64,000 bases of DNA. It comes from Rhododendron vialii. Lineage: Eukaryota; Streptophyta; Magnoliopsida; Ericales; Ericaceae. Of the stretch, positions 1-64,000 are shown piece by piece. How positions within the stretch are numbered: position 1 is the stretch's first letter; each line of letters opens with the position of its first letter. Both the position numbers and the translations under genes were made by a program. The notes below the pieces were generated by a model, which worked only from the letters and a program-made list of their open reading frames with translations, had not been told where the DNA came from and did no database searches. The stretch covers positions 16,034,001-16,098,000 of the forward strand of contig NC_080557.1 in NCBI RefSeq assembly GCF_030253575.1, read 5' to 3'.

Positions 1-185
1 ATCGCTTACTATAGGTCTAAATTTATTCGCATTTCACCCATGGATGTTAGAAAAATTGACCAAAGACCCCTAAATGCGTAAACCTTGCCCTTTTATCATT
101 GCCAAATGCCACTCTAGGTATATGACCCCACTTTCTAGAAAACCTGGATTTGTTCCTGCTTGGAACGGCTACTAATTTATACTAG

Positions 186-596
186 TTGGATTTTTTCAAG
201 GCTGGGGGGTTCGACAAGCTATTACTCGACAGCTTGTATGAAGATGACGCTTCCAGAAGACAAATACAGCTGCAGAATGCGGGATATAATACAGGATACG
301 GACTTGAAATGACTCCACATAATCCATTTGATCAACACGACCCTTTTGTAATGTCAAACAACATAGCACCGCCGACCAATGTTCAGATGGCCATGATGGC
401 TCAGCAGCAGCAACATCATCAACAACAACAACAACAACAATATCAACAAAACATGATGACGACGCCGCAGCCTCTATATTTACCTCAATACCCCCAGCAG
501 CAGATTCAATACCCAGGTCCTTCTAATCCATTCGGAGATCCGTTTAGCTATCCGCAGAATGCAAATTCACAACAAGGGAACCATAGCTTACTGTAG
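186..596 (+). CDS. C-terminal exon of an AP180/CALM-type (ANTH) clathrin assembly protein, partial
   Basis: This is the last exon of a putative clathrin assembly protein, which binds phosphoinositides through an N-terminal ANTH domain (outside the window) and recruits clathrin during endocytosis or at the trans-Golgi network. Seen here: the family's C-terminal signature AGGFDKLLLDSLYEDD followed by ASRRQIQLQNAGY, then a Q-rich low-complexity tail with repeated NPF/DPF-type tripeptides (NPFDQHDPF, SNPFGDPF), which are adaptor-binding motifs. Stop is TAG at 594-596. An in-frame TAG lies at 183-185, so the exon begins at an acceptor at 185 (CTAG) or at 200 (TTTTTTCAAG, just before the AGGFD codons); the second fits the protein family better. 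No coding sequence is recognisable in 1-185, which I read as intron. A detached gene fragment cannot be excluded. Confidence 0.8.
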   Translation: MDFFKAGGFDKLLLDSLYEDDASRRQIQLQNAGYNTGYGLEMTPHNPFDQHDPFVMSNNIAPPTNVQMAMMAQQQQHHQQQQQQQYQQNMMTTPQPLYLPQYPQQQIQYPGPSNPFGDPFSYPQNANSQQGNHSLL

Positions 597-626
597 AAAT
601 ACTGTTTCTGGTCATTTTTGCGTGTA

Positions 627-749
627 TTCTTTTATTCTTTGGTATAGGTGGATTCTCGCAGTGAGTTTTCAAAAGTTCATTCTTTGTTTCTTTTATTCTT
701 TGGTATAGGTGGATTCTCTCGCAGTGAGTTTTCAAAAGTTCATTCTTTG
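627..749 (+). repeat. Two-copy tandem repeat, ~61-bp unit, in the clathrin assembly gene 3' UTR
   Basis: A unit starting TTCTTTTATTCTTTGGTATA occurs at 627-686 and again at 688-749; the second copy has one extra TC dinucleotide. It starts 31 bp after the stop codon, so it lies in the probable 3' untranslated region. Confidence 0.85.
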
Positions 750-1375
750 TCGATTGTGCAAATCGTGAATGTTACCTGTTTTTGTCTTGAGGAATAGCTA
801 CGTTGACTTTGTGCAAAAGGCCACGTTGTTTTGATCAATTAAAGGGAATTGATTTAACTCCTACTTACAGATTTCCTCACTCTTCTGTTTTCATCCATTC
901 TCACAATTTCTTCTATGTTACTTGGGCTATGCTTTGAACCTGTGTAAGGGAAACAGAAAGTAAATGGGAAATGAGTTTTGTTTGGAGAAGGGCATTCAGT
1001 TTCTGGGGTATTATGATCCGTATATGTGTTTATAGCTTTAGCTGGCTTGAAGAAAGTAAAGAATTCTGGGATTAGAATAAAAACAAATTGCCGGTTTGAT
1101 TCCTGCAATTGACAACAACCTTTGCTTGCTCGTGAACTTGCGAATCATCAACATTGTGGAGCCCTCGTGGTTAGCCACTGGCTGACTCGGTAATCTACCC
1201 TCTTCACGATAGTTAAGAGCATTAGCTATCTGACCCACTTGAGTCGACTCTAACTTGGCGATAGATTGAGACTGGGAGTGAAGTAACTAGGAATCGGCTC
1301 CCAGCTTGGCCATGCCTTTCAACATCTGATCGTCGATAGATGGTGTCCTTTGGGAGGAGCATGATGCAATTGTTA
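750..1375. other. Probable 3' UTR end and intergenic DNA
   Basis: No coding signal. The short open frames on the minus strand (854-1240) have no recognisable family and no codon structure that convinces me. I see no RNA gene. Confidence 0.5.
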
Positions 1376-1749
1376 GGGGTCCTTCGGCTAAAAAAGCCAT
1401 TTGGCTTTTCTTTTTTTTGTCCTTATTATTATTATTATTATTTGCATTTTGTTAGTTTTCCGTCAAATTTTTGAGAATTATTATTTCGTCATGATGAGAG
1501 GAATCTAAAAATTAAAAAATTACAATCGAAATCCAATTTTTTTTTGAATAAAGATGAAAAAAATTGGCTTATTTTCGTCTTTATTCAAAAAAAAAGGATT
1601 TCGGTTGTATATTTTTTTACTTTTTAGATTTCTCTCGTCGTAATGAAGCAATAATTCTCAAAAAAATCGACGAAAAATCAACAAATGTAAAAAAAATTTA
1701 AATAAAAATAAAAAAATTAGGCAAATGACTTTTTTAGCGGAATGACCCC
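1376..1749. mobile_element. Foldback MITE (family 1), ~374 bp
   Basis: Nearly the whole element is an inverted repeat. The left end GGGGTCCTTCGGCTAAAAAA pairs with the reverse complement of the right end at 1722-1749 (GGGGTCATTCCGCTAAAAAA). The two arms continue through GAGGAATCTAAAAA and a stretch reading GAATAAAGA(T/C)GAAAA and meet near 1570. Flanks show a possible imperfect duplication (ATTGTT just outside each end, offset by two bases), so the superfamily is unassigned. A second family member is the split element at 21974-25518, which shares the internal arm sequences. Confidence 0.75.
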
Positions 1750-2059
1750 GTATTGTTGGGGTGGGGGTGGCCGTAGTAGGCCTGTGGGCTGGAAGCATTG
1801 ATTAGGGAACGAAGGCCTCAATGATATCATGGATACCTTCAAAATTACAGGCTCGAAACAGAATGAATAATTAATTTATTTCTTTTACCACTGTTAAATT
1901 TATCACATGGCTATTTCATAAAGGGATACCTCGCCCACCAAATCCACTACCCCACAGAGCTGGGGTTAGATTTATAGCAATGAATACACTCGGTTATACC
2001 TCTAAAAATGGTGGGTTATAATTTAGTGATTTTACTCACTTTCTTGTAAATGTAGTCTA

Positions 2060-2572
2060 AAATTTATTTTTAGTGCTTGAGTTGTGTGTAACTCTAATGA
2101 AGTACCAAAAGACAAATTTTGGAGTGCATTATAAAAGATGGAGTGCAAAAATCATTGCCCATCTAGTTCTAGATAATGAATTTTGCACTACACATTCTTC
2201 AGAATGTTCTTCAAAATTTCTCATTTAATACTTAAAGATTTTACACAATAATTTCCGAAGTACCAAATAAAAAATACTAATAATTTTACATAGTTCAAGT
2301 AGTATTTAAAAGACAAAATTTTGTGTTCATTTACAATAATACAAGGTCAAAAATCACTTTCCTTTGTTTTTTCATTTTTAACGCTCAAGTTGTGTGTAAC
2401 TTTATTCAAGCATCAAAAGACAAATTTTAGAGTACTTTATAAAAAGATGGAATACAAAAATCATTGCCCTTTTTGTTTTGAAATTTTTTTTTGCACATCA
2501 CATTCTTAAATATGCACTTCAAAATTTCTCCTCTATTACTTAAAATTTTACACAATTCAAGTAGTATTAGGG
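2060..2572. repeat. Direct repeat, two diverged copies of ~200-250 bp
   Basis: Copies at about 2060-2310 and 2368-2572 share GTTGTGTGTAACT, a segment AAAAGACAAATTTT followed by GAGT, AAAAATCATTGCCC, and a shared end CAATTCAAGTAGTATT-like. Divergence is roughly 20 percent by eye. Family unknown; possibly a decayed transposon. Confidence 0.6.
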
Positions 2573-2734
2573 GTGTTTCCACGAAGAATTTGAGGTAAAA
2601 ACATAGGTGATGGTAACGTTTTTACCATCTCGTTCACATTAATTAATAAATTTTGACATTTTAACTTATTATTCATACAAATTAATAACTTCTTTCTCAA
2701 CAATTTATTCACTCACATATTCAACTACGACTTA

Positions 2735-2937
2735 GCTACGTTTGGATTCCTTTTTGGAAAAAAAAATTCAGCTCAAAGAATACTTATTATCCTTACTTTC
2801 GATCATTACTCTCTACTCATTACCCTTATTTGCAATCATTATTCTCATTTATCTATCTATTTCTCTCCACTCATTACTTCTACTTTCAATCATTGCTCTC
2901 ATAAAAAAAATTCTCAAAAACTCATCTAAACACAGCA
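2735..2937. mobile_element. Tourist-like MITE, ~200 bp
   Basis: The ends GCTACGTTTGGAT and (reverse complement of the right end) TGCTGTGTTTAGATGAG are similar, and the interior (ATCATTACTCTCTACTCATT and neighbours) matches the element at 53476-53683 in inverse orientation and a partial copy at 28800-28886. The 53476 copy is flanked by TTA, which points to the PIF/Harbinger superfamily. An open frame across this element (2742-2963) is not a gene. Confidence 0.6.
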
Positions 2938-3307
2938 TAAATTCACTACAGAAAAACACCTGATACTTTGATTACAACAAATTTTGTTCGAAACTTAGTC
3001 ACTATCGAAAATACCCATGATAATAAGGGATATGATTTTGGCACTATATTTTTAGCCAATGACATTCCTCTTTTAATTTTATTTTTTTACATGATCAACA
3101 TTAAAAGTAAAATATCAATGATTAAAATTAGAGTGGCAAAATCAATTTCAAATGATAATCCAGAGTTCATATTTACAAGTAAGTCGGTGGGGGTCGTCAA
3201 AAGTCAATTTCCTTCTGTTTTCTTTTTTTCTTTATGCTCATCATATACGTCCTCTTTTTATATCCTCAGACGCTGTTTGAACACCTTTCTCTCTAGTCAT
3301 TCCCCGT

Positions 3308-3352
3308 CTCCTCTCTCTCTCTCTCTCCTTCTCTCTCTCTCTCTCTCTCTAT
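3308..3352 (+). repeat. CT-rich microsatellite in the 5' leader of the short conserved gene
   Basis: Interrupted (CT)n/(TC)n ending 6 bp before the ATG at 3358. Pyrimidine-rich leaders of this type are common at plant transcription starts. Confidence 0.7.
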
Positions 3353-3357
3353 CTCCA

Positions 3358-6300
3358 ATGGCGCGAGTCCTCTCACAAACCCTAACACGACTATCCTCCA
3401 CCTCTCCAAAATTCCCAAACCCAACCACCCTCTCCTATAGCTATAGCCCACCTTCTCCCCTCTCGCCTCGGATTCTGACCCAGCGCAACCGCTCCAACCA
3501 GTCCGGCAAGGCCCAGCTCCTTGAGGTCGATCTCGACTCCTCCTCCTCCTCGTCCTCCGACGGCGCCTCCGCCGGAGGAGAGGTCGAGGTCATGGGCGTT
3601 CGAAGGCTCGAGGACGTCATCCACGGCATCATCGTCCGTCGATCGGCTCCCGATTGGCTCCCCTTCGTCCCCGGGTCGTCCTACTGGGTCCCGCCCCGAC
3701 GCCGGGCTCCCGGGATCGTCGAATTCGTCGGGAAGCTGACGAATCCGCTGTCCGATGAGGAGAACATGTCGTTTGCGACCGAGCGCGGGTGGCCCTCCAC
3801 CGCCTACTTTATTGACGGTACTCCCTCCATCAATTTGGTCTTTTTTGGGTGTTTGTGTCACTCTTGAATGATTGTTGGTCTTTTTGGGGTTCGAGTCATA
3901 TTAAATGGTTGTTGGTCTTTTTGGAGTTCGTGTCACTTTTTAATTATTCATGGCTTTTAATTTTTAGCCGCCCTTTGGATTGAGAGATTTGATGAGGAGG
4001 AAAAGAGAGGATTAGAGTTTCTTGCCGAATTACTCATTTCAATTGCGTATGTTGGTGAGAAATGGAGCAAAAAGTACAAAATTTGCATTTTGTAGAGTTT
4101 CTTGCCGAATCCTCATTTGGATTGGGTATTTTGGTGAGAAGTGGAGTAAAAAGTACAAAAGTTGCATCTTTGTAGAGTTTTTTGCCAAATAACTCATTTG
4201 GATTGAGTATTTTGGTGAGAAATGGGGCGGAAATTACAAAAGTTGCATTTTTTTTTCTTTTGAGAGAGTTCCTTGCCAAATAACTCATTTCAATTGAGTA
4301 TTTTGGTGAGAAATGGAGCGAAAAGTACAAAAGTTGTATTTTTTGATTGACACTTCCCGTTTCTCACCAAATCTCACCGTGAGGAAGGGCTCACTTTCTT
4401 AGCACACCCTTCTTCACAGTAAATACAAAAGGCCTGTTAAGGTTTTACATGATTTTGAAAACTTTGTTTAATGGATAGAAATTGAGAAGCAAGATACATA
4501 TTACATAGAAGAAGTTTTGTAAGGGACATACAAATTGGGACGGAGTGTAAATTTTCCATCCCTTAAGTTTTTGGTTGGTTAAAACTAGGTTAGGGTTTGA
4601 TTCTTTTGAGTAAAGTGGACCTTGATGTGTTTGTGTTTCTGAGGAACCATGACAATGAATTTCATGGACCTTAGCTTGGGAATTAGGGGAATTTTTTAAA
4701 GGGTAGCAAAATTTCAGTGACTGATGGACAAATATTCTTGTCCACATCAAAATGTCGATTGCTTGTTGAACCTGTGAACATTTGTGGAAAATTCAACCCT
4801 GTGAACATAGCGGAAAATTCCCCACTGCTGTCTCATTTTTTTATTGACCCAAACGCGGGTCTCCCCCTCACTTATGTTATACTAAATAGGTGTATTAGGG
4901 TCGACCAATGAGGGAATGTTTGATTTTGTGTGATAAAACGAGACAACAGTGAGTGTTTTGGTGGTAACTACCTCATGGTTAGAATATTGGAGAACATTCT
5001 GTAAAATTTTGATGTTGCGATAATTTTTGTAATTGGACGGGATGCTACTGAGGTTAACAGAGTGATAGATACGCACCTACCTGAGAAACAAAGAACGTGC
5101 TTAAGCTGGGATTTTACTATTTTACAGAACCCAGAAATTGTCTTTGACTCGGAAAAACCTGAAGAAATTTGTCTCCTAAACTATGCTAAAAAGCTCTAAA
5201 AATGCATTTCTATCCACCGTATCCTAACCATACCCGTCAAATGTTCTAAAAATTGCTAGGCACTAGTTGGAAGGAAAGAGGGTGCCTAGCAGCTAGGTGC
5301 CAACTAGTTGGCTGCCAAATCTAGGCGTTTTATTTTTATTTTTTTTATTATAGATTTTCTCTTATTGCTATATCCGTATTGGATCGTGTCCGTATCCCAC
5401 ATAAGTATTCAATATCCATGCTTCATAGAGTATTGTCCTTCCGTGGAATGAAGGATTCCATCGAGTAGATTTTTCCTAAAGCACCTCATCCGCTTGACAT
5501 GGTAAGTTGATTGCCCTCCACCGAGCTAATAGGTGAATGTTTGATGGAGCTCATCAAATTTGAGGATCCATTGTGGTCAAATTACTGCATCAGCTTCGAA
5601 TTGAGTGTCAACTAATCATTAGAAGAAGTGAGACTTTGAAGGATGGGCAAGCACCATCTTTGAGCGACATGTACACCCATTTTAGGAGGCGAGACATTGT
5701 GGATTACAAGGATGTTAACTCAAGGAGTAAGTGCATTGCACGTTCAACTCATGGAGGAAAGCATATAAACAGAGGTTTGAACAAGCAACAAGTGGATACG
5801 AATAGAGCTCCACCACCATTGTACTATTACAATGCATGCCTATAACATTCTACCAGTGAATAAAAGGATGGAATTTCCTTACCCGGTACTATTGTATAAG
5901 AATGTTGTCAAGCTCTTGCTCGTGCTCTGCATAATTGTGACTTATGTTTTAGGCTTAGTGGTGGCTTCATTAACCTTTTACATTTTTACTCAATGAAATA
6001 GTTCTGGGAAAAGAAAATTGAAAAATGTGATAAGGGATTCAGCCATTCAGGTACTTCGTTTGTTGTTGTGTTGTAGGCTTTAGATCACCTCAAACCATAA
6101 ATTGAGGATGCTGCAATTGCTTAAAATGTATGTCGGGGTGAGGGTTTTCCGTGCACAAACATGTCTCGTGCGTTTGGAAACATCATATTTTTCTTTAGTA
6201 AAATGGTAGGATGTTGAAAGCCATGAAAATAGTGTTTTCTTGGTTTTCTCTTTTCATATTGGATTTCTTCTTCATCCTTATTGCAATACTCAAATTCGGC

Positions 6301-8508
6301 TTCTCGTGTTTTATTGATTCTTTATCGAATCATGCCCATACCACATACCTAGAGCAACACCATGTTCATTTGAAATGGTTACTGTTAGCTTCGAGTCTCT
6401 ATCGGGGTAGATAATTGCAAGTGAAATACGTTTCCTCTCAGTTGTAACCATTCTACCTCAGTACCTCTAGTTGAGTTTGTGTAATGTTTGTTGTTGAATC
6501 CCATGCATGAACCTCAGTATCGCTGGAGCATCAAGCCCGAAGAATACTGGGGTCTGTTCATTTGTGGGAAAGGAAGGGCAAGGAAATTATAAGAATATCA
6601 TATATGAAGGGCAAGGAAAGTATAAGAATGTCATATATTCGTTAAATTTTTGGTTGTAAAGTTAGCAGAAAACTTGTAGGACCCTTATCATTAACTTTCT
6701 CACGAGGATTAGTTTCCCCAGGATTTTAAGATGCCTTAGGTGCACCAAGGCGACATGGTTCCGTTGAGCCTAGGAGTGAGGGAAGGTGCCCGAGGCACAA
6801 GATGACATAGCACAGTCTAAGAAACAAATTGTGGGAAAAAACAACTTGAGCATACACATGGTAAAACAAACAAAGTTGGAAAAGAAAAACAACAGAATCT
6901 TGACTAAACTTGCTTGAAAAAAAAGTGAGAGGATAAAGAAGTATTGCACAATGAGCAATCTCTTTTCCACAGTTTGCCATTTGAGTTCGTTTTCACAGAT
7001 AGGACGAACTATCTGAGCCCTTTTAAGTTGAAGGATTTTATTTCCTGTTTCCCAACTTATTATCCCTTGTGAATCAATGGATGAGATGAGATATTGAGCA
7101 AATCCAGAAAGAGTCATTGAGGCTCATGCCCCATGTTCCTTGCGCTAAGGAGCGAGGCACGTGTGCCCATATGAAATTTGCCTCGCCTCAAGGTGGCTGA
7201 TACACAATGGTATGCCTCACCTCACCTCAGCACCTAGGCACATGCCTAGCAAGACATTGGTTTTCCCTTAAATATGTCCTACAAAACTACAAGATTCTGT
7301 AGTAATCTTATTTTAATCTAGATCTGTAACCCAATTAAACTTCTATAGCACTGTATCCTCTTTTTCTTAAAAATCCTGTTATCAAATGAACACATACAAG
7401 AGAATATTCTTTTATTCACTAAACAATTATCTGAAATGATTTTCCTTCGTGAAAAAAATCCTTAAAAAAATCAGCATGTAGAGTTGGAGGTGTGACTGAT
7501 GCTCAAGTGCATGTCAGCTATTGAGTTCTTTGTCAGGGGTGGCTGAACACGTGGGAACCACTTTGGAATTAATAGCCAACCAACAATACTCAATCGTAGG
7601 TCAGGTGGGTGTGCTCTACCAGTACAACTATGAAATGGTGATGTAATTCATTTTGACCTATTTCGGCCGTTGTACTTGCTACCCTGACTATGAAATTCAT
7701 CTTAGATATACCCTTGCAGTGGGGAGTGCTTTAATTGTGTGGCTTCATCCAATGCCTCTCACACTTGTTAGTCACATGGCACTGATTAGAAGCTGGCAAC
7801 CTTTGTTTCATTGATTGTGTATAACAATTTCTTTGCAATTCTTGTGGTTGAGTTGGAATATTAGTTTCATATCTATTTTGGAGCTTAAAACTAGATTTGT
7901 GGAGTATTATGATCTTAGAATGTCTTGGATGTTTATGACTGACATCCCCGGGAAAATAACCTTTTTGATTTGGTGTGGGTCGTATGACTGAGACTGCCCC
8001 AATATTATTGATTTCCTAGACCTTCAGTTGGAACATCCAGAGGCAAATTCCTGGAAACATTTTGGTAGTGTTCTTGTTCTTGCAAGCAAAACGTCTGCAG
8101 TTTCCATTTCCATTTTTTGATTTTGTCCCTCTTCCGTTTCTCTAAGTTGCAGTTCTTTCGCCATTTGTATCAGCGCTATGTAGTTACATGCTTCATCATC
8201 ATAATAGTAGTTTGTATGGTGGAAATGTTGTTCGTAGTGAGTCTTAATAGGCTTATGCTGCCTATTATGTCAAATGATTTTATTTCAGAGCATTACTTCT
8301 GAAAGAACCTACTATGTTTCTGTTCAAATATGTTCAGTGCTTGTTTTATAAGTACTGAAAAACAGTTGAGAGTTTTCGGTTGTGTCACACATTTTTCACT
8401 GCAGGTGCTGCCGCACATCCTGTCCCACTGGAGCTGCAGGTGAAGGTGGAGGTGAAGGTGGAGGACAACACAGACAATGAATCTCAATCCGAGGATGCGG
8501 AGGGTTGA
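3358..8508 (+). CDS. Conserved short plant protein with organellar-type N terminus (two exons, ~186 aa)
   Basis: Exons 3358-3817 and 8405-8508, joined at a GT-AG intron (donor 3818 GTACTC, acceptor 8403-8404 CACTGCAG) that completes a GGT glycine codon; stop TGA at 8506-8508. The start ATG at 3358 follows a CT-rich leader. Residues 1-50 are rich in Arg, Ser and Thr with few acidic residues, like a mitochondrial or plastid transit peptide. The core (about residues 75-155) carries VRRLEDVIHGIIVRRSAPDW, LPFVPGSSYWVPP, a segment with KLTNPLSDEE, and RGWPSTAYFIDGAAAHPVP. I recognise this core from unnamed plant proteins; the biochemical function is unknown. The tail is an unusual VKVEVKVE repeat followed by an acidic NESQSEDAEG end. 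Downstream sequence around 8539 (donor-like) and 9258 (TTTGCAG) may mark a spliced 3' UTR. Confidence 0.82.
4014..4342 (+). repeat. Minisatellite, four copies of an ~80-bp unit, inside the intron
   Basis: Units start at 4014, 4094, 4174 and 4265 with AGAGTTTCTTGCCGAAT-like sequence, followed by ACTCATTT(C/G)(A/G)ATTG and TTGGTGAGAAATGGAGC. Spacing is 80, 80 and 91 bp; the last interval holds an insertion of T-rich sequence. Confidence 0.85.
4343..8404 (+). other. Remainder of the 4.6-kb intron of the short conserved gene
   Basis: No coding sequence recognised on either strand. It contains a small inverted repeat near 5255-5310 (TGCTAGGCACTAGTTGG with its mirrored partner). Its 6728-7255 stretch is described separately. 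Splicing evidence from the flanking exons is the reason to call this intron. Confidence 0.6.
6728..7255. repeat. GAGGC/GCCTAGGC-rich segment with inverted ends, possible transposon
   Basis: The left margin (GATGCCTTAGGTGCACCAAG and GAGCCTAGGAG) and the right margin (GCCTCGCCTCAAGGTGG, CACCTAGGCACATGCCTAGC) are rich in the same hexamers in opposite orientation. No clean terminal repeat or target duplication was found. Confidence 0.35.
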
Positions 8509-10364
8509 AGGGAATCTCTATGGAGAACTACTTGCTAGGGTGAGTGAGCTCCCTTAACAGCAAGCACGGTGTTTTTATGTTTAATCTTGAACTCTAGTTG
8601 TATAGAACTGAGTTATCAAAAAGATGGACCTACCTTTTTTTTCTCGAGTCTAGGCTGTTGATTAGAGTGATGACCCTGATTTTTTATTTAACGGACATGT
8701 CTGAAAGTTATTGCACTAGTTAATATTGATACTACTATCACATTCTCTTGTAGTATTGACTCTGTTACTGATATTTATTTTGTGGCTGACTTGTACGTTG
8801 CACAAACGCCGTTCATTTTCTGGACAACAGTGAAAACTTGTTTGGAAAATAGTTTTGAGGAAAAGAAAACGACTCATTTTCTTAGTGCAGACCAAAAGAC
8901 GTTTTGAACCTTCAACTTCTGTTATCTGTCAAATACGAATGACCTAGGTCGATGTGTTTTCTAATTCTTCTTTTTCTTTTGTGTTTCCGATAGCTTGAAA
9001 ACGAAAACAATAGCATGTAGGTAAGTATACAAGTCAGTACTATTACCATTTACCGCGTGTGTATGCCTGTATCAGAATCTCTATACCGATTTCAATATGT
9101 AGGTAATAGGTATGTTACAGAAAATATTATATATCATTCTTAGAAATTCGAAAAACATAACGATCAGATAAATATCTGTCCTATATGGATCTGCAACGTG
9201 TGACGAGTAGTGGCAATAAAGGGTATTCTCTCTAACTGTTAAATTGCTTGGAATTTGCAGGGTCGGTCACCTTTGTACATATCAGAAACTGCAGAAACGA
9301 AGAAGCTAGAAGTGAAGGTGGGGCAGAAAAAAGCCGAGCAAGCATTCGATTGTTTGTACAGAAACCTCTGGTAATGTGAGGCTGGGAGTTCAATAAGAGT
9401 TGCTGCTTCTGTTGCCGTCAACCTCACCCCAGTTCTACCAAAAGCCATAGAGCCCTTCTGTTGTGTTGTTTTACGTAACCATGAAAATAGATGCTATTTT
9501 ATGCTTTGTTGGATATTTATAATCTGAATGAGCATTGTTATCGCTTCTGATCATTTCCCAACCGTTAGTGTTCTTGGCTGCATTCATTTTGCAGAAGTAC
9601 TCCCCTTGCTGAATTTATGCGTCGACGTTAATGATTCTGCGTTCTTTGCTATAAAATATGCTTCTGGAATCGTAATTGAACTTTTTCCGTTTTGGGGGTT
9701 GTCAAAAATTTACCAAAGGTTGTTTCACCGCGATCTTTCTCATTCTGAAGGTTTGTTGTTAAGCCTCCTTTTCTCTATCCAGAAATAAGACTTGCCTAAC
9801 GGAGTTTTTGAATTGCCGTTGCGACTTATCTCATTTTTTTATTCAATAAAAAAAGCTTACTCTATACTGGTAGAGTGGATCCTATCTGCAATAGAAACGC
9901 ATTAGCGTTATGACAAGAAAATGAAGGAATGAAAGGAAAAAAAACACCATCTTCAGTACAACACGTAATAGTAATAGTAATAATAATAATAATAATAATA
10001 ATTTATGATACTGGTGATTTGAAGAGTACCAGAAACAATTATACGACTTTGAGTAATTATTTTGGAGTGGGGACAATTCAATTATGAAAACTCAAATATG
10101 TCATGGAGAAAGAATTTGAGACACCATGACGGGCATGTAATAAATTTTCCACAACTTTGGTGCTCCGATTGAACTCTTCAATGTTTATAGCAAGTCAAGT
10201 GGATTACGTAGTTGTAGTTCAGTGAGTTAAAGGCCCACTTAGCTCTTGGGAATATGGGCCAATTACCTGGATTGGCTTGTAATTCATCTTTTAGCTTCTG
10301 TTGTGAAAATTATCCACGATTCGATCTTGTAAATTATCACTAGATCTAATTTTATTCTTAACTG
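8509..10364. other. Probable 3' UTR and intergenic DNA after the short conserved gene
   Basis: The stretch 9258-9460, after a TTTGCAG acceptor-like site, has coding-like composition but no frame I can join, so it may be a 3' UTR exon. A (TAA)n microsatellite lies at about 9967-10001. The rest shows nothing recognisable. Confidence 0.4.
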
Positions 10365-10606
10365 CTCCCTTCGTCCCAAATTGTTGGTCATGATTCACTT
10401 TTTGTGTCACTCAAACAATTGTTTATATGTCACAATTTATAATATATATATTTTTGTTTTCGAAAACTTTGCTTGATAAAATCAATGGAAATTTATCAAA
10501 TAAGATTCATGTTGGATATAAAAGACATTATAAATTAAAAGATATAGCCAACTTTTTTAGAGGTCCCAAATCGTAAACATGACCAAACAATTGGGGACAA
10601 ATGGAA
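10365..10606. mobile_element. Stowaway-like MITE, ~240 bp
   Basis: Left end CTCCCTTCGTCCCAAATTGT (continuing TGGTCAT) is mirrored by the right end, which reads ATGACCAAACAATTGGGGAC then AAATGGA. The CTCCCT(C/T)CGTCCC terminus is the classical Stowaway (Tc1/mariner) MITE signature. The TA duplication is not clean in this copy. Confidence 0.7.
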
Positions 10607-10751
10607 TAATATTTTAAGCAAATTTCATGAGATAAAAAGATTTGGTTCACTTAGTAATTCCTTGAAGAATTGAACTGTCTCCGATCCTTTTTAGAAACCT
10701 GCATAGCTAGAGGACTTTTAGTAGACCCTTTTTTAATTCACTTAAATGAAT

Positions 10752-11833
10752 GGAAAATTTTTAAAAATGGTCCCTCTAGTTTGCACGAGTTCTCATTTTC
10801 GTCCCTCTACTATTAATTGTATCAATTTTAACCCTATAGTTTTCATTACATCTCAATTTAGTCCTTCTCCCTGACGCCGTCCATGAAACAAACGGAATTG
10901 AAGGGCAAAATTGTCATTTTCTCTCACAGGGGGACCAAATTGAAATTTTATGCAAACTAGAGGGATTATTTTTAAAATTTTACATTTTACTTTTGTTTTT
11001 TTGCAAATAAAATAAAAAAGACCATAAGTAATGTATTTGACAACTGAATTATTTTTTATTGGGTAATCAAACTATATTGAAAAATTTATATTTCATTACA
11101 CATTACAAAAATATTAGAAAATGTACAAATCAACCCCTTAGCTAATGTCTTTGTATCATGTTCTTATAATCTTCTTATTTTTTCACTAAAAAAATTTTTT
11201 TAAAATCCGTGTTTATTTGTTATATGAGTGATCTTATGAGTAAGTCCCAAAATAAATACACTTATACCCATATTTTAATGTATTTGATCTCTTAATATTT
11301 AATAGTGTTTCATTACTTAATTAAACACAATTACAAGATTTCTAAATACAACTGAACAACTTTTTCTTTTTAATCATGTGACAAAAAAAATAACGATAGT
11401 GAAAATTCAATTGAAAAAAAAATACAAGACCAAGACAATTAACATAAGGGTTGTTTTTCGAATTTTCTCATATTTTTTGTGATGTATATAATAAAAACTT
11501 TAAAAAATTTCAACATATTTTTTATTATTCAATACTAAATGAGATGAGAAATATATTATATATGATGTATTTTAAATTTATTAACAAAAACAAAAGTAAA
11601 AAAAAAATTATAGAAATAGTCCTTTTAGTTTGCATGAAATCTCAATTTAGTCCCTCTGTGAGGAGAAATGACAATTTTGTCCTCCAATTCCGTTTGTTTC
11701 ATTAACGCCGTAAGCGAGAGGGACGAAATTGAGATAGAATGCAAATTATAGGACTAAAAGTAACACAATTGATACTAGAAGGACGAAAATGAAAATTCAT
11801 GTAAACTAGAGGGACCATTTATAAAAATTTCCC
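10752..11833. mobile_element. Mutator-type foldback element, ~1.08 kb, 9-bp target duplication
   Basis: Perfect 9-bp direct repeats TAAATGAAT flank the element (10743-10751 and 11834-11842), the hallmark of Mutator-like insertions. The ends, GGAAAATTTTTAAAAATGGT on the left and the reverse complement of 11800-11833 on the right (GGGAAATTTTTATAAATGGT), extend into arms of about 230 bp that share CCCTCTAGTTT, CATTTTCGTCC and CGCCGT blocks in opposite orientation. The middle (about 10986-11600) is AT-rich and non-coding. A decayed relative of the arm lies at about 50740-50870. It is non-autonomous. Confidence 0.85.
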
Positions 11834-11934
11834 TAAATGAATCCACTTAGATGGTCGGAACATTTTACTTTAGAGTACGTTGAGTACACCAAATGAAGTA
11901 AAAACTATATCGATCTAGATATTATTAGAGCATC

Positions 11935-12075
11935 TCTAACCCATGGCTTCAAATTGGAGATGCCAAATTTTTTTGAAGGCTTGAAGATTTATGTGGCATT
12001 TCTAAATTTAACATCAACAAACCCCATCTTCCAATGTTGATGTCAAATTCTAAATCTAGATTAACATTTAGGGTG
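11935..12075. mobile_element. Fragment of a GAGCATCTC-type MITE
   Basis: Begins AGAGCATCTCTAACCCATGG, the terminal motif of the widespread plant GAGCATCTCCAACC MITE group, and contains short internal inverted segments. No partner end was identified. Full-length relatives are at 16981-18041 and 52311-52622. Confidence 0.45.
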
Positions 12076-12167
12076 AGGGCTTTTTAGTCATTTGATGAAG
12101 AAACTAAGGTTAGTCTTGTCCATTGCCATGCAATAGGTATGAAAGAAAAAGGATAGGCAGCTTTTGG

Positions 12168-12172
12168 TGTGT

Positions 12173-12228
<56 letters not shown>

Positions 12229-12240
12229 GTGTGTGTGGTT
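12168..12240. repeat. (GT)n microsatellite interrupted by a 41-nt poly-G run
   Basis: GT repeats lead into an uninterrupted G tract at 12187-12227, followed by TGTGTGTGTGG and a further GGGGGGG run at about 12243-12249. A tract this long is strongly G-quadruplex-prone and is also a typical assembly or sequencing trouble spot. Confidence 0.9.
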
Positions 12241-12789
12241 AGGGGGGGTTGTGTGCATTGAATCATTTTCAGAAGAAAATTATACCCAGTAGATTTTACC
12301 AAATTATTTCTATATATCCACTATGTTCAACTGACTCCAGTGATTACACACTGGCGTCACCCCTGCAGCGAATTAAAGACATTTTAAAACTCGTCCAAAA
12401 TGGGGATAGTAAAAGAAATATCTATATTTGGTAATTTAGGTAATGTGCTAGGAAAATTCTGGAGCAGAAAATCAGAGATAATATTATTATCTGTTAACGC
12501 TGCAGGTGAAATATATATAGAGGACATGTTACATAACAAAACCGAGAAATTGATTTTAAATGAATTCATTTCCAGCATCAATCAAGCATACTTCATACTA
12601 TATATACCACTGAACTAGAATGAACCTAGAGATTCAGAGAAAGAAGGGTAGAAATTATCCACTTTGGATCGATCCCTGAAGTTCTAGCTAGGAAATATTG
12701 AAAGTTGGTGAAAAAGAGAAGTTGAAGAGATGATGGCTGTGGTGGCCTATGAGCTTGATCGGAGGGCAATAGATGGATCCTTCTAGTAC

Positions 12790-12882
12790 CTTGAGGGTCC
12801 CTTGTGACAGTGTGAACCCGAATTTTAAGTCTCGTGTTAAGTGCATAGAGTTTCACAAAAAAAAAAAAAAAAAGTTTCACAA

Positions 12883-12942
<60 letters not shown>

Positions 12943-13470
12943 GCCACCCTGTTCCAAAAATAATAGAGAAAAAATATAGGTCTACGCAAAAATTCTTCTC
13001 AGCAGATAATAATTGTATTCTCTCTCTCAATCCAATTCAATAGAAAAATCATTCTTTTCCAAAAAAAAAAAAAGAGGAAAATTTGAAGTTTAGTTTAGAA
13101 TGTCTTTGGATGATTTAAAAAGAACATCAAGTTTCATTTCGATAGATCATTAAAGTACTTCTGTCTAAATGACGGATAATTAAACTATGAAAATGTGTCT
13201 GGTATTATGAGTGATTAATTTAGAATACTATACCATTTTAAATAGTAAGCATGTTAATATCTTTAGGCCCTATTTGATAGCCCGCTTGGACCATGGGATG
13301 GGATAATGAAAGTGGTCTGGACCAAGAATAATGTGTTTGGTTTGATTTTGTTGGGTGGATTAGGTATCCCATGGGATGAGCAATCCCCCCAATTGATGGG
13401 ATTAGCCAACCCCGGGGATCCCAATCCCAATTATAATCCTAGCCAAAATAAACATGTTATTTACAATGGA
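12790..13470. repeat. Direct duplication, copy 1 (~680 bp, period 702 bp)
   Basis: Copy 1 starts CTTGAGGGTCCCTTGTGACA, runs through an A17 tract, a (CT)n microsatellite at about 12889-12940 and a unique stretch to a GGCCCTATTTGATAGC MITE end at 13267. The same order appears in copy 2 from 13492. Identity is roughly 93-95 percent by eye. The head segment ending in poly-A resembles a short retroposed sequence but I could not assign it. Confidence 0.85.
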
Positions 13471-13491
13471 TCAGGCATTTTGTGGAGGTAG

Positions 13492-13588
13492 CTTGAGGGT
13501 CCCTTGTGATAGTGTGAACCCGAATTTTAAGTCTCGTGTTAAGTGCATAGAGTTTCACCAAAAAAAAAAAGAAGTTTCACAACACAAA

Positions 13589-13633
<45 letters not shown>

Positions 13634-14107
13634 CATGCCACCCTGTTCCAAAAATAATAGAGAAAAAAAATATAGGTCTACGCAAAAATTCTTCTCAGCA
13701 GATAATAATTGTATTCTCTCTCTCAATCCAATTCAATAGAAAAATCATTCTTTTCAAAAAAAAAAAAAGAAGGAAAATTTGAAGTTTAGTTTAGAATGAC
13801 TTTGGACGATTTAAAAAGAAAATCAAGTTTCATTTTGATAGATCATTAAAGTACTTCTGTCTAATGACAGATGATTAAACTATGAAAATGTGTCTGGTAT
13901 TATGAGTGATTAATTTAGAATACTATACCATTTTAAATAGTAAGCATGTTAACATCTTTAGGCCCTGTTTGATAGCCTGCTTGGGCCATGGGATGGGATA
14001 ACGAAAGTGGTCTAGACCAAGAATAATGTGTTTTGTTTGATTTTGTTGGGGTGGATTAGGTATTCCATGGGATGAGCAATCCCCCCAATTGATGGGATTA
14101 GCCAATC
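13492..14107. repeat. Direct duplication, copy 2
   Basis: Second copy of the 12790-13470 unit, offset by 702 bp, with its own poly-A tract and (CT)n at about 13591-13630. The copies differ mainly in microsatellite length and scattered substitutions. Copy 2 leads into a longer, more complete Tourist-like MITE end. Confidence 0.85.
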
Positions 14108-14430
14108 CTATCCCCATGGGATTAGTGATGACAAAACTTAAAATCTCACCTCAATTCCAATTCCAATTTTAATCCTAGCCAAAACAAAAATGTTATTTAC
14201 AATCCCACCTCATTTCCAATCCGAATCTCAATCCTAATCCTAGCCAAAACAAACATGTTATTTACAATCCCACCTCATTCCCAATCCGAATCCCAATCCG
14301 AATCTCATGCAAAACAAACATGAATAAATAATTCATTCCCTCATTAATAATCCCACCTCATTCTCAATCTCAATTCAATCCTACCTCATTACGAATCCCC
14401 CCAAAACGAAATCTGCAATCAAACACGCTC
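13961..14430. mobile_element. Tourist-like (PIF/Harbinger) MITE, ~470 bp
   Basis: Left end GGCCCTGTTTGATAGC and the reverse complement of the right end GAGCGTGTTTGATTGC are similar, and both are flanked by TTA (13958-13960 and 14431-14433), the PIF/Harbinger target duplication. The interior is made of repeated TCCCAATCC/CCTAGCCAAAACAAAC motifs. The 5' part of the same element is also present in the upstream duplicate from 13267. Confidence 0.65.
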
Positions 14431-14433
14431 TTA

Positions 14434-15169
14434 GGTGTCACCTCCGGTTGTGAAATCTTGGCTCCGCCAGTACCGAGTGGGGGAGTTGTTGAAGGGGCAT
14501 AAGAAACGCATGGGTGTGTGCAACTGTGCAAGAGGAAACGCCTGGAGTCCTGTAACTGATTTTGACATGCTCGTTAGGAACACATGGCCGGAATGCCGGG
14601 GTTCAGCGTGCAAAACTTAACTACCGACAATTTGGCGATGCATGTTAGTTTTTTTCTATTAGTGTGGCCCACTAGTTTTCAAGTTTTGTACATGTGGAAT
14701 TACACTATCAGATAAAACCAATAAAATGATATGATTTGTTACGATAACTAATTAGAATTATAAATTAAGGAAAACTCTTGATAATTAAAGAGACCTTGGA
14801 CTAGGTGTCTTTTAATGGAGTAATTATCTCTAAGACCCTCTTCTCTCCACTATAAAAGGTAGAATACCCACCTTTTATTCTTACGGGTTTTCCATCAAAA
14901 ATTGGGGTATCCTAGAAAAGTAGAGACAGTGAGAAAAATGTGAGCCAAGAATTAAAGTTTCACCTAATGGATTTGTTCACTCTTAACTCGATGGCCAAAA
15001 TTTAAGATCCTTGTTATATCTGTTTTCCGCATGATAGTTTCAATACAGATATAGATTTACAATGCAAATACCACATTTTTTCCCCTGCTTATGTTAAAGT
15101 ACGTAAGAGGAAAAATTAATAATACTAGCCATTTTTTTTTTTTGAAACATGATAGAAATGCATTGATAA
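14434..15169. other. Intergenic DNA, unassigned
   Basis: The segment 14434-14640 has a GC-richer, coding-like composition (CTTGGCTCCGCCAGTACCG and following) but no recognisable protein in any frame. The rest is AT-rich with nothing I can support. Confidence 0.4.
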
Positions 15170-16400
15170 AAGGATAAATAATACTAGCCGTTAAGGACGC
15201 TTCGGTGCAGTGGATTCGTGATCAAGGTGATATTGGAGATGAAATTCTGGCACACTTTCAGCATTTTGTACACTTCCAATGGAGTAACTAGTGATCAAAT
15301 TACCAACTCCTTCAACGCTCGAAACCCTCCTCATATTAACCAGGATAGTGCCAGTAATTTGTTTGCACCTCTTACGCGGGAGGTAGTTTGGAAATCGAGT
15401 GCGTAAGTCGAGTGGGATCTCTGAAGTCCCCGATGGGCTAAATGCAAATTTTTTTATAAAAAAAAAAAAAATTGGCAATGGGTCAGGCATTCTGTGGTCG
15501 ATGTCATAAATAATTTTTTCCAATCCCAAGAAGACTAATCCCGCGATAGTTGCTGATTTCCGTTCAATAAGCTTCTGTAACGTAATTTGTAAACCCTACA
15601 TGACTGATATTATATCTCCATTCCAAAATGCTTTTGTTCCAAAGAGAAATATGTGTGACAATACTCTCATTGCACATGAGATTTTTCACACTGTGCATAA
15701 AAACAGAGGTAATTAATGGAGGGGCTTTAGCAATAAAACTTGATTTGGAAAAAGGCCTACGATAAACTAGAATGGGGCTTTCTTAAACAAGCTCTCCTTT
15801 CACATAAGTTCCCACTCAGATGGGTGAATCTTGTTATAGACTGCGTTACAATTCCGTCACTTAGTGTTCTAATTAATGAAAAGTTATCCTCACCACGCCG
15901 CATGCCTAGGGGTCTACGTCAAGAAGACCCTCTGTCCGTTCGGTACTTGAGGCTACCATATGCACTGAGAACAAAAGATTAGCCTTGCATGCATCTCGAC
16001 GTGGGCCTCATATTCCCATATTATGCTTTGCTGATGACTGCCTTATTCTTCCCCAAGCTTCTAAGACAGAGTCCTCCTTGTATGAGCTTAGTAAACTGAT
16101 GCAAGAATTTTCAGACCTTTCAGGACAAACAATCAATTGGTCCAAGTCCTCTGTTATTTTCTCTCCAGATTTCCAAGGAGTCACTCGTAGGACGCTAGCA
16201 GACATCATTAATATTAGTCTTGCAGCTCTCATTCTCCTAAAAATACATATCTTGGGCTTCCACTTATTACGCGGCGGGTGTCCAAACAAACATTTGCAGA
16301 CCTCATTGATAAGACCCGAAAGCGAATACTACAACTTTGGTATTCACGCTTTCTTTCCTATGTGGGTCGGGCGACCTTAGTTACTGGTTTACACGCTCTT
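15170..16400 (+). pseudogene. Decayed L1-type LINE reverse transcriptase
   Basis: Fragments of a plant L1 reverse transcriptase appear in order across several frames. At about 15545-15715 is FRSISFCNVICKPYMTDI then QNAFVPKRNMCDNTLIAHEI; at 15740-15980 KLDLEKAYDKLEWGFLK and PRGLRQEDPLS; at 16015-16180 the catalytic FADD box followed by SGQTINWSKSS. Frameshifts and stops separate these parts, and the QGDPLS motif is mutated to QEDPLS, so it is non-functional. The 5' endonuclease region and the 3' end are missing. Upstream (15190-15290) the typical EILAHFQ stretch is also visible. Confidence 0.85.
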
Positions 16401-16980
16401 AAATTTAGCTTTGCCTGAATCTAACACTTTACAAAATCTTTCCATGTGACGGGCACATCGGTAGCACATAGGAATTGAGAGCACATCGGTAGCCATGTGA
16501 TGGGCTATATATCTCTTATTTTGTTTGCACAAAATCTTTCCACCTGTTCTAGTTTTTTCCAAAACAAATGCATTTCTTATCACACACAAATATCGGATCA
16601 AGATAAATGGGTTTCCACTTGACGAGACGGAGAAAATGAACAATTTAGATCAAATAACGGAGTAGACCAGGTAACGAACTAACAACACGTGTGTTGTGCC
16701 CAAGTGCACAGCCCCTCCCCTTCCTAGGTATTCCCTCATACATTCTGGGTGCAACTACTTTTTTTCATGTGCGTTCATGTTGTTCCAACAATTTAATGTT
16801 TTCACGGTGAGATTGAAGAACCAATTAATCGTTCTCTGCTGTGTTATCCATATCCAAGTTCAGACACTGGTGTTCTAAATGTGAGATTGGCACGTTCTAG
16901 AGCCAGAGGTGTATCCGCGTATTTCTAACAGGGTTAATTACGGAGAATGAAAAATGACTTGACTGGTTGTTAGGATTGTT

Positions 16981-18041
16981 AGAGCATTTCCAACCTTGAC
17001 TTATTTTAAGACCAAAATTTAAAATTTAGGCAAAATCCAAAAAAAAACTATCTTCAATCTTTGACCTAAACCCTTTCCCATTTTGGGTTTTACCCATTTC
17101 TTTCCTTAAATTTGAAACAACCCAAATCTCTCCCCATTTTTTTCACAATATTCCTACGGCTCTTTTCTCTTATCAACGGCTCTTTCCATGCCATTTTGAG
17201 AGCATGACGTTTATGATGCCATGTCTTTCCCAAGCTTGGATATCTGGAACACACTCTCTCTCTCTCTTTGGATATCTGAATGTTGAAATATCGACGATCT
17301 CTCTCTATTCTCTTTGGTAGAATTCTAAAATCGTGTCGTTGAGGAGAGATGTGTGCTATCATTTTTACCGAAATCGTCAAGGGAAACAAAAATAGAAAAA
17401 AATAATCTCGAAAGCATAAAAAAATAATATATTTAGATAAAAAATTATGGGGAAATTATAGTTACCCCCCTCTAACTATGCCTCGCGTACACTTACCCAC
17501 CTCTAACTTTGTTTTTTGGCACTTAACCCCCTCAAACTAACGGAAATTCAAACGGTCATAACTTTTTCGTCCAAAGTCAAAAATATGCAAATTATATATC
17601 GATTTCGAGATCTTGAAGTCAGCTTTCTAATGACACTAAAATCACATCACGATTCAAAGCACACAGAAAGTTATGATCAAAAGAGTAAAGGCTGGTAGAC
17701 AGAAAGATCATTTTGATCATAACTCTCTGTGTGCTTTGAATCGTGATGTGATTTTGGTGTCATTAAAAAGCTGATTTCAAGACCTCGAAATCGATATATA
17801 ATTTGCATATTTTCGATTTTGGATGAAGAAGTTATGACCGTTTGAAGTTATGACAGTTTGAATTTCAGTTAGTTTGAGGGGGTTAAGTGCCAAAAAACAA
17901 AGTTAGAGGAGGGTAAATGTATGCGAGGCATAGTTAGAGGGAGGTAACTATAATTTCCCCAAAAATTATTTTACCATTAGAATGAGCTTGACTCAAAATG
18001 GATTTTGATCCAAATTTGTTTGGAAAGGCTGGAGATGCTCT
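16981..18041. mobile_element. GAGCATCTCC-type MITE split by a foldback element
   Basis: Left end AGAGCATTTCCAACC and right end GGCTGGAGATGCTCT form inverted termini typical of this plant MITE group. The foldback element 17449-17960 lies inside it, so the original MITE was about 540 bp. The left arm carries a short CT microsatellite near 17255. Confidence 0.6.
17449..17960. mobile_element. Mutator-type foldback element, 512 bp, 9-bp target duplication
   Basis: Near-perfect inverted repeat: the left arm begins GGGGAAATTATAGTTACCCC and the right arm ends in its reverse complement; arms are about 240 bp each and meet near 17705. Exact 9-bp direct repeats AAAAATTAT flank it (17440-17448 and 17961-17969). 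No coding capacity. The long matching arms could fold into a hairpin RNA if transcribed. Confidence 0.85.
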
Positions 18042-18045
18042 CAAT

Positions 18046-18125
18046 CGTCTTTGTTACTATGGTCGATGTTGTGCCGTTTGTTCGAAGCGCTTTACACTTG
18101 GTTGCGACTCGCGAGTTGAGTGCCA
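18046..18125 (+). pseudogene. 80-bp relic of an F-box/FBA gene
   Basis: The stretch GATGTTGTGCCG ... AGCGCTTTACACTTGG ... GAGTTGAGTGCC matches the FBA region of the F-box genes in this window (CCAVLVGSALHW part) and is closest to the broken copy at 31035-31095, which shares GATGTTGTGCCG and the ACACTTGG plus GTCGAGTGCC spelling. It lies directly after the MITE end at 18041 and 180 bp upstream of the intact gene. Confidence 0.65.
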
Positions 18126-18262
18126 CACTGCCACTGGTACGGCACATACCCGACCAAGGTTTAAATTATACTTATCCAGAACTCAGTACATTTCTTCTCT
18201 CTCTCTCTCTCTCTCTCATCTTCCATAATTCTGAACCTGAAATCCTGAAAACCCTAATTCCA

Positions 18263-21200
18263 GATGGAGACACGGAGAAAACTGAGGCAGAGAGGGAAGG
18301 GAAGAGAAATGCCAGATTTCCCGTTAGATTTGATCGTCGACATACTCTTGCGGCTTCCCGTGAAACCGCTTTTGCGTTTCAGGTGCGTTTCTAAACCTTT
18401 TTGTGCTCTCATAGACAGTCCCGATTTCGTCAAATCGCATCTCAAGCGATCAACCCAAACCAGAAACCATCTCACCCTCATACTCTGGGATTATGATAAT
18501 AGAGTCTCATCTTCCGTGACTTTCGATTCGCTGGATAATGCCGTCGAACTCGACCACCCTTTGGGGTCCAGTCATTGGCCCACTCGAATTGTGGGTTCTT
18601 GTCATGGATTGATTGGTTTGCGTAACCGTGAAGATGTTATTCTTGCTATTTGGAACCCATCGACCCGAAGGTGCCAAGAGTTACCATTTACAATGACTCA
18701 TTACCCTGTCTATCATGTCTATGCCCAGCATGAGATGCACGGTTTTGGGTACGACTCCATTACTGATGATTATAAGATGGTGAGGTTTGTTCAGTTTTTT
18801 GAATTTGGTACAGACAATTTTGTCTCCTCAGTTAAGGTTTACACCATGAAGTCTAATTCATGGCGAAAGATTCGGGATTTCCCTTATTGTCTTTATTATG
18901 GGCAAGGTTGTGCTGTGCTTGTTGGAAGTGCTTTACACTGGGTAGCGCATCGATTGCCGTCGGATGCTGCTAAATTTGTTGCTGCTCTTGATCTAACAAC
19001 TGAGGACTATAGAGTGGTGCCGCAACCTGAATTTTCTGACAATGCCTTTGACATGAATGTAGCAGAGTTGGGAGGGTGTCTATGCATACTTTGCGATTAT
19101 GACCAAGTTCGGGTTGATGTGTGGGTGATGAAAGATTGTGGAGTGAAGGAATCGTGGAGCAAACTGGTTTCTGTAGCACAACCAGAAGTGATTCCTTCGT
19201 TTGAATCTGTGATTCCTGTGGCTTATTCAAAGAGTGGTTGTGAAGTCCTACTGGTTCAAGACAATACAAAGCTTGTTTGGTATGATCTCGAGCATAAAAC
19301 AATTAAAAAGATCAAGACTCGTGGTCGTATAACGGATGGTTTTGAGTCATTTGTCTGTGTGGAAAGCCTTGTTCCACTTAATGGACGATGCGTTGTACCC
19401 AATGAAGGTGGTGAAACTTATGCCACAGATTAGCACGATTAAAGGAAGGAGAGAATACACCAAATAAGAAGGGTAACCAGAGGTAAACAACGCAAGTCAT
19501 TTTTGTTTTCCAATGATATCTTTAATGTCGCTTGATTGATGTTAGTCGTGAAATTGGAAATTATTTCAGTTGATATTTGGAAATCTCTGTTTTGCTTTAG
19601 TCGATTAAACTTCTAATGTGTATATGTGCTAGTGTGTTATCAAGTATCAGGAGAATAGTTCTTTGCTTCTTGCTTCAGCCCAACTAATGCAAAATGAGAC
19701 TATTGTGGTTTAATATGATGTCAATCAACACATCTTACGATTCTTATGAAGGAAAGCTCTTGAGTTACATGCGAGCCACGGGCATTTTGCTAGTTCATTA
19801 AGATGGTTTATGACAAATACCTCTTTTGTACATGGGTGGCATGGCCTTGATGCCTTCTCAATAAAATTTTATTACGTATTTCAAAAATGTTTATGACAAA
19901 TCCCACTCTTATTCATTTCCTCTAACATGTGATTTGCCTTATGATCATTATTCCTTCTAAAAATTGTGCCCAAAAATATGGTTAGGAATTTGGGCATCTA
20001 ACAACAGTCATCCTAAATCTTAGATTGTCCTATTAATAAGAGAGTGTATGCGTATTTGTCTCTGTGGACCTTCTTAAATGACGACATAGCGTTTAACTTG
20101 TCCTATTTTATGAGGATTATGGAACTCAAGTTTTTGGCTTTGCTATGGCTTGCACTATTTCCCTTTAAGAAAGGTAGATTGCCTTCTATAGACTATCTAT
20201 CTACATTGGGTTACAAGTATTTTGTTATTTTACCTCTCATTACTTTCCTCTTTCTTTGACTTTTTCCCTTGAATTTCCTGGGTTTCTATGAGAGAGAATT
20301 TCTACTCGATGGGGTGCAGAGTGGTTCTTCAACTCTGTCGATTGTCCTTATTCACAATGTATCCTGCTATTATCATGTATTCTTGTGGTATTCTCAATGT
20401 TCAGCCTGGCCTGCTCTCTTCAATAGCTTTTTTTAGTTGTTATAGTTTCCAATTTGTGAAAGGGGAATAGGAGAGCAGGAAGTAAGACTCGAACCGCGGC
20501 TTAAAATTTCAGTTGTATCACCGTCTTTGTTACTAGTCGTAGCTATGCAAATAGTCTCGTTGAGTTTTTTACTTTGCCTAGAGTGGTGGGCGTACATTGA
20601 TGCATATTGAATTGATCTCTTTCTTGATACTATCCTAGTACTTTGTTAGCTGGAAATTCACTAACTCACATAACCATCAATAATCTTCTCGATATCAGGT
20701 TTTTTGTATGAGCACTGGCATGATGGTTCGATTAGATAAGTGGGCATGTCAACGAGTACTGAGTATCAGAGACTCAAAGAAAAGAAAGAAGACCAATATA
20801 CTGGTATGTCATACAGATAACCTGTATGTATGCGCGACTAGAGTACAATAGGGAACTCTAGCAGCTGACGTATCCATTTTTTGTTTAATGATAATTATGG
20901 TTTATGAATACTTCTCTTAATGTACTTTATGTTAAAGTAAACAATAGCATCTTTTGGCATGTAATGGATCCCTTCTTGTGTAATGAAATTTGTTGGGGAT
21001 TCAGTTTAATGCTTTGCATGGAAACTATTAATGTTGGATTCTTCTTCATTTTTATTTTTTTTTCCCTCTTTTTCTGTTCAGTAAGTTTCCTAGATTGGTT
21101 GGGAATGCTCAATATGGAGTGCCTTGGTGAAAAGAAAATGTTGTCCTTTCATCTGACAATCTAGCACATGTGTTTTTGTTAGCATGTTGAGATTGATGGA

Positions 21201-21310
21201 TTATTCTTTTGGCTTTTTTATATGGACCCTTGTACAGTTACACGGTTGTTTTCAACTTCTCATCGTACATGCAAATAAGTAAGGGTTTCCAAAGGAGTAG
21301 TGCCCGTGTT
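18263..21310. repeat. Segmental duplication, copy A (~3.05 kb)
   Basis: From the GAGACACGGAG leader of the F-box gene to GTGTTTATGACC at about 21310, the sequence aligns collinearly with 46405-49570. Landmarks shared after the gene include AAAGGAAGGAGA, GATATCTTTAATGTCGCTTG, GACTCGAACCGC, ATTGAATTGATCTCTTTCTT and TAATGGATCCCTTCTTGTG. By eye about 90 percent identical, with a ~75-bp indel after 19660/47830. The 1.9-kb non-coding part shows no gene of its own; a GGTTCGAGTC box on the minus strand near 20495 hints at a tRNA-derived relic. Confidence 0.9.
18309..19433 (+). CDS. F-box protein with FBA (F-box associated type 1) domain, CPR1/At3g06240-like
   Basis: Predicted substrate-recruiting subunit of an SCF (SKP1-CUL1-F-box) ubiquitin ligase. 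The single-exon protein is 374 aa from the ATG at 18309. The F-box spans residues 1-45 (PDFPLDLIVDILLRLPVKPL then RFRCVSKPFCALI). The FBA_1 domain follows at about 95-320, with GSCHGLIGLRN, IWNPSTRRCQELP, GFGYDSITDDYKMV, VYTMKSNSWRKI and ALHWVAHRLPSD. An in-frame upstream ATG at 18264 would add 15 residues; the duplicate gene at 46450 has no ATG there, so I prefer 18309. Length and motifs are normal for the family; the substrate is unknown. It heads a ~3.1-kb segment duplicated at 46405-49570. Confidence 0.9.
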   Translation: MPDFPLDLIVDILLRLPVKPLLRFRCVSKPFCALIDSPDFVKSHLKRSTQTRNHLTLILWDYDNRVSSSVTFDSLDNAVELDHPLGSSHWPTRIVGSCHGLIGLRNREDVILAIWNPSTRRCQELPFTMTHYPVYHVYAQHEMHGFGYDSITDDYKMVRFVQFFEFGTDNFVSSVKVYTMKSNSWRKIRDFPYCLYYGQGCAVLVGSALHWVAHRLPSDAAKFVAALDLTTEDYRVVPQPEFSDNAFDMNVAELGGCLCILCDYDQVRVDVWVMKDCGVKESWSKLVSVAQPEVIPSFESVIPVAYSKSGCEVLLVQDNTKLVWYDLEHKTIKKIKTRGRITDGFESFVCVESLVPLNGRCVVPNEGGETYATD

Positions 21311-21448
21311 TATGACCGACCAGGGCGCAATATGATTGAATGGAGTTTAAAGGGGCGAACGCAGCAACTTCTTCAACCATAGCGACTGATGACAGGGGAG
21401 ACATTAGCCATTTGCCCGTTCCCAAAGGTCCCCTCCCCGTTATACAGT

Positions 21449-21830
21449 TGTCAAGGTAAACGTTGATGTAGCTACATGGAGGAGTCAGACAACCGAATTT
21501 GGGTATTGTTAGGATCTGGCAGAATCTTGTGGCATTGAAGGTTACCCAAATTATATGTATCCCTTCAGCCAGAGTGCTAGAAGCAATGGCGTTAGGAACT
21601 TTGTTTATCTAATACGATATCAAAGGTGATTGGAAACGTATTCCTAGCTCTCAACGTTCAAAAGCGTAGTTCCTAGTAAAACGGTAGCAGTTCTTGTTTG
21701 ATGATTTTTCAAACCTTATCAAACGGATTTGATAGTTGTTTATCTGGTTTTTGTGCCTTTTACATGTAATAGAGCAGCCCATGGAGTGGCTAGGAGAGCT
21801 TTGACTTTAGGTGAAACCATTTTTTGGAAT
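21449..21830 (+). pseudogene. Decayed RNase H-like (RVT_3) domain, LINE-derived
   Basis: Reading across shifted frames gives VKVNVDVAT (domain start), SARVLEAMALGTLF with the catalytic Glu, and LVFVPFTCNRAAHGVARRAL (domain end). These match the RNase H domain found at the C terminus of plant L1-type retrotransposons. Stops and frameshifts show it is dead. Confidence 0.6.
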
Positions 21831-22799
21831 TTCTGGCTTCCCCTCTGTGGAGTTTTGACAATCAAAGAAAAATGCAATTTTCTTTGGCATGGTATAATCT
21901 CGGATGGTACAATTTTCTCCTCTCTCTCTCCCTCTCCTCTCTTCGCCAAACCCTATCTGTCCGAATCTGGCCCGTTCGGACAAATAAGCCACAGTGGCTT
22001 ATTTTTTGTCCTTATTAAATTTTTTTTCGTATCACTTGGCTTATTGTCATTTTTGTGGGGATTATTGCATTCTCACGACAAGAGGAATCTAAAAAGTAAA
22101 AATTTTTGACCGAAATTCAATTTTTTTTTAATAAAGACGAAAAAATTGGCTTATTGATTCACTTTCCTCTTTATTCAAAAAAAATTGGATTTCGGTCAAA
22201 TTTTTTTACTTTTTAGATTCTTCTTGTCGTGAGAATGTAATAATCCCCAAAAAAATGACAATAAGCCAAGTGATACGAATTTTTTTTGAATATGTAACGC
22301 CCCGAATTTTGGGTACATTAAAAGAACATTTTATTCATAAAATCAAATGGAGTCTGGCTCTTATTACAACAAAACTCCCACAAGAGTTTAACAATTACAC
22401 AAATGAAAAGGGTTCTAGGGTTCCTAACTACAGCTCCACCTGCTCCTCCATCCTAACCAGCTCCTCAGCTCCAAAAGCCTTCACGGTGATCTGTTTACCC
22501 TGATCATCTACAAAATCTGACACATTATACCGGCGTCGCCACCCATATAATATGTCAGGGTCACCAAAAGGTAATACCGTGAGCTACAACAGCTCAGCAG
22601 GACAATCCCATACCCGCTAACCCATAACTTACAAACAATAAGTTATGAAACATCGATTTCCACATGATATATGTATACGGCTAACAATGACACATCCACA
22701 TTTATTAATCAACTATCGTTGGTGTCCAAAATTTCAGAGTTTCTCCTACGCGACTCATCGTAGACCGTGTCAACATTTTCATGTACAAATCAACCTTTC

Positions 22800-23245
22800 A
22801 AAACATTTGCATTGGCTCCGTACCGCGGATAACCAAGCTATACACCCAACCTTTCAAAATCATTTGCATTGGCTCCGTACCGTGGATAACCAAGCTACAC
22901 ACCCAACCTTTTCAAAAATCATTTGCATTGGCGCCGTACCGCGGATAACCAAGCTACTCACCCAACCTCAGTTCCGCCGCGCCAATCTCCCGAGTATCCT
23001 CACAATGGTTCCACCGCGCCGGGTTCCCATTGGCACACAATTGCATTGGCTCCGTACCGCGGATAACCAAGTCATACCTCACCATGGTTCCGCCGCTCCG
23101 GGTTCCCGAGTATCCCACAATGGTTCCGCCGCTTCGGGTTCCCATTTGGGGTTTTCGAAATCTAAAAACCTCGGTTCCACCGCTCTGGGTTCCCGAGTAT
23201 TCCCACAATGATTCCGCCGCTCCGGGTTCTCATTGGGTTTTTTAA
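22800..23245. repeat. Tandem repeats inside the LTR-type insertion
   Basis: Four copies of GCATTGGCTCCGTACCGCGG (next bases ATAACCAAG) at about 22808, 22866, 22925 and 23042, interleaved with five or six copies of GGTTCCGCCGCTCCGGGTTC-type units at about 23008-23232. The GC-rich spelling contrasts with the AT-rich surroundings. An open frame of 188 codons across it only reflects the repeat periodicity. Confidence 0.8.
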
Positions 23246-23564
23246 CACACACCACACAATGGGCTACCATGTCCGGCCACATTGCGGTTTCCAAAACTTT
23301 TCACCCTTTTCAAATGTTTCTTTTACACACGCACACACACAACTCACATAATGCCACCCAAAATCGGTCATTATGTTGTTTCAAAATATTTTCTTCCTCG
23401 AAAAACATTTCCCTTCATTAACCACACCCTAGGTGTCATGTTTCTACTTTCTCGGTTCTCGTGTCTCGTTTACATGCAAAGACTCCGCGACAGGACAAAA
23501 ACAAGCATGAATCATTCTAACAAGATCATCCAATTCTATATTACTTATCACGCTCAATCATCAC

Positions 23565-23680
23565 TTATAGCATAACGCCACATGTACGGACGCCATTGGA
23601 GTGTATCACTTATGCTTATTCAAAGCACAACGCCACATATACGGACGCCTTTGGAGTGAAATCACTTATGCTTAATCACA
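23565..23680. repeat. Two-copy tandem repeat, ~60-bp unit
   Basis: The unit CACAACGCCACAT(G/A)TACGGACGCC(A/T)TTGGAGTG followed by ATCACTTATGCTTA occurs twice in a row within the LTR-type insertion. Confidence 0.75.
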
Positions 23681-24451
23681 CCACAAGTAATACAAGCAAT
23701 TCATATACGCATACTCATAACCATTCTAAAGATCAAAATACGAATACTTAAAGTAAATAGGTAAAGATACACTTCATATAACATTCTTTCTTAGCGGTTC
23801 AAAATAACAACGTTATACTTGAGTAAGAAGTAAGTAAAGATTTCCTTACCGTTCTTCTAGGCGGTAGTAACGGCTTACGGACGGAGTAACTTCCTACGGT
23901 ATGCCTTCGGGAGCTTCGAAAGAGAATGGTTTCTCTCGAAACTTCTTCTTGACTAACACTACTCTACTTTATGGATCGAAGGTGGTCGGGTGGCGGTTTA
24001 GTGGCGGCTTAGGTTGAGTTTCTTGAAGAACTCAAGAACAACTCAAGAATATAAAGAACAAAGAAAGAACAAAAGAATTTCTAGAGAGAGAAGTTGCTAG
24101 GTGAAGGTGTGAGTTGAAATGCTTGGAATGGCTTGCTATTTATAGACCAAGGCATGCCCTCTTCCTCTCTCCCAAGGCCGGCCCCCCTCTCTCTCTCTCT
24201 ACCTCAAATTTTGACACATGGCAAGCAATCTTGGAAGATCAAGGTTTAAATCCTGGGCTTGCATGGCTAAGATTTGTCCTTGGATGGATTATGGAAGATT
24301 TGTTGGAAGATTTGGAGACAATGGTACACGATTTTGTTTTAAACAAAGCATAGAAGTACAATGGAGAGTTATGTTTGGTTAGAAAGAAGATTTACCCAAG
24401 GATTTGAAAGATGTAGGAAAGATCATGGAAGATCAAGGAAGATACAACCAA

Positions 24452-24478
24452 TCTTCTTCTTCTTCTTCTTCTTCTTCT

Positions 24479-24538
<60 letters not shown>

Positions 24539-24565
24539 AGTACACACACACACACACACACACAT
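24452..24565. repeat. Compound microsatellite (CTT)n(CT)n(CA)n
   Basis: CTT repeats at about 24452-24483 run into CT repeats to about 24534 and CA repeats at 24542-24563, inside the LTR-type insertion. Confidence 0.9.
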
Positions 24566-25518
24566 GCTTATAACAAATAAAGGTACAAAGTACTAGATTA
24601 AAAAAATCCAATTTAGGCACATGTTTCTAATAAACAATTAGATGGAGTACTTTTGCAAATCTAGGGTTTTGATTTACCCACATATTCTAATGTTTAAAAG
24701 TACATGGGAAATCAACCTTTGAATATAAAATAAGATCCTTGTACTTAGTAGGAAGATTTGGGCCATTACCCAATGGATAATAAATTTCATAACTTTTATT
24801 ATTCCATGGACAAAAGTTAAAAGGAAACTTTTATATTAAAATAATCAAGGTTGTCCTTTTAAAGCATGTGACAAAAGCCCTATATTAAATTAGGTGTGGT
24901 ACCAAGTACCCCAATTAAATAAAAAGGCTAGAATTCTCTCCATTAAAATAATAATAAAGTACAAGTCAAATCAACTTTATTGGAAGGTTTCTTAGTCACA
25001 TCGGTACTTTATTTAGTCAAAAGACTCTATTACCCAAAGGTTACTAACTTCCCTAACGGTTATTACCCAATAGATAATAATTCCCCTTGCGGTTAATAAC
25101 CAATAGATAAAAGAGTACAAGTACTTTTTATTTTTAAAATAGAGATTTGAAAAGACTACATGTACTTTAGTCAAAAGCTTATTGTCCAATGGACAAAAAA
25201 TTACCCTAACATTATGGACCAATGGGTAAAGGCAAAAGGTTCAAAAGGTCCAAAAGATTCATCTAGTAACTAGGTGAGTTGGTTGCTCGGTTTCTCCAAG
25301 TAGTCGGTTAGAATACTAAGTAAATTGGTCAAGTAGGGTTTCTAGTCGAGACCAAAATCTAACTATGACGAAAATTACAAGAAATCATATAGCCACTCAA
25401 GAGAAAATAAGTAATTCAAATAAAATTCAAATATTTAACGAAATTTTTATTGACCAAAATTCAGGGTTGTTACAGAATAAGGACAAAAAATAAGCCATTT
25501 TGGCTTATTTGTCCGAAC

Positions 25519-27329
25519 ACCTCAGCCTAGCAAATAAACATGCATAGGAATTAGCTTATCGACTCTTTGAACAGTACCGATGTCCCCCTTCCCCTCCCAC
25601 CCGATAGCACCCATGTAAAGATCCAAATTTTGGCCCTATTTTTTGTTTTTTTGAATAAAGAAATTTCTTTTAAACAGTCTATATATAGTAACCGATTAAT
25701 TATTTAAAATCTACTTTGTAATTTGATTATTTAAAATCTACTTTGTAATTTGATTAATATGATAATTTTTAATTACCACATCTATCTTACTACTCCTTTT
25801 TGTTTTTATCTTTCATAATTATATAGTATAAAACACCATATGTTCAATTTGTTAAAATATTTCTAAGGGTCTTTATAAAAAATTAGATCAGTTGGTGAGA
25901 GCCTAATCAAATCGTTCAATTTTTGTCCCTAATCCAAAGGATAACCAAAAATTGATCAAGCTCTTATCGATATCAAACTGCACTAATTTTTTTGCGGAGA
26001 CCTGTAAAGAAATGTTTTACACAAATTGAATGGCTCCGATTATTTGTGTGGAACTCTGAGTTGAATCCCATAAATCCGGTGTACATTTGGGCCTCGTTTG
26101 ATTCGCGGACTAAAAATGATGGGATTAACAGTCTTGGTATTAATAGTCCTTGGACAATTTTTCCTAGATTAATTTCATCCCTAATTTCACCCAATCCCAT
26201 GTTTGATTCGGGTGGCATTAATTATGGGATAAGGAAATAGTATTTTTTTTAAAAAATTTAAAAACATTTTTTGAAAAAAGAGAGTTTTGAAAAATAAACA
26301 TTTAAAAATAATAATTTGGAAAAGTTTTTTTTTAGAACTAATTTTTGAAAAAAAAAATCTTTAAAAAGTTGAAAATCAATTTTTGGAAAAAAAAAAGAGA
26401 GGAAAAATTAGCCACAAGGACGGTAAAATAGTTTTCATTTAGGAAAAGGACACTAGCAAAATACTTTTCAATGAACGTCCTTCAACTTTTTGAGTTTTTT
26501 AGCCATAAGGCCAAAACATGTTTAGGCACTTTCATAGGATTTTAAAGTGCACTTTCCTATTATAGGGTTTCAGTGGTTTAGACACTTCTATTTTTATTTT
26601 TTAAAATGATTTGAAATAAACCTAAAAAATATGAAATAATTTCCAATTTCAGAGGAAACTCAACAAAGGATATATAATTTCCAATTTCCAATAATTGTCT
26701 ATTGGAATTTGAACAACAGCACACATGCAGTACAATATAAATATCAACCTCAGGGTTCCTAGAGACCCAGTACATGTACCCATCAAAATCCCCAACTGAG
26801 CAACAAGGCCAGGAACCACGGTCACAGGTCACCTGATCAATCACAATCTCAAGTCGAAACTCGGCGGTTTTCTGGATGTTGAATACCATTGGATGGGTTA
26901 CTTTTTATTGCAGTTGACTAAGCAGCTAAAGCACCAGTCTGGGCAATTAATCCATTAAATTAAGGGCAAAACCCCTGATTTTGGTCTTTCTTTTTTTCTG
27001 TCTTCCTTCGGGCTGGGTCATATTGGATCCTTAGGAACCATCACAAGTAACATACCAGTCATGAGCGATAGCGAAGCTTATTCAGTTAGAGGTTAAAGTG
27101 GGGAAGAGTACCCTTTAGGCCCACCCACTATCAACTATTATCCTCTTCGAAGCACAGGCCCCCTCTCTATAATAAATGTAAACACGGAACCTCGCCTCTA
27201 TTCTTGTTCGTAGTGCTTATTTTCTTGGATTTACGAGATCCTTTCACTGACTTATTATTTTCATTATATTTTCGAAAAGAGAAAATATACAACATAGTAA
27301 ATAAAATGTAGGACCAGTCTTACTATTAA
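25519..27329. other. Intergenic DNA with decayed MITE-like sequence
   Basis: A GGGCCTCGTTTGATTCGCGG element end at about 26090 leads into a TGATGGGATTAA stretch to 26240, resembling the Tourist-like families above but without a confirmed right end. The minus-strand frame at 26578-26889 (103 codons, ten cysteines) has no recognisable family. Nothing else is supported. Confidence 0.4.
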
Positions 27330-27691
27330 CACAGCAAGTCTGTGCATAGATTGTGCACAAATTGCGTTGTGAGGCCCATTAAGGATCTCATATAAATAAT
27401 CCGATCCGTTAATTATGTTTAAAATATTTTTTAAGGGCCTATAAGAAAAGTGAGCTCAATCCAATACCTATAAGTATTTGATCTAATCATCTAACTTTTC
27501 ATTCAGGTTTTTAGAGAATGAAAAGTTAGACGATTAGATCAAGTACTTATAAGTATTGGATTGAGCTGATTTTTTTTAGAGCCACTTGAAAAAATGTTTT
27601 AAACATAATGAACGGCTCGGATCACTTGTGTGAGACCCGTAGTAGACCCCACATAACAATCTGTACACGATCTGTGCACAAATTTACTGTG
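27330..27691. mobile_element. Foldback MITE, ~362 bp
   Basis: Left end CACAGCAAGTCTGTGCATAG and right end CTGTGCACAAATTTACTGTG are inverted relatives; inside, GAGCTCAATCCAATAC(C/T)TATAAGTA and GATCTAATCGTCTAACTTTT-type arms pair around 27505. A partly similar interior (GTTTTACACAAATTGAATGG) occurs near 26015. Target duplication not identified. Confidence 0.7.
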
Positions 27692-29090
27692 TCCACGGAC
27701 TTTTTCGGCCCAGCCCACCCAAGATTCTTAATAATGAATACCGTGCTACCGGTTGCTAGAGTACCAGTTTTTTTCCTAATGGTACGCTATGTAACGGTAC
27801 CGGTGAAATATTGGACATCGATTCCCTATTAGTGTTATTTTCTTATAGTAAAGAATTTATTGGTATAATACACACATTTATTAAAAAGAAAAATAAAAAG
27901 TAGGTACTTACTTGTACCGACCAGTGTTGTCCGGTAATGGAAGTATAAAATATATTTAAAAGTTGTCCGGTACTATTCAGTATTGACCGGTACCGCGGAA
28001 CGGAGTTATACGTGTTGTAGGGTACTAGATTTGGACAATACCGAAACGGGCCGGGATTAATAACCTTGCGCCCACCCTTCATTTCTCCCCTCTCTCTCAT
28101 TTACAAACCATATTCACTCCTTCGTCCAACAAACAACCAAAAACTATTTTCCCTATCTCTCCTCGTCCTCGTCACACTATACTCCATTATCCCTTAAAGC
28201 ATATTAGTTGGGAATTAGATATGTGCATTGCCTTTTTGTATATCGTGTCATGTGGTTCTTTACCGAACTCGGAAGAGGTGCGAGTCCCAGCGTGCTATGC
28301 CCCTAAACATGACGGCATTTTGGGCAATTCTGGATACACCCTTTTAGCCCACAAGGGCCCTATTCGGTGCACGCTTAATCGCTGAGTTTTTAGATTTTTG
28401 GGAGAAAAAGCCTTAACATATCTCCATGATCCCTCATTTCTCCCACCAAAACCATTCCTCGTCCTCCCTCGTGGACTCCTCTTGCTTCTCCATCTTCCAT
28501 TCCTTCTTCCTTTGATCAATCCTCCCCCGCCGAAGGTCTCCGAAACTATTCTTCCTTCTCCCTCATGGACTCCTATTGTTGCTTCTCCACCATTGAAAGC
28601 TGATTCTCGTTCTCCCTCATTGAAAAGGTATGCCAAAACAGCACCATTGATTGATAATAGCTTTTGTTCCTTTTATTCTGGTTTTTAATTTGGGTTAAGT
28701 CAGTAAAACTCCAATGAAAGAAGTCTACCGAAAGACCTTGTTGTCTAATAAAAATCAAAAAATGGGTAAAATGTGTTCCGAATGGTTAATGGAAATAAAA
28801 TGGGTTCCTACTTCCAATCATTACTCTATTTTTCTCTCCACTCATAACCCAAAAAAAAAAATCATAAACTCATCCAAACACAGCATTAATAGTGTCAAAC
28901 AGAATTGATTATCTAAGCTTTAGTGCATTATCATAGCCCAAGAAACGACTTCAAAGATCCATTTGCTACAAAATATATTAATTTTTCCAAGCAAGCCTAT
29001 TTGCTAAATCTCAATATATAGCTAATTAGTTTTGGCATCAAAAGTAGTCTTTAGCGGTCCCCCTACATTTGAACACATTCTGTTGGGCAC
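27692..29090. other. Intergenic DNA, unassigned
   Basis: Contains a patch of ACCGGTACCG-like degenerate repeats (27740-28010), a proline-rich open frame of 96 codons at 28398-28688 with no family resemblance, and a partial copy of the 2735/53476 MITE at about 28800-28886. No gene is supported. Confidence 0.4.
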
Positions 29091-29299
29091 ATAGATTTAA
29101 AACCGGCCACTACATAACGTACCGACCGCTACGTAGCAGTTTCTCGGACCTCCGTTACCACTAGACTTGCGATACCAGTGCCATCCCGAATTCACACCCG
29201 TATTTTTTTTTTTGGGTAAATCACACCCGTATTTGCTGGTTTCACTATGTACCATTTTACATCCAATTTTTTTCCAGCTATGGCCGCCAATGTGCTTTG

Positions 29300-29445
29300 C
29301 CGCCAAAAACGACTACTACAAACTCACGACTGCTACACTTGATTCTCGCAGCGTATCGTTCGATACGGCCACTATTGCTACACCTGTACCGCTACCGCTA
29401 CACAGTCTGCTACCGCTACCGCTACACAGTCTGCTACCGCTATTT
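29300..29445. repeat. CCGCTA/TACACAGTCTG minisatellite
   Basis: Units of TGCTACCGCTACCGCTACAC followed by AGTC repeat at about 29383-29440 with a 24-bp period, preceded by degenerate CGCTACGTAG-like copies from 29120. No gene is seen from 29446 to 30470; that stretch is AT-rich with a GAGA tract near 29760. Confidence 0.65.
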
Positions 29446-30515
29446 AAAACTATGGTTGGGCACAAATATATATGTGTACAAGTTCTACATGAAACATCAA
29501 ACAGACAAGAACTTCATTGATGAAAGATAAACAATTCTACATGGAGCTTACTTCCATAACATAATTAGTAAATGTATACACTTTGTCACTATAAATAAGT
29601 ACACAATGAAAATATTACAACCCATGCAAAGCCTATAGAAAATCGAACCTCTTTAGACCAATGAGGTAATTAAGTTACTGCCTACAAGAGTTCCCAGCCA
29701 CCACATCAATACTAAGCATTTGGCAATACGCACGGGTATGATTCACCGTTTACCTTTGCAGAGAGAGAGAGTTCAGTCCGGAAGAGTTTTTGCCGGGAAG
29801 GGGAGTACGTGAATGGGGTTGCCTTTCACCCTTGCTCGTCGGCTACCAGGGTTCAGTGGATGAGGAGAATGGAATGACGAAGCGAATTTGGGTGAAGGAC
29901 GCAGTGATATTGGTGAGGTGTGTAGTCCTTTTGGAGCCAGGGGGCCGTTGGTCAGTTGGGAAGGAAAGAGGCGTGGGAAAGGACGTGTAATAGTTGCAAG
30001 TGACTGGGGTATTTGTGAAAAGTAAAAAAGAGAAAATATCTTCGCACGTTTAAAAGTAGTATAGATGTGTTCCCCTTCTTATCTATTTAACTAGAAAGGC
30101 CCACTAAATGGATGTTAATGGGACCCTCTATTACATCTATGAAAAAAAATTAAAAGGATTTGGGGGCATTTGCCTTATGTGCCCCGAGGTGGGTCCGTCC
30201 CTGCACACACCGTTTGTAACTTAAGGAAAGTAAAAGAAAAGAAAGGAAAAGAAAAGAGAAGAAAAATGGGTTTAAAAATTTACTATTTACAAAATTAAAT
30301 TTTTTTATTTTCTTCGTTCTTTTTCTTCCAATCAAACAATAGAAAGCAATTTTTTTCTTTCTTTCTTTTCATTTCTATTTGCTGAGTTCCGAACAGAGCC
30401 AAAACATTTTGCGCTCTCTCTCTCTCAACCTTCTTAAACTACCAAAGAGATGTTCAATCTTCCATTAACTCCAGATAGAGACACGGAGAAAACACAAACA
30501 CGCACACACAGATGG

Positions 30516-31440
30516 ATGCCGGATTTTCCAATGGAGTTGATCGTGGAAATACTCCCGCGGCTTCCCGTGAAACCGCTTTTGCGTTTCAGGTGCGTTCCTA
30601 AACGCTGATAGACGTTGACAATTTCATCAAGTCGCATCTCAAGCCATCAACCCAAACAAGAAACCATCTCAGCCTTACACTCGGTATTATATCTTGTCTT
30701 CTGTAAACTTCGATTTACCCACTTTAATGTTGGGTTCTTGTTTGGTTTGCATTGTAATGGTGAAGAAGATATTCTTGCCATTGGGAACCCATCGACCCAA
30801 AAGTGCCAAAAGTTACCATTTTCAGAGAGAGATTACCCGGCCTATGATTCATATGTCAAGCATGAAAAGTACGGTGTCGGGTATGATTCCGTTACTGATG
30901 ATTATAAGATGGTGAGTTTTGTTCAGTTTTGCAGTCCACATGGTACAGACTCTTTTGGCTCCTCAGTTAAGGTCTACAACATGAAAGTCTAATTCATGGC
31001 GAAAGATTCTGAGATTTCCCTTATTTTATTTCTTATGGGCGATGTTGTGCCGTGCTTGTTGGAAGTGCTTTACACTTGGGTGCGAGTCGAGTGCCATTAG
31101 ATGCTGCTAAATTTGTTGTTGCTTTTGATCTTACAACTGAGGACTATTGAGTGGTGTCGCAACCTGAATTTCCCGAGAATGCCTTTGACATGAATGTAGC
31201 AGAGTTGGGAGGGTGTCTATCCATGCTTTGCAGTTATAACCAAGTCCGAGTTGATGTGTGGGTGATGAAAGATTGCGGAGTGAAGGAATCGTGGAGCAAA
31301 CTATTTTCCGTAGCACAACCGGAAGTGATTCGATCGTTTGATTCTATGATTCTTGTAGCCATGGAGTGGTTGCATGTGGAGTCTTATTTGGTATGATCCC
31401 GAGCATAAAACAGTTAAGAAGATAAAGACTCGTGACATAT
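30516..31440 (+). pseudogene. Broken F-box/FBA gene (copy B)
   Basis: Related to the genes at 18309 and 46450. It starts MPDFPMELIVEILPRLPVKP then LLRFRCVPKR and hits TGA at about 30604. Compared with the intact copies it lacks much of the segment between the F-box and ILAIGNPSTQKCQKLP. Later parts are in different frames: GVGYDSVTDDYKMVSFVQF around 30870-30930, VYNMKV then a stop near 30990, and FDMNVAELGGCLSMLC followed by VWVMKDCGVKESWSKLFSV around 31180-31310. Multiple frameshifts make a functional product unlikely. Confidence 0.88.
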
Positions 31441-31599
31441 GGCTTTGAAAGTACTCCAAGATTTGGGATTCGACCTTAAGGAGCACTCAATGTCTTTAAA
31501 GAAACGTTGCTCATAAAAGACAGTGATCATAATTTTTTTACATTTTAGAAATTATCTAATTCAATTATTTAGCCGATCGCTATTTGGTAAATTATCGGT

Positions 31600-32034
31600 G
31601 GGACTATTCGCAATCCTTTAATTTCTCCATTAGTCCACTTTCTTCATTTACTCCATACAACCCATTAATTTCTTTTTATTTACTCCATATAACCCATTAA
31701 TTTCCCCAAATCTTCCGTTATACCCCTCTCCTTTCAAAACACCAAATCTCCATAGCCACCACCACCAAAGCTACAAACAACACTGAGACAGCCTACTTGT
31801 CGGTTGAGGGGGAGCAGGTCACAATTTATAAGGAATGATCCATCCTACTTGTACAATGTCTTTTAAAGCCGTGAAGGCGAGCTAAAGAACGTAGGAACTT
31901 CACAGTTAAGCGTGCTCATCCTGGGGTAGTCCAGTGATGGGTGACCCTACTAAGAAGTCTACGGTCTTTGGGCGCCTAAAACGGACAATATTGTACAAAG
32001 ATGGATGAGATTGTCGTGGGCACATGGCCGCACC

Positions 32035-32071
<37 letters not shown>

Positions 32072-32651
32072 AGAAGTCTACGGTCTTTGGGCGCCTAAAA
32101 CGGACAATATTGTACAAAAATGGATGAGATCGTCGTGGGCACATGGCCGCACCGGCTCTCTCTCTCTCTCTCTCTCTCTCAAAACGAAACTCACTTGAGA
32201 GCCGATCAAGCACACAGAATTTTTAATTTTTTGAACCAGATTTTCGGTGTTTCAGGTCCGAAAAAATGTAATGTTTTCGACATTTGAATACCGTAATATT
32301 TAAATAATTTCGACAATTAGTTACTGAAATGTTTATATATTTTCAGCAGTCAATTACCGAAATGTATATATATAGAAGACTTTTCTAATCTTCAGTAATA
32401 TAATATTGTCAAATAAATTTTCGGTAACCTAATACCGAAGTATATACCAGAATTCGGCAGTTAATTACCAAATTATATATGTATTTTCAACAGTTAGTTA
32501 CTGAAATATAAATATGTTTTCGACAGTTAGTTACCGAAGTATATACCAGAAGGGCAAGTAAGACATTTTGCATTAGGGGCTCATGTTGTAATTATTTAAA
32601 AAAATTTAATGGACTAATAGAGAAAATAATGGGTTGCGAATAGTCGTCCCC
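31600..32651. mobile_element. Non-autonomous relative of the large MULE, ~1.05 kb
   Basis: Left end GGGACTATTCGCAATCC and the reverse complement of the right end (GGGGACGACTATTCGCAACC) are inverted and share CTATTCGCA and TTTTCTC/TTTCTCC with the ends of the 32722-46283 element. The subterminal regions also match (TAACCCATTAATTTC on the left; TTAGGGGCTCATGTTGTAAT on the right). Flanks TTATCGGTG and TTGTCGGTT agree at 7 of 9 positions, a degenerate target duplication. The interior holds a 5S-like relic, CT repeats and TTTCGGTAAC-type repeats but no coding sequence. Confidence 0.7.
31800..32180 (+). mobile_element. 5S-rRNA-derived retroelement fragment (Cassandra-TRIM-like)
   Basis: 31897-31959 resembles the 3' half of plant 5S rRNA: AACTTCACAGTTAAGCGTGC, then TAGTCCAGTGATGGGTGACC and AAGAAGTC. 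The flanks (TGTCGGTTGAGGGGGAG, CACAATTTATAAGGAATGAT, CTAAAACGGACAATATTGTA) look like the LTR of a short terminal-repeat element rather than a 5S gene; Cassandra TRIMs carry 5S promoters in their LTRs. The segment TAAGAAGTCTACGGTCTTTG to a CT run is tandemly duplicated (31951-32070 and 32071-32180). Confidence 0.6.
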
Positions 32652-32721
32652 TTGTCGGTTGGCCTTGACGGTAGAATTCTAAAGGTGAAAAAAATTATGA
32701 GGAAGGTCTTCAAAAAAATTC

Positions 32722-32766
32722 GGGGGCTGCTATTCGCAGCCCCGTATTTTCTCCCGTAGCCCGTTA
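32722..32766 (+). repeat. Left terminal inverted repeat of the MULE
   Basis: Starts GGGGGCTGCTATTCGCAGCC and continues through TATTTTCTCCCGTAGCCC. The preceding bases AAAAATTC repeat after the right end. Confidence 0.85.
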
Positions 32767-33241
32767 CTCCACGTAGCCCATTTGCAATATTTTAAAAAAG
32801 AAAATTTTCTCCATGTAACCCATTAAATGTACCTGATCTTCCTATTATACCCTTCCCTCTAAAAAATTACACTTAAACTCCCCCACCCATCCAAATAGAA
32901 ACCCTAATCCCAGCCAAATACCCAGCCCACCCATTACGTCTCTTCCCACGCCACTCCATTTCCGTCGCCCCCCACCTCCACCTCCATAGCCACCACTGCA
33001 ATACCGCCACTCCTGCCGCCGCACCACCGCCGCACCACCGCTGCACCACCGGCTCAGGTTCTTCTCTCTCTCTGATCTTCTCTCTCTCTGTTCTTCTGTT
33101 CTAATCTCCCTCTGTTGTTCTTCTTCTTCTCTCTCTCTCTCTCTCTTTGTCTCTCTGTCTCTCTGTGTGTGTGTGTGTTCTTCACCACCGCCACCCCACC
33201 ACGCCAACCCATTTACATACATGTATTTGTGTAGAGAATTT

Positions 33242-33357
33242 GGTAATTAGATCCCGTATTTTTGTAAATATTTTGGTAATTAGATCCCGTATTTTTGTAA
33301 ATATTTTGGTAATTAGATCCCGTATTTGTTTAGAAATGTTGGTAACTAGATCCCGAA
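33242..33357 (+). repeat. Four-copy 33-bp tandem repeat
   Basis: GGTAATTAGATCCCGTATTT units begin at 33242, 33275, 33308 and 33341 (the last with GGTAACTAG). The period is a multiple of three, so it reads as a repeated 11-residue peptide, but I see no reason to call it coding. It lies in the upstream region of the PMD gene, inside the MULE; 33358-34739 otherwise holds no recognisable gene. Confidence 0.85.
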
Positions 33358-34745
33358 ATTGGTAGCAAAAAACGGTGAATGTGCCCGATTAGTAAGCTGT
33401 GAGATGCTACGGACTCCACATCCTCCACGGCTCCACCTAATTGGACTCCACATTCCCTGGTTCTAATCGATTAACCCTAACTTAGAGCAAAGAATATGAA
33501 ATAGCTCATAACCATACAACTTAGACTAGCGCATAACCAACTAGGATTTAACTTATCAGAGAGTCGGATATTTTGTGTCCTCGACTTCATTGTGATGATT
33601 GAGCCATGGCTGCCTCCTTTCGCAGAAATCTTTAACCTATTTAAATTTAAAACATCCAAATGGAATAGATCCACCACCAAATTTGACCTAATTATGCAAT
33701 AGAGTGGAACCTTGATTGATACATGCAACAAGGTGAAAAGATCATAGGTTTTCACAATCACCTTAGACGCGTACCCGATGAGAAGGGATTCAATTGAATG
33801 AGTAAGGGCTGGACTCTGAAGATGCTCTTCAATTAACTCATAGTCTAATTATAAGCCAAAAAATGCGCTAAGGTTCCTTGCTGTTTTTCAGTAAGCATTT
33901 TCTAGGATCTTAGCTTTAGATTGTCACCATCTTCAGCTATTACAAGAGTTACCACTAGTTCATATGCAAGGCCCTTTTCCCAAACAAGAAAGTTATAGTT
34001 AAATAAACAAGAAAGTTAATAGTGATTCCCAAATGGAAAAAATAATCAAGAGCTTTGCATACTTCAACAAAAAAAAAAAAAAAGGATTGGAAATTAGTCT
34101 TTTTGAAAGATATATTTAGGTTTTAAACAACGTTGCCAATAGCTTGTGTCCCTCGACAAAATATTAGTAAGGGTATTGATATTAGTCTTTTTGAAAGACG
34201 TACTCATATAGGGTACTGAGATTAGTTTTTCCGAAAGACGTACTCATATTTGAAACAGCATTCTCATACTCAACAAAATAGTACGAGGAATTATTACCAG
34301 ACGAAATCAAAAGCTAAGGTATGGCCTTCATCATAAGTTGTCTTGGTAATTTGCTATTCTTCCTGTCCCTTCTCTGTTTTGGAATATATTTTGCAGAACA
34401 CTTGGTACAAAACTTGTCAGACTCGATTTGTCAACCAAACAATGAACATATAAGAGGGAGAGCAATGAACACTTTGTTGCAGTGAGCCAAATGAGTTTGA
34501 AAATGTTATTGAGTTTGCTTTGGACATTGGTTGTCTCTATTTGCATCATTTGTATGAATTGGAGGAAGTCTGAGTATGTTTTTACAACAACGGTTGAAAA
34601 GCTATAGAGTACTATTATGGAGTTTTCATTTTGTCCTGCTATAAGCCATAGCTTACTGATAGTGCATAGTCTTATAGGCATTCTTACTTGTTGTTGTCTT
34701 TTCAGACTTGTAAATTTGTATTATTGTTATGATATGCAGGTTATT

Positions 34746-37700
34746 ATGCGTCCACCACGTGGAGTTCGAGGCCGAGGTCGGGCCCGGGGTGTCCTTCAGG
34801 ACGAGTCTGAGGCTCCTGAGGTAAACAGCTCAAGTCTTTCTCATAGACAAATTCTGCCATCTTCCTTCGTAGTGTCTCATGTTTAACAAGTTGATCTTTT
34901 TATCACATAGGTGGTATTCGACCTGAGAACACGAGACTTGACATACCTGCCCGAGTTTATACTCAATAAAAAAACCACTCGGCTTAGGTCGGATCTGTCC
35001 CACATATAGTGTAAGGGCATGTACGAACAGTGTGAAACATTTTGTACAAAAAACTGTTTTAGTTTGTGTACAAAAAGCTAAAAAAACCACTCCGCTTAAA
35101 CTCGGATCTTTTTATCATGAATGTTCGATACTACTTGATGTGTACCATTCCTTGTTATGACTCATCGATAAGAGGGTATCGTTCCCTCTTTAAAGACTAC
35201 GCATTTTTGTCCAGTATCCAGTAATACAATTTGACTGAATGTGAATTAACTAGCTAGCTTTAAGTTCTGTCATGCTGAAGTGGCGTAGAAATTGATGATG
35301 GCATACTGTTTGCAAGATTGATGATGATAACTTCAACCACTTGAGCCACGTTGAAGTATGTTTGCTGTTTGTTTATAAAGGATACGGGCATGATCAACCA
35401 AATTGATAAATAAGAACTGTATTCAAAATATTTTGTTGAAAGCATCGGAGTCAAAGTGGATATGTTTAGGTGGACAAAAATAATGAAACTTTGTTACTAG
35501 TAGTTTTTTGTGGAAGATTTTTTTCTGGTAATGGAGTTCAAGGATGTGAATAGGAAAAGTTTATGTCTCAGGCATTAACTGTTTGTAAGCAACAGTGTAT
35601 TGCCTTTTGGTAAATTGGAGACCAGAAGCAGAAGCTTCACGTATGATAAAATGTTCTGACTTCTGAAACAAAATTATTTTTCGGTAACCAATCACCGAAA
35701 TTGTTTATTATTTTCAGTAATCAGTAACTGACATGTTATGCTTATTTCGGCAACCAGACGTTAAAACTTCATGTGGAAATGGAATAACTTGTAATTGTAT
35801 TATTTAGGTTATACGTTCACTGCCTCAAGTTCGAACTCGTGGAGGCCGAGATCGGGGCCGTGGCCGGGGCGAGGCCGAAGTGCATCGTCAGGAAGAGGAA
35901 CATGCTTTCGTCGAGGACATACCTTTGGATGAGGTTAAAATTTTCCAATTTCACACCAGCTTTGTAGTAGTTTGTATTTTATCTTTGTTTGTTTTATGAA
36001 ACGTTCGGTACCAAAAAATTGAAATATGTATGAACTGCCTCTTTTAAGACTAACTTGTAATTGTATTATTTTCATATACGTGTAGGTTATGCGTTCACTG
36101 CCTCGAATTAGAACTCGAGTAGGCCGAGGTCGGGGCCGGGGCCGGGGCAAGGCCAAAGTGCCTCGTCAGGAAGAGCAAGATGTTGTCTTCGAGGACATAC
36201 CTGAGGATGAGGTGAAAATTTTCCAAAAAGGGTTCCACTACATTTTTATTTTGTTGAACACTAACTCATATTATTTGCAATCTATAGTTTTTTAGTTTTA
36301 GGAACACTAATATGTACTGTTTTTGTTTTTTCTTATACGTGTAGGTTATAGCACCGCAGCCACCGGTAGAGGAAGATGTAAACTTTTTTCAATTTCAAAA
36401 TTGCTTTGAATAGTATTTTGTAATCTTTATTTGTTTTATGAACAATAATATGTATTGTATGTTTTTGCATATACGTGTAGGTTATAGCACCGCAGCCACC
36501 GGTAGAAGAAGAGGTAAACTTTTTTCAATTGCATAATTGCTTTCAATAGTATTTTTTAATCTTTATTTGTTTTTTGGGACATTCTAATATGTATTGTATG
36601 TTTTTGCATATACGTGTAGGTTATAGCACCGCAGCCACCGGTAGAAGAAGAGGTAAACTTTTTTCAATTGCATAATTACTTTCAATAGTTTTTTTTAATC
36701 TTTATTTAATTTATGAACAATAATATGTATCGTATGTTTTTGCATATGCGTGTAGGTTATAGAACAGCCACCGGAAGAGGTACATTTTTTTCAATTTTAT
36801 ACTCGCTTGCTTTTATTACTTTTTTTTAATAGTTATTTGTTTTATGAACACTAATCTGTATGGTATTATTGGCATGTATGTGTAGGTTATTCGAGCCCGG
36901 CGTCGACGTCGGGGCCGTGGCCAGGGCCGGGCAGAAGCACAGCAACATGACGATGCGCCTTTGGATGTGGGTGGTCCGGAGGACCTATCCTTGCTAAAGA
37001 GTTTTCACACACATGTGGCTAAAGCCATTTTGGAGGGAGAAGAGAGGGGTACATTAAGATTGCATCAACACTCGGGTCTTTTGGGCAATTGGGTAGTTAC
37101 AGAAGACAGGTTCAAACAAAAGGTATTGAATTTGGGCTTGCTTCCATTGTGTAGCATAAATAAAAACGCGCAATGCAATTCCTTTAGAATTGCTGCATTT
37201 GTTGAAAGGTGGCATCCGGAGACGAACACCTTTCACTTTGACTTTGGTGAGATGGGGTTGACATTAGATGACGTAGAACATCTACTAGGGATACCTGTTC
37301 GTGGATTGCCTGTGTACACGGAGGACGAAAGGACGCCAAAAGAACTGTTAATGGATTTGCTTGGTGTGTCGAACGAAGTTGCGACAAATGCAATTACTGT
37401 GAATGCAGTTAAACGGTATACAGTTAAGTTGAGTTGGTTGGAGATGAATTTCAAAGACGTAAATGAGACGGACACAGACGAGCGGGTTGTGTGTTGTGCT
37501 CGTGCGTACCTGCTATATGTCATTGGGTGCACCCTTTTTTGTGATAAGTCAGGTGGGTTCGTACAGCTTGACCTCCTTCCACTATTGGAGGATTTAGATC
37601 AGGTTCATACGTACGGATGGGGCTCTAGTTGCTTGGCATATTTGTACAGAAATCTTGGTTATGCGAGTAGGAGGAATGCAAAGCAGATTGGTGGATTTCT

Positions 37701-39132
37701 TATATTACTAGAGGTACACCTACTTTTTCTGATTATGAAAAAACCAAAAAGTTCATGTTACGGATATATGATTGTAATATGCTTCACATGCGTATAATGC
37801 TATAGGCGTGGATAAACGAGCACTTCCCAACGCTACATGCTGTTGTTGACCCAGAGTACACGGAAGAACTTCCACGGGCACGACGTTGGTGTCTGCATAG
37901 CGAGAGTGGCACAAGTGTACAGCATTACCGGCGCGTGTTGGACAACTTACTTGTAGATGAGGTAGAATTCTAACACACTCTGCATTCAACATTTTGTAGA
38001 ATTACGATGCCAATTATAAGCTGTCTTACAATATTATACAGTTTGAGAGTAGAAATTAAACTCTTCCACTGAGGACAGAGAACTGTAAGTACAATTATTT
38101 TATAAGCTAATCAAATATAGGAGAAGTTCCAACTTAACCTGTGTCAATATTCTCCAAATTCTCGGTAACACATTGAGATGCATGACATGGCTTTTGCTTA
38201 AAAATATCTACTATCAAACCATTAGCCTTCTCCATTGTCTTCCTTAACTCATCTTCTGAAGTATCGTAATTCTAGCACAGTGATGCAGGGACATTAATCG
38301 AGCAGAATCATTAATCGTGAAATTTCTTAAGCGTATGGGGACATGAATAATCAAGATAGCCTGCTATTGTAACCCTGCCTCAAATGGCTTTTGTTCAAAT
38401 GAAGAAAACCCAATAGGAGTTCATGCCACTTTTCAATTGACGTGTGCACTACTTTGCCTCCTTGGCCTACTTATAAGCCAAGTTCCACATATATGCCAGA
38501 CTTTAGTTTTTGAATGAATGATACAGTGTTAGTTGATGGCTTTTGCCGGATCGTTTGATTAACTTGTTAATTTATTGTACTATTACATATCATATGTTTT
38601 GTTTGACAAACAGGTGATATTTGACCCGTACAAGGCCCGCAGGCAAAATGTCTCTGAGATTGCTTTCTACACTGGTCCCATTCGTGCCATGTCCTATGTG
38701 GAGCCATACCTCCCCGACAGAGTCTTGAGGCAGTTTGGACTATTGCAGCGAATACCCGCAGACCCTATAGCACCTCAGCGTGCATCGCGAGGCCAGCACA
38801 CCTACAACGTTGTTTACGAATGGACTGAAGGTTTTTGGTCTAGCCCTGACTACCACTTGGTGCCTGAGGATAAGAGAGAGCCTACACCACCTGGGATTCC
38901 TTGGGCGTGTACTGATGACTACATTCCGTGGTTGAGGGTGTTCTCGCACCCGAGGGTGGGACATGGTTTGGCACCTGGTGGAGGGCGTGTTAGGCAGGGT
39001 CGTGAGGAGCAGGTTCGGGTTGTGTTGGATGTGGTACACAGGGCTTTGGGCGATACCGAACTTGGAGCTGTTGAGTTGCGGCAGGCACTGCAGGACGTAG
39101 AAGCTATTTTACGGCCCACATTTGTTACTTAG
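34746..39132 (+). CDS. Plant mobile domain (PMD, MAIL-type) protein, ten exons, ~650 aa
   Basis: Exons: 34746-34820 (splice-in could begin at 34740), 35808-35933, 36086-36211, 36345-36377, 36481-36513, 36620-36652, 36756-36779, 36886-37713, 37806-37961, 38614-39132; all junctions GT-AG and phase 0. PMD proteins (aminotransferase-like plant mobile domain; MAIN/MAIL1 relatives) act in the nucleus in transposon silencing and gene expression, and also occur inside transposons. The PMD spans about residues 170-590: [58 protein letters not shown] and [17 protein letters not shown]. Residues 1-170 are an RG-rich region made of repeated mini-exons. Start ATG is the first in-frame one in the first mini-exon; an additional 5' exon is possible. 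Confidence 0.82.
35808..36885 (+). repeat. Tandemly duplicated exon-intron modules in the PMD gene
   Basis: Exons 35808-35933 and 36086-36211 are near copies ([20 protein letters not shown] versus [20 protein letters not shown]). Exons 36345-36377, 36481-36513 and 36620-36652 are copies encoding [10 protein letters not shown](D/E), and 36756-36779 is a shortened one (VIEQPPEE). Spacing is 130-140 bp for the small modules. Each begins GTTAT(A/G) after a CGTGTAG acceptor and ends just before GT, so every module is 0-0 phase and can be gained or lost without a frameshift. The introns between them are also alike. Confidence 0.88.
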
Positions 39133-41380
39133 GAGTTTGCGGGGTGTTTTGGGGTGAGGTTAGATGTTGGGTTTATGGATAAACAGTTCTTATTAGTATT
39201 TTGAATTGTGTAAGACATTTGCTACTTGGACATGTTGGGCTTTTTTTTTACGAACATTTGGTCAAGCTTGTTCTGCTTTTTTTGAACTACTATGAAAGTG
39301 TCTTTCACAAAAACAAACTTTCAAAATTTCAGGCCCTGTCCACATGGTCCTCCACAGGAAGAGAATCTTTGTAAATATGATGGAGTCCAGTACCTTGTCC
39401 AATCACAACATTTGTTTGAAGTTGCAATTTTCTCCATACATCACATTATCTACTCCCCCAGGCCAATTCAAAATTCTGTATAGAGCCCCCATACTCACAT
39501 GCTCCTCCTCAGGGAGAGAATCTAAAAAGGCATTTATGTTCTGTAAATCGTACAAATTATTCAGTATCGAAGTGCTGAAATATTTATTATAACAACTTCA
39601 GGTTCTAAATGCTGAAACTTTCACAATTTTTGGTAGGACACTACTGAAAAATTTTAATAATTTCGGAAAGCAAATGCTGAAATGCTGAAATCAACCTGCA
39701 ACCGAAATTAATAACACTTTTCAGTAATAAGGAACCGAAATTTTATAATTACTTCAGCAAGCAAATGTTGAAAAAGGGCAGAATCTTTTTCCCCAATAAT
39801 TTCGGCAACCAAACTTCTGTATAGTGCCCCCACCCACATGCTCCTCCTCAGGGAGAGAATCTTTCGTAAATATGTGCAGTGCCTTGTCCAATCAGTTGAT
39901 TTGTTTTGAACTTGCAATTTTCTCCATACAGCCCATTATCTTCATCTCAAAGCCCCAACGTATATGCCTATAAATTGGGAGCTGACAGAGGGAGTTTCAG
40001 ACTCATACCTCCCTCTATATTTCCAACTATTTCATACAAAATTTAACCTGTGTCCCAAATTTGTAAACCCTATGGCCGGAGTTTCAATTAACATATGTAC
40101 ATCCCATAGCGTACATATATTTTCATCAGTCAAATTATTTCGATGGCTTGTGCATTGTCATGCTTTTTCCAAGCTAGGTAATCAAGCCGTGTCCATCCGA
40201 ATATGAGGTATTGGGAATATTCAACGTCCTGACCATTCGTTCCCTTGTCCGAATAAGAGGTGTTGGGAACGTCGGTCAGTGTGCGTACATACTACAACGA
40301 CCACATTTGGTTTTCTTGTTGAGTGGAAGGCACGTCACCTACCCTCCCTCTCGACGTCGTCGGAGTTGTAGTCACGTCGATGCTCCTGTAGCTGTGAAGG
40401 TGTGTGGAGCTTCCTTCACTTCCCCTGACGTACCCTGTCCGGGGCTTACAATAATACGCAGTTGTGCCTTGTTGCTGTGTAGGAGCCCTGAGCCACCCCA
40501 ACCTGCTCCATCGTAAAATAGTATCGTTTGACATTTTCAATGTTATTTTATACTTGTTTTATATAAGTTTTGTATAAGTTGTGGTGCTCAAAGTGTGACA
40601 AAACGAGTCTTATAATCTTCTGAAACATTGTAAATGTTGGATAGACACTCAAATGTTGTCTTGTATTTTCTGTAAAGGGGGCGACAATAAAACATTCTCC
40701 TTTAGCCCAAAAAAAAATTTCATGGGCCCTTCGACAGTTACTTACCGAAATTAAGATACATTTTCATCATACAATTACCGAAATATAATATTTTGTTCAA
40801 CAGTTATTTACCGAAAATGTTCGTTCGGCAGTAGTTTACTGAATGTTGAACTTATTTCCGACATGTAGTTACCGAAATATAAACTTTATTTCAACAGTTG
40901 TTTACCGAAATGTTATGTATGATTTTCAACAACTATTTACCAAAATATAGTGCTAAGGGAGAAATTACGGGGCTGCCAATACTCGGCCCCTCTGTAGATT
41001 GTGGTACTCATATTTGGGCAAAAAAGATTCAGATTCAACTCCATCAATGACACTTGGTGCCTCAGAGAGTCCACCTAACTTTTTGTTCAAAAATAAAAAC
41101 ATATTTCAGCAGGCACATGATGAAATAGAATGATTCGGTATCCAACTGCTGAAATATTATACAAATTTCGGGTCATAGATGCTGAAAAAATACAAAAATA
41201 TCGGTATGCAGCTACAACAAGATTACAATAACTTTGGAATGCAGCCTCTGAAATGAACTTGTGCTCAGTCAATTTGTTCACATAAACCCCATAAGAGCGA
41301 AACCAAACTCCATGAATGTGCTTAGTTAACAACATTGCAATATAAAGCGTCAACATGATAACCATACGTATAAAACAAAA
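39133..41380. other. Non-coding spacer between the convergent PMD and transposase genes
   Basis: Holds a direct repeat (39340-39520 and 39815-39950, sharing CTCCTCAGGGAGAGAATCT and GCAATTTTCTCCATACA), clusters of TTTCGGTAA/TTACCGAAA-type repeats (39560-39790, 40735-40945, 41095-41240), and an internal terminus-like sequence at 40960-40993. A GC-richer patch at 40200-40520 has open frames on both strands that I do not recognise. Confidence 0.6.
40960..40993 (+). repeat. Internal copy of a MULE terminus
   Basis: Plus strand GGGAGAAATTACGGGGCTGC then CAATACTCGGCCCC matches the reverse complement of the left terminal repeat at about 28 of 34 positions. It shares the ACGGGGCTGC spelling with the left end rather than the right end. 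Confidence 0.6.
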
Positions 41381-44300
41381 CTAATCTACGTCAATCGACT
41401 CAGCGGTTGCTACATCACTTCCTATTATGGCTTTAAATGCTTCCATTTCGGCAGAAAAAAGTGTCTCCCATTCATTGGCCTCCTCCCATCGAAATTTGAA
41501 CCAATTGTTGGCAATAGGCGGCACGGGGGAACATGCTTTTAGATCAACCTATCAAAGTAAAAAGACTTTAAAAATTGCACATGAAGGCAATTTGTAGTAA
41601 TGTTGAATTTATGAGAAAGAAAATTATACAGTATGTACCTGTACGAAGTGATCTCCGTTCACAAGTCCAATTCCAAGAACCCTTATTTGGTCTGATGATG
41701 GAGGACGAGAATGGAGTGGAAGGAAAGTAAGGCATTGAAGTTGGGATAGGAGGACAACCACCACATTATAAGTTGAAGCTACAACGTGACCCATGTCAGG
41801 AAAAATCATCCACCTATCTTCGGGTGCAGTTCCGTCTTGAAAGAACGACAATCTATAACGCAACTTGTTAGCACCTCCGATACCAGTAATCTTTTCGTAC
41901 AGGTCATAATGGTTATTCACCTCCAAGAGCAAATCATTTCGGCATGTCTTCCAATTGTGCTCGAATTGGTGCATAAAATAAGCTACCGCTCGGTACCCAC
42001 AATTTCCATCACTTGTCACATCCGTTATAGATTTTACGTGCGGCCGAATTGGTTCCGGAAAGTTATTAAGGTACGGTCCTACAAAAAGGGTTCCAAGAAG
42101 TTTTGGCTTCTTCCGCCTCGGTAACTCCTTTGCCGCCTTGGGGGTTCTCACAATGGCCTTTCCCTTGGGGCTATTATCATCCACCGCATTGATGCTTTTT
42201 TTTTTTGTGGTCTTGTCGGGAGTTTCCACATCCGCCATGGCATTCGCCTTGGGCCTTTTTTTCACAACTGCCTTAGCCTTAGGGGTTTTTTCCTTGACCG
42301 ACTTAGGAGTTTCCAAGGATGCCTCAACATACTCAAACTCAGACGGGTTCCTACGCATTGACTTATTGACCGAACCGGACTTTCGACCGCGGGTCTGGAC
42401 CTTCTGTTGGGGTGAAGACAGGGATATGGTTGATGGATTCAAAATGGGTTTCAAAGTCTTCATCCAATGCATATGGGTCATAGGGTTTTGGCCAACCATT
42501 TTGGCCATAAAGATATTCCAATCGGCATTCATTAGTTTCAAAATTGCCCCATCATCTTTATGTTTCTCAAACGAAAGCATCTTCCAATGATCATTAATCA
42601 ACGACAACGGTATGGGTTCACCCCGATTCTTGAATGGAGCAATCTCGTGAGCACAAGGTAAACCATGGATTCGGCGAATAGGACAGCCACAGTCAACCTT
42701 GTCCTCCACGACCATGTCATCAATTTTCTTAATCTCCGGCAACATCAAACCCATGGCAGTCTGTGAAGTAGCTCCCCTTAAATGGTCAAAGATAGGAATT
42801 CTAAACTGGTGCTGCCAACAATTCAAACTTTTCTCAAAGCTACCCTTTATATCCGTGATTTGTAATTTAACCAAGTCGTGCATTTTAGCCCAGGCCGCCG
42901 AGAAGTTGGCTTGGCAATTCGCAACGTGGGATTTCAGCTTCGCATGTTCAGACTCAACCCTGTGGAAATGGTAAAGGAAAGTTTTAGGCATCGAAATATC
43001 AATATCTAATTGTGAAAAGATATGGACACAGTGAAACATGCATATGGTGCTAGCCATTTACCTATTGCTTGTCAGGTTGCCAAAGTGCATTACATTGTTC
43101 GTCCAAGCTGATACAAATTTCTGCCTATACGGTCCCAACCAATTTGTCTCAACGTACAGAAGCGCATCTGGATATAGCACAAACTCCCGCTTCATTGTAC
43201 AAAGTGTTTGCTCGTATAAAGATATAGTCGGTGAGTACACCAGTGAATCCCAAGCATGCTTAAATAGAGCCCAAGTCGTCTCATCAAACATCTTTCTACA
43301 TTTGGCATATACATTTTGCCCAATATGCCATCGACAAAGAAGATGGCTGGCCGTTGGGAACACTCTTGTAATGGCATTCACTAGAGCTAACTCCCTGTCT
43401 GTCACAATAACACCGGGAAGTGCAGCAGGATCCATTATACTCTTCAATTTCTCCAACACCCACGTATAGTTTTCCTCTTTCTCCCCATCAATGAATGCAA
43501 AGGCAGCCGAAAAAGTCCTCTCGGTGGATGTAATGCCAACAATCTGGAGCAAAGGAAACCTGTATCTGTTGGTCTTGTATGTGCAATCCATCAACAAAAC
43601 CCGAGGGAAAGCACGCAACATGTCACCAGAAGTAGGATGTGACCAAAATAAGTCCTTCACACAGTCATTGTCATCTTTCCGATTAAACTCGATGTACCCA
43701 TATTCTTGTAACTTAGCCAATAAATATTGCATTTGAGATCTTCCCGCTCGGTCCTTAAACCCATGCTTGTAGCGTGCGTTGTAGATGGTTTTAATTGAAC
43801 TTACATTGAATTCATCCTTGCCCTTTATTAGACTTAGGATCTCTCGCGGTGTAGACAATGACGAAACACACATATCCACCAACATATTCGACTGCTCCAA
43901 AGATAACCTCGCGGGATAAGCGTGCCCCTCAAGCTGTTTCGCAGGAGGATGATTGTGATTGCCGTTGTAGACAGTGACAGTCCAACCTTCCAACCCCTTA
44001 ACACATCTCAGTTGAAACGGGCATTCGCATTTCTTAGTTCCTGTGACGCGTGCTATCTTCTTTGCCTTCGCTTCTTTGCCATTGCCATTCTCCTTCACAT
44101 TACCTCCTTTGTCCTTTGCCTTGTTGATAAACGGTCTAAACTTTCCACCCCGTTCGCATGCAAACCGCATCCTTGGCCTTCGGTTCTTTGTCATTCTCTC
44201 TGCCGACTTTATGATAATTACAAACCCATTTTCCTTACCGGTAGATGTTATCCAATCTCTCAACATATCTTCAGATGCAAAAACCTACAAACATGATTCA

Positions 44301-45957
44301 ACAAAAACATTTAATAACAGTAAACAAAGAAAATCCAAAGAACCATTGAATCATCCAACTATTTTGAAAACACTCACATTCTCCGTTGTAAACTCTCGTG
44401 TCAAATCATATAGGGCCATTGGACCTATGTGGCTGCCGTGCGCACTCACATTCTCCGTCGTACACTCCGGTGCTATGGTCACTGGACCTATATGGCTGCC
44501 GTGCGTTGAAGCGTCACCCTGAAGAAAGTATCAAAAATTCAAAAGTCCATTAAAACAAGTTTTATACCTCTCTAGATCTGTTTTGGTAAGTGAATGTCAA
44601 AAATACATAGAATTCGCATAAGTATCACTTTCGGTAACCACATGTCAAAAATATATACAAAATTCGGTAACCAACTGCCGAACGTTCGGCATGGCCAAAA
44701 TTACATAACATTTCAGTAAGTACCTATTGAAAATAACATTACATTTCGGTAACTACACGTCGAAAATATGTTCAACTTCGGTAACCAACTGCCGAACTAT
44801 GCATAGAAAAATTATTATACACAACATTTCGGTAAGTAGCTGTTGAAAATAAGATTACATTTCGGTAACTACACGTCGAAAATATGTTCCAACTTCGGTA
44901 ACCAACTGCCGAACTATGCATAGAAAATTATTATACACAACATTTCGGTAAGTAGCTGTTGAAAATAAGTTTACATTTCGGTAACTACACGTCGAAAATA
45001 TATTCCAACTTCGGTAACCAACTGCCGAACTATGTATAGGAAAATTATAACATAACATTTCGGTAAGTAGGTATTGAAAATAGGATTATATTTCGGTTGT
45101 TACACATTGAATATATATTCAAATTTCGGTAATCAACTGCCGAACTATAGAAAAAAATTATACATAAGATTTCGGTAACTACACGTCGAAAACATGTTCA
45201 AAATTCGGTAACCAACTACCGAACTATGTCTACAAAATTATACATAAGTAAATAAGATTATATTTCGGTAACTACACGTCGAAAATATATTCAAACTTCA
45301 GTAAACAACTGCCGAACTATCTATAATGGGAAAACCATGCATACATTTCGATAAATTGCTGTTGAAGAAAAGATTATATTTCGGTAAATACATGTCGAAA
45401 ATATGTTCAAACTACGGTAAAGAACTGCTAAACTTAATACTATATAGGAAAATCATACATACATTTCGGTAACTAGCTGTTGAAAAAAAGATTCTATTTC
45501 GGTAACTACATGTCAAAAATGCATACAACAAAAAAACAATAAACATATATTTCGGTAATTAGATGCTGAAAATGTATCTCAATTTCGGTAACTAGCTATC
45601 GAATATGGTAATATTTTACAGTGGTTAGCTACCGAAATTACTTACTTTATTCTGTTCATTCTGTTCATTCTGTTCGAACCAGAAACATCGACGAAACCCT
45701 TGAAAAACTGGGTTTACAAAATCCAGACGCCACAACAACAAAACAGAGGCATTGTAAACGGAAAAACTTACCTCCTCACGCGGCTTCCAAGATACAGTAT
45801 CCATCACAATATCATTCTTCTCCTCTCCCATGATATGGTTGTCAATAAAATTTGATTCAATTTCAAAATCAAATCCTACAAGTGGGTCAAAAAATGGATC
45901 AATGGAAGGACTTGAACCTTCCATTGATACAATATATGGTCTTTGCTCCTCCTCCAT
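41381..45957 (-). CDS. MULE transposase with FAR1 zinc finger, DDE domain, SWIM finger and OTU-type protease domain (~1012 aa)
   Basis: Exons in transcript order: 45957-45772, 44518-44378, 44284-43062, 42959-41639, 41548-41381; all GT-AG, total 3039 nt with no stop. The transposase cuts the element ends and inserts it elsewhere. Domains: FAR1/WRKY-GCM1 zinc finger near residues 195-221 (CECPFQLRC ... NHNH); DDE core with Asp in LLMDCTYKTN (~342), Asp in VIVTDRELAL (~405), a CRWH motif, and Glu in SNRVESEHAKLK (~519), whose codons cross the exon 3-4 junction; SWIM finger CGC...GLPCAHE (~607-621); a Lys/Pro-rich linker; and an OTU domain with DGNCGYRA (Cys ~837) and GDHFVQV (His ~954). Exon 2 contains an internal duplication of HGSHIGP. 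The start MEEEQRPYIVSMEG is preceded in frame by serine-rich sequence that I take as leader. Confidence 0.88.
44600..45640. repeat. Array of TTTCGGTAAC-type repeats in the first transposase intron
   Basis: About twenty copies of a core TTCGGTAA(C/G) occur, organised into ~105-115-bp higher-order units that contain ATTTCGGTAACTACACGTCG, then CTTCGGTAACCAACTGCCGA, then ACATTTCGGTAAGTAGCTGT. Each short unit pairs the core with a mirrored TGCCGAA or GTCGAAA, giving imperfect palindromes. The same cores recur at 35670-35760, 39560-39790, 40735-40945 and 41095-41240, and in the small relative at 32240-32560. Confidence 0.88.
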
Positions 45958-46449
45958 TGAAAAATTTGAGAGAGAGGAAAAAAGAGAATGATGATTTAGA
46001 GAGCCGAGAGAAGAGAAGATGAACTGGTACAAAGCTGAGAATGAAGAACTGGAGGTTGTGTGCGTTTTTTTTATTTTCAAACGTGAATGATGATTTTGGG
46101 AGGATTTTGAGGGGAAGGGGGTACTGGATAATTTAGGGATTTTGGTTATAAGGGCATATAGGTCATTTCATGTATAGGTATAAGGGTAAGTAAGTCATTA
46201 TACATTAGGGGGTCATGTTGTAATTACTTGCAAATTTTTAATGGGCTCCGGGAGAAAATAGAGGGCTGCGAATAGCGGCCCCCAAAAATTCACTGATGAC
46301 AAAAATACTCCAAAATATACAACAGTACAATCCAGGAGTTTACCCCTTTTCTTTTCTTTTTTGACAAGTGGAGTTTACCCCTTTTTCAATCACACATTTT
46401 ACAATAGAGACACGGAGAGAACTGAGGCAGAGATAGAAGGGAAGAGAAA
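45958..46449. promoter_or_regulatory. Head-to-head upstream region of the transposase (-) and F-box C (+)
   Basis: The two start codons are 492 bp apart and divergent. The segment includes the right MULE terminus (46239-46283). Promoter activity is inferred from position; I cannot name a TATA box with confidence. Confidence 0.4.
46239..46283 (-). repeat. Right terminal inverted repeat of the MULE
   Basis: Minus-strand reading GGGGGCCGCTATTCGCAGCC then CTATTTTCTCCCGGAGCCC. It lies 167 bp upstream of the F-box ATG at 46450. Confidence 0.85.
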
Positions 46450-49400
46450 ATGCCGGATTTCCCGATAGATTTGATCGTCGACATACTCTTGTGGCTTCCC
46501 GTGAAACCGCTTTTGCGTTTCAGGTGCGTTTCTAAACCGTTTTGTGCTCTCATAGACAGTCGCAATTTCATCAAATCACATCTCAAGCGATCTACCCGAA
46601 CTAGAAACCATCTCACCCTCGTACTCTGGGATTATGTTGATTGTATCCCATCTTCGGTTAACTTCGATTCGCTGGTTAACTTCGATTCGCTGGATAATGC
46701 CGTAGAACTCGACCACCCTTTTGGGTCTAGTTTTTGGCCCACTGCAATTGCGGGTTCTTGTGATGGATTGATTGGTTTGCGTAACGATGAAGAATATAGT
46801 CTTGCTATTTGGAACCCATCTACCCGAAGGTGCCAAAGGTTACCATTTACGAAGATTGATTACCCTGGCTATGATATCTATTTCAAGCATGAAATGTACG
46901 GTTTGGGGTATGACTCCGTTACTGATGATTATAAGATGGTGAGGTTTGTTCAGTTTTTTCAACGTGGTACAGACAATTTTGTCTCCTCAGTTGAGGTCTA
47001 CAGCATGAAGTCTAATTCATGGCGAAAGATTCGGGATTTCCCTTATTGTCTCTATCACGAGCAATGTTGTGCCGTGCTTGTTGGAAGTGCTTTACACTGG
47101 GTAGTGCGTCGATTGCCTTCTGATACTGCCAAAATTGTTGCTGCTCTTGATCTTACAACTGAGGACTATCGAATAGTGCCACAACCTGAATTTTCTGACA
47201 ATGCCTTTGACATGGATGTAGCAGAGTTGGGAGGGTGTCTATGCATACTTTGTGATTATGTCCAAGTCCGAGTTGATGTGTGGGTGATGAAAGATTGTGG
47301 AGTGAAGGAATCGTGGAGCAAACTATTTTCTGTAGCACAACCGGAAGTGATTCAATCATTTGATTCTTTGATTCCTGTAGCTTATTCAAAGATTGGTTGT
47401 GAAGTCCTATTGGTTCAAGACAATACAAAGCTTGTTTGGTATGATCTCGAGCATAAAACAATTAAAAAGATCAAGACTCATGATATAACGGATGGTTTTG
47501 AGTCATTTGTCTGTGTCGAAAGCCTTGTTCCACTTAATGGATGATGCGTTGTACTCAATGAAGAGGGTGAAACTTATGCCACGGATTAGCACGATAAAAG
47601 GAAGGAGAAGAATACACCAAATCAGAAGGGTAACCAGAGGTAAATAACACAAGTCATTGTTGTTTTCCGACGATATCTTTAATGTCGCTTGATTGATGGC
47701 GGTCGTGAAATTGAAAATTGTTTCAGTTGGCATTTGGAAATCTCTGTTTTGATTTAGTCGATTAGACTTCTGTGTATATGTGCTAGTGTGCTATCAATGT
47801 TTCAGGAGAATTAGTTCTGTGCTTGCGTGTTTTCAGATATATGTTGATACTATGACATAAGATAGTCTTCAACTATTTAGTACAAAGTGTGAAATACTAT
47901 GGCATCCCATCTAATATAAAATGAGACTATTGTGGTTTAATATAATGTCAATCAACACATCTTACGATTCTTATCAAGAAAAGCTCTTAAGTTACATGGG
48001 CCACAGGCATTTTGCTCGTTCATTAACATAGTTTATGACAAATCCCTCTTTTGTACGTGGGTGGCATCCCTTGAAGCCTTCTTCATAAAATTTTATTACG
48101 CATCAAAAAAAAGTTTATGACGAATCCCACCCTTATTCATTTCCTCTTAACATGTGATTTGTCTTATGACCATTATTCCTTCTAAAAATTGTGCCCAAAA
48201 AGATAGTTTAAGATTTTGGGCATCTATAACAGTCATCCTCAAATCTTAGATTTTCATATTAATGAGAGAGAGTGTGCGTATTTGTCTCCGTAGACCTTGT
48301 TAGTTGTTACATGACGACATAGAGTTTCAATTTTCTTATTTTATGAGGATTATGGAACTCAAGTTTTGGCTTTGTTATGGCTGGCAGTATTCCCTTTCAG
48401 AGAGGTAGATTGCCTTCTATAGACTGTCTTTCCATATTGGTTGGCAAGTATTTTGCTATTTTCCCTCTCATTACTTACCTCTTTCTTAAGACTTTTTCCC
48501 TTGAATTTCCTTTGTTTCTATGAGAGAGAATTTCTTCTCGATGGGGTACAGAGTGGTTCTTTAGGCAAGTGGAGTAATTCCGTCGATTGTCCTTATTCAC
48601 AATGTATCCTGCTATTATCATATATTCTACTGGTATTCTCTACATTTGGCATCGCCTGCTCTCTAAAATAGCTTTCTTTTAGTTATTTTGGGTTTTCAAT
48701 TGGTTAAAGGGGAATAGGAGAGCCGGAAGTGAGACTCGAACCGCAGCTTAAAAGTTCACTTGCTATCGCCGTCTGTGTTTCTAGTTGTAGCTGTGCAAAT
48801 AGAGTCTAGTTGAGTTTCTTACTTTGCCTAGAGTGGTGGGCATACATTGATGCATATTGAATTGATCTCTTTCTTGATACTATCCTAGTATCCTTAACCT
48901 CGTTAGCTGGAAATTCACTAACTCACATAACCATCAATAATCTTCTCCATATCAGGTTTTTTTGTATGATCACTGCCGTGATGGTTCGATTAGATAAGTG
49001 GGCATGTCAACTGAGTACTGAGGATCAGAAATTCAAAGAAAAGAAAAGAAAGAAGACCAATATACTGGTAGTATATCATAAGGGTAACCTGTATGTATGT
49101 GTGACGAAAATACAGTGGGGAACTCTTGCAGTTAACGTATCCCTTTTGTTTAGTGATAATTATGGTTTGTGTATACTTCGCTTAGTGTACTTTATGCTAA
49201 AGTAATCAATAGCCATCTTTTGGCATGTAATGGATCCCTTCTTGTGTAATGAAGTTCGTTGGGGCTTCAGTTTAATGCTTTGCATGGGAACTAGTAATGT
49301 TGGATCCTTCTTCAATTTCGTTTTGCTTAGCAAGTTTCCTATATTGGTAGGGCTGCTCATTATGGAGTGGTTTGGTGAAAAGAAAATGTTGTCCTTTCAC

Positions 49401-49570
49401 CTGACAATCTAGCACATGTGTCTTTGTTAACATCTCGAGATTGATGGGTTTTTCTTTTGGCTTTTTTATATGAACCCTCATGCTTTACATGGTTGTTTTC
49501 GACTTTTCGTTATGTTACTATGTACCCAAATAAGTAAGGGTTACGAAAGGAGTTGTGCTCGTGTTTATGA
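46405..49570. repeat. Segmental duplication, copy C (~3.15 kb)
   Basis: Collinear with 18263-21310, from GAGACACGGAG to CTCGTGTTTATGA. The non-coding 47545-49570 part contains no recognisable gene; its short open frames are not conserved with copy A. Confidence 0.9.
46450..47544 (+). CDS. F-box/FBA protein (copy C), slightly truncated C terminus
   Basis: Close paralog of the gene at 18309 (about 88-90 percent identical by eye) and likewise a predicted SCF ubiquitin-ligase substrate receptor. It is 364 aa with the F-box at 1-45 (PDFPIDLIVDILLWLPVKPL, RFRCVSKPFCALI) and FBA_1 domain behind it (IWNPSTRRCQRLP, GLGYDSVTDDYKMV, NSWRKIRDFPYCLY). Two differences stand out. An 18-bp tandem duplication gives VNFDSLVNFDSL near residue 70. 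A CGA-to-TGA change after LVPLNG removes the last 15 residues that copy A has; the lost tail is still readable in frame to 47589. Both domains are complete, so it may work. It begins 167 bp from the MULE right end. Confidence 0.88.
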   Translation: MPDFPIDLIVDILLWLPVKPLLRFRCVSKPFCALIDSRNFIKSHLKRSTRTRNHLTLVLWDYVDCIPSSVNFDSLVNFDSLDNAVELDHPFGSSFWPTAIAGSCDGLIGLRNDEEYSLAIWNPSTRRCQRLPFTKIDYPGYDIYFKHEMYGLGYDSVTDDYKMVRFVQFFQRGTDNFVSSVEVYSMKSNSWRKIRDFPYCLYHEQCCAVLVGSALHWVVRRLPSDTAKIVAALDLTTEDYRIVPQPEFSDNAFDMDVAELGGCLCILCDYVQVRVDVWVMKDCGVKESWSKLFSVAQPEVIQSFDSLIPVAYSKIGCEVLLVQDNTKLVWYDLEHKTIKKIKTHDITDGFESFVCVESLVPLNG

Positions 49571-49574
49571 TCAG

Positions 49575-51460
49575 GGCCCAAACCAGCACAGCTTCAGGAA
49601 GTTTAACAAGTTGGAAGTTGGAGCTGAGCACAATTGTTGCTTTTGATTAAACACAGGAATTTTCCTTTGGTTATTCATCAAGGATCTCTTGCATCATTTC
49701 CCATACCGCACGTTTTCCTATATGACATAATAAGCATGTTTTTGTTTTTGTAACAACAATCCGACATGTCATTGATTTGAATTGTTAGCTAAGATATTTG
49801 CATAGTAAAGATAGTAGCCGTTTCCCTCGATCCATTAACATCTGAAACGAAAGAGTATTTTCTTATCTAAATTAACCATAAGGCGTATTGAGGTTGTTGA
49901 CAATTGTTGTGCGAACCGAGACAGCAGTCGATGTTTTGCAGATAATGGTTCCGCTCATGTTTGGTGAAAGTTATGGGGGGCTACAGTCGTATGCTTTGCA
50001 TGCGAACTATGGTTAGATTCTCCTTGATTTCTTTTTGCTCCTAAACTGGTTGGGATTCTTGGGAATGCTCATTACGTAGTGACTCGGGTGAATAGAAAAG
50101 TGGTGTGCTTACATTTGACAATCCATCGCACGGTGTCTACATCATCAGGATTCGGTTAATTATCTGATTGTCGTTAACACGCAGCGTATGGCCTGGCCAA
50201 ATCCTTTTCGGCTAACCGTGCAGATTTTGGATCTATTTGAAAAGGCTTACAGGGGCTGCCTTGAAAGGGAAAGATTTAAACAGTTATTGTAGAAGAGCTT
50301 TCGTGGAACTGTTGTTAATACTAGTTCAATCCCATTGAAAACTTCGTTTGGGTATTATATCGTCCTCATTGTGAAGACGGACCTGGTTCTATTGAACATC
50401 TCTTGTATAGATAGATAAAACGAAAGCTTGGTTGATTTACATTGGTTTTTGGAGTACTTTTTTATAATAAAAAAAAAAAAAACTAAAGAGAAAAAAGATA
50501 TAGTAAGCTCCATAGGTCGAGCCTAAGTCACATAATGCGCTTGCGTACGCGTGGGCATGAAAACGTTTTTTAAGGAAGTTCTAAACTAGTAATTAAAACT
50601 CGCAAGAGTGATAATTGAAATTGTGAGTGAAGGCCATACTGAAGGATTACGTTATTGAAGGCCGAGCTCCTTTTGGTTGATTTACATTTGGTTTTGGTCA
50701 TTTGTTACAGAATTTTGTATATTCTTCATAAAAAAATTTGGTATGGTCCTTCTATTTTACACAGAATTCAATCTTCGTCCTGTATATTTGGAATTATTTT
50801 AGAAAAATGGTCCCTCTAATTTATACGAATTCTATTTTCGTCCCTAAACCACCATTTCTAAAGTTATTCCTAAATTCTTTGATTTCGAATACCACACCTA
50901 CCTAGCTATTACCTCTATTTCCGTTAGTTTTCTCCCAAACTTCAATTGGATCATGTTTGAAACCCTAATACCAAAAAAACAACAATAATTATAATGGGTG
51001 TGGATGTGTGTGTGGAGAAATTTTTCGGTACTGGGTGGGTACTACTTGGCCGTGCCCACGTGGTGCCCGAGCAATCTATCCGGGCCGTTCGAAAGTGTGT
51101 TAGATGGCCCAGATTGAAATCCTCTCTCTCATTTCATCCCACCACTCTCTCTTCTCTTTCTCTCCTTTTTCTCTCACAAAATCTAAGCTGTCCAAAATCG
51201 AAATAGACGCCCTGGATGTGCCGAGCGGGCATGTACCTACCAGGCACTGAAAAATTTCTCGTGTGTTTGGGTGTGTGAGTGGGTGGTGCTAGCAAATTTT
51301 GAAAAAACAAATACAAAAGGGAAATGATAATGTTAAAATTGTTTTTGTTTGTGCTAAAATTCTATTGCATAAAATCTTTGTATCAACACAAACAAAAACA
51401 GTTTTGGTATTAGCAACGCCCATAAAAAAAAAACCCCAATTTAAAATGTCTATCACATTA
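49575..51460. other. Intergenic DNA with decayed repeats
   Basis: 49965-50145 is an older, diverged copy of the 49265-49425 stretch (GCTTTGCATG(C/G)GAACTA, GGGAATGCTCATTA, TTGACAATC). Around 50345-50420 a frame reads RPHCEDGPGSIEHLLYR, similar to the zinc-finger (zf-RVT) end of plant LINEs. 50740-50870 is a decayed arm of the Mutator-type foldback family (GGTCCCTCTAATTTATACGA). No intact gene. Confidence 0.45.
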
Positions 51461-51465
51461 CCACC

Positions 51466-51725
51466 GAAGGTGGTAGCCCGAATGGTAGGGCCTCCCTCTT
51501 ACCCAAGCGAGACTCGGTTTCGAGTCTTGAACTAAGTCTCGCCAGTGGCAAAGGACTAGGGGGTTTGTGCTCCTGACACCTTGTATTTAGGTGGTGTTAT
51601 GGTAACGGCTTGTCCTCACGGATAATAACTATGGCTCAACCGGACATTCCATAGCGGGTCGGAAGCCCATATGGTCACGTCCAATGGGAGTTGCTACGCT
51701 GTTCGTCCCCTCCTACCTTTTGGTG
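51466..51725 (+). mobile_element. tRNA-derived SINE
   Basis: The head has RNA polymerase III promoter-like boxes: A-box-like TAGCCCGAATGG at 51474-51485 and B-box-like GGTTTCGAGTC about 30 bp later, as in tRNA-derived plant SINEs. The body (CTAAGTCTCGCCAGTGGC ... CCTACCTTTTGGTGATTAAA) has no coding frame. Target duplication not established. Confidence 0.55.
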
Positions 51726-51945
51726 ATTAAATAAAAATTGTCTACCACATCCGATTTTGCCCATGGTCCCAAAACCGGATCAAACCGGACCCGTTTCACC
51801 CCTGCTTACATGGCGTCACGCTATTGGCTTACTTGACGACGTACCACGTAATGCTATTAAAATGAGAAATAAATTACTCTGCATAGAGCATATGCACATA
51901 CCTGTTTGGATCTTCAATTGATCGAGTTAGAGGGAGAGAGCTCCA

Positions 51946-59671
<7,726 letters not shown>

Positions 59672-59999
59672 ACTAGTAAGACACAACAGACACTGGAAAC
59701 AGAGGTGTTCTTTTTGAATAAATACAAAATGCCAAAAAATCTTTAGAGGTATAGTTTGGTACATGCCATGTAATTTGTGTGGTCATATTTTGATTGGACC
59801 ATTTAGATGACCATAACTTTGCTAAAGAATGTCGATACAACATGGTTGTCAAGTTTTATGGAGTATCTGATTGGGTTGTGGTTTATTTGTTGCGGGGCTT
59901 GGGCCTCCAATCATGCCCATAATGCATCTTGAGGTGTGGAATTTGCTGCTGCCGCTTGTTGTGTTTTGTTAAGCATGTCCAGTTTGACCAGCATTTTGT

Positions 60000-60000
<1 letters not shown>

Positions 60001-60080
<80 letters not shown>
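60001..60080 (+). repeat. (CT)40 microsatellite
   Basis: Uninterrupted CT repeat of 80 bp, about 330 bp downstream of the membrane-protein stop codon. The sequence after it to 60770 shows no gene. Confidence 0.95.
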
Positions 60081-60081
<1 letters not shown>

Positions 60082-60768
60082 TTCTGGGCCAGCTTATGTG
60101 CACCTCAACCAATCTCTAGAGGACCAATTCCACTGCCCATGAGCGGCTCATGTATAGCCAAACCAAAGCTCTTTATGGAGTGGCCCCCATAAGAGTTTAT
60201 AGCACCTAGGAGGCACATGAAACTTAAGAGGGAGCGAACTTTTAAGTTTAGGCCTTGACCACCAAGCCAACCCCTCGGGGTTGGTCTTTTGTAATTGTTT
60301 GTTCCTTCCAATTCATTTTTTTGCTGTTGTTGCATCTCTTTCATGTTTCATTTTTCAAATGCAACTTTATTGCCACATTTACCGATTGGAAAGCATGATT
60401 TCTACCAGAAAAAAAACTTCCACGTTAGGCGTAATGTAACATAAACCATACGTTTAAGCATCATTATCGAGAAAAGATATCAGCCACCCACCAAATCGCG
60501 ATTGGTCTATACTTAGTGTGATAATCTTATTCAGCAAAGAGGCCTTGAAAGATTACTTAACTAAAGGCTAAATAAATAAACTCACTATACGGGTCTGGGT
60601 AATCATAGTCCTAATCAAGGGCGGCTCCGCTACTACTTGAGGGGTTCAAAAAATGTGCTAAAATTTTCGTTTTTTCCGATATGCAATGTGATTTTTCTTT
60701 AGTATTGCTTGCATTGGATTAGTAGAGCGAAGTCGAAATGAATAAAATCCACTTAAATTTTTGAATAA

Positions 60769-61104
60769 TTATATAGGATGCTCAAGAAAACACAATAATT
60801 AAAGCCCAATAAATTTCTAAATAATATAAAACTTTCGAGTTGCATAGAGTTTCGTATCACAAAATTCTTCTATACATTTTTATCACCGCTGAACTCAAAC
60901 CCTGGAGCCGCCCCTGGTCCTAGTAAATGCTCTATGTAATTATATAGCATGCTTAACAAAACACAATAACTAAGGCCCAATAAATTTCAAGATAATATAA
61001 GACTTTCAAGTTATATAGAGTTTTGTATCACAACTCTTTAATACATTTTTGTCACCACTAAATTCAAATCCTGAAGCCACCCCTGGCCCTACTAAAATGC
61101 TCTG
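60769..61104. repeat. Two-copy direct repeat, ~170-bp unit
   Basis: Units at about 60769-60936 and 60939-61104 share AACACAATAA(T/C)TAA, CCCAATAAATTTC, TAATATAA(A/G)ACTTTC, and an end AA(C/T)CCTG(G/A)AGCC(G/A)CCCCTGG. A related GGCGGCTCCGCTACT motif at 60622 suggests a longer decayed element. Confidence 0.75.
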
Positions 61105-61429
61105 GTCTTCAGTTTCATGTTGATACCGATGTCAAAATTTTGCCATTTTCGACTTTTTGGGAGAGAGAGAGAGAGAGAGACTCGCAAACATACATACTTC
61201 ACATCTAAGTGTGCCAATTACAAAGCAACAGATGCATCTTTTGAGGCATATTAATGGCTAAATATTGCATTTGGAAAAGCATATAGTCTGATTTTTCAAA
61301 CAAAATCTGAATTTCAGGGGAGATCAAAGGATATAAGAATTGAAAGAAAATCTTTTTTATTTAGCACTTGGGACGAAAATAATCGTAGTAATTACAAAAT
61401 GTATGTACAGAATACAGATACTATAAGCC

Positions 61430-63986
61430 TCACATCTCAGATAAAAGGTTGCTTATTTTCCTAAGCTCCTTGAGGGCTGCCACGGCTGTAACTTGTCCTT
61501 TGCCTACAATAACATTTTTCGAGAAGTTTTCCGATGATCCCACTTTCCCAGACTCTTGCTGGAAAACTGAGTCGATTACCTGCAATGCAGATGGTTAGAT
61601 GCAGCTGAAGCAGATCCTAAAAGAGAGAGGAAACGGCAGTAAATTCCATAGCAATATTTGGTCAAAATACAACTTCTAAGTTCCAAGTGATCCAGCGAAC
61701 TGATTCGCAAATAAAAGTTTTCAAGGCTTCATTTGTTTCAACAAAAAATATTTGACGTCCAAACATAAATCTCCTGGTAAACTGAAATCAATAAATTTCG
61801 TATATTTCCTGTCGTTCAGTTGGAAACTTCAAAGGAAAATTTTCTCCTGCAGTCGCAAAGAGAATGCTTGGAAACAGGACTACCAAATCCATCATATCTT
61901 CCAAAGAAAACCAAACTAGTACATATTGAGATGTCGGGATGAGAATAAGGTGGCGACTGATACCAAAAATGACCCAGAAAGATTGAGTCCGTCAGTTCAG
62001 TGTAAAACATTCTTCTGCCAATTATTTTTACAACTAAAAAATAATTAGCAATACCATACTTAGCAAAACACTAAAACTAAAAAACCATACTCAGCAATAC
62101 CATTTTACATCCAAAGAAACAGTGCCTAAGAGCCAACTTGTTTGACAGGACTAACAGTGAAGGACATAGTCCCGTTGTTCTAATAGTGGGGGAATTATTA
62201 ATACAAGACCCCCATAATATTGTATATCCAACATCCCACCTTTAGTGTTGGATATTTTTAATCCGGGCAGCAGAAACTTTAACCATACGCCGGATATGTA
62301 GTCGCCTTGGACATATAGTCCAAAACCAGTGCTCATATCCGATCAAGAAAACACAGACCACCTTTTAAATAATTATTACAAGGAGAGAACTTCAGCGAGA
62401 AGGAAGGAACTGGACGTGCCAAAGGTAATATCAAAAGTGGAGTCTTGGACAGAAACAGAAATTATGGGCCAAAAGTTGCAAGCCAGCTATTATATATTCA
62501 TGCCTATTCAACCATCTTAGCAAAATAAATAGTATGATTGGTACCTGAATATTCTCGAGCATAGACTGACCAAGATTCCTCAATGTGATCATCACATTCT
62601 GATCCACAGCATCGCCTTTGCTACTTACAGAAGAGTTATTTGAGCCGCCCACCATCAAACCAGCTGCTGTATTATTCTGATCACATCCACCATCGGAAGC
62701 TCTCGTAGCCTCAGATACGCCTCTTTCTGAGGTATCATCACCATTGTTCCGCCCAAACTTCCAAAGCCAGTGGAATTTACCAGACAAAGTCTTCCGGTCC
62801 TTCAAATTTGCCATTGGTTTTCCCATAGGATCGTCATTCTGTCCAGATTTTAAAGAGACATCCTCTGGAATATCCAATCTACCTGAGTTTTTTCCCAGAG
62901 AGTCTTTATTCAGTCCAGATTTCGAAAAGTCATCCGCCGGAGAATCTGAGACTGGAAGAGGAGACGAATCTTCCGTAAAACTCCTACTCCTGTCATCATC
63001 ATTTTCATTAATGGATAGATTGGATGCAACACTACTTCCACCCGATTGATTTTGGAGGCCATCTGGACTTGGGGAATCTGAAAACATGGAAGAGTTATCT
63101 TCACTTCCAGCATTGCCACTCAAACCCCTCTCCTCATTACAGCCTATTTTCACTGAATCTAAATCACAGCCTATTTTCTCTGCATCTTCCTCTGATTCAA
63201 GTTGTCTGGACAAATCCTCAAGCAAACTTCTCCTTATGGGTAATTTGGGGTCCTTTTTGCTGCTGCCATCAACCTTTGAAGGGGATGGGGCAGATTCAGT
63301 TCTAGATAGACTCAACCTCACTTTTTCTGACCAACCCTTTTTACTGTTTGTATTTTTTTTATCTGACCTACTTTGCTTAACTTCTTCTGCCTTGTGCATA
63401 TCTCTCCACTTCTCTTCCCAATAGCTCTCAGGTACCAAACTCAGAGGAGTCCTTGGGGAAACAGAATCCACTGTAAGGCTATGACTTCTCACATGCACAT
63501 TTTTAATACTTCGCTCGAAGCCCCCACCAGGATGCGTCAGCAATGGCATTGAGGAGTCATTAGCTTCCAGGGCTAGAACCTGCAATGATTTTGCCTTTGA
63601 TAATATTTTCTTCAGATTTACATTGGCTGGAAAATTAAGCAATCTCTGAAGACAGGAAGTAGCATTCTCAGTAGCAAGTAAGGACGATCTCACACAAAGT
63701 ATCATTGATACTGCGACAGCAGAGATAAATGCTCCCCTGCGTGAACTGAGGATCCCAAAGCTAAACCCAGCACCATTACAAGATTTATTTAATTTGCTAT
63801 TGTCATTTGCAAATATTTCATCCCAGATAACTAAGAGATCTCCAAGTGAGAATTCACGCCCAAACAAAACCCTTAACCAGCGAAGTGCAAAATACTGTGG
63901 TTCCACCCCAAGCTCAACAAGGTGACTGTAAAGGGATGCATCGACAATAGAAAGCAAATGGTACAATGCAGAAGAAGCTTCAATCA
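61430..63986 (-). CDS. TBC-domain Rab GTPase-activating protein (TBC1D5-like), 3' part
   Basis: Last two exons in the window: 63986-62545 and 61579-61430 (TGA at 61432-61430); the gene continues beyond 64000. TBC proteins accelerate GTP hydrolysis by Rab/Ypt GTPases in membrane traffic. Seen here: the end of the TBC domain, ALYHLLSIVDASLYSHLVEL, GVEPQYFALRWLRVLFGREF and LVIWDEIFA, followed by a hydrophobic AFISAVAVSMILCVRSSLL. A ~330-residue Ser/Asp-rich, probably disordered tail contains RSLLEDLSRQLESEED and HWLWKFGRN. The conserved end is RNLGQSMLENIQ joined to VIDSVFQQ and ALKELRKISNLLSEM. The exon at 63986 begins after a TACCTCCAG acceptor, mid-codon. The catalytic Arg and Gln fingers lie upstream, outside the window. 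Resembles the Arabidopsis Gyp1p-superfamily proteins of this type. Confidence 0.92.
61580..62544 (-). other. Last intron of the TBC gene
   Basis: Bounded by donor GTACC (62544) and acceptor GCATTGCAG (61580-61582). Contains a stretch at 62140-62340 with short inverted segments (GGACATA, CCGGATAT) but no element I can define. Confidence 0.7.
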
Positions 63987-64000
63987 CTGGAGGTAACCCC

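Follow-up and report, generated by a model that had tools for sequence, protein, structure and literature searches.

A Rhododendron MULE with convergent plant mobile domain and transposase-OTU genes: a candidate for counter-silencing

Introduction

The capture of plant mobile domain (PMD) sequences by MULEs, in the form of transposase fusions, is already in print, along with the speculation that the captured domain has an anti-silencing role (Ikeda 2017, PMC5418596, in the available part of the text); the same suggestion for transposon PMDs is repeated in the accessible portion of PMC8616336. In Arabidopsis, anti-silencing activity is known for the VANDAL elements and their VANC protein.

Here we analyse a 64,000-nucleotide stretch of Rhododendron vialii DNA, which we call the window, in which positions 32722-46283 form, on the evidence of both the sequence and other copies, a single MULE with two convergent genes, one encoding a PMD protein and the other a transposase with an OTU-like domain. 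What this element shares with the MULEs of Ikeda 2017 is a PMD captured by a MULE. In those elements, from grasses and Amborella, the available text describes a PMD-C fused to the transposase (PMC5418596), whereas here the PMD gene is a separate, convergent gene of 10 exons rather than part of one protein, the transposase carries an OTU-like domain, and arrays of short dyads are present. An element that keeps PMD as a gene of its own, convergent with the transposase and accompanied by dyad arrays, appears to be a new variation on a known theme; the idea of a MULE-captured PMD as an anti-silencing factor has been published before.

Results

The element runs from GGGGGCTGCTATTCGC, starting at 32722, to GCGAATAGCGGCCCCC, ending at 46283. 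Its 45-bp TIRs (5' arm 32722..32766, forward strand; 3' arm 46239..46283, reverse strand) are 88.9% alike, and the TSD AAAAATTC lies directly outside both ends (32714..32721 and 46284..46291), so that the initial annotation, which had both genes enclosed by 45-bp termini and a matching 8-bp flank, is borne out. MULE TSDs measure about 8-11 bp, and nine copies of the family, the window element included, have clear TSDs of their own of 8-9 bp; five of these, again with the window element, carry both genes. Both the TIRs and the TSDs are therefore those of the MULE superfamily. Near the 5' end lies a 33-bp tandem repeat in 4.0 copies (33223..33355, forward strand), which does not score as TTTC-N14-GAAA dyads.

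The PMD gene (34740..39132, forward strand; start codon at 34746) has 10 coding exons and encodes 650 aa, with a match to PF10536 at E=2e-64 and 218 bits, against a curated cut-off of 34.9, that makes it a member of the PMD family. A 136-bp tandem repeat of exon plus intron (36288..36890, forward strand) encodes peptide repeats in the N-terminus of the protein, and these are unrelated to the N-terminal repeats of the related element L038. Among solved structures none was convincingly related to the PMD by sequence (best E 1.2). Elsewhere in the genome, PMD matches are present near 40-44% and near 31-37% identity.

The transposase-OTU gene (41381..45957, reverse strand) has 5 exons and encodes 1012 aa with FAR1-like, MULE DDE, SWIM-like and OTU-like portions. 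The DDE part identifies it as a MULE transposase (PF10551, E=7e-28, profile positions 1-99 of 99), and the FAR1 (E=0.003) and SWIM (E=0.9) matches are both below the Pfam cut-offs. The OTU-like domain occupies the end of exon 4 and exon 5 (41381..42097, reverse strand). OTU cysteine peptidases have catalytic Asp, Cys and His residues in a GDGNC...H context; the putative counterparts here, D35, C38 and H155 of alignment A1, are invariant in all seven aligned copies, and the same context is retained in L038. Pfam C65 matches the region at E 0.04-0.2, below cut-off, and the motif GDGNC has a PDB match in a viral polymerase entry, which we take to be an OTU protease, at E=0.006 with the whole sequence and 0.11 with the stretch alone. 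The predicted structure of the OTU region has a mean pLDDT of 30.6, too low for use. Our literature search found no mention of the ovarian tumor domain by that name in a MULE context; in one paper that mentions an OTU along with transposases, the OTU belongs, in the available part of the text, to Helentrons.

As the initial annotation had it, both frames are open over 10 and 5 exons, with GT/AG intron borders and a single terminal stop per gene, and the insertion is young, being 99.8% identical to a copy on C9. The window element is one copy of its family in which both frames are open. We compared it with 15 other copies, of which seven carry both genes, seven are internally deleted and one matched at one end only. 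The PMD-transposase pair therefore recurs as a unit, in keeping with a single mobile element, and the possibility that the two genes would elsewhere always sit in separate elements was not borne out. Four older two-gene copies are 94.7-97.5% identical to the window element in exons and 90.8-95.9% in introns, a contrast that is absent in the three youngest copies. In six of the seven other two-gene copies the PMD gene has a stop, frame or splice defect; among the deletion derivatives the PMD core is lost in six of seven and three-quarters lost in one. PMD is not needed in cis, since C9b, an older copy that lacks most of PMD, keeps both ends and a transposase frame that is open.

The PMD core, the transposase and the OTU are under purifying selection. 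Over 10 pairs of copies dN/dS is 0.27-0.54 for the PMD core, 0.19-0.48 for the transposase and 0.27-0.63 for the OTU, with Fisher p values in selected pairs of 7e-7 and 4e-5, 2e-8 and 6e-6, and 0.002-0.017, respectively; for the PMD core the pair formed by the window element and C1 is not significant (p=0.068). The PMD N-terminus has a dN/dS of 0.46-1.89.

The pairing of PMD and transposase is, to judge from its spread, old. Among 56 transposase matches at >=49% identity, 27 have a PMD match within 15 kb, and 25 of these 27 pairs are convergent; convergent pairs occur also at 56-61% transposase identity, the range as a whole spanning 100% to 56%. A PMD lies nearby in only 10 of 35 sister matches. 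Among the 47 transposases of 40-44% identity, none has a PMD match within 15 kb (four PMD matches lie 21-37 kb from such transposases), while 40 have an OTU-like domain downstream, 33-39% identical to that of the window element. The OTU fusion is thus general and PMD marks one clade. The initial annotation suggested that an element with a host-silencing-related domain plus a putative deubiquitinase could be a two-part system of mobilisation and counter-defence. Because the OTU also sits behind the transposase in a wider set of MULEs that have no PMD close by, it is not part of a PMD-specific pair, and on this point the earlier account needs correction.

Intron 1 of the transposase gene (44519..45771, reverse strand) contains an array of 22-bp dyads, with 19 matches against a shuffle mean of 1.1 and maximum of 5, and 9 of 18 spacings equal to 33 bp. 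The dyad arrays did not figure in the initial annotation. In some sister elements the dyads have equal length and period and a different core, one core being a perfect palindrome, and they are placed upstream of the transposase main exon or between the two genes; this palindrome has 323/303 matches in the genome as opposed to 11/12 for the control. Tandem noncoding motif arrays that diverge between related families were found in the window element, L038 and L039. L040 has three dyads, within its own shuffle range, and L041, where PMD is present, has none in the 1 kb examined; the PMD-less sequence examined for arrays was 2.2 kb of one element. All seven deletion derivatives retain 92-100% of intron 1 as measured by BLAST, whose coverage of a repeat is lenient, and as the array lies close to the 3' end its survival may be positional.

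A MITE of 314 bp, with related termini, dyads and an imperfect TSD, is nested in the element at 40677..40990. In copies C5, C13 and C3 the site is empty; the MITE is a later insertion, to which the degenerate terminus near 40990 belongs, and that terminus is therefore no border between two elements.

Discussion

What could a PMD gene contribute to such an element? A MULE clade moves two convergent genes as a unit, with their cores under purifying selection. By analogy with VANDAL elements, we propose, tentatively and at a confidence that falls short of probable, that the PMD protein works against silencing in the manner of VANC, so that the element may counter its own silencing. The transposase would bind the TIRs and mobilise both the full element and its internally deleted copies. 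Recruited to the dyad arrays, alone or in a complex with the transposase, the PMD protein would keep repressive marks away from the region around the first intron of the transposase gene, whether by displacing the host MAIN/MAIL1-PP7L pathway or by mimicking a PMD partner. Subfamily specificity would then come from the fast-evolving, repeat-rich PMD N-terminus together with the diverging dyad cores. As a guess, the OTU may protect the transposase against loss through ubiquitin. The testable lead for counter-silencing is PMD together with the dyad arrays, and the OTU is no special partner of PMD; a young family with many copies, one copy with both frames open, PMD-less relatives and a candidate target site makes the role of a transposon PMD directly testable.

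A stronger version, which we consider unlikely, would have the PMD counter silencing in a sequence-specific way, by reading the 22-bp dyads peculiar to each subfamily at a 33-bp period; it would be a VANC counterpart built on the host MAIN/MAIL silencing domain. PMD and DUF1985 would possibly be distant kin, in which case a single ancient counter-silencing system would have branched into VANDAL elements and PMD MULEs. The kinship is weak (DUF1985 E 0.02-0.06, 13.8-15.6 bits against a cut-off of 35.1), one of 23 sub-cut-off DUF1985 matches overlaps a PMD match, and the PMD protein does not qualify as a DUF1985-containing anti-silencing protein of the VANC type. Our literature search found no report of DUF1985 together with the plant mobile domain or with a MULE.

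The dyads could instead be subterminal or enhancer sites that serve transposition or promoter control when bound by the transposase of the element itself or by a host factor, with PMD unrelated to them, a doubtful but serious possibility. Their two-fold symmetry suits a dimer, the transposase has the FAR1-like stretch (below the Pfam cut-off), PMD-less deletion derivatives and MITEs retain arrays along with the terminal repeats, and three of the six palindrome-bearing sister matches have no PMD within 15 kb. PMD and transposase both differ between the clades compared; of the two, the transposase is better conserved (59% identity between L038 and the window element, 42% for PMD), while the dyad cores are much changed. 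Among the matches listed, zero-mismatch copies of the sister palindrome occur next to 6 of the 22 sister transposases and next to none of the 31 distant, PMD-less transposases of 40-44% identity, though the motif looked for is specific to the sisters.

It is decidedly improbable that the PMD is a cofactor of transposition or targeting, for example a chromatin tether that chooses where the element inserts, or a protein to which the OTU lends stability: an accessory role of any useful kind would accord with the convergent pairing and the purifying selection, but C9b keeps both ends and an open transposase frame despite its deleted PMD. We disfavour, as very improbable indeed, a functionless passenger picked up through transduplication in the way of Pack-MULEs, given a core under purifying selection, an intact 10-exon gene and a pairing kept over so wide a range of transposase identity, in one orientation in 25 of 27 cases, even though captured genes are frequent in MULEs (PMC8616336, available text) and PMD defects are common in the other two-gene copies. 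That two elements, side by side or nested, were taken for one, as the degenerate internal terminus might suggest, is ruled out for practical purposes by the nested MITE, which is flanked by a TSD of its own and leaves its site empty in three copies, and by the recurrence of the 13-kb unit with different TSDs.

We return to the preferred reading, in which PMD would act like VANC. The element resembles the VANDAL/VANC system of Arabidopsis (PMC5735166, PMC10398659) in combining a transposase with a further protein, in short noncoding motifs that are arrayed in tandem and differ from one related family to the next, and in a repeat-rich variable protein region. It differs in that VANC carries DUF1985/DUF287 and the protein here a PMD, in that VANDAL TIRs are degenerate whereas clear 45-bp TIRs are found here, and in that anti-silencing activity, known for VANC, is a proposal here. 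With Pack-MULEs it shares a captured non-transposase gene inside MULE ends; Pack-MULEs, however, are non-autonomous and without transposase, whereas this element also encodes a transposase with an open frame, and its captured gene is complete and under constraint. Compared with the MULE transposase-OTU elements of the same genome (40-44%), the OTU-like domain is common to both and a nearby PMD is found only here. Finally, the PMD domain is held in common with the host MAIN/MAIL1 proteins, which act with PP7L, but the PMD here is element-encoded, mobile and multi-copy, with an RG-rich repeat N-terminus. If the proposed role is true, VANC is not the only means by which plant MULEs counter silencing, and the second one makes use of a domain that the silencing factors of the host also have.

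Structure of the element

The ends, the target site duplication (TSD) and the two genes that the initial annotation described for window positions 32722-46283 are all present in the sequence, and both coding sequences are open as it claimed, with GT/AG introns and a single terminal stop in each. Pfam recognizes the PMD domain at E=2e-64 and the MULE transposase domain at E=7e-28; matches to FAR1 (0.003), SWIM (0.9) and OTU/C65 (0.2, or 0.04 for the domain alone) lie under their cut-offs. The GDGNC motif of the OTU part aligns to PDB 6dx5 at E=0.006 for the whole sequence and 0.11 for the stretch. D35, C38 and H155 (OTU alignment A1) are unchanged in all seven aligned sequences, the alignment omitting genome copies C9 and C10c, where the exon is divided between two frames, and the partial copy C11. 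Within the PMD gene, microexons at 36288-36890 are duplicated in tandem, with 4.4 copies of a 136-bp unit.

That two elements have fused here, as a TIR-like stretch near 40990 suggested, is ruled out: the stretch terminates a MITE-like insert of 314 bp. This insert (40677-40990, flanks TCTGTAAA/TCTGTAGA) resembles three MITEs beside other copies. Of the seven other two-gene copies C5 alone lacks it, and the remaining six have 274-314 bases in the corresponding columns; C5, C13 and C3 read straight through an empty site with a single TCTGTAAA. The two-gene element existed before the nested MITE inserted into it.

Copies and mobility

The genome searched (532.6 Mb, 13 contigs), in which the window occupies contig coordinates C1:16034001-16098000, contains at least 41 scored matches to the 5' end of the element and at least 46 to the 3' end. 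Further copies with both genes, which the initial annotation had proposed to look for, do exist: 7 of the 15 other copies read carry both, seven are internally deleted (C10a, C10b, C13, C3, C6, C11, C9b), and C2 matches at the 5' end only. C9 is 99.8% identical to the window over 13.55 kb, and C12 and C4 are about 98.6% identical over the main 11.5 kb and have an insertion of about 0.8 kb; the other two-gene copies are C1, C2b, C5 and C10c, the last with large deletions in the transposase.

The element has moved as a whole. In a tally made without C5 and C10c, nine copies have a clear TSD of their own of 8-9 bp: the window (AAAAATTC), C9 (TTTTTCTT), C4 (ATATTTAT), C1 (TTCTTTAAA), C2b (TTAATTAT), C11 (TAAAGAAA), C13 (TTTTGTTT), C3 (TTTTTTTA) and C6 (TATTTAAA). 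Since the first five of these are two-gene copies, the 13-kb unit inserted at least five separate times. The flanks of C12 and C10b are homopolymers, those of C10a are ambiguous, and in C9b four bases match, at the limit of the sequence read.

An inverted two-gene copy, at contig coordinates C1:16003268-16016791, is separated from the left edge of the window by about 17 kb. About 70 bp separate the element from the 3' end of another related MULE on its left (32550-32651 and 32308-32539), which is 79% identical to 46182-46283 and has dyads of its own. Two F-box open frames that resemble each other occupy 18258-19433 and 46426-47544; the second begins 135 bp beyond the element's right-hand TSD.

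Constraint on both genes

The cores of both genes are constrained. In the older two-gene copies (C1, C2b, C5, C10c), identity to the window is 94.7-97.3% in exons against 90.8-95.9% in introns for PMD, and 95.3-97.5% against 92.6-94.8% for the transposase; this difference is absent from the three youngest copies, C9, C12 and C4. Across ten pairwise comparisons, dN/dS is 0.27-0.54 for the PMD core, 0.19-0.48 for the transposase and 0.27-0.63 for OTU, and 0.46-0.78 for the linker, 0.19-1.05 for the transposase N-terminus and 0.46-1.89 for the PMD N-terminus. Fisher tests on 11 chosen, mutually non-independent region-pairs gave p=7e-7, 4e-5 and (C1) 0.068 for the PMD core, 2e-8 and 6e-6 for the transposase, and 0.017, 0.003 and 0.002 for OTU, with no significance for the PMD N-terminus (two tests) or the linker (one test).

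Among the eight two-gene copies, the window alone has both frames open. In C9 PMD is open and the transposase-OTU frame has a single 1-base deletion; in the remaining six, each gene has one or more defects (stop, frame or splice). The deletion derivative C9b (also L037) has lost most of PMD and keeps a 1010-aa transposase-OTU frame open, one donor site being aligned with a gap.

Age of the pairing

PMD and transposase occur together well beyond close copies. Scored genome matches number at least 103 for transposase exon 3, 145 for PMD exon 8 and 150 for OTU. Drawing on 64 of the PMD matches, we found one within 15 kb of 15 of the 19 transposase matches at 80% identity or more, of both at 70-79%, of ten of the 35 at 49-61% (all ten at 56-61%), and of none of the 47 distant ones at 40-44%. 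The 27 pairs (25 convergent, two tandem) represent 25 distinct loci, because a single broken gene accounts for both tandem matches and a single gene for two C1 matches. A further 167 PMD starts added no pair within 16 kb of the transposase matches; four pairs 21-37 kb apart all fall in the 40-44% class. Of the 47 distant transposases, 40 have an OTU match downstream, and from these distributions OTU is common to a larger MULE group and PMD to one clade.

The sister element L038 has the same gene order and strands as the window, with 59% identity in the transposase and 42% in PMD. Its OTU retains Asp, Cys and His, a stop falls within transposase exon 4, and its PMD N-terminal part contains a 33-bp coding repeat unrelated to the window's 136-bp repeat. 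Identity to the window declines together for PMD and transposase (rho 0.94 over 23 loci; 0.75, p=0.002, over the 14 below 90%), a measure against one reference and distinct from tree congruence. A PMD-less MULE-OTU family, L042-L043 (C6:25088050-25092800) and relatives, has nine transposase matches of equal score without stops and is apparently young.

Dyad arrays

Transposase intron 1 of the window contains 19 copies of a 22-bp dyad, TTTC-N14-GAAA (at most one mismatch), against a block-shuffle mean of 1.1 and maximum of 5, and the step from one dyad to the next is exactly 33 bp in 9 of 18 cases; a spacer lengthened by one base still gives 16 matches. The nested MITE has six (shuffle mean 0.23, maximum 3) and the element's 5' tandem repeat none. 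The window-type consensus, derived from the array itself, matches 23 times in the 64 kb against a mean of 0.01 in 100 dinucleotide shuffles.

The sisters L038 and L039 each have 11 dyads between the genes (shuffle means 0.6 and 1.06, maxima 6 and 5), with 33-bp spacings in 5/10 and 4/10 cases and a core unlike the window's. Of two further relatives, L040 has three, inside a 151-bp tandem unit and within shuffle range, and the PMD-bearing L041 none in the 1 kb read. In the sister type, TTTCAAACTCTAGAGTTTGAAA is perfectly palindromic. With up to two mismatches allowed, the genome contains 323 forward and 303 reverse matches to the pattern derived from L038/L039, compared with 11 and 12 to the reversed control. 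Among the matches listed, 6 of 22 sister transposases have zero-mismatch palindromes some 240-1080 bp upstream of exon 3, and 0 of 31 distant ones have any nearby. In the window the array, within intron 1, is some 290-1320 bp upstream of that exon, and by position we infer that the sister arrays are intronic too. The listed palindromes form 33 clusters, most without a listed transposase alongside, which are perhaps array-bearing non-autonomous derivatives. One PMD-less element, read for about 1.1 kb on each side, lacks an array of this kind.

Intron 1 is retained at 92-100% (BLAST coverage) in all seven deletion derivatives, which amount to about five events because C10b, C13 and C3 have a common structure; its survival may be partly due to closeness to the 3' end. 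In the same derivatives the PMD core is wholly gone from six and three quarters gone from the seventh.

Proposed role and comparison with known systems

We prefer the reading in which the PMD protein of this clade would be a sequence-specific anti-silencing factor, because the parts list resembles that of VANC and because MAIN and MAIL1, which have the PMD domain, act in silencing (PMC5418596, PMC9899485). The sequence establishes anatomy, mobility, constraint and co-occurrence, and binding and effect form the inferred part. The main rival, in which the dyads are read by the transposase, is almost equally probable. A genome search with DUF1985 gave no match above cut-off among those scored; its best sub-threshold match (one of 23) overlaps a PMD match, a hint of distant PMD-DUF1985 kinship.

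In the literature searched, with subscription journals and preprints mostly outside its scope, we found no description of a PMD gene that stands apart from a transposase-OTU gene and converges on it, and none of such dyad arrays. The first description of PMD came from a rice MULE, and PMC5418596 already proposes an anti-silencing idea and reports PMD-C fused to MULE transposases in grasses and Amborella; there PMD is joined to the transposase, whereas here it is a separate, convergent gene.

The closest worked-out model, by analogy, is VANC in the VANDAL MULEs of Arabidopsis. As PMC5735166 and PMC10398659 describe it, VANC is an element-encoded protein that binds short motifs in noncoding tandem arrays and strips silent marks, and both the arrays and the variable, repeat-rich protein parts differ between families. 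The PMD clade is alike in having a second gene beside the transposase, a repeat-rich, fast-changing part of the second protein (the PMD N-terminus), and arrays whose geometry is kept and whose core has changed.
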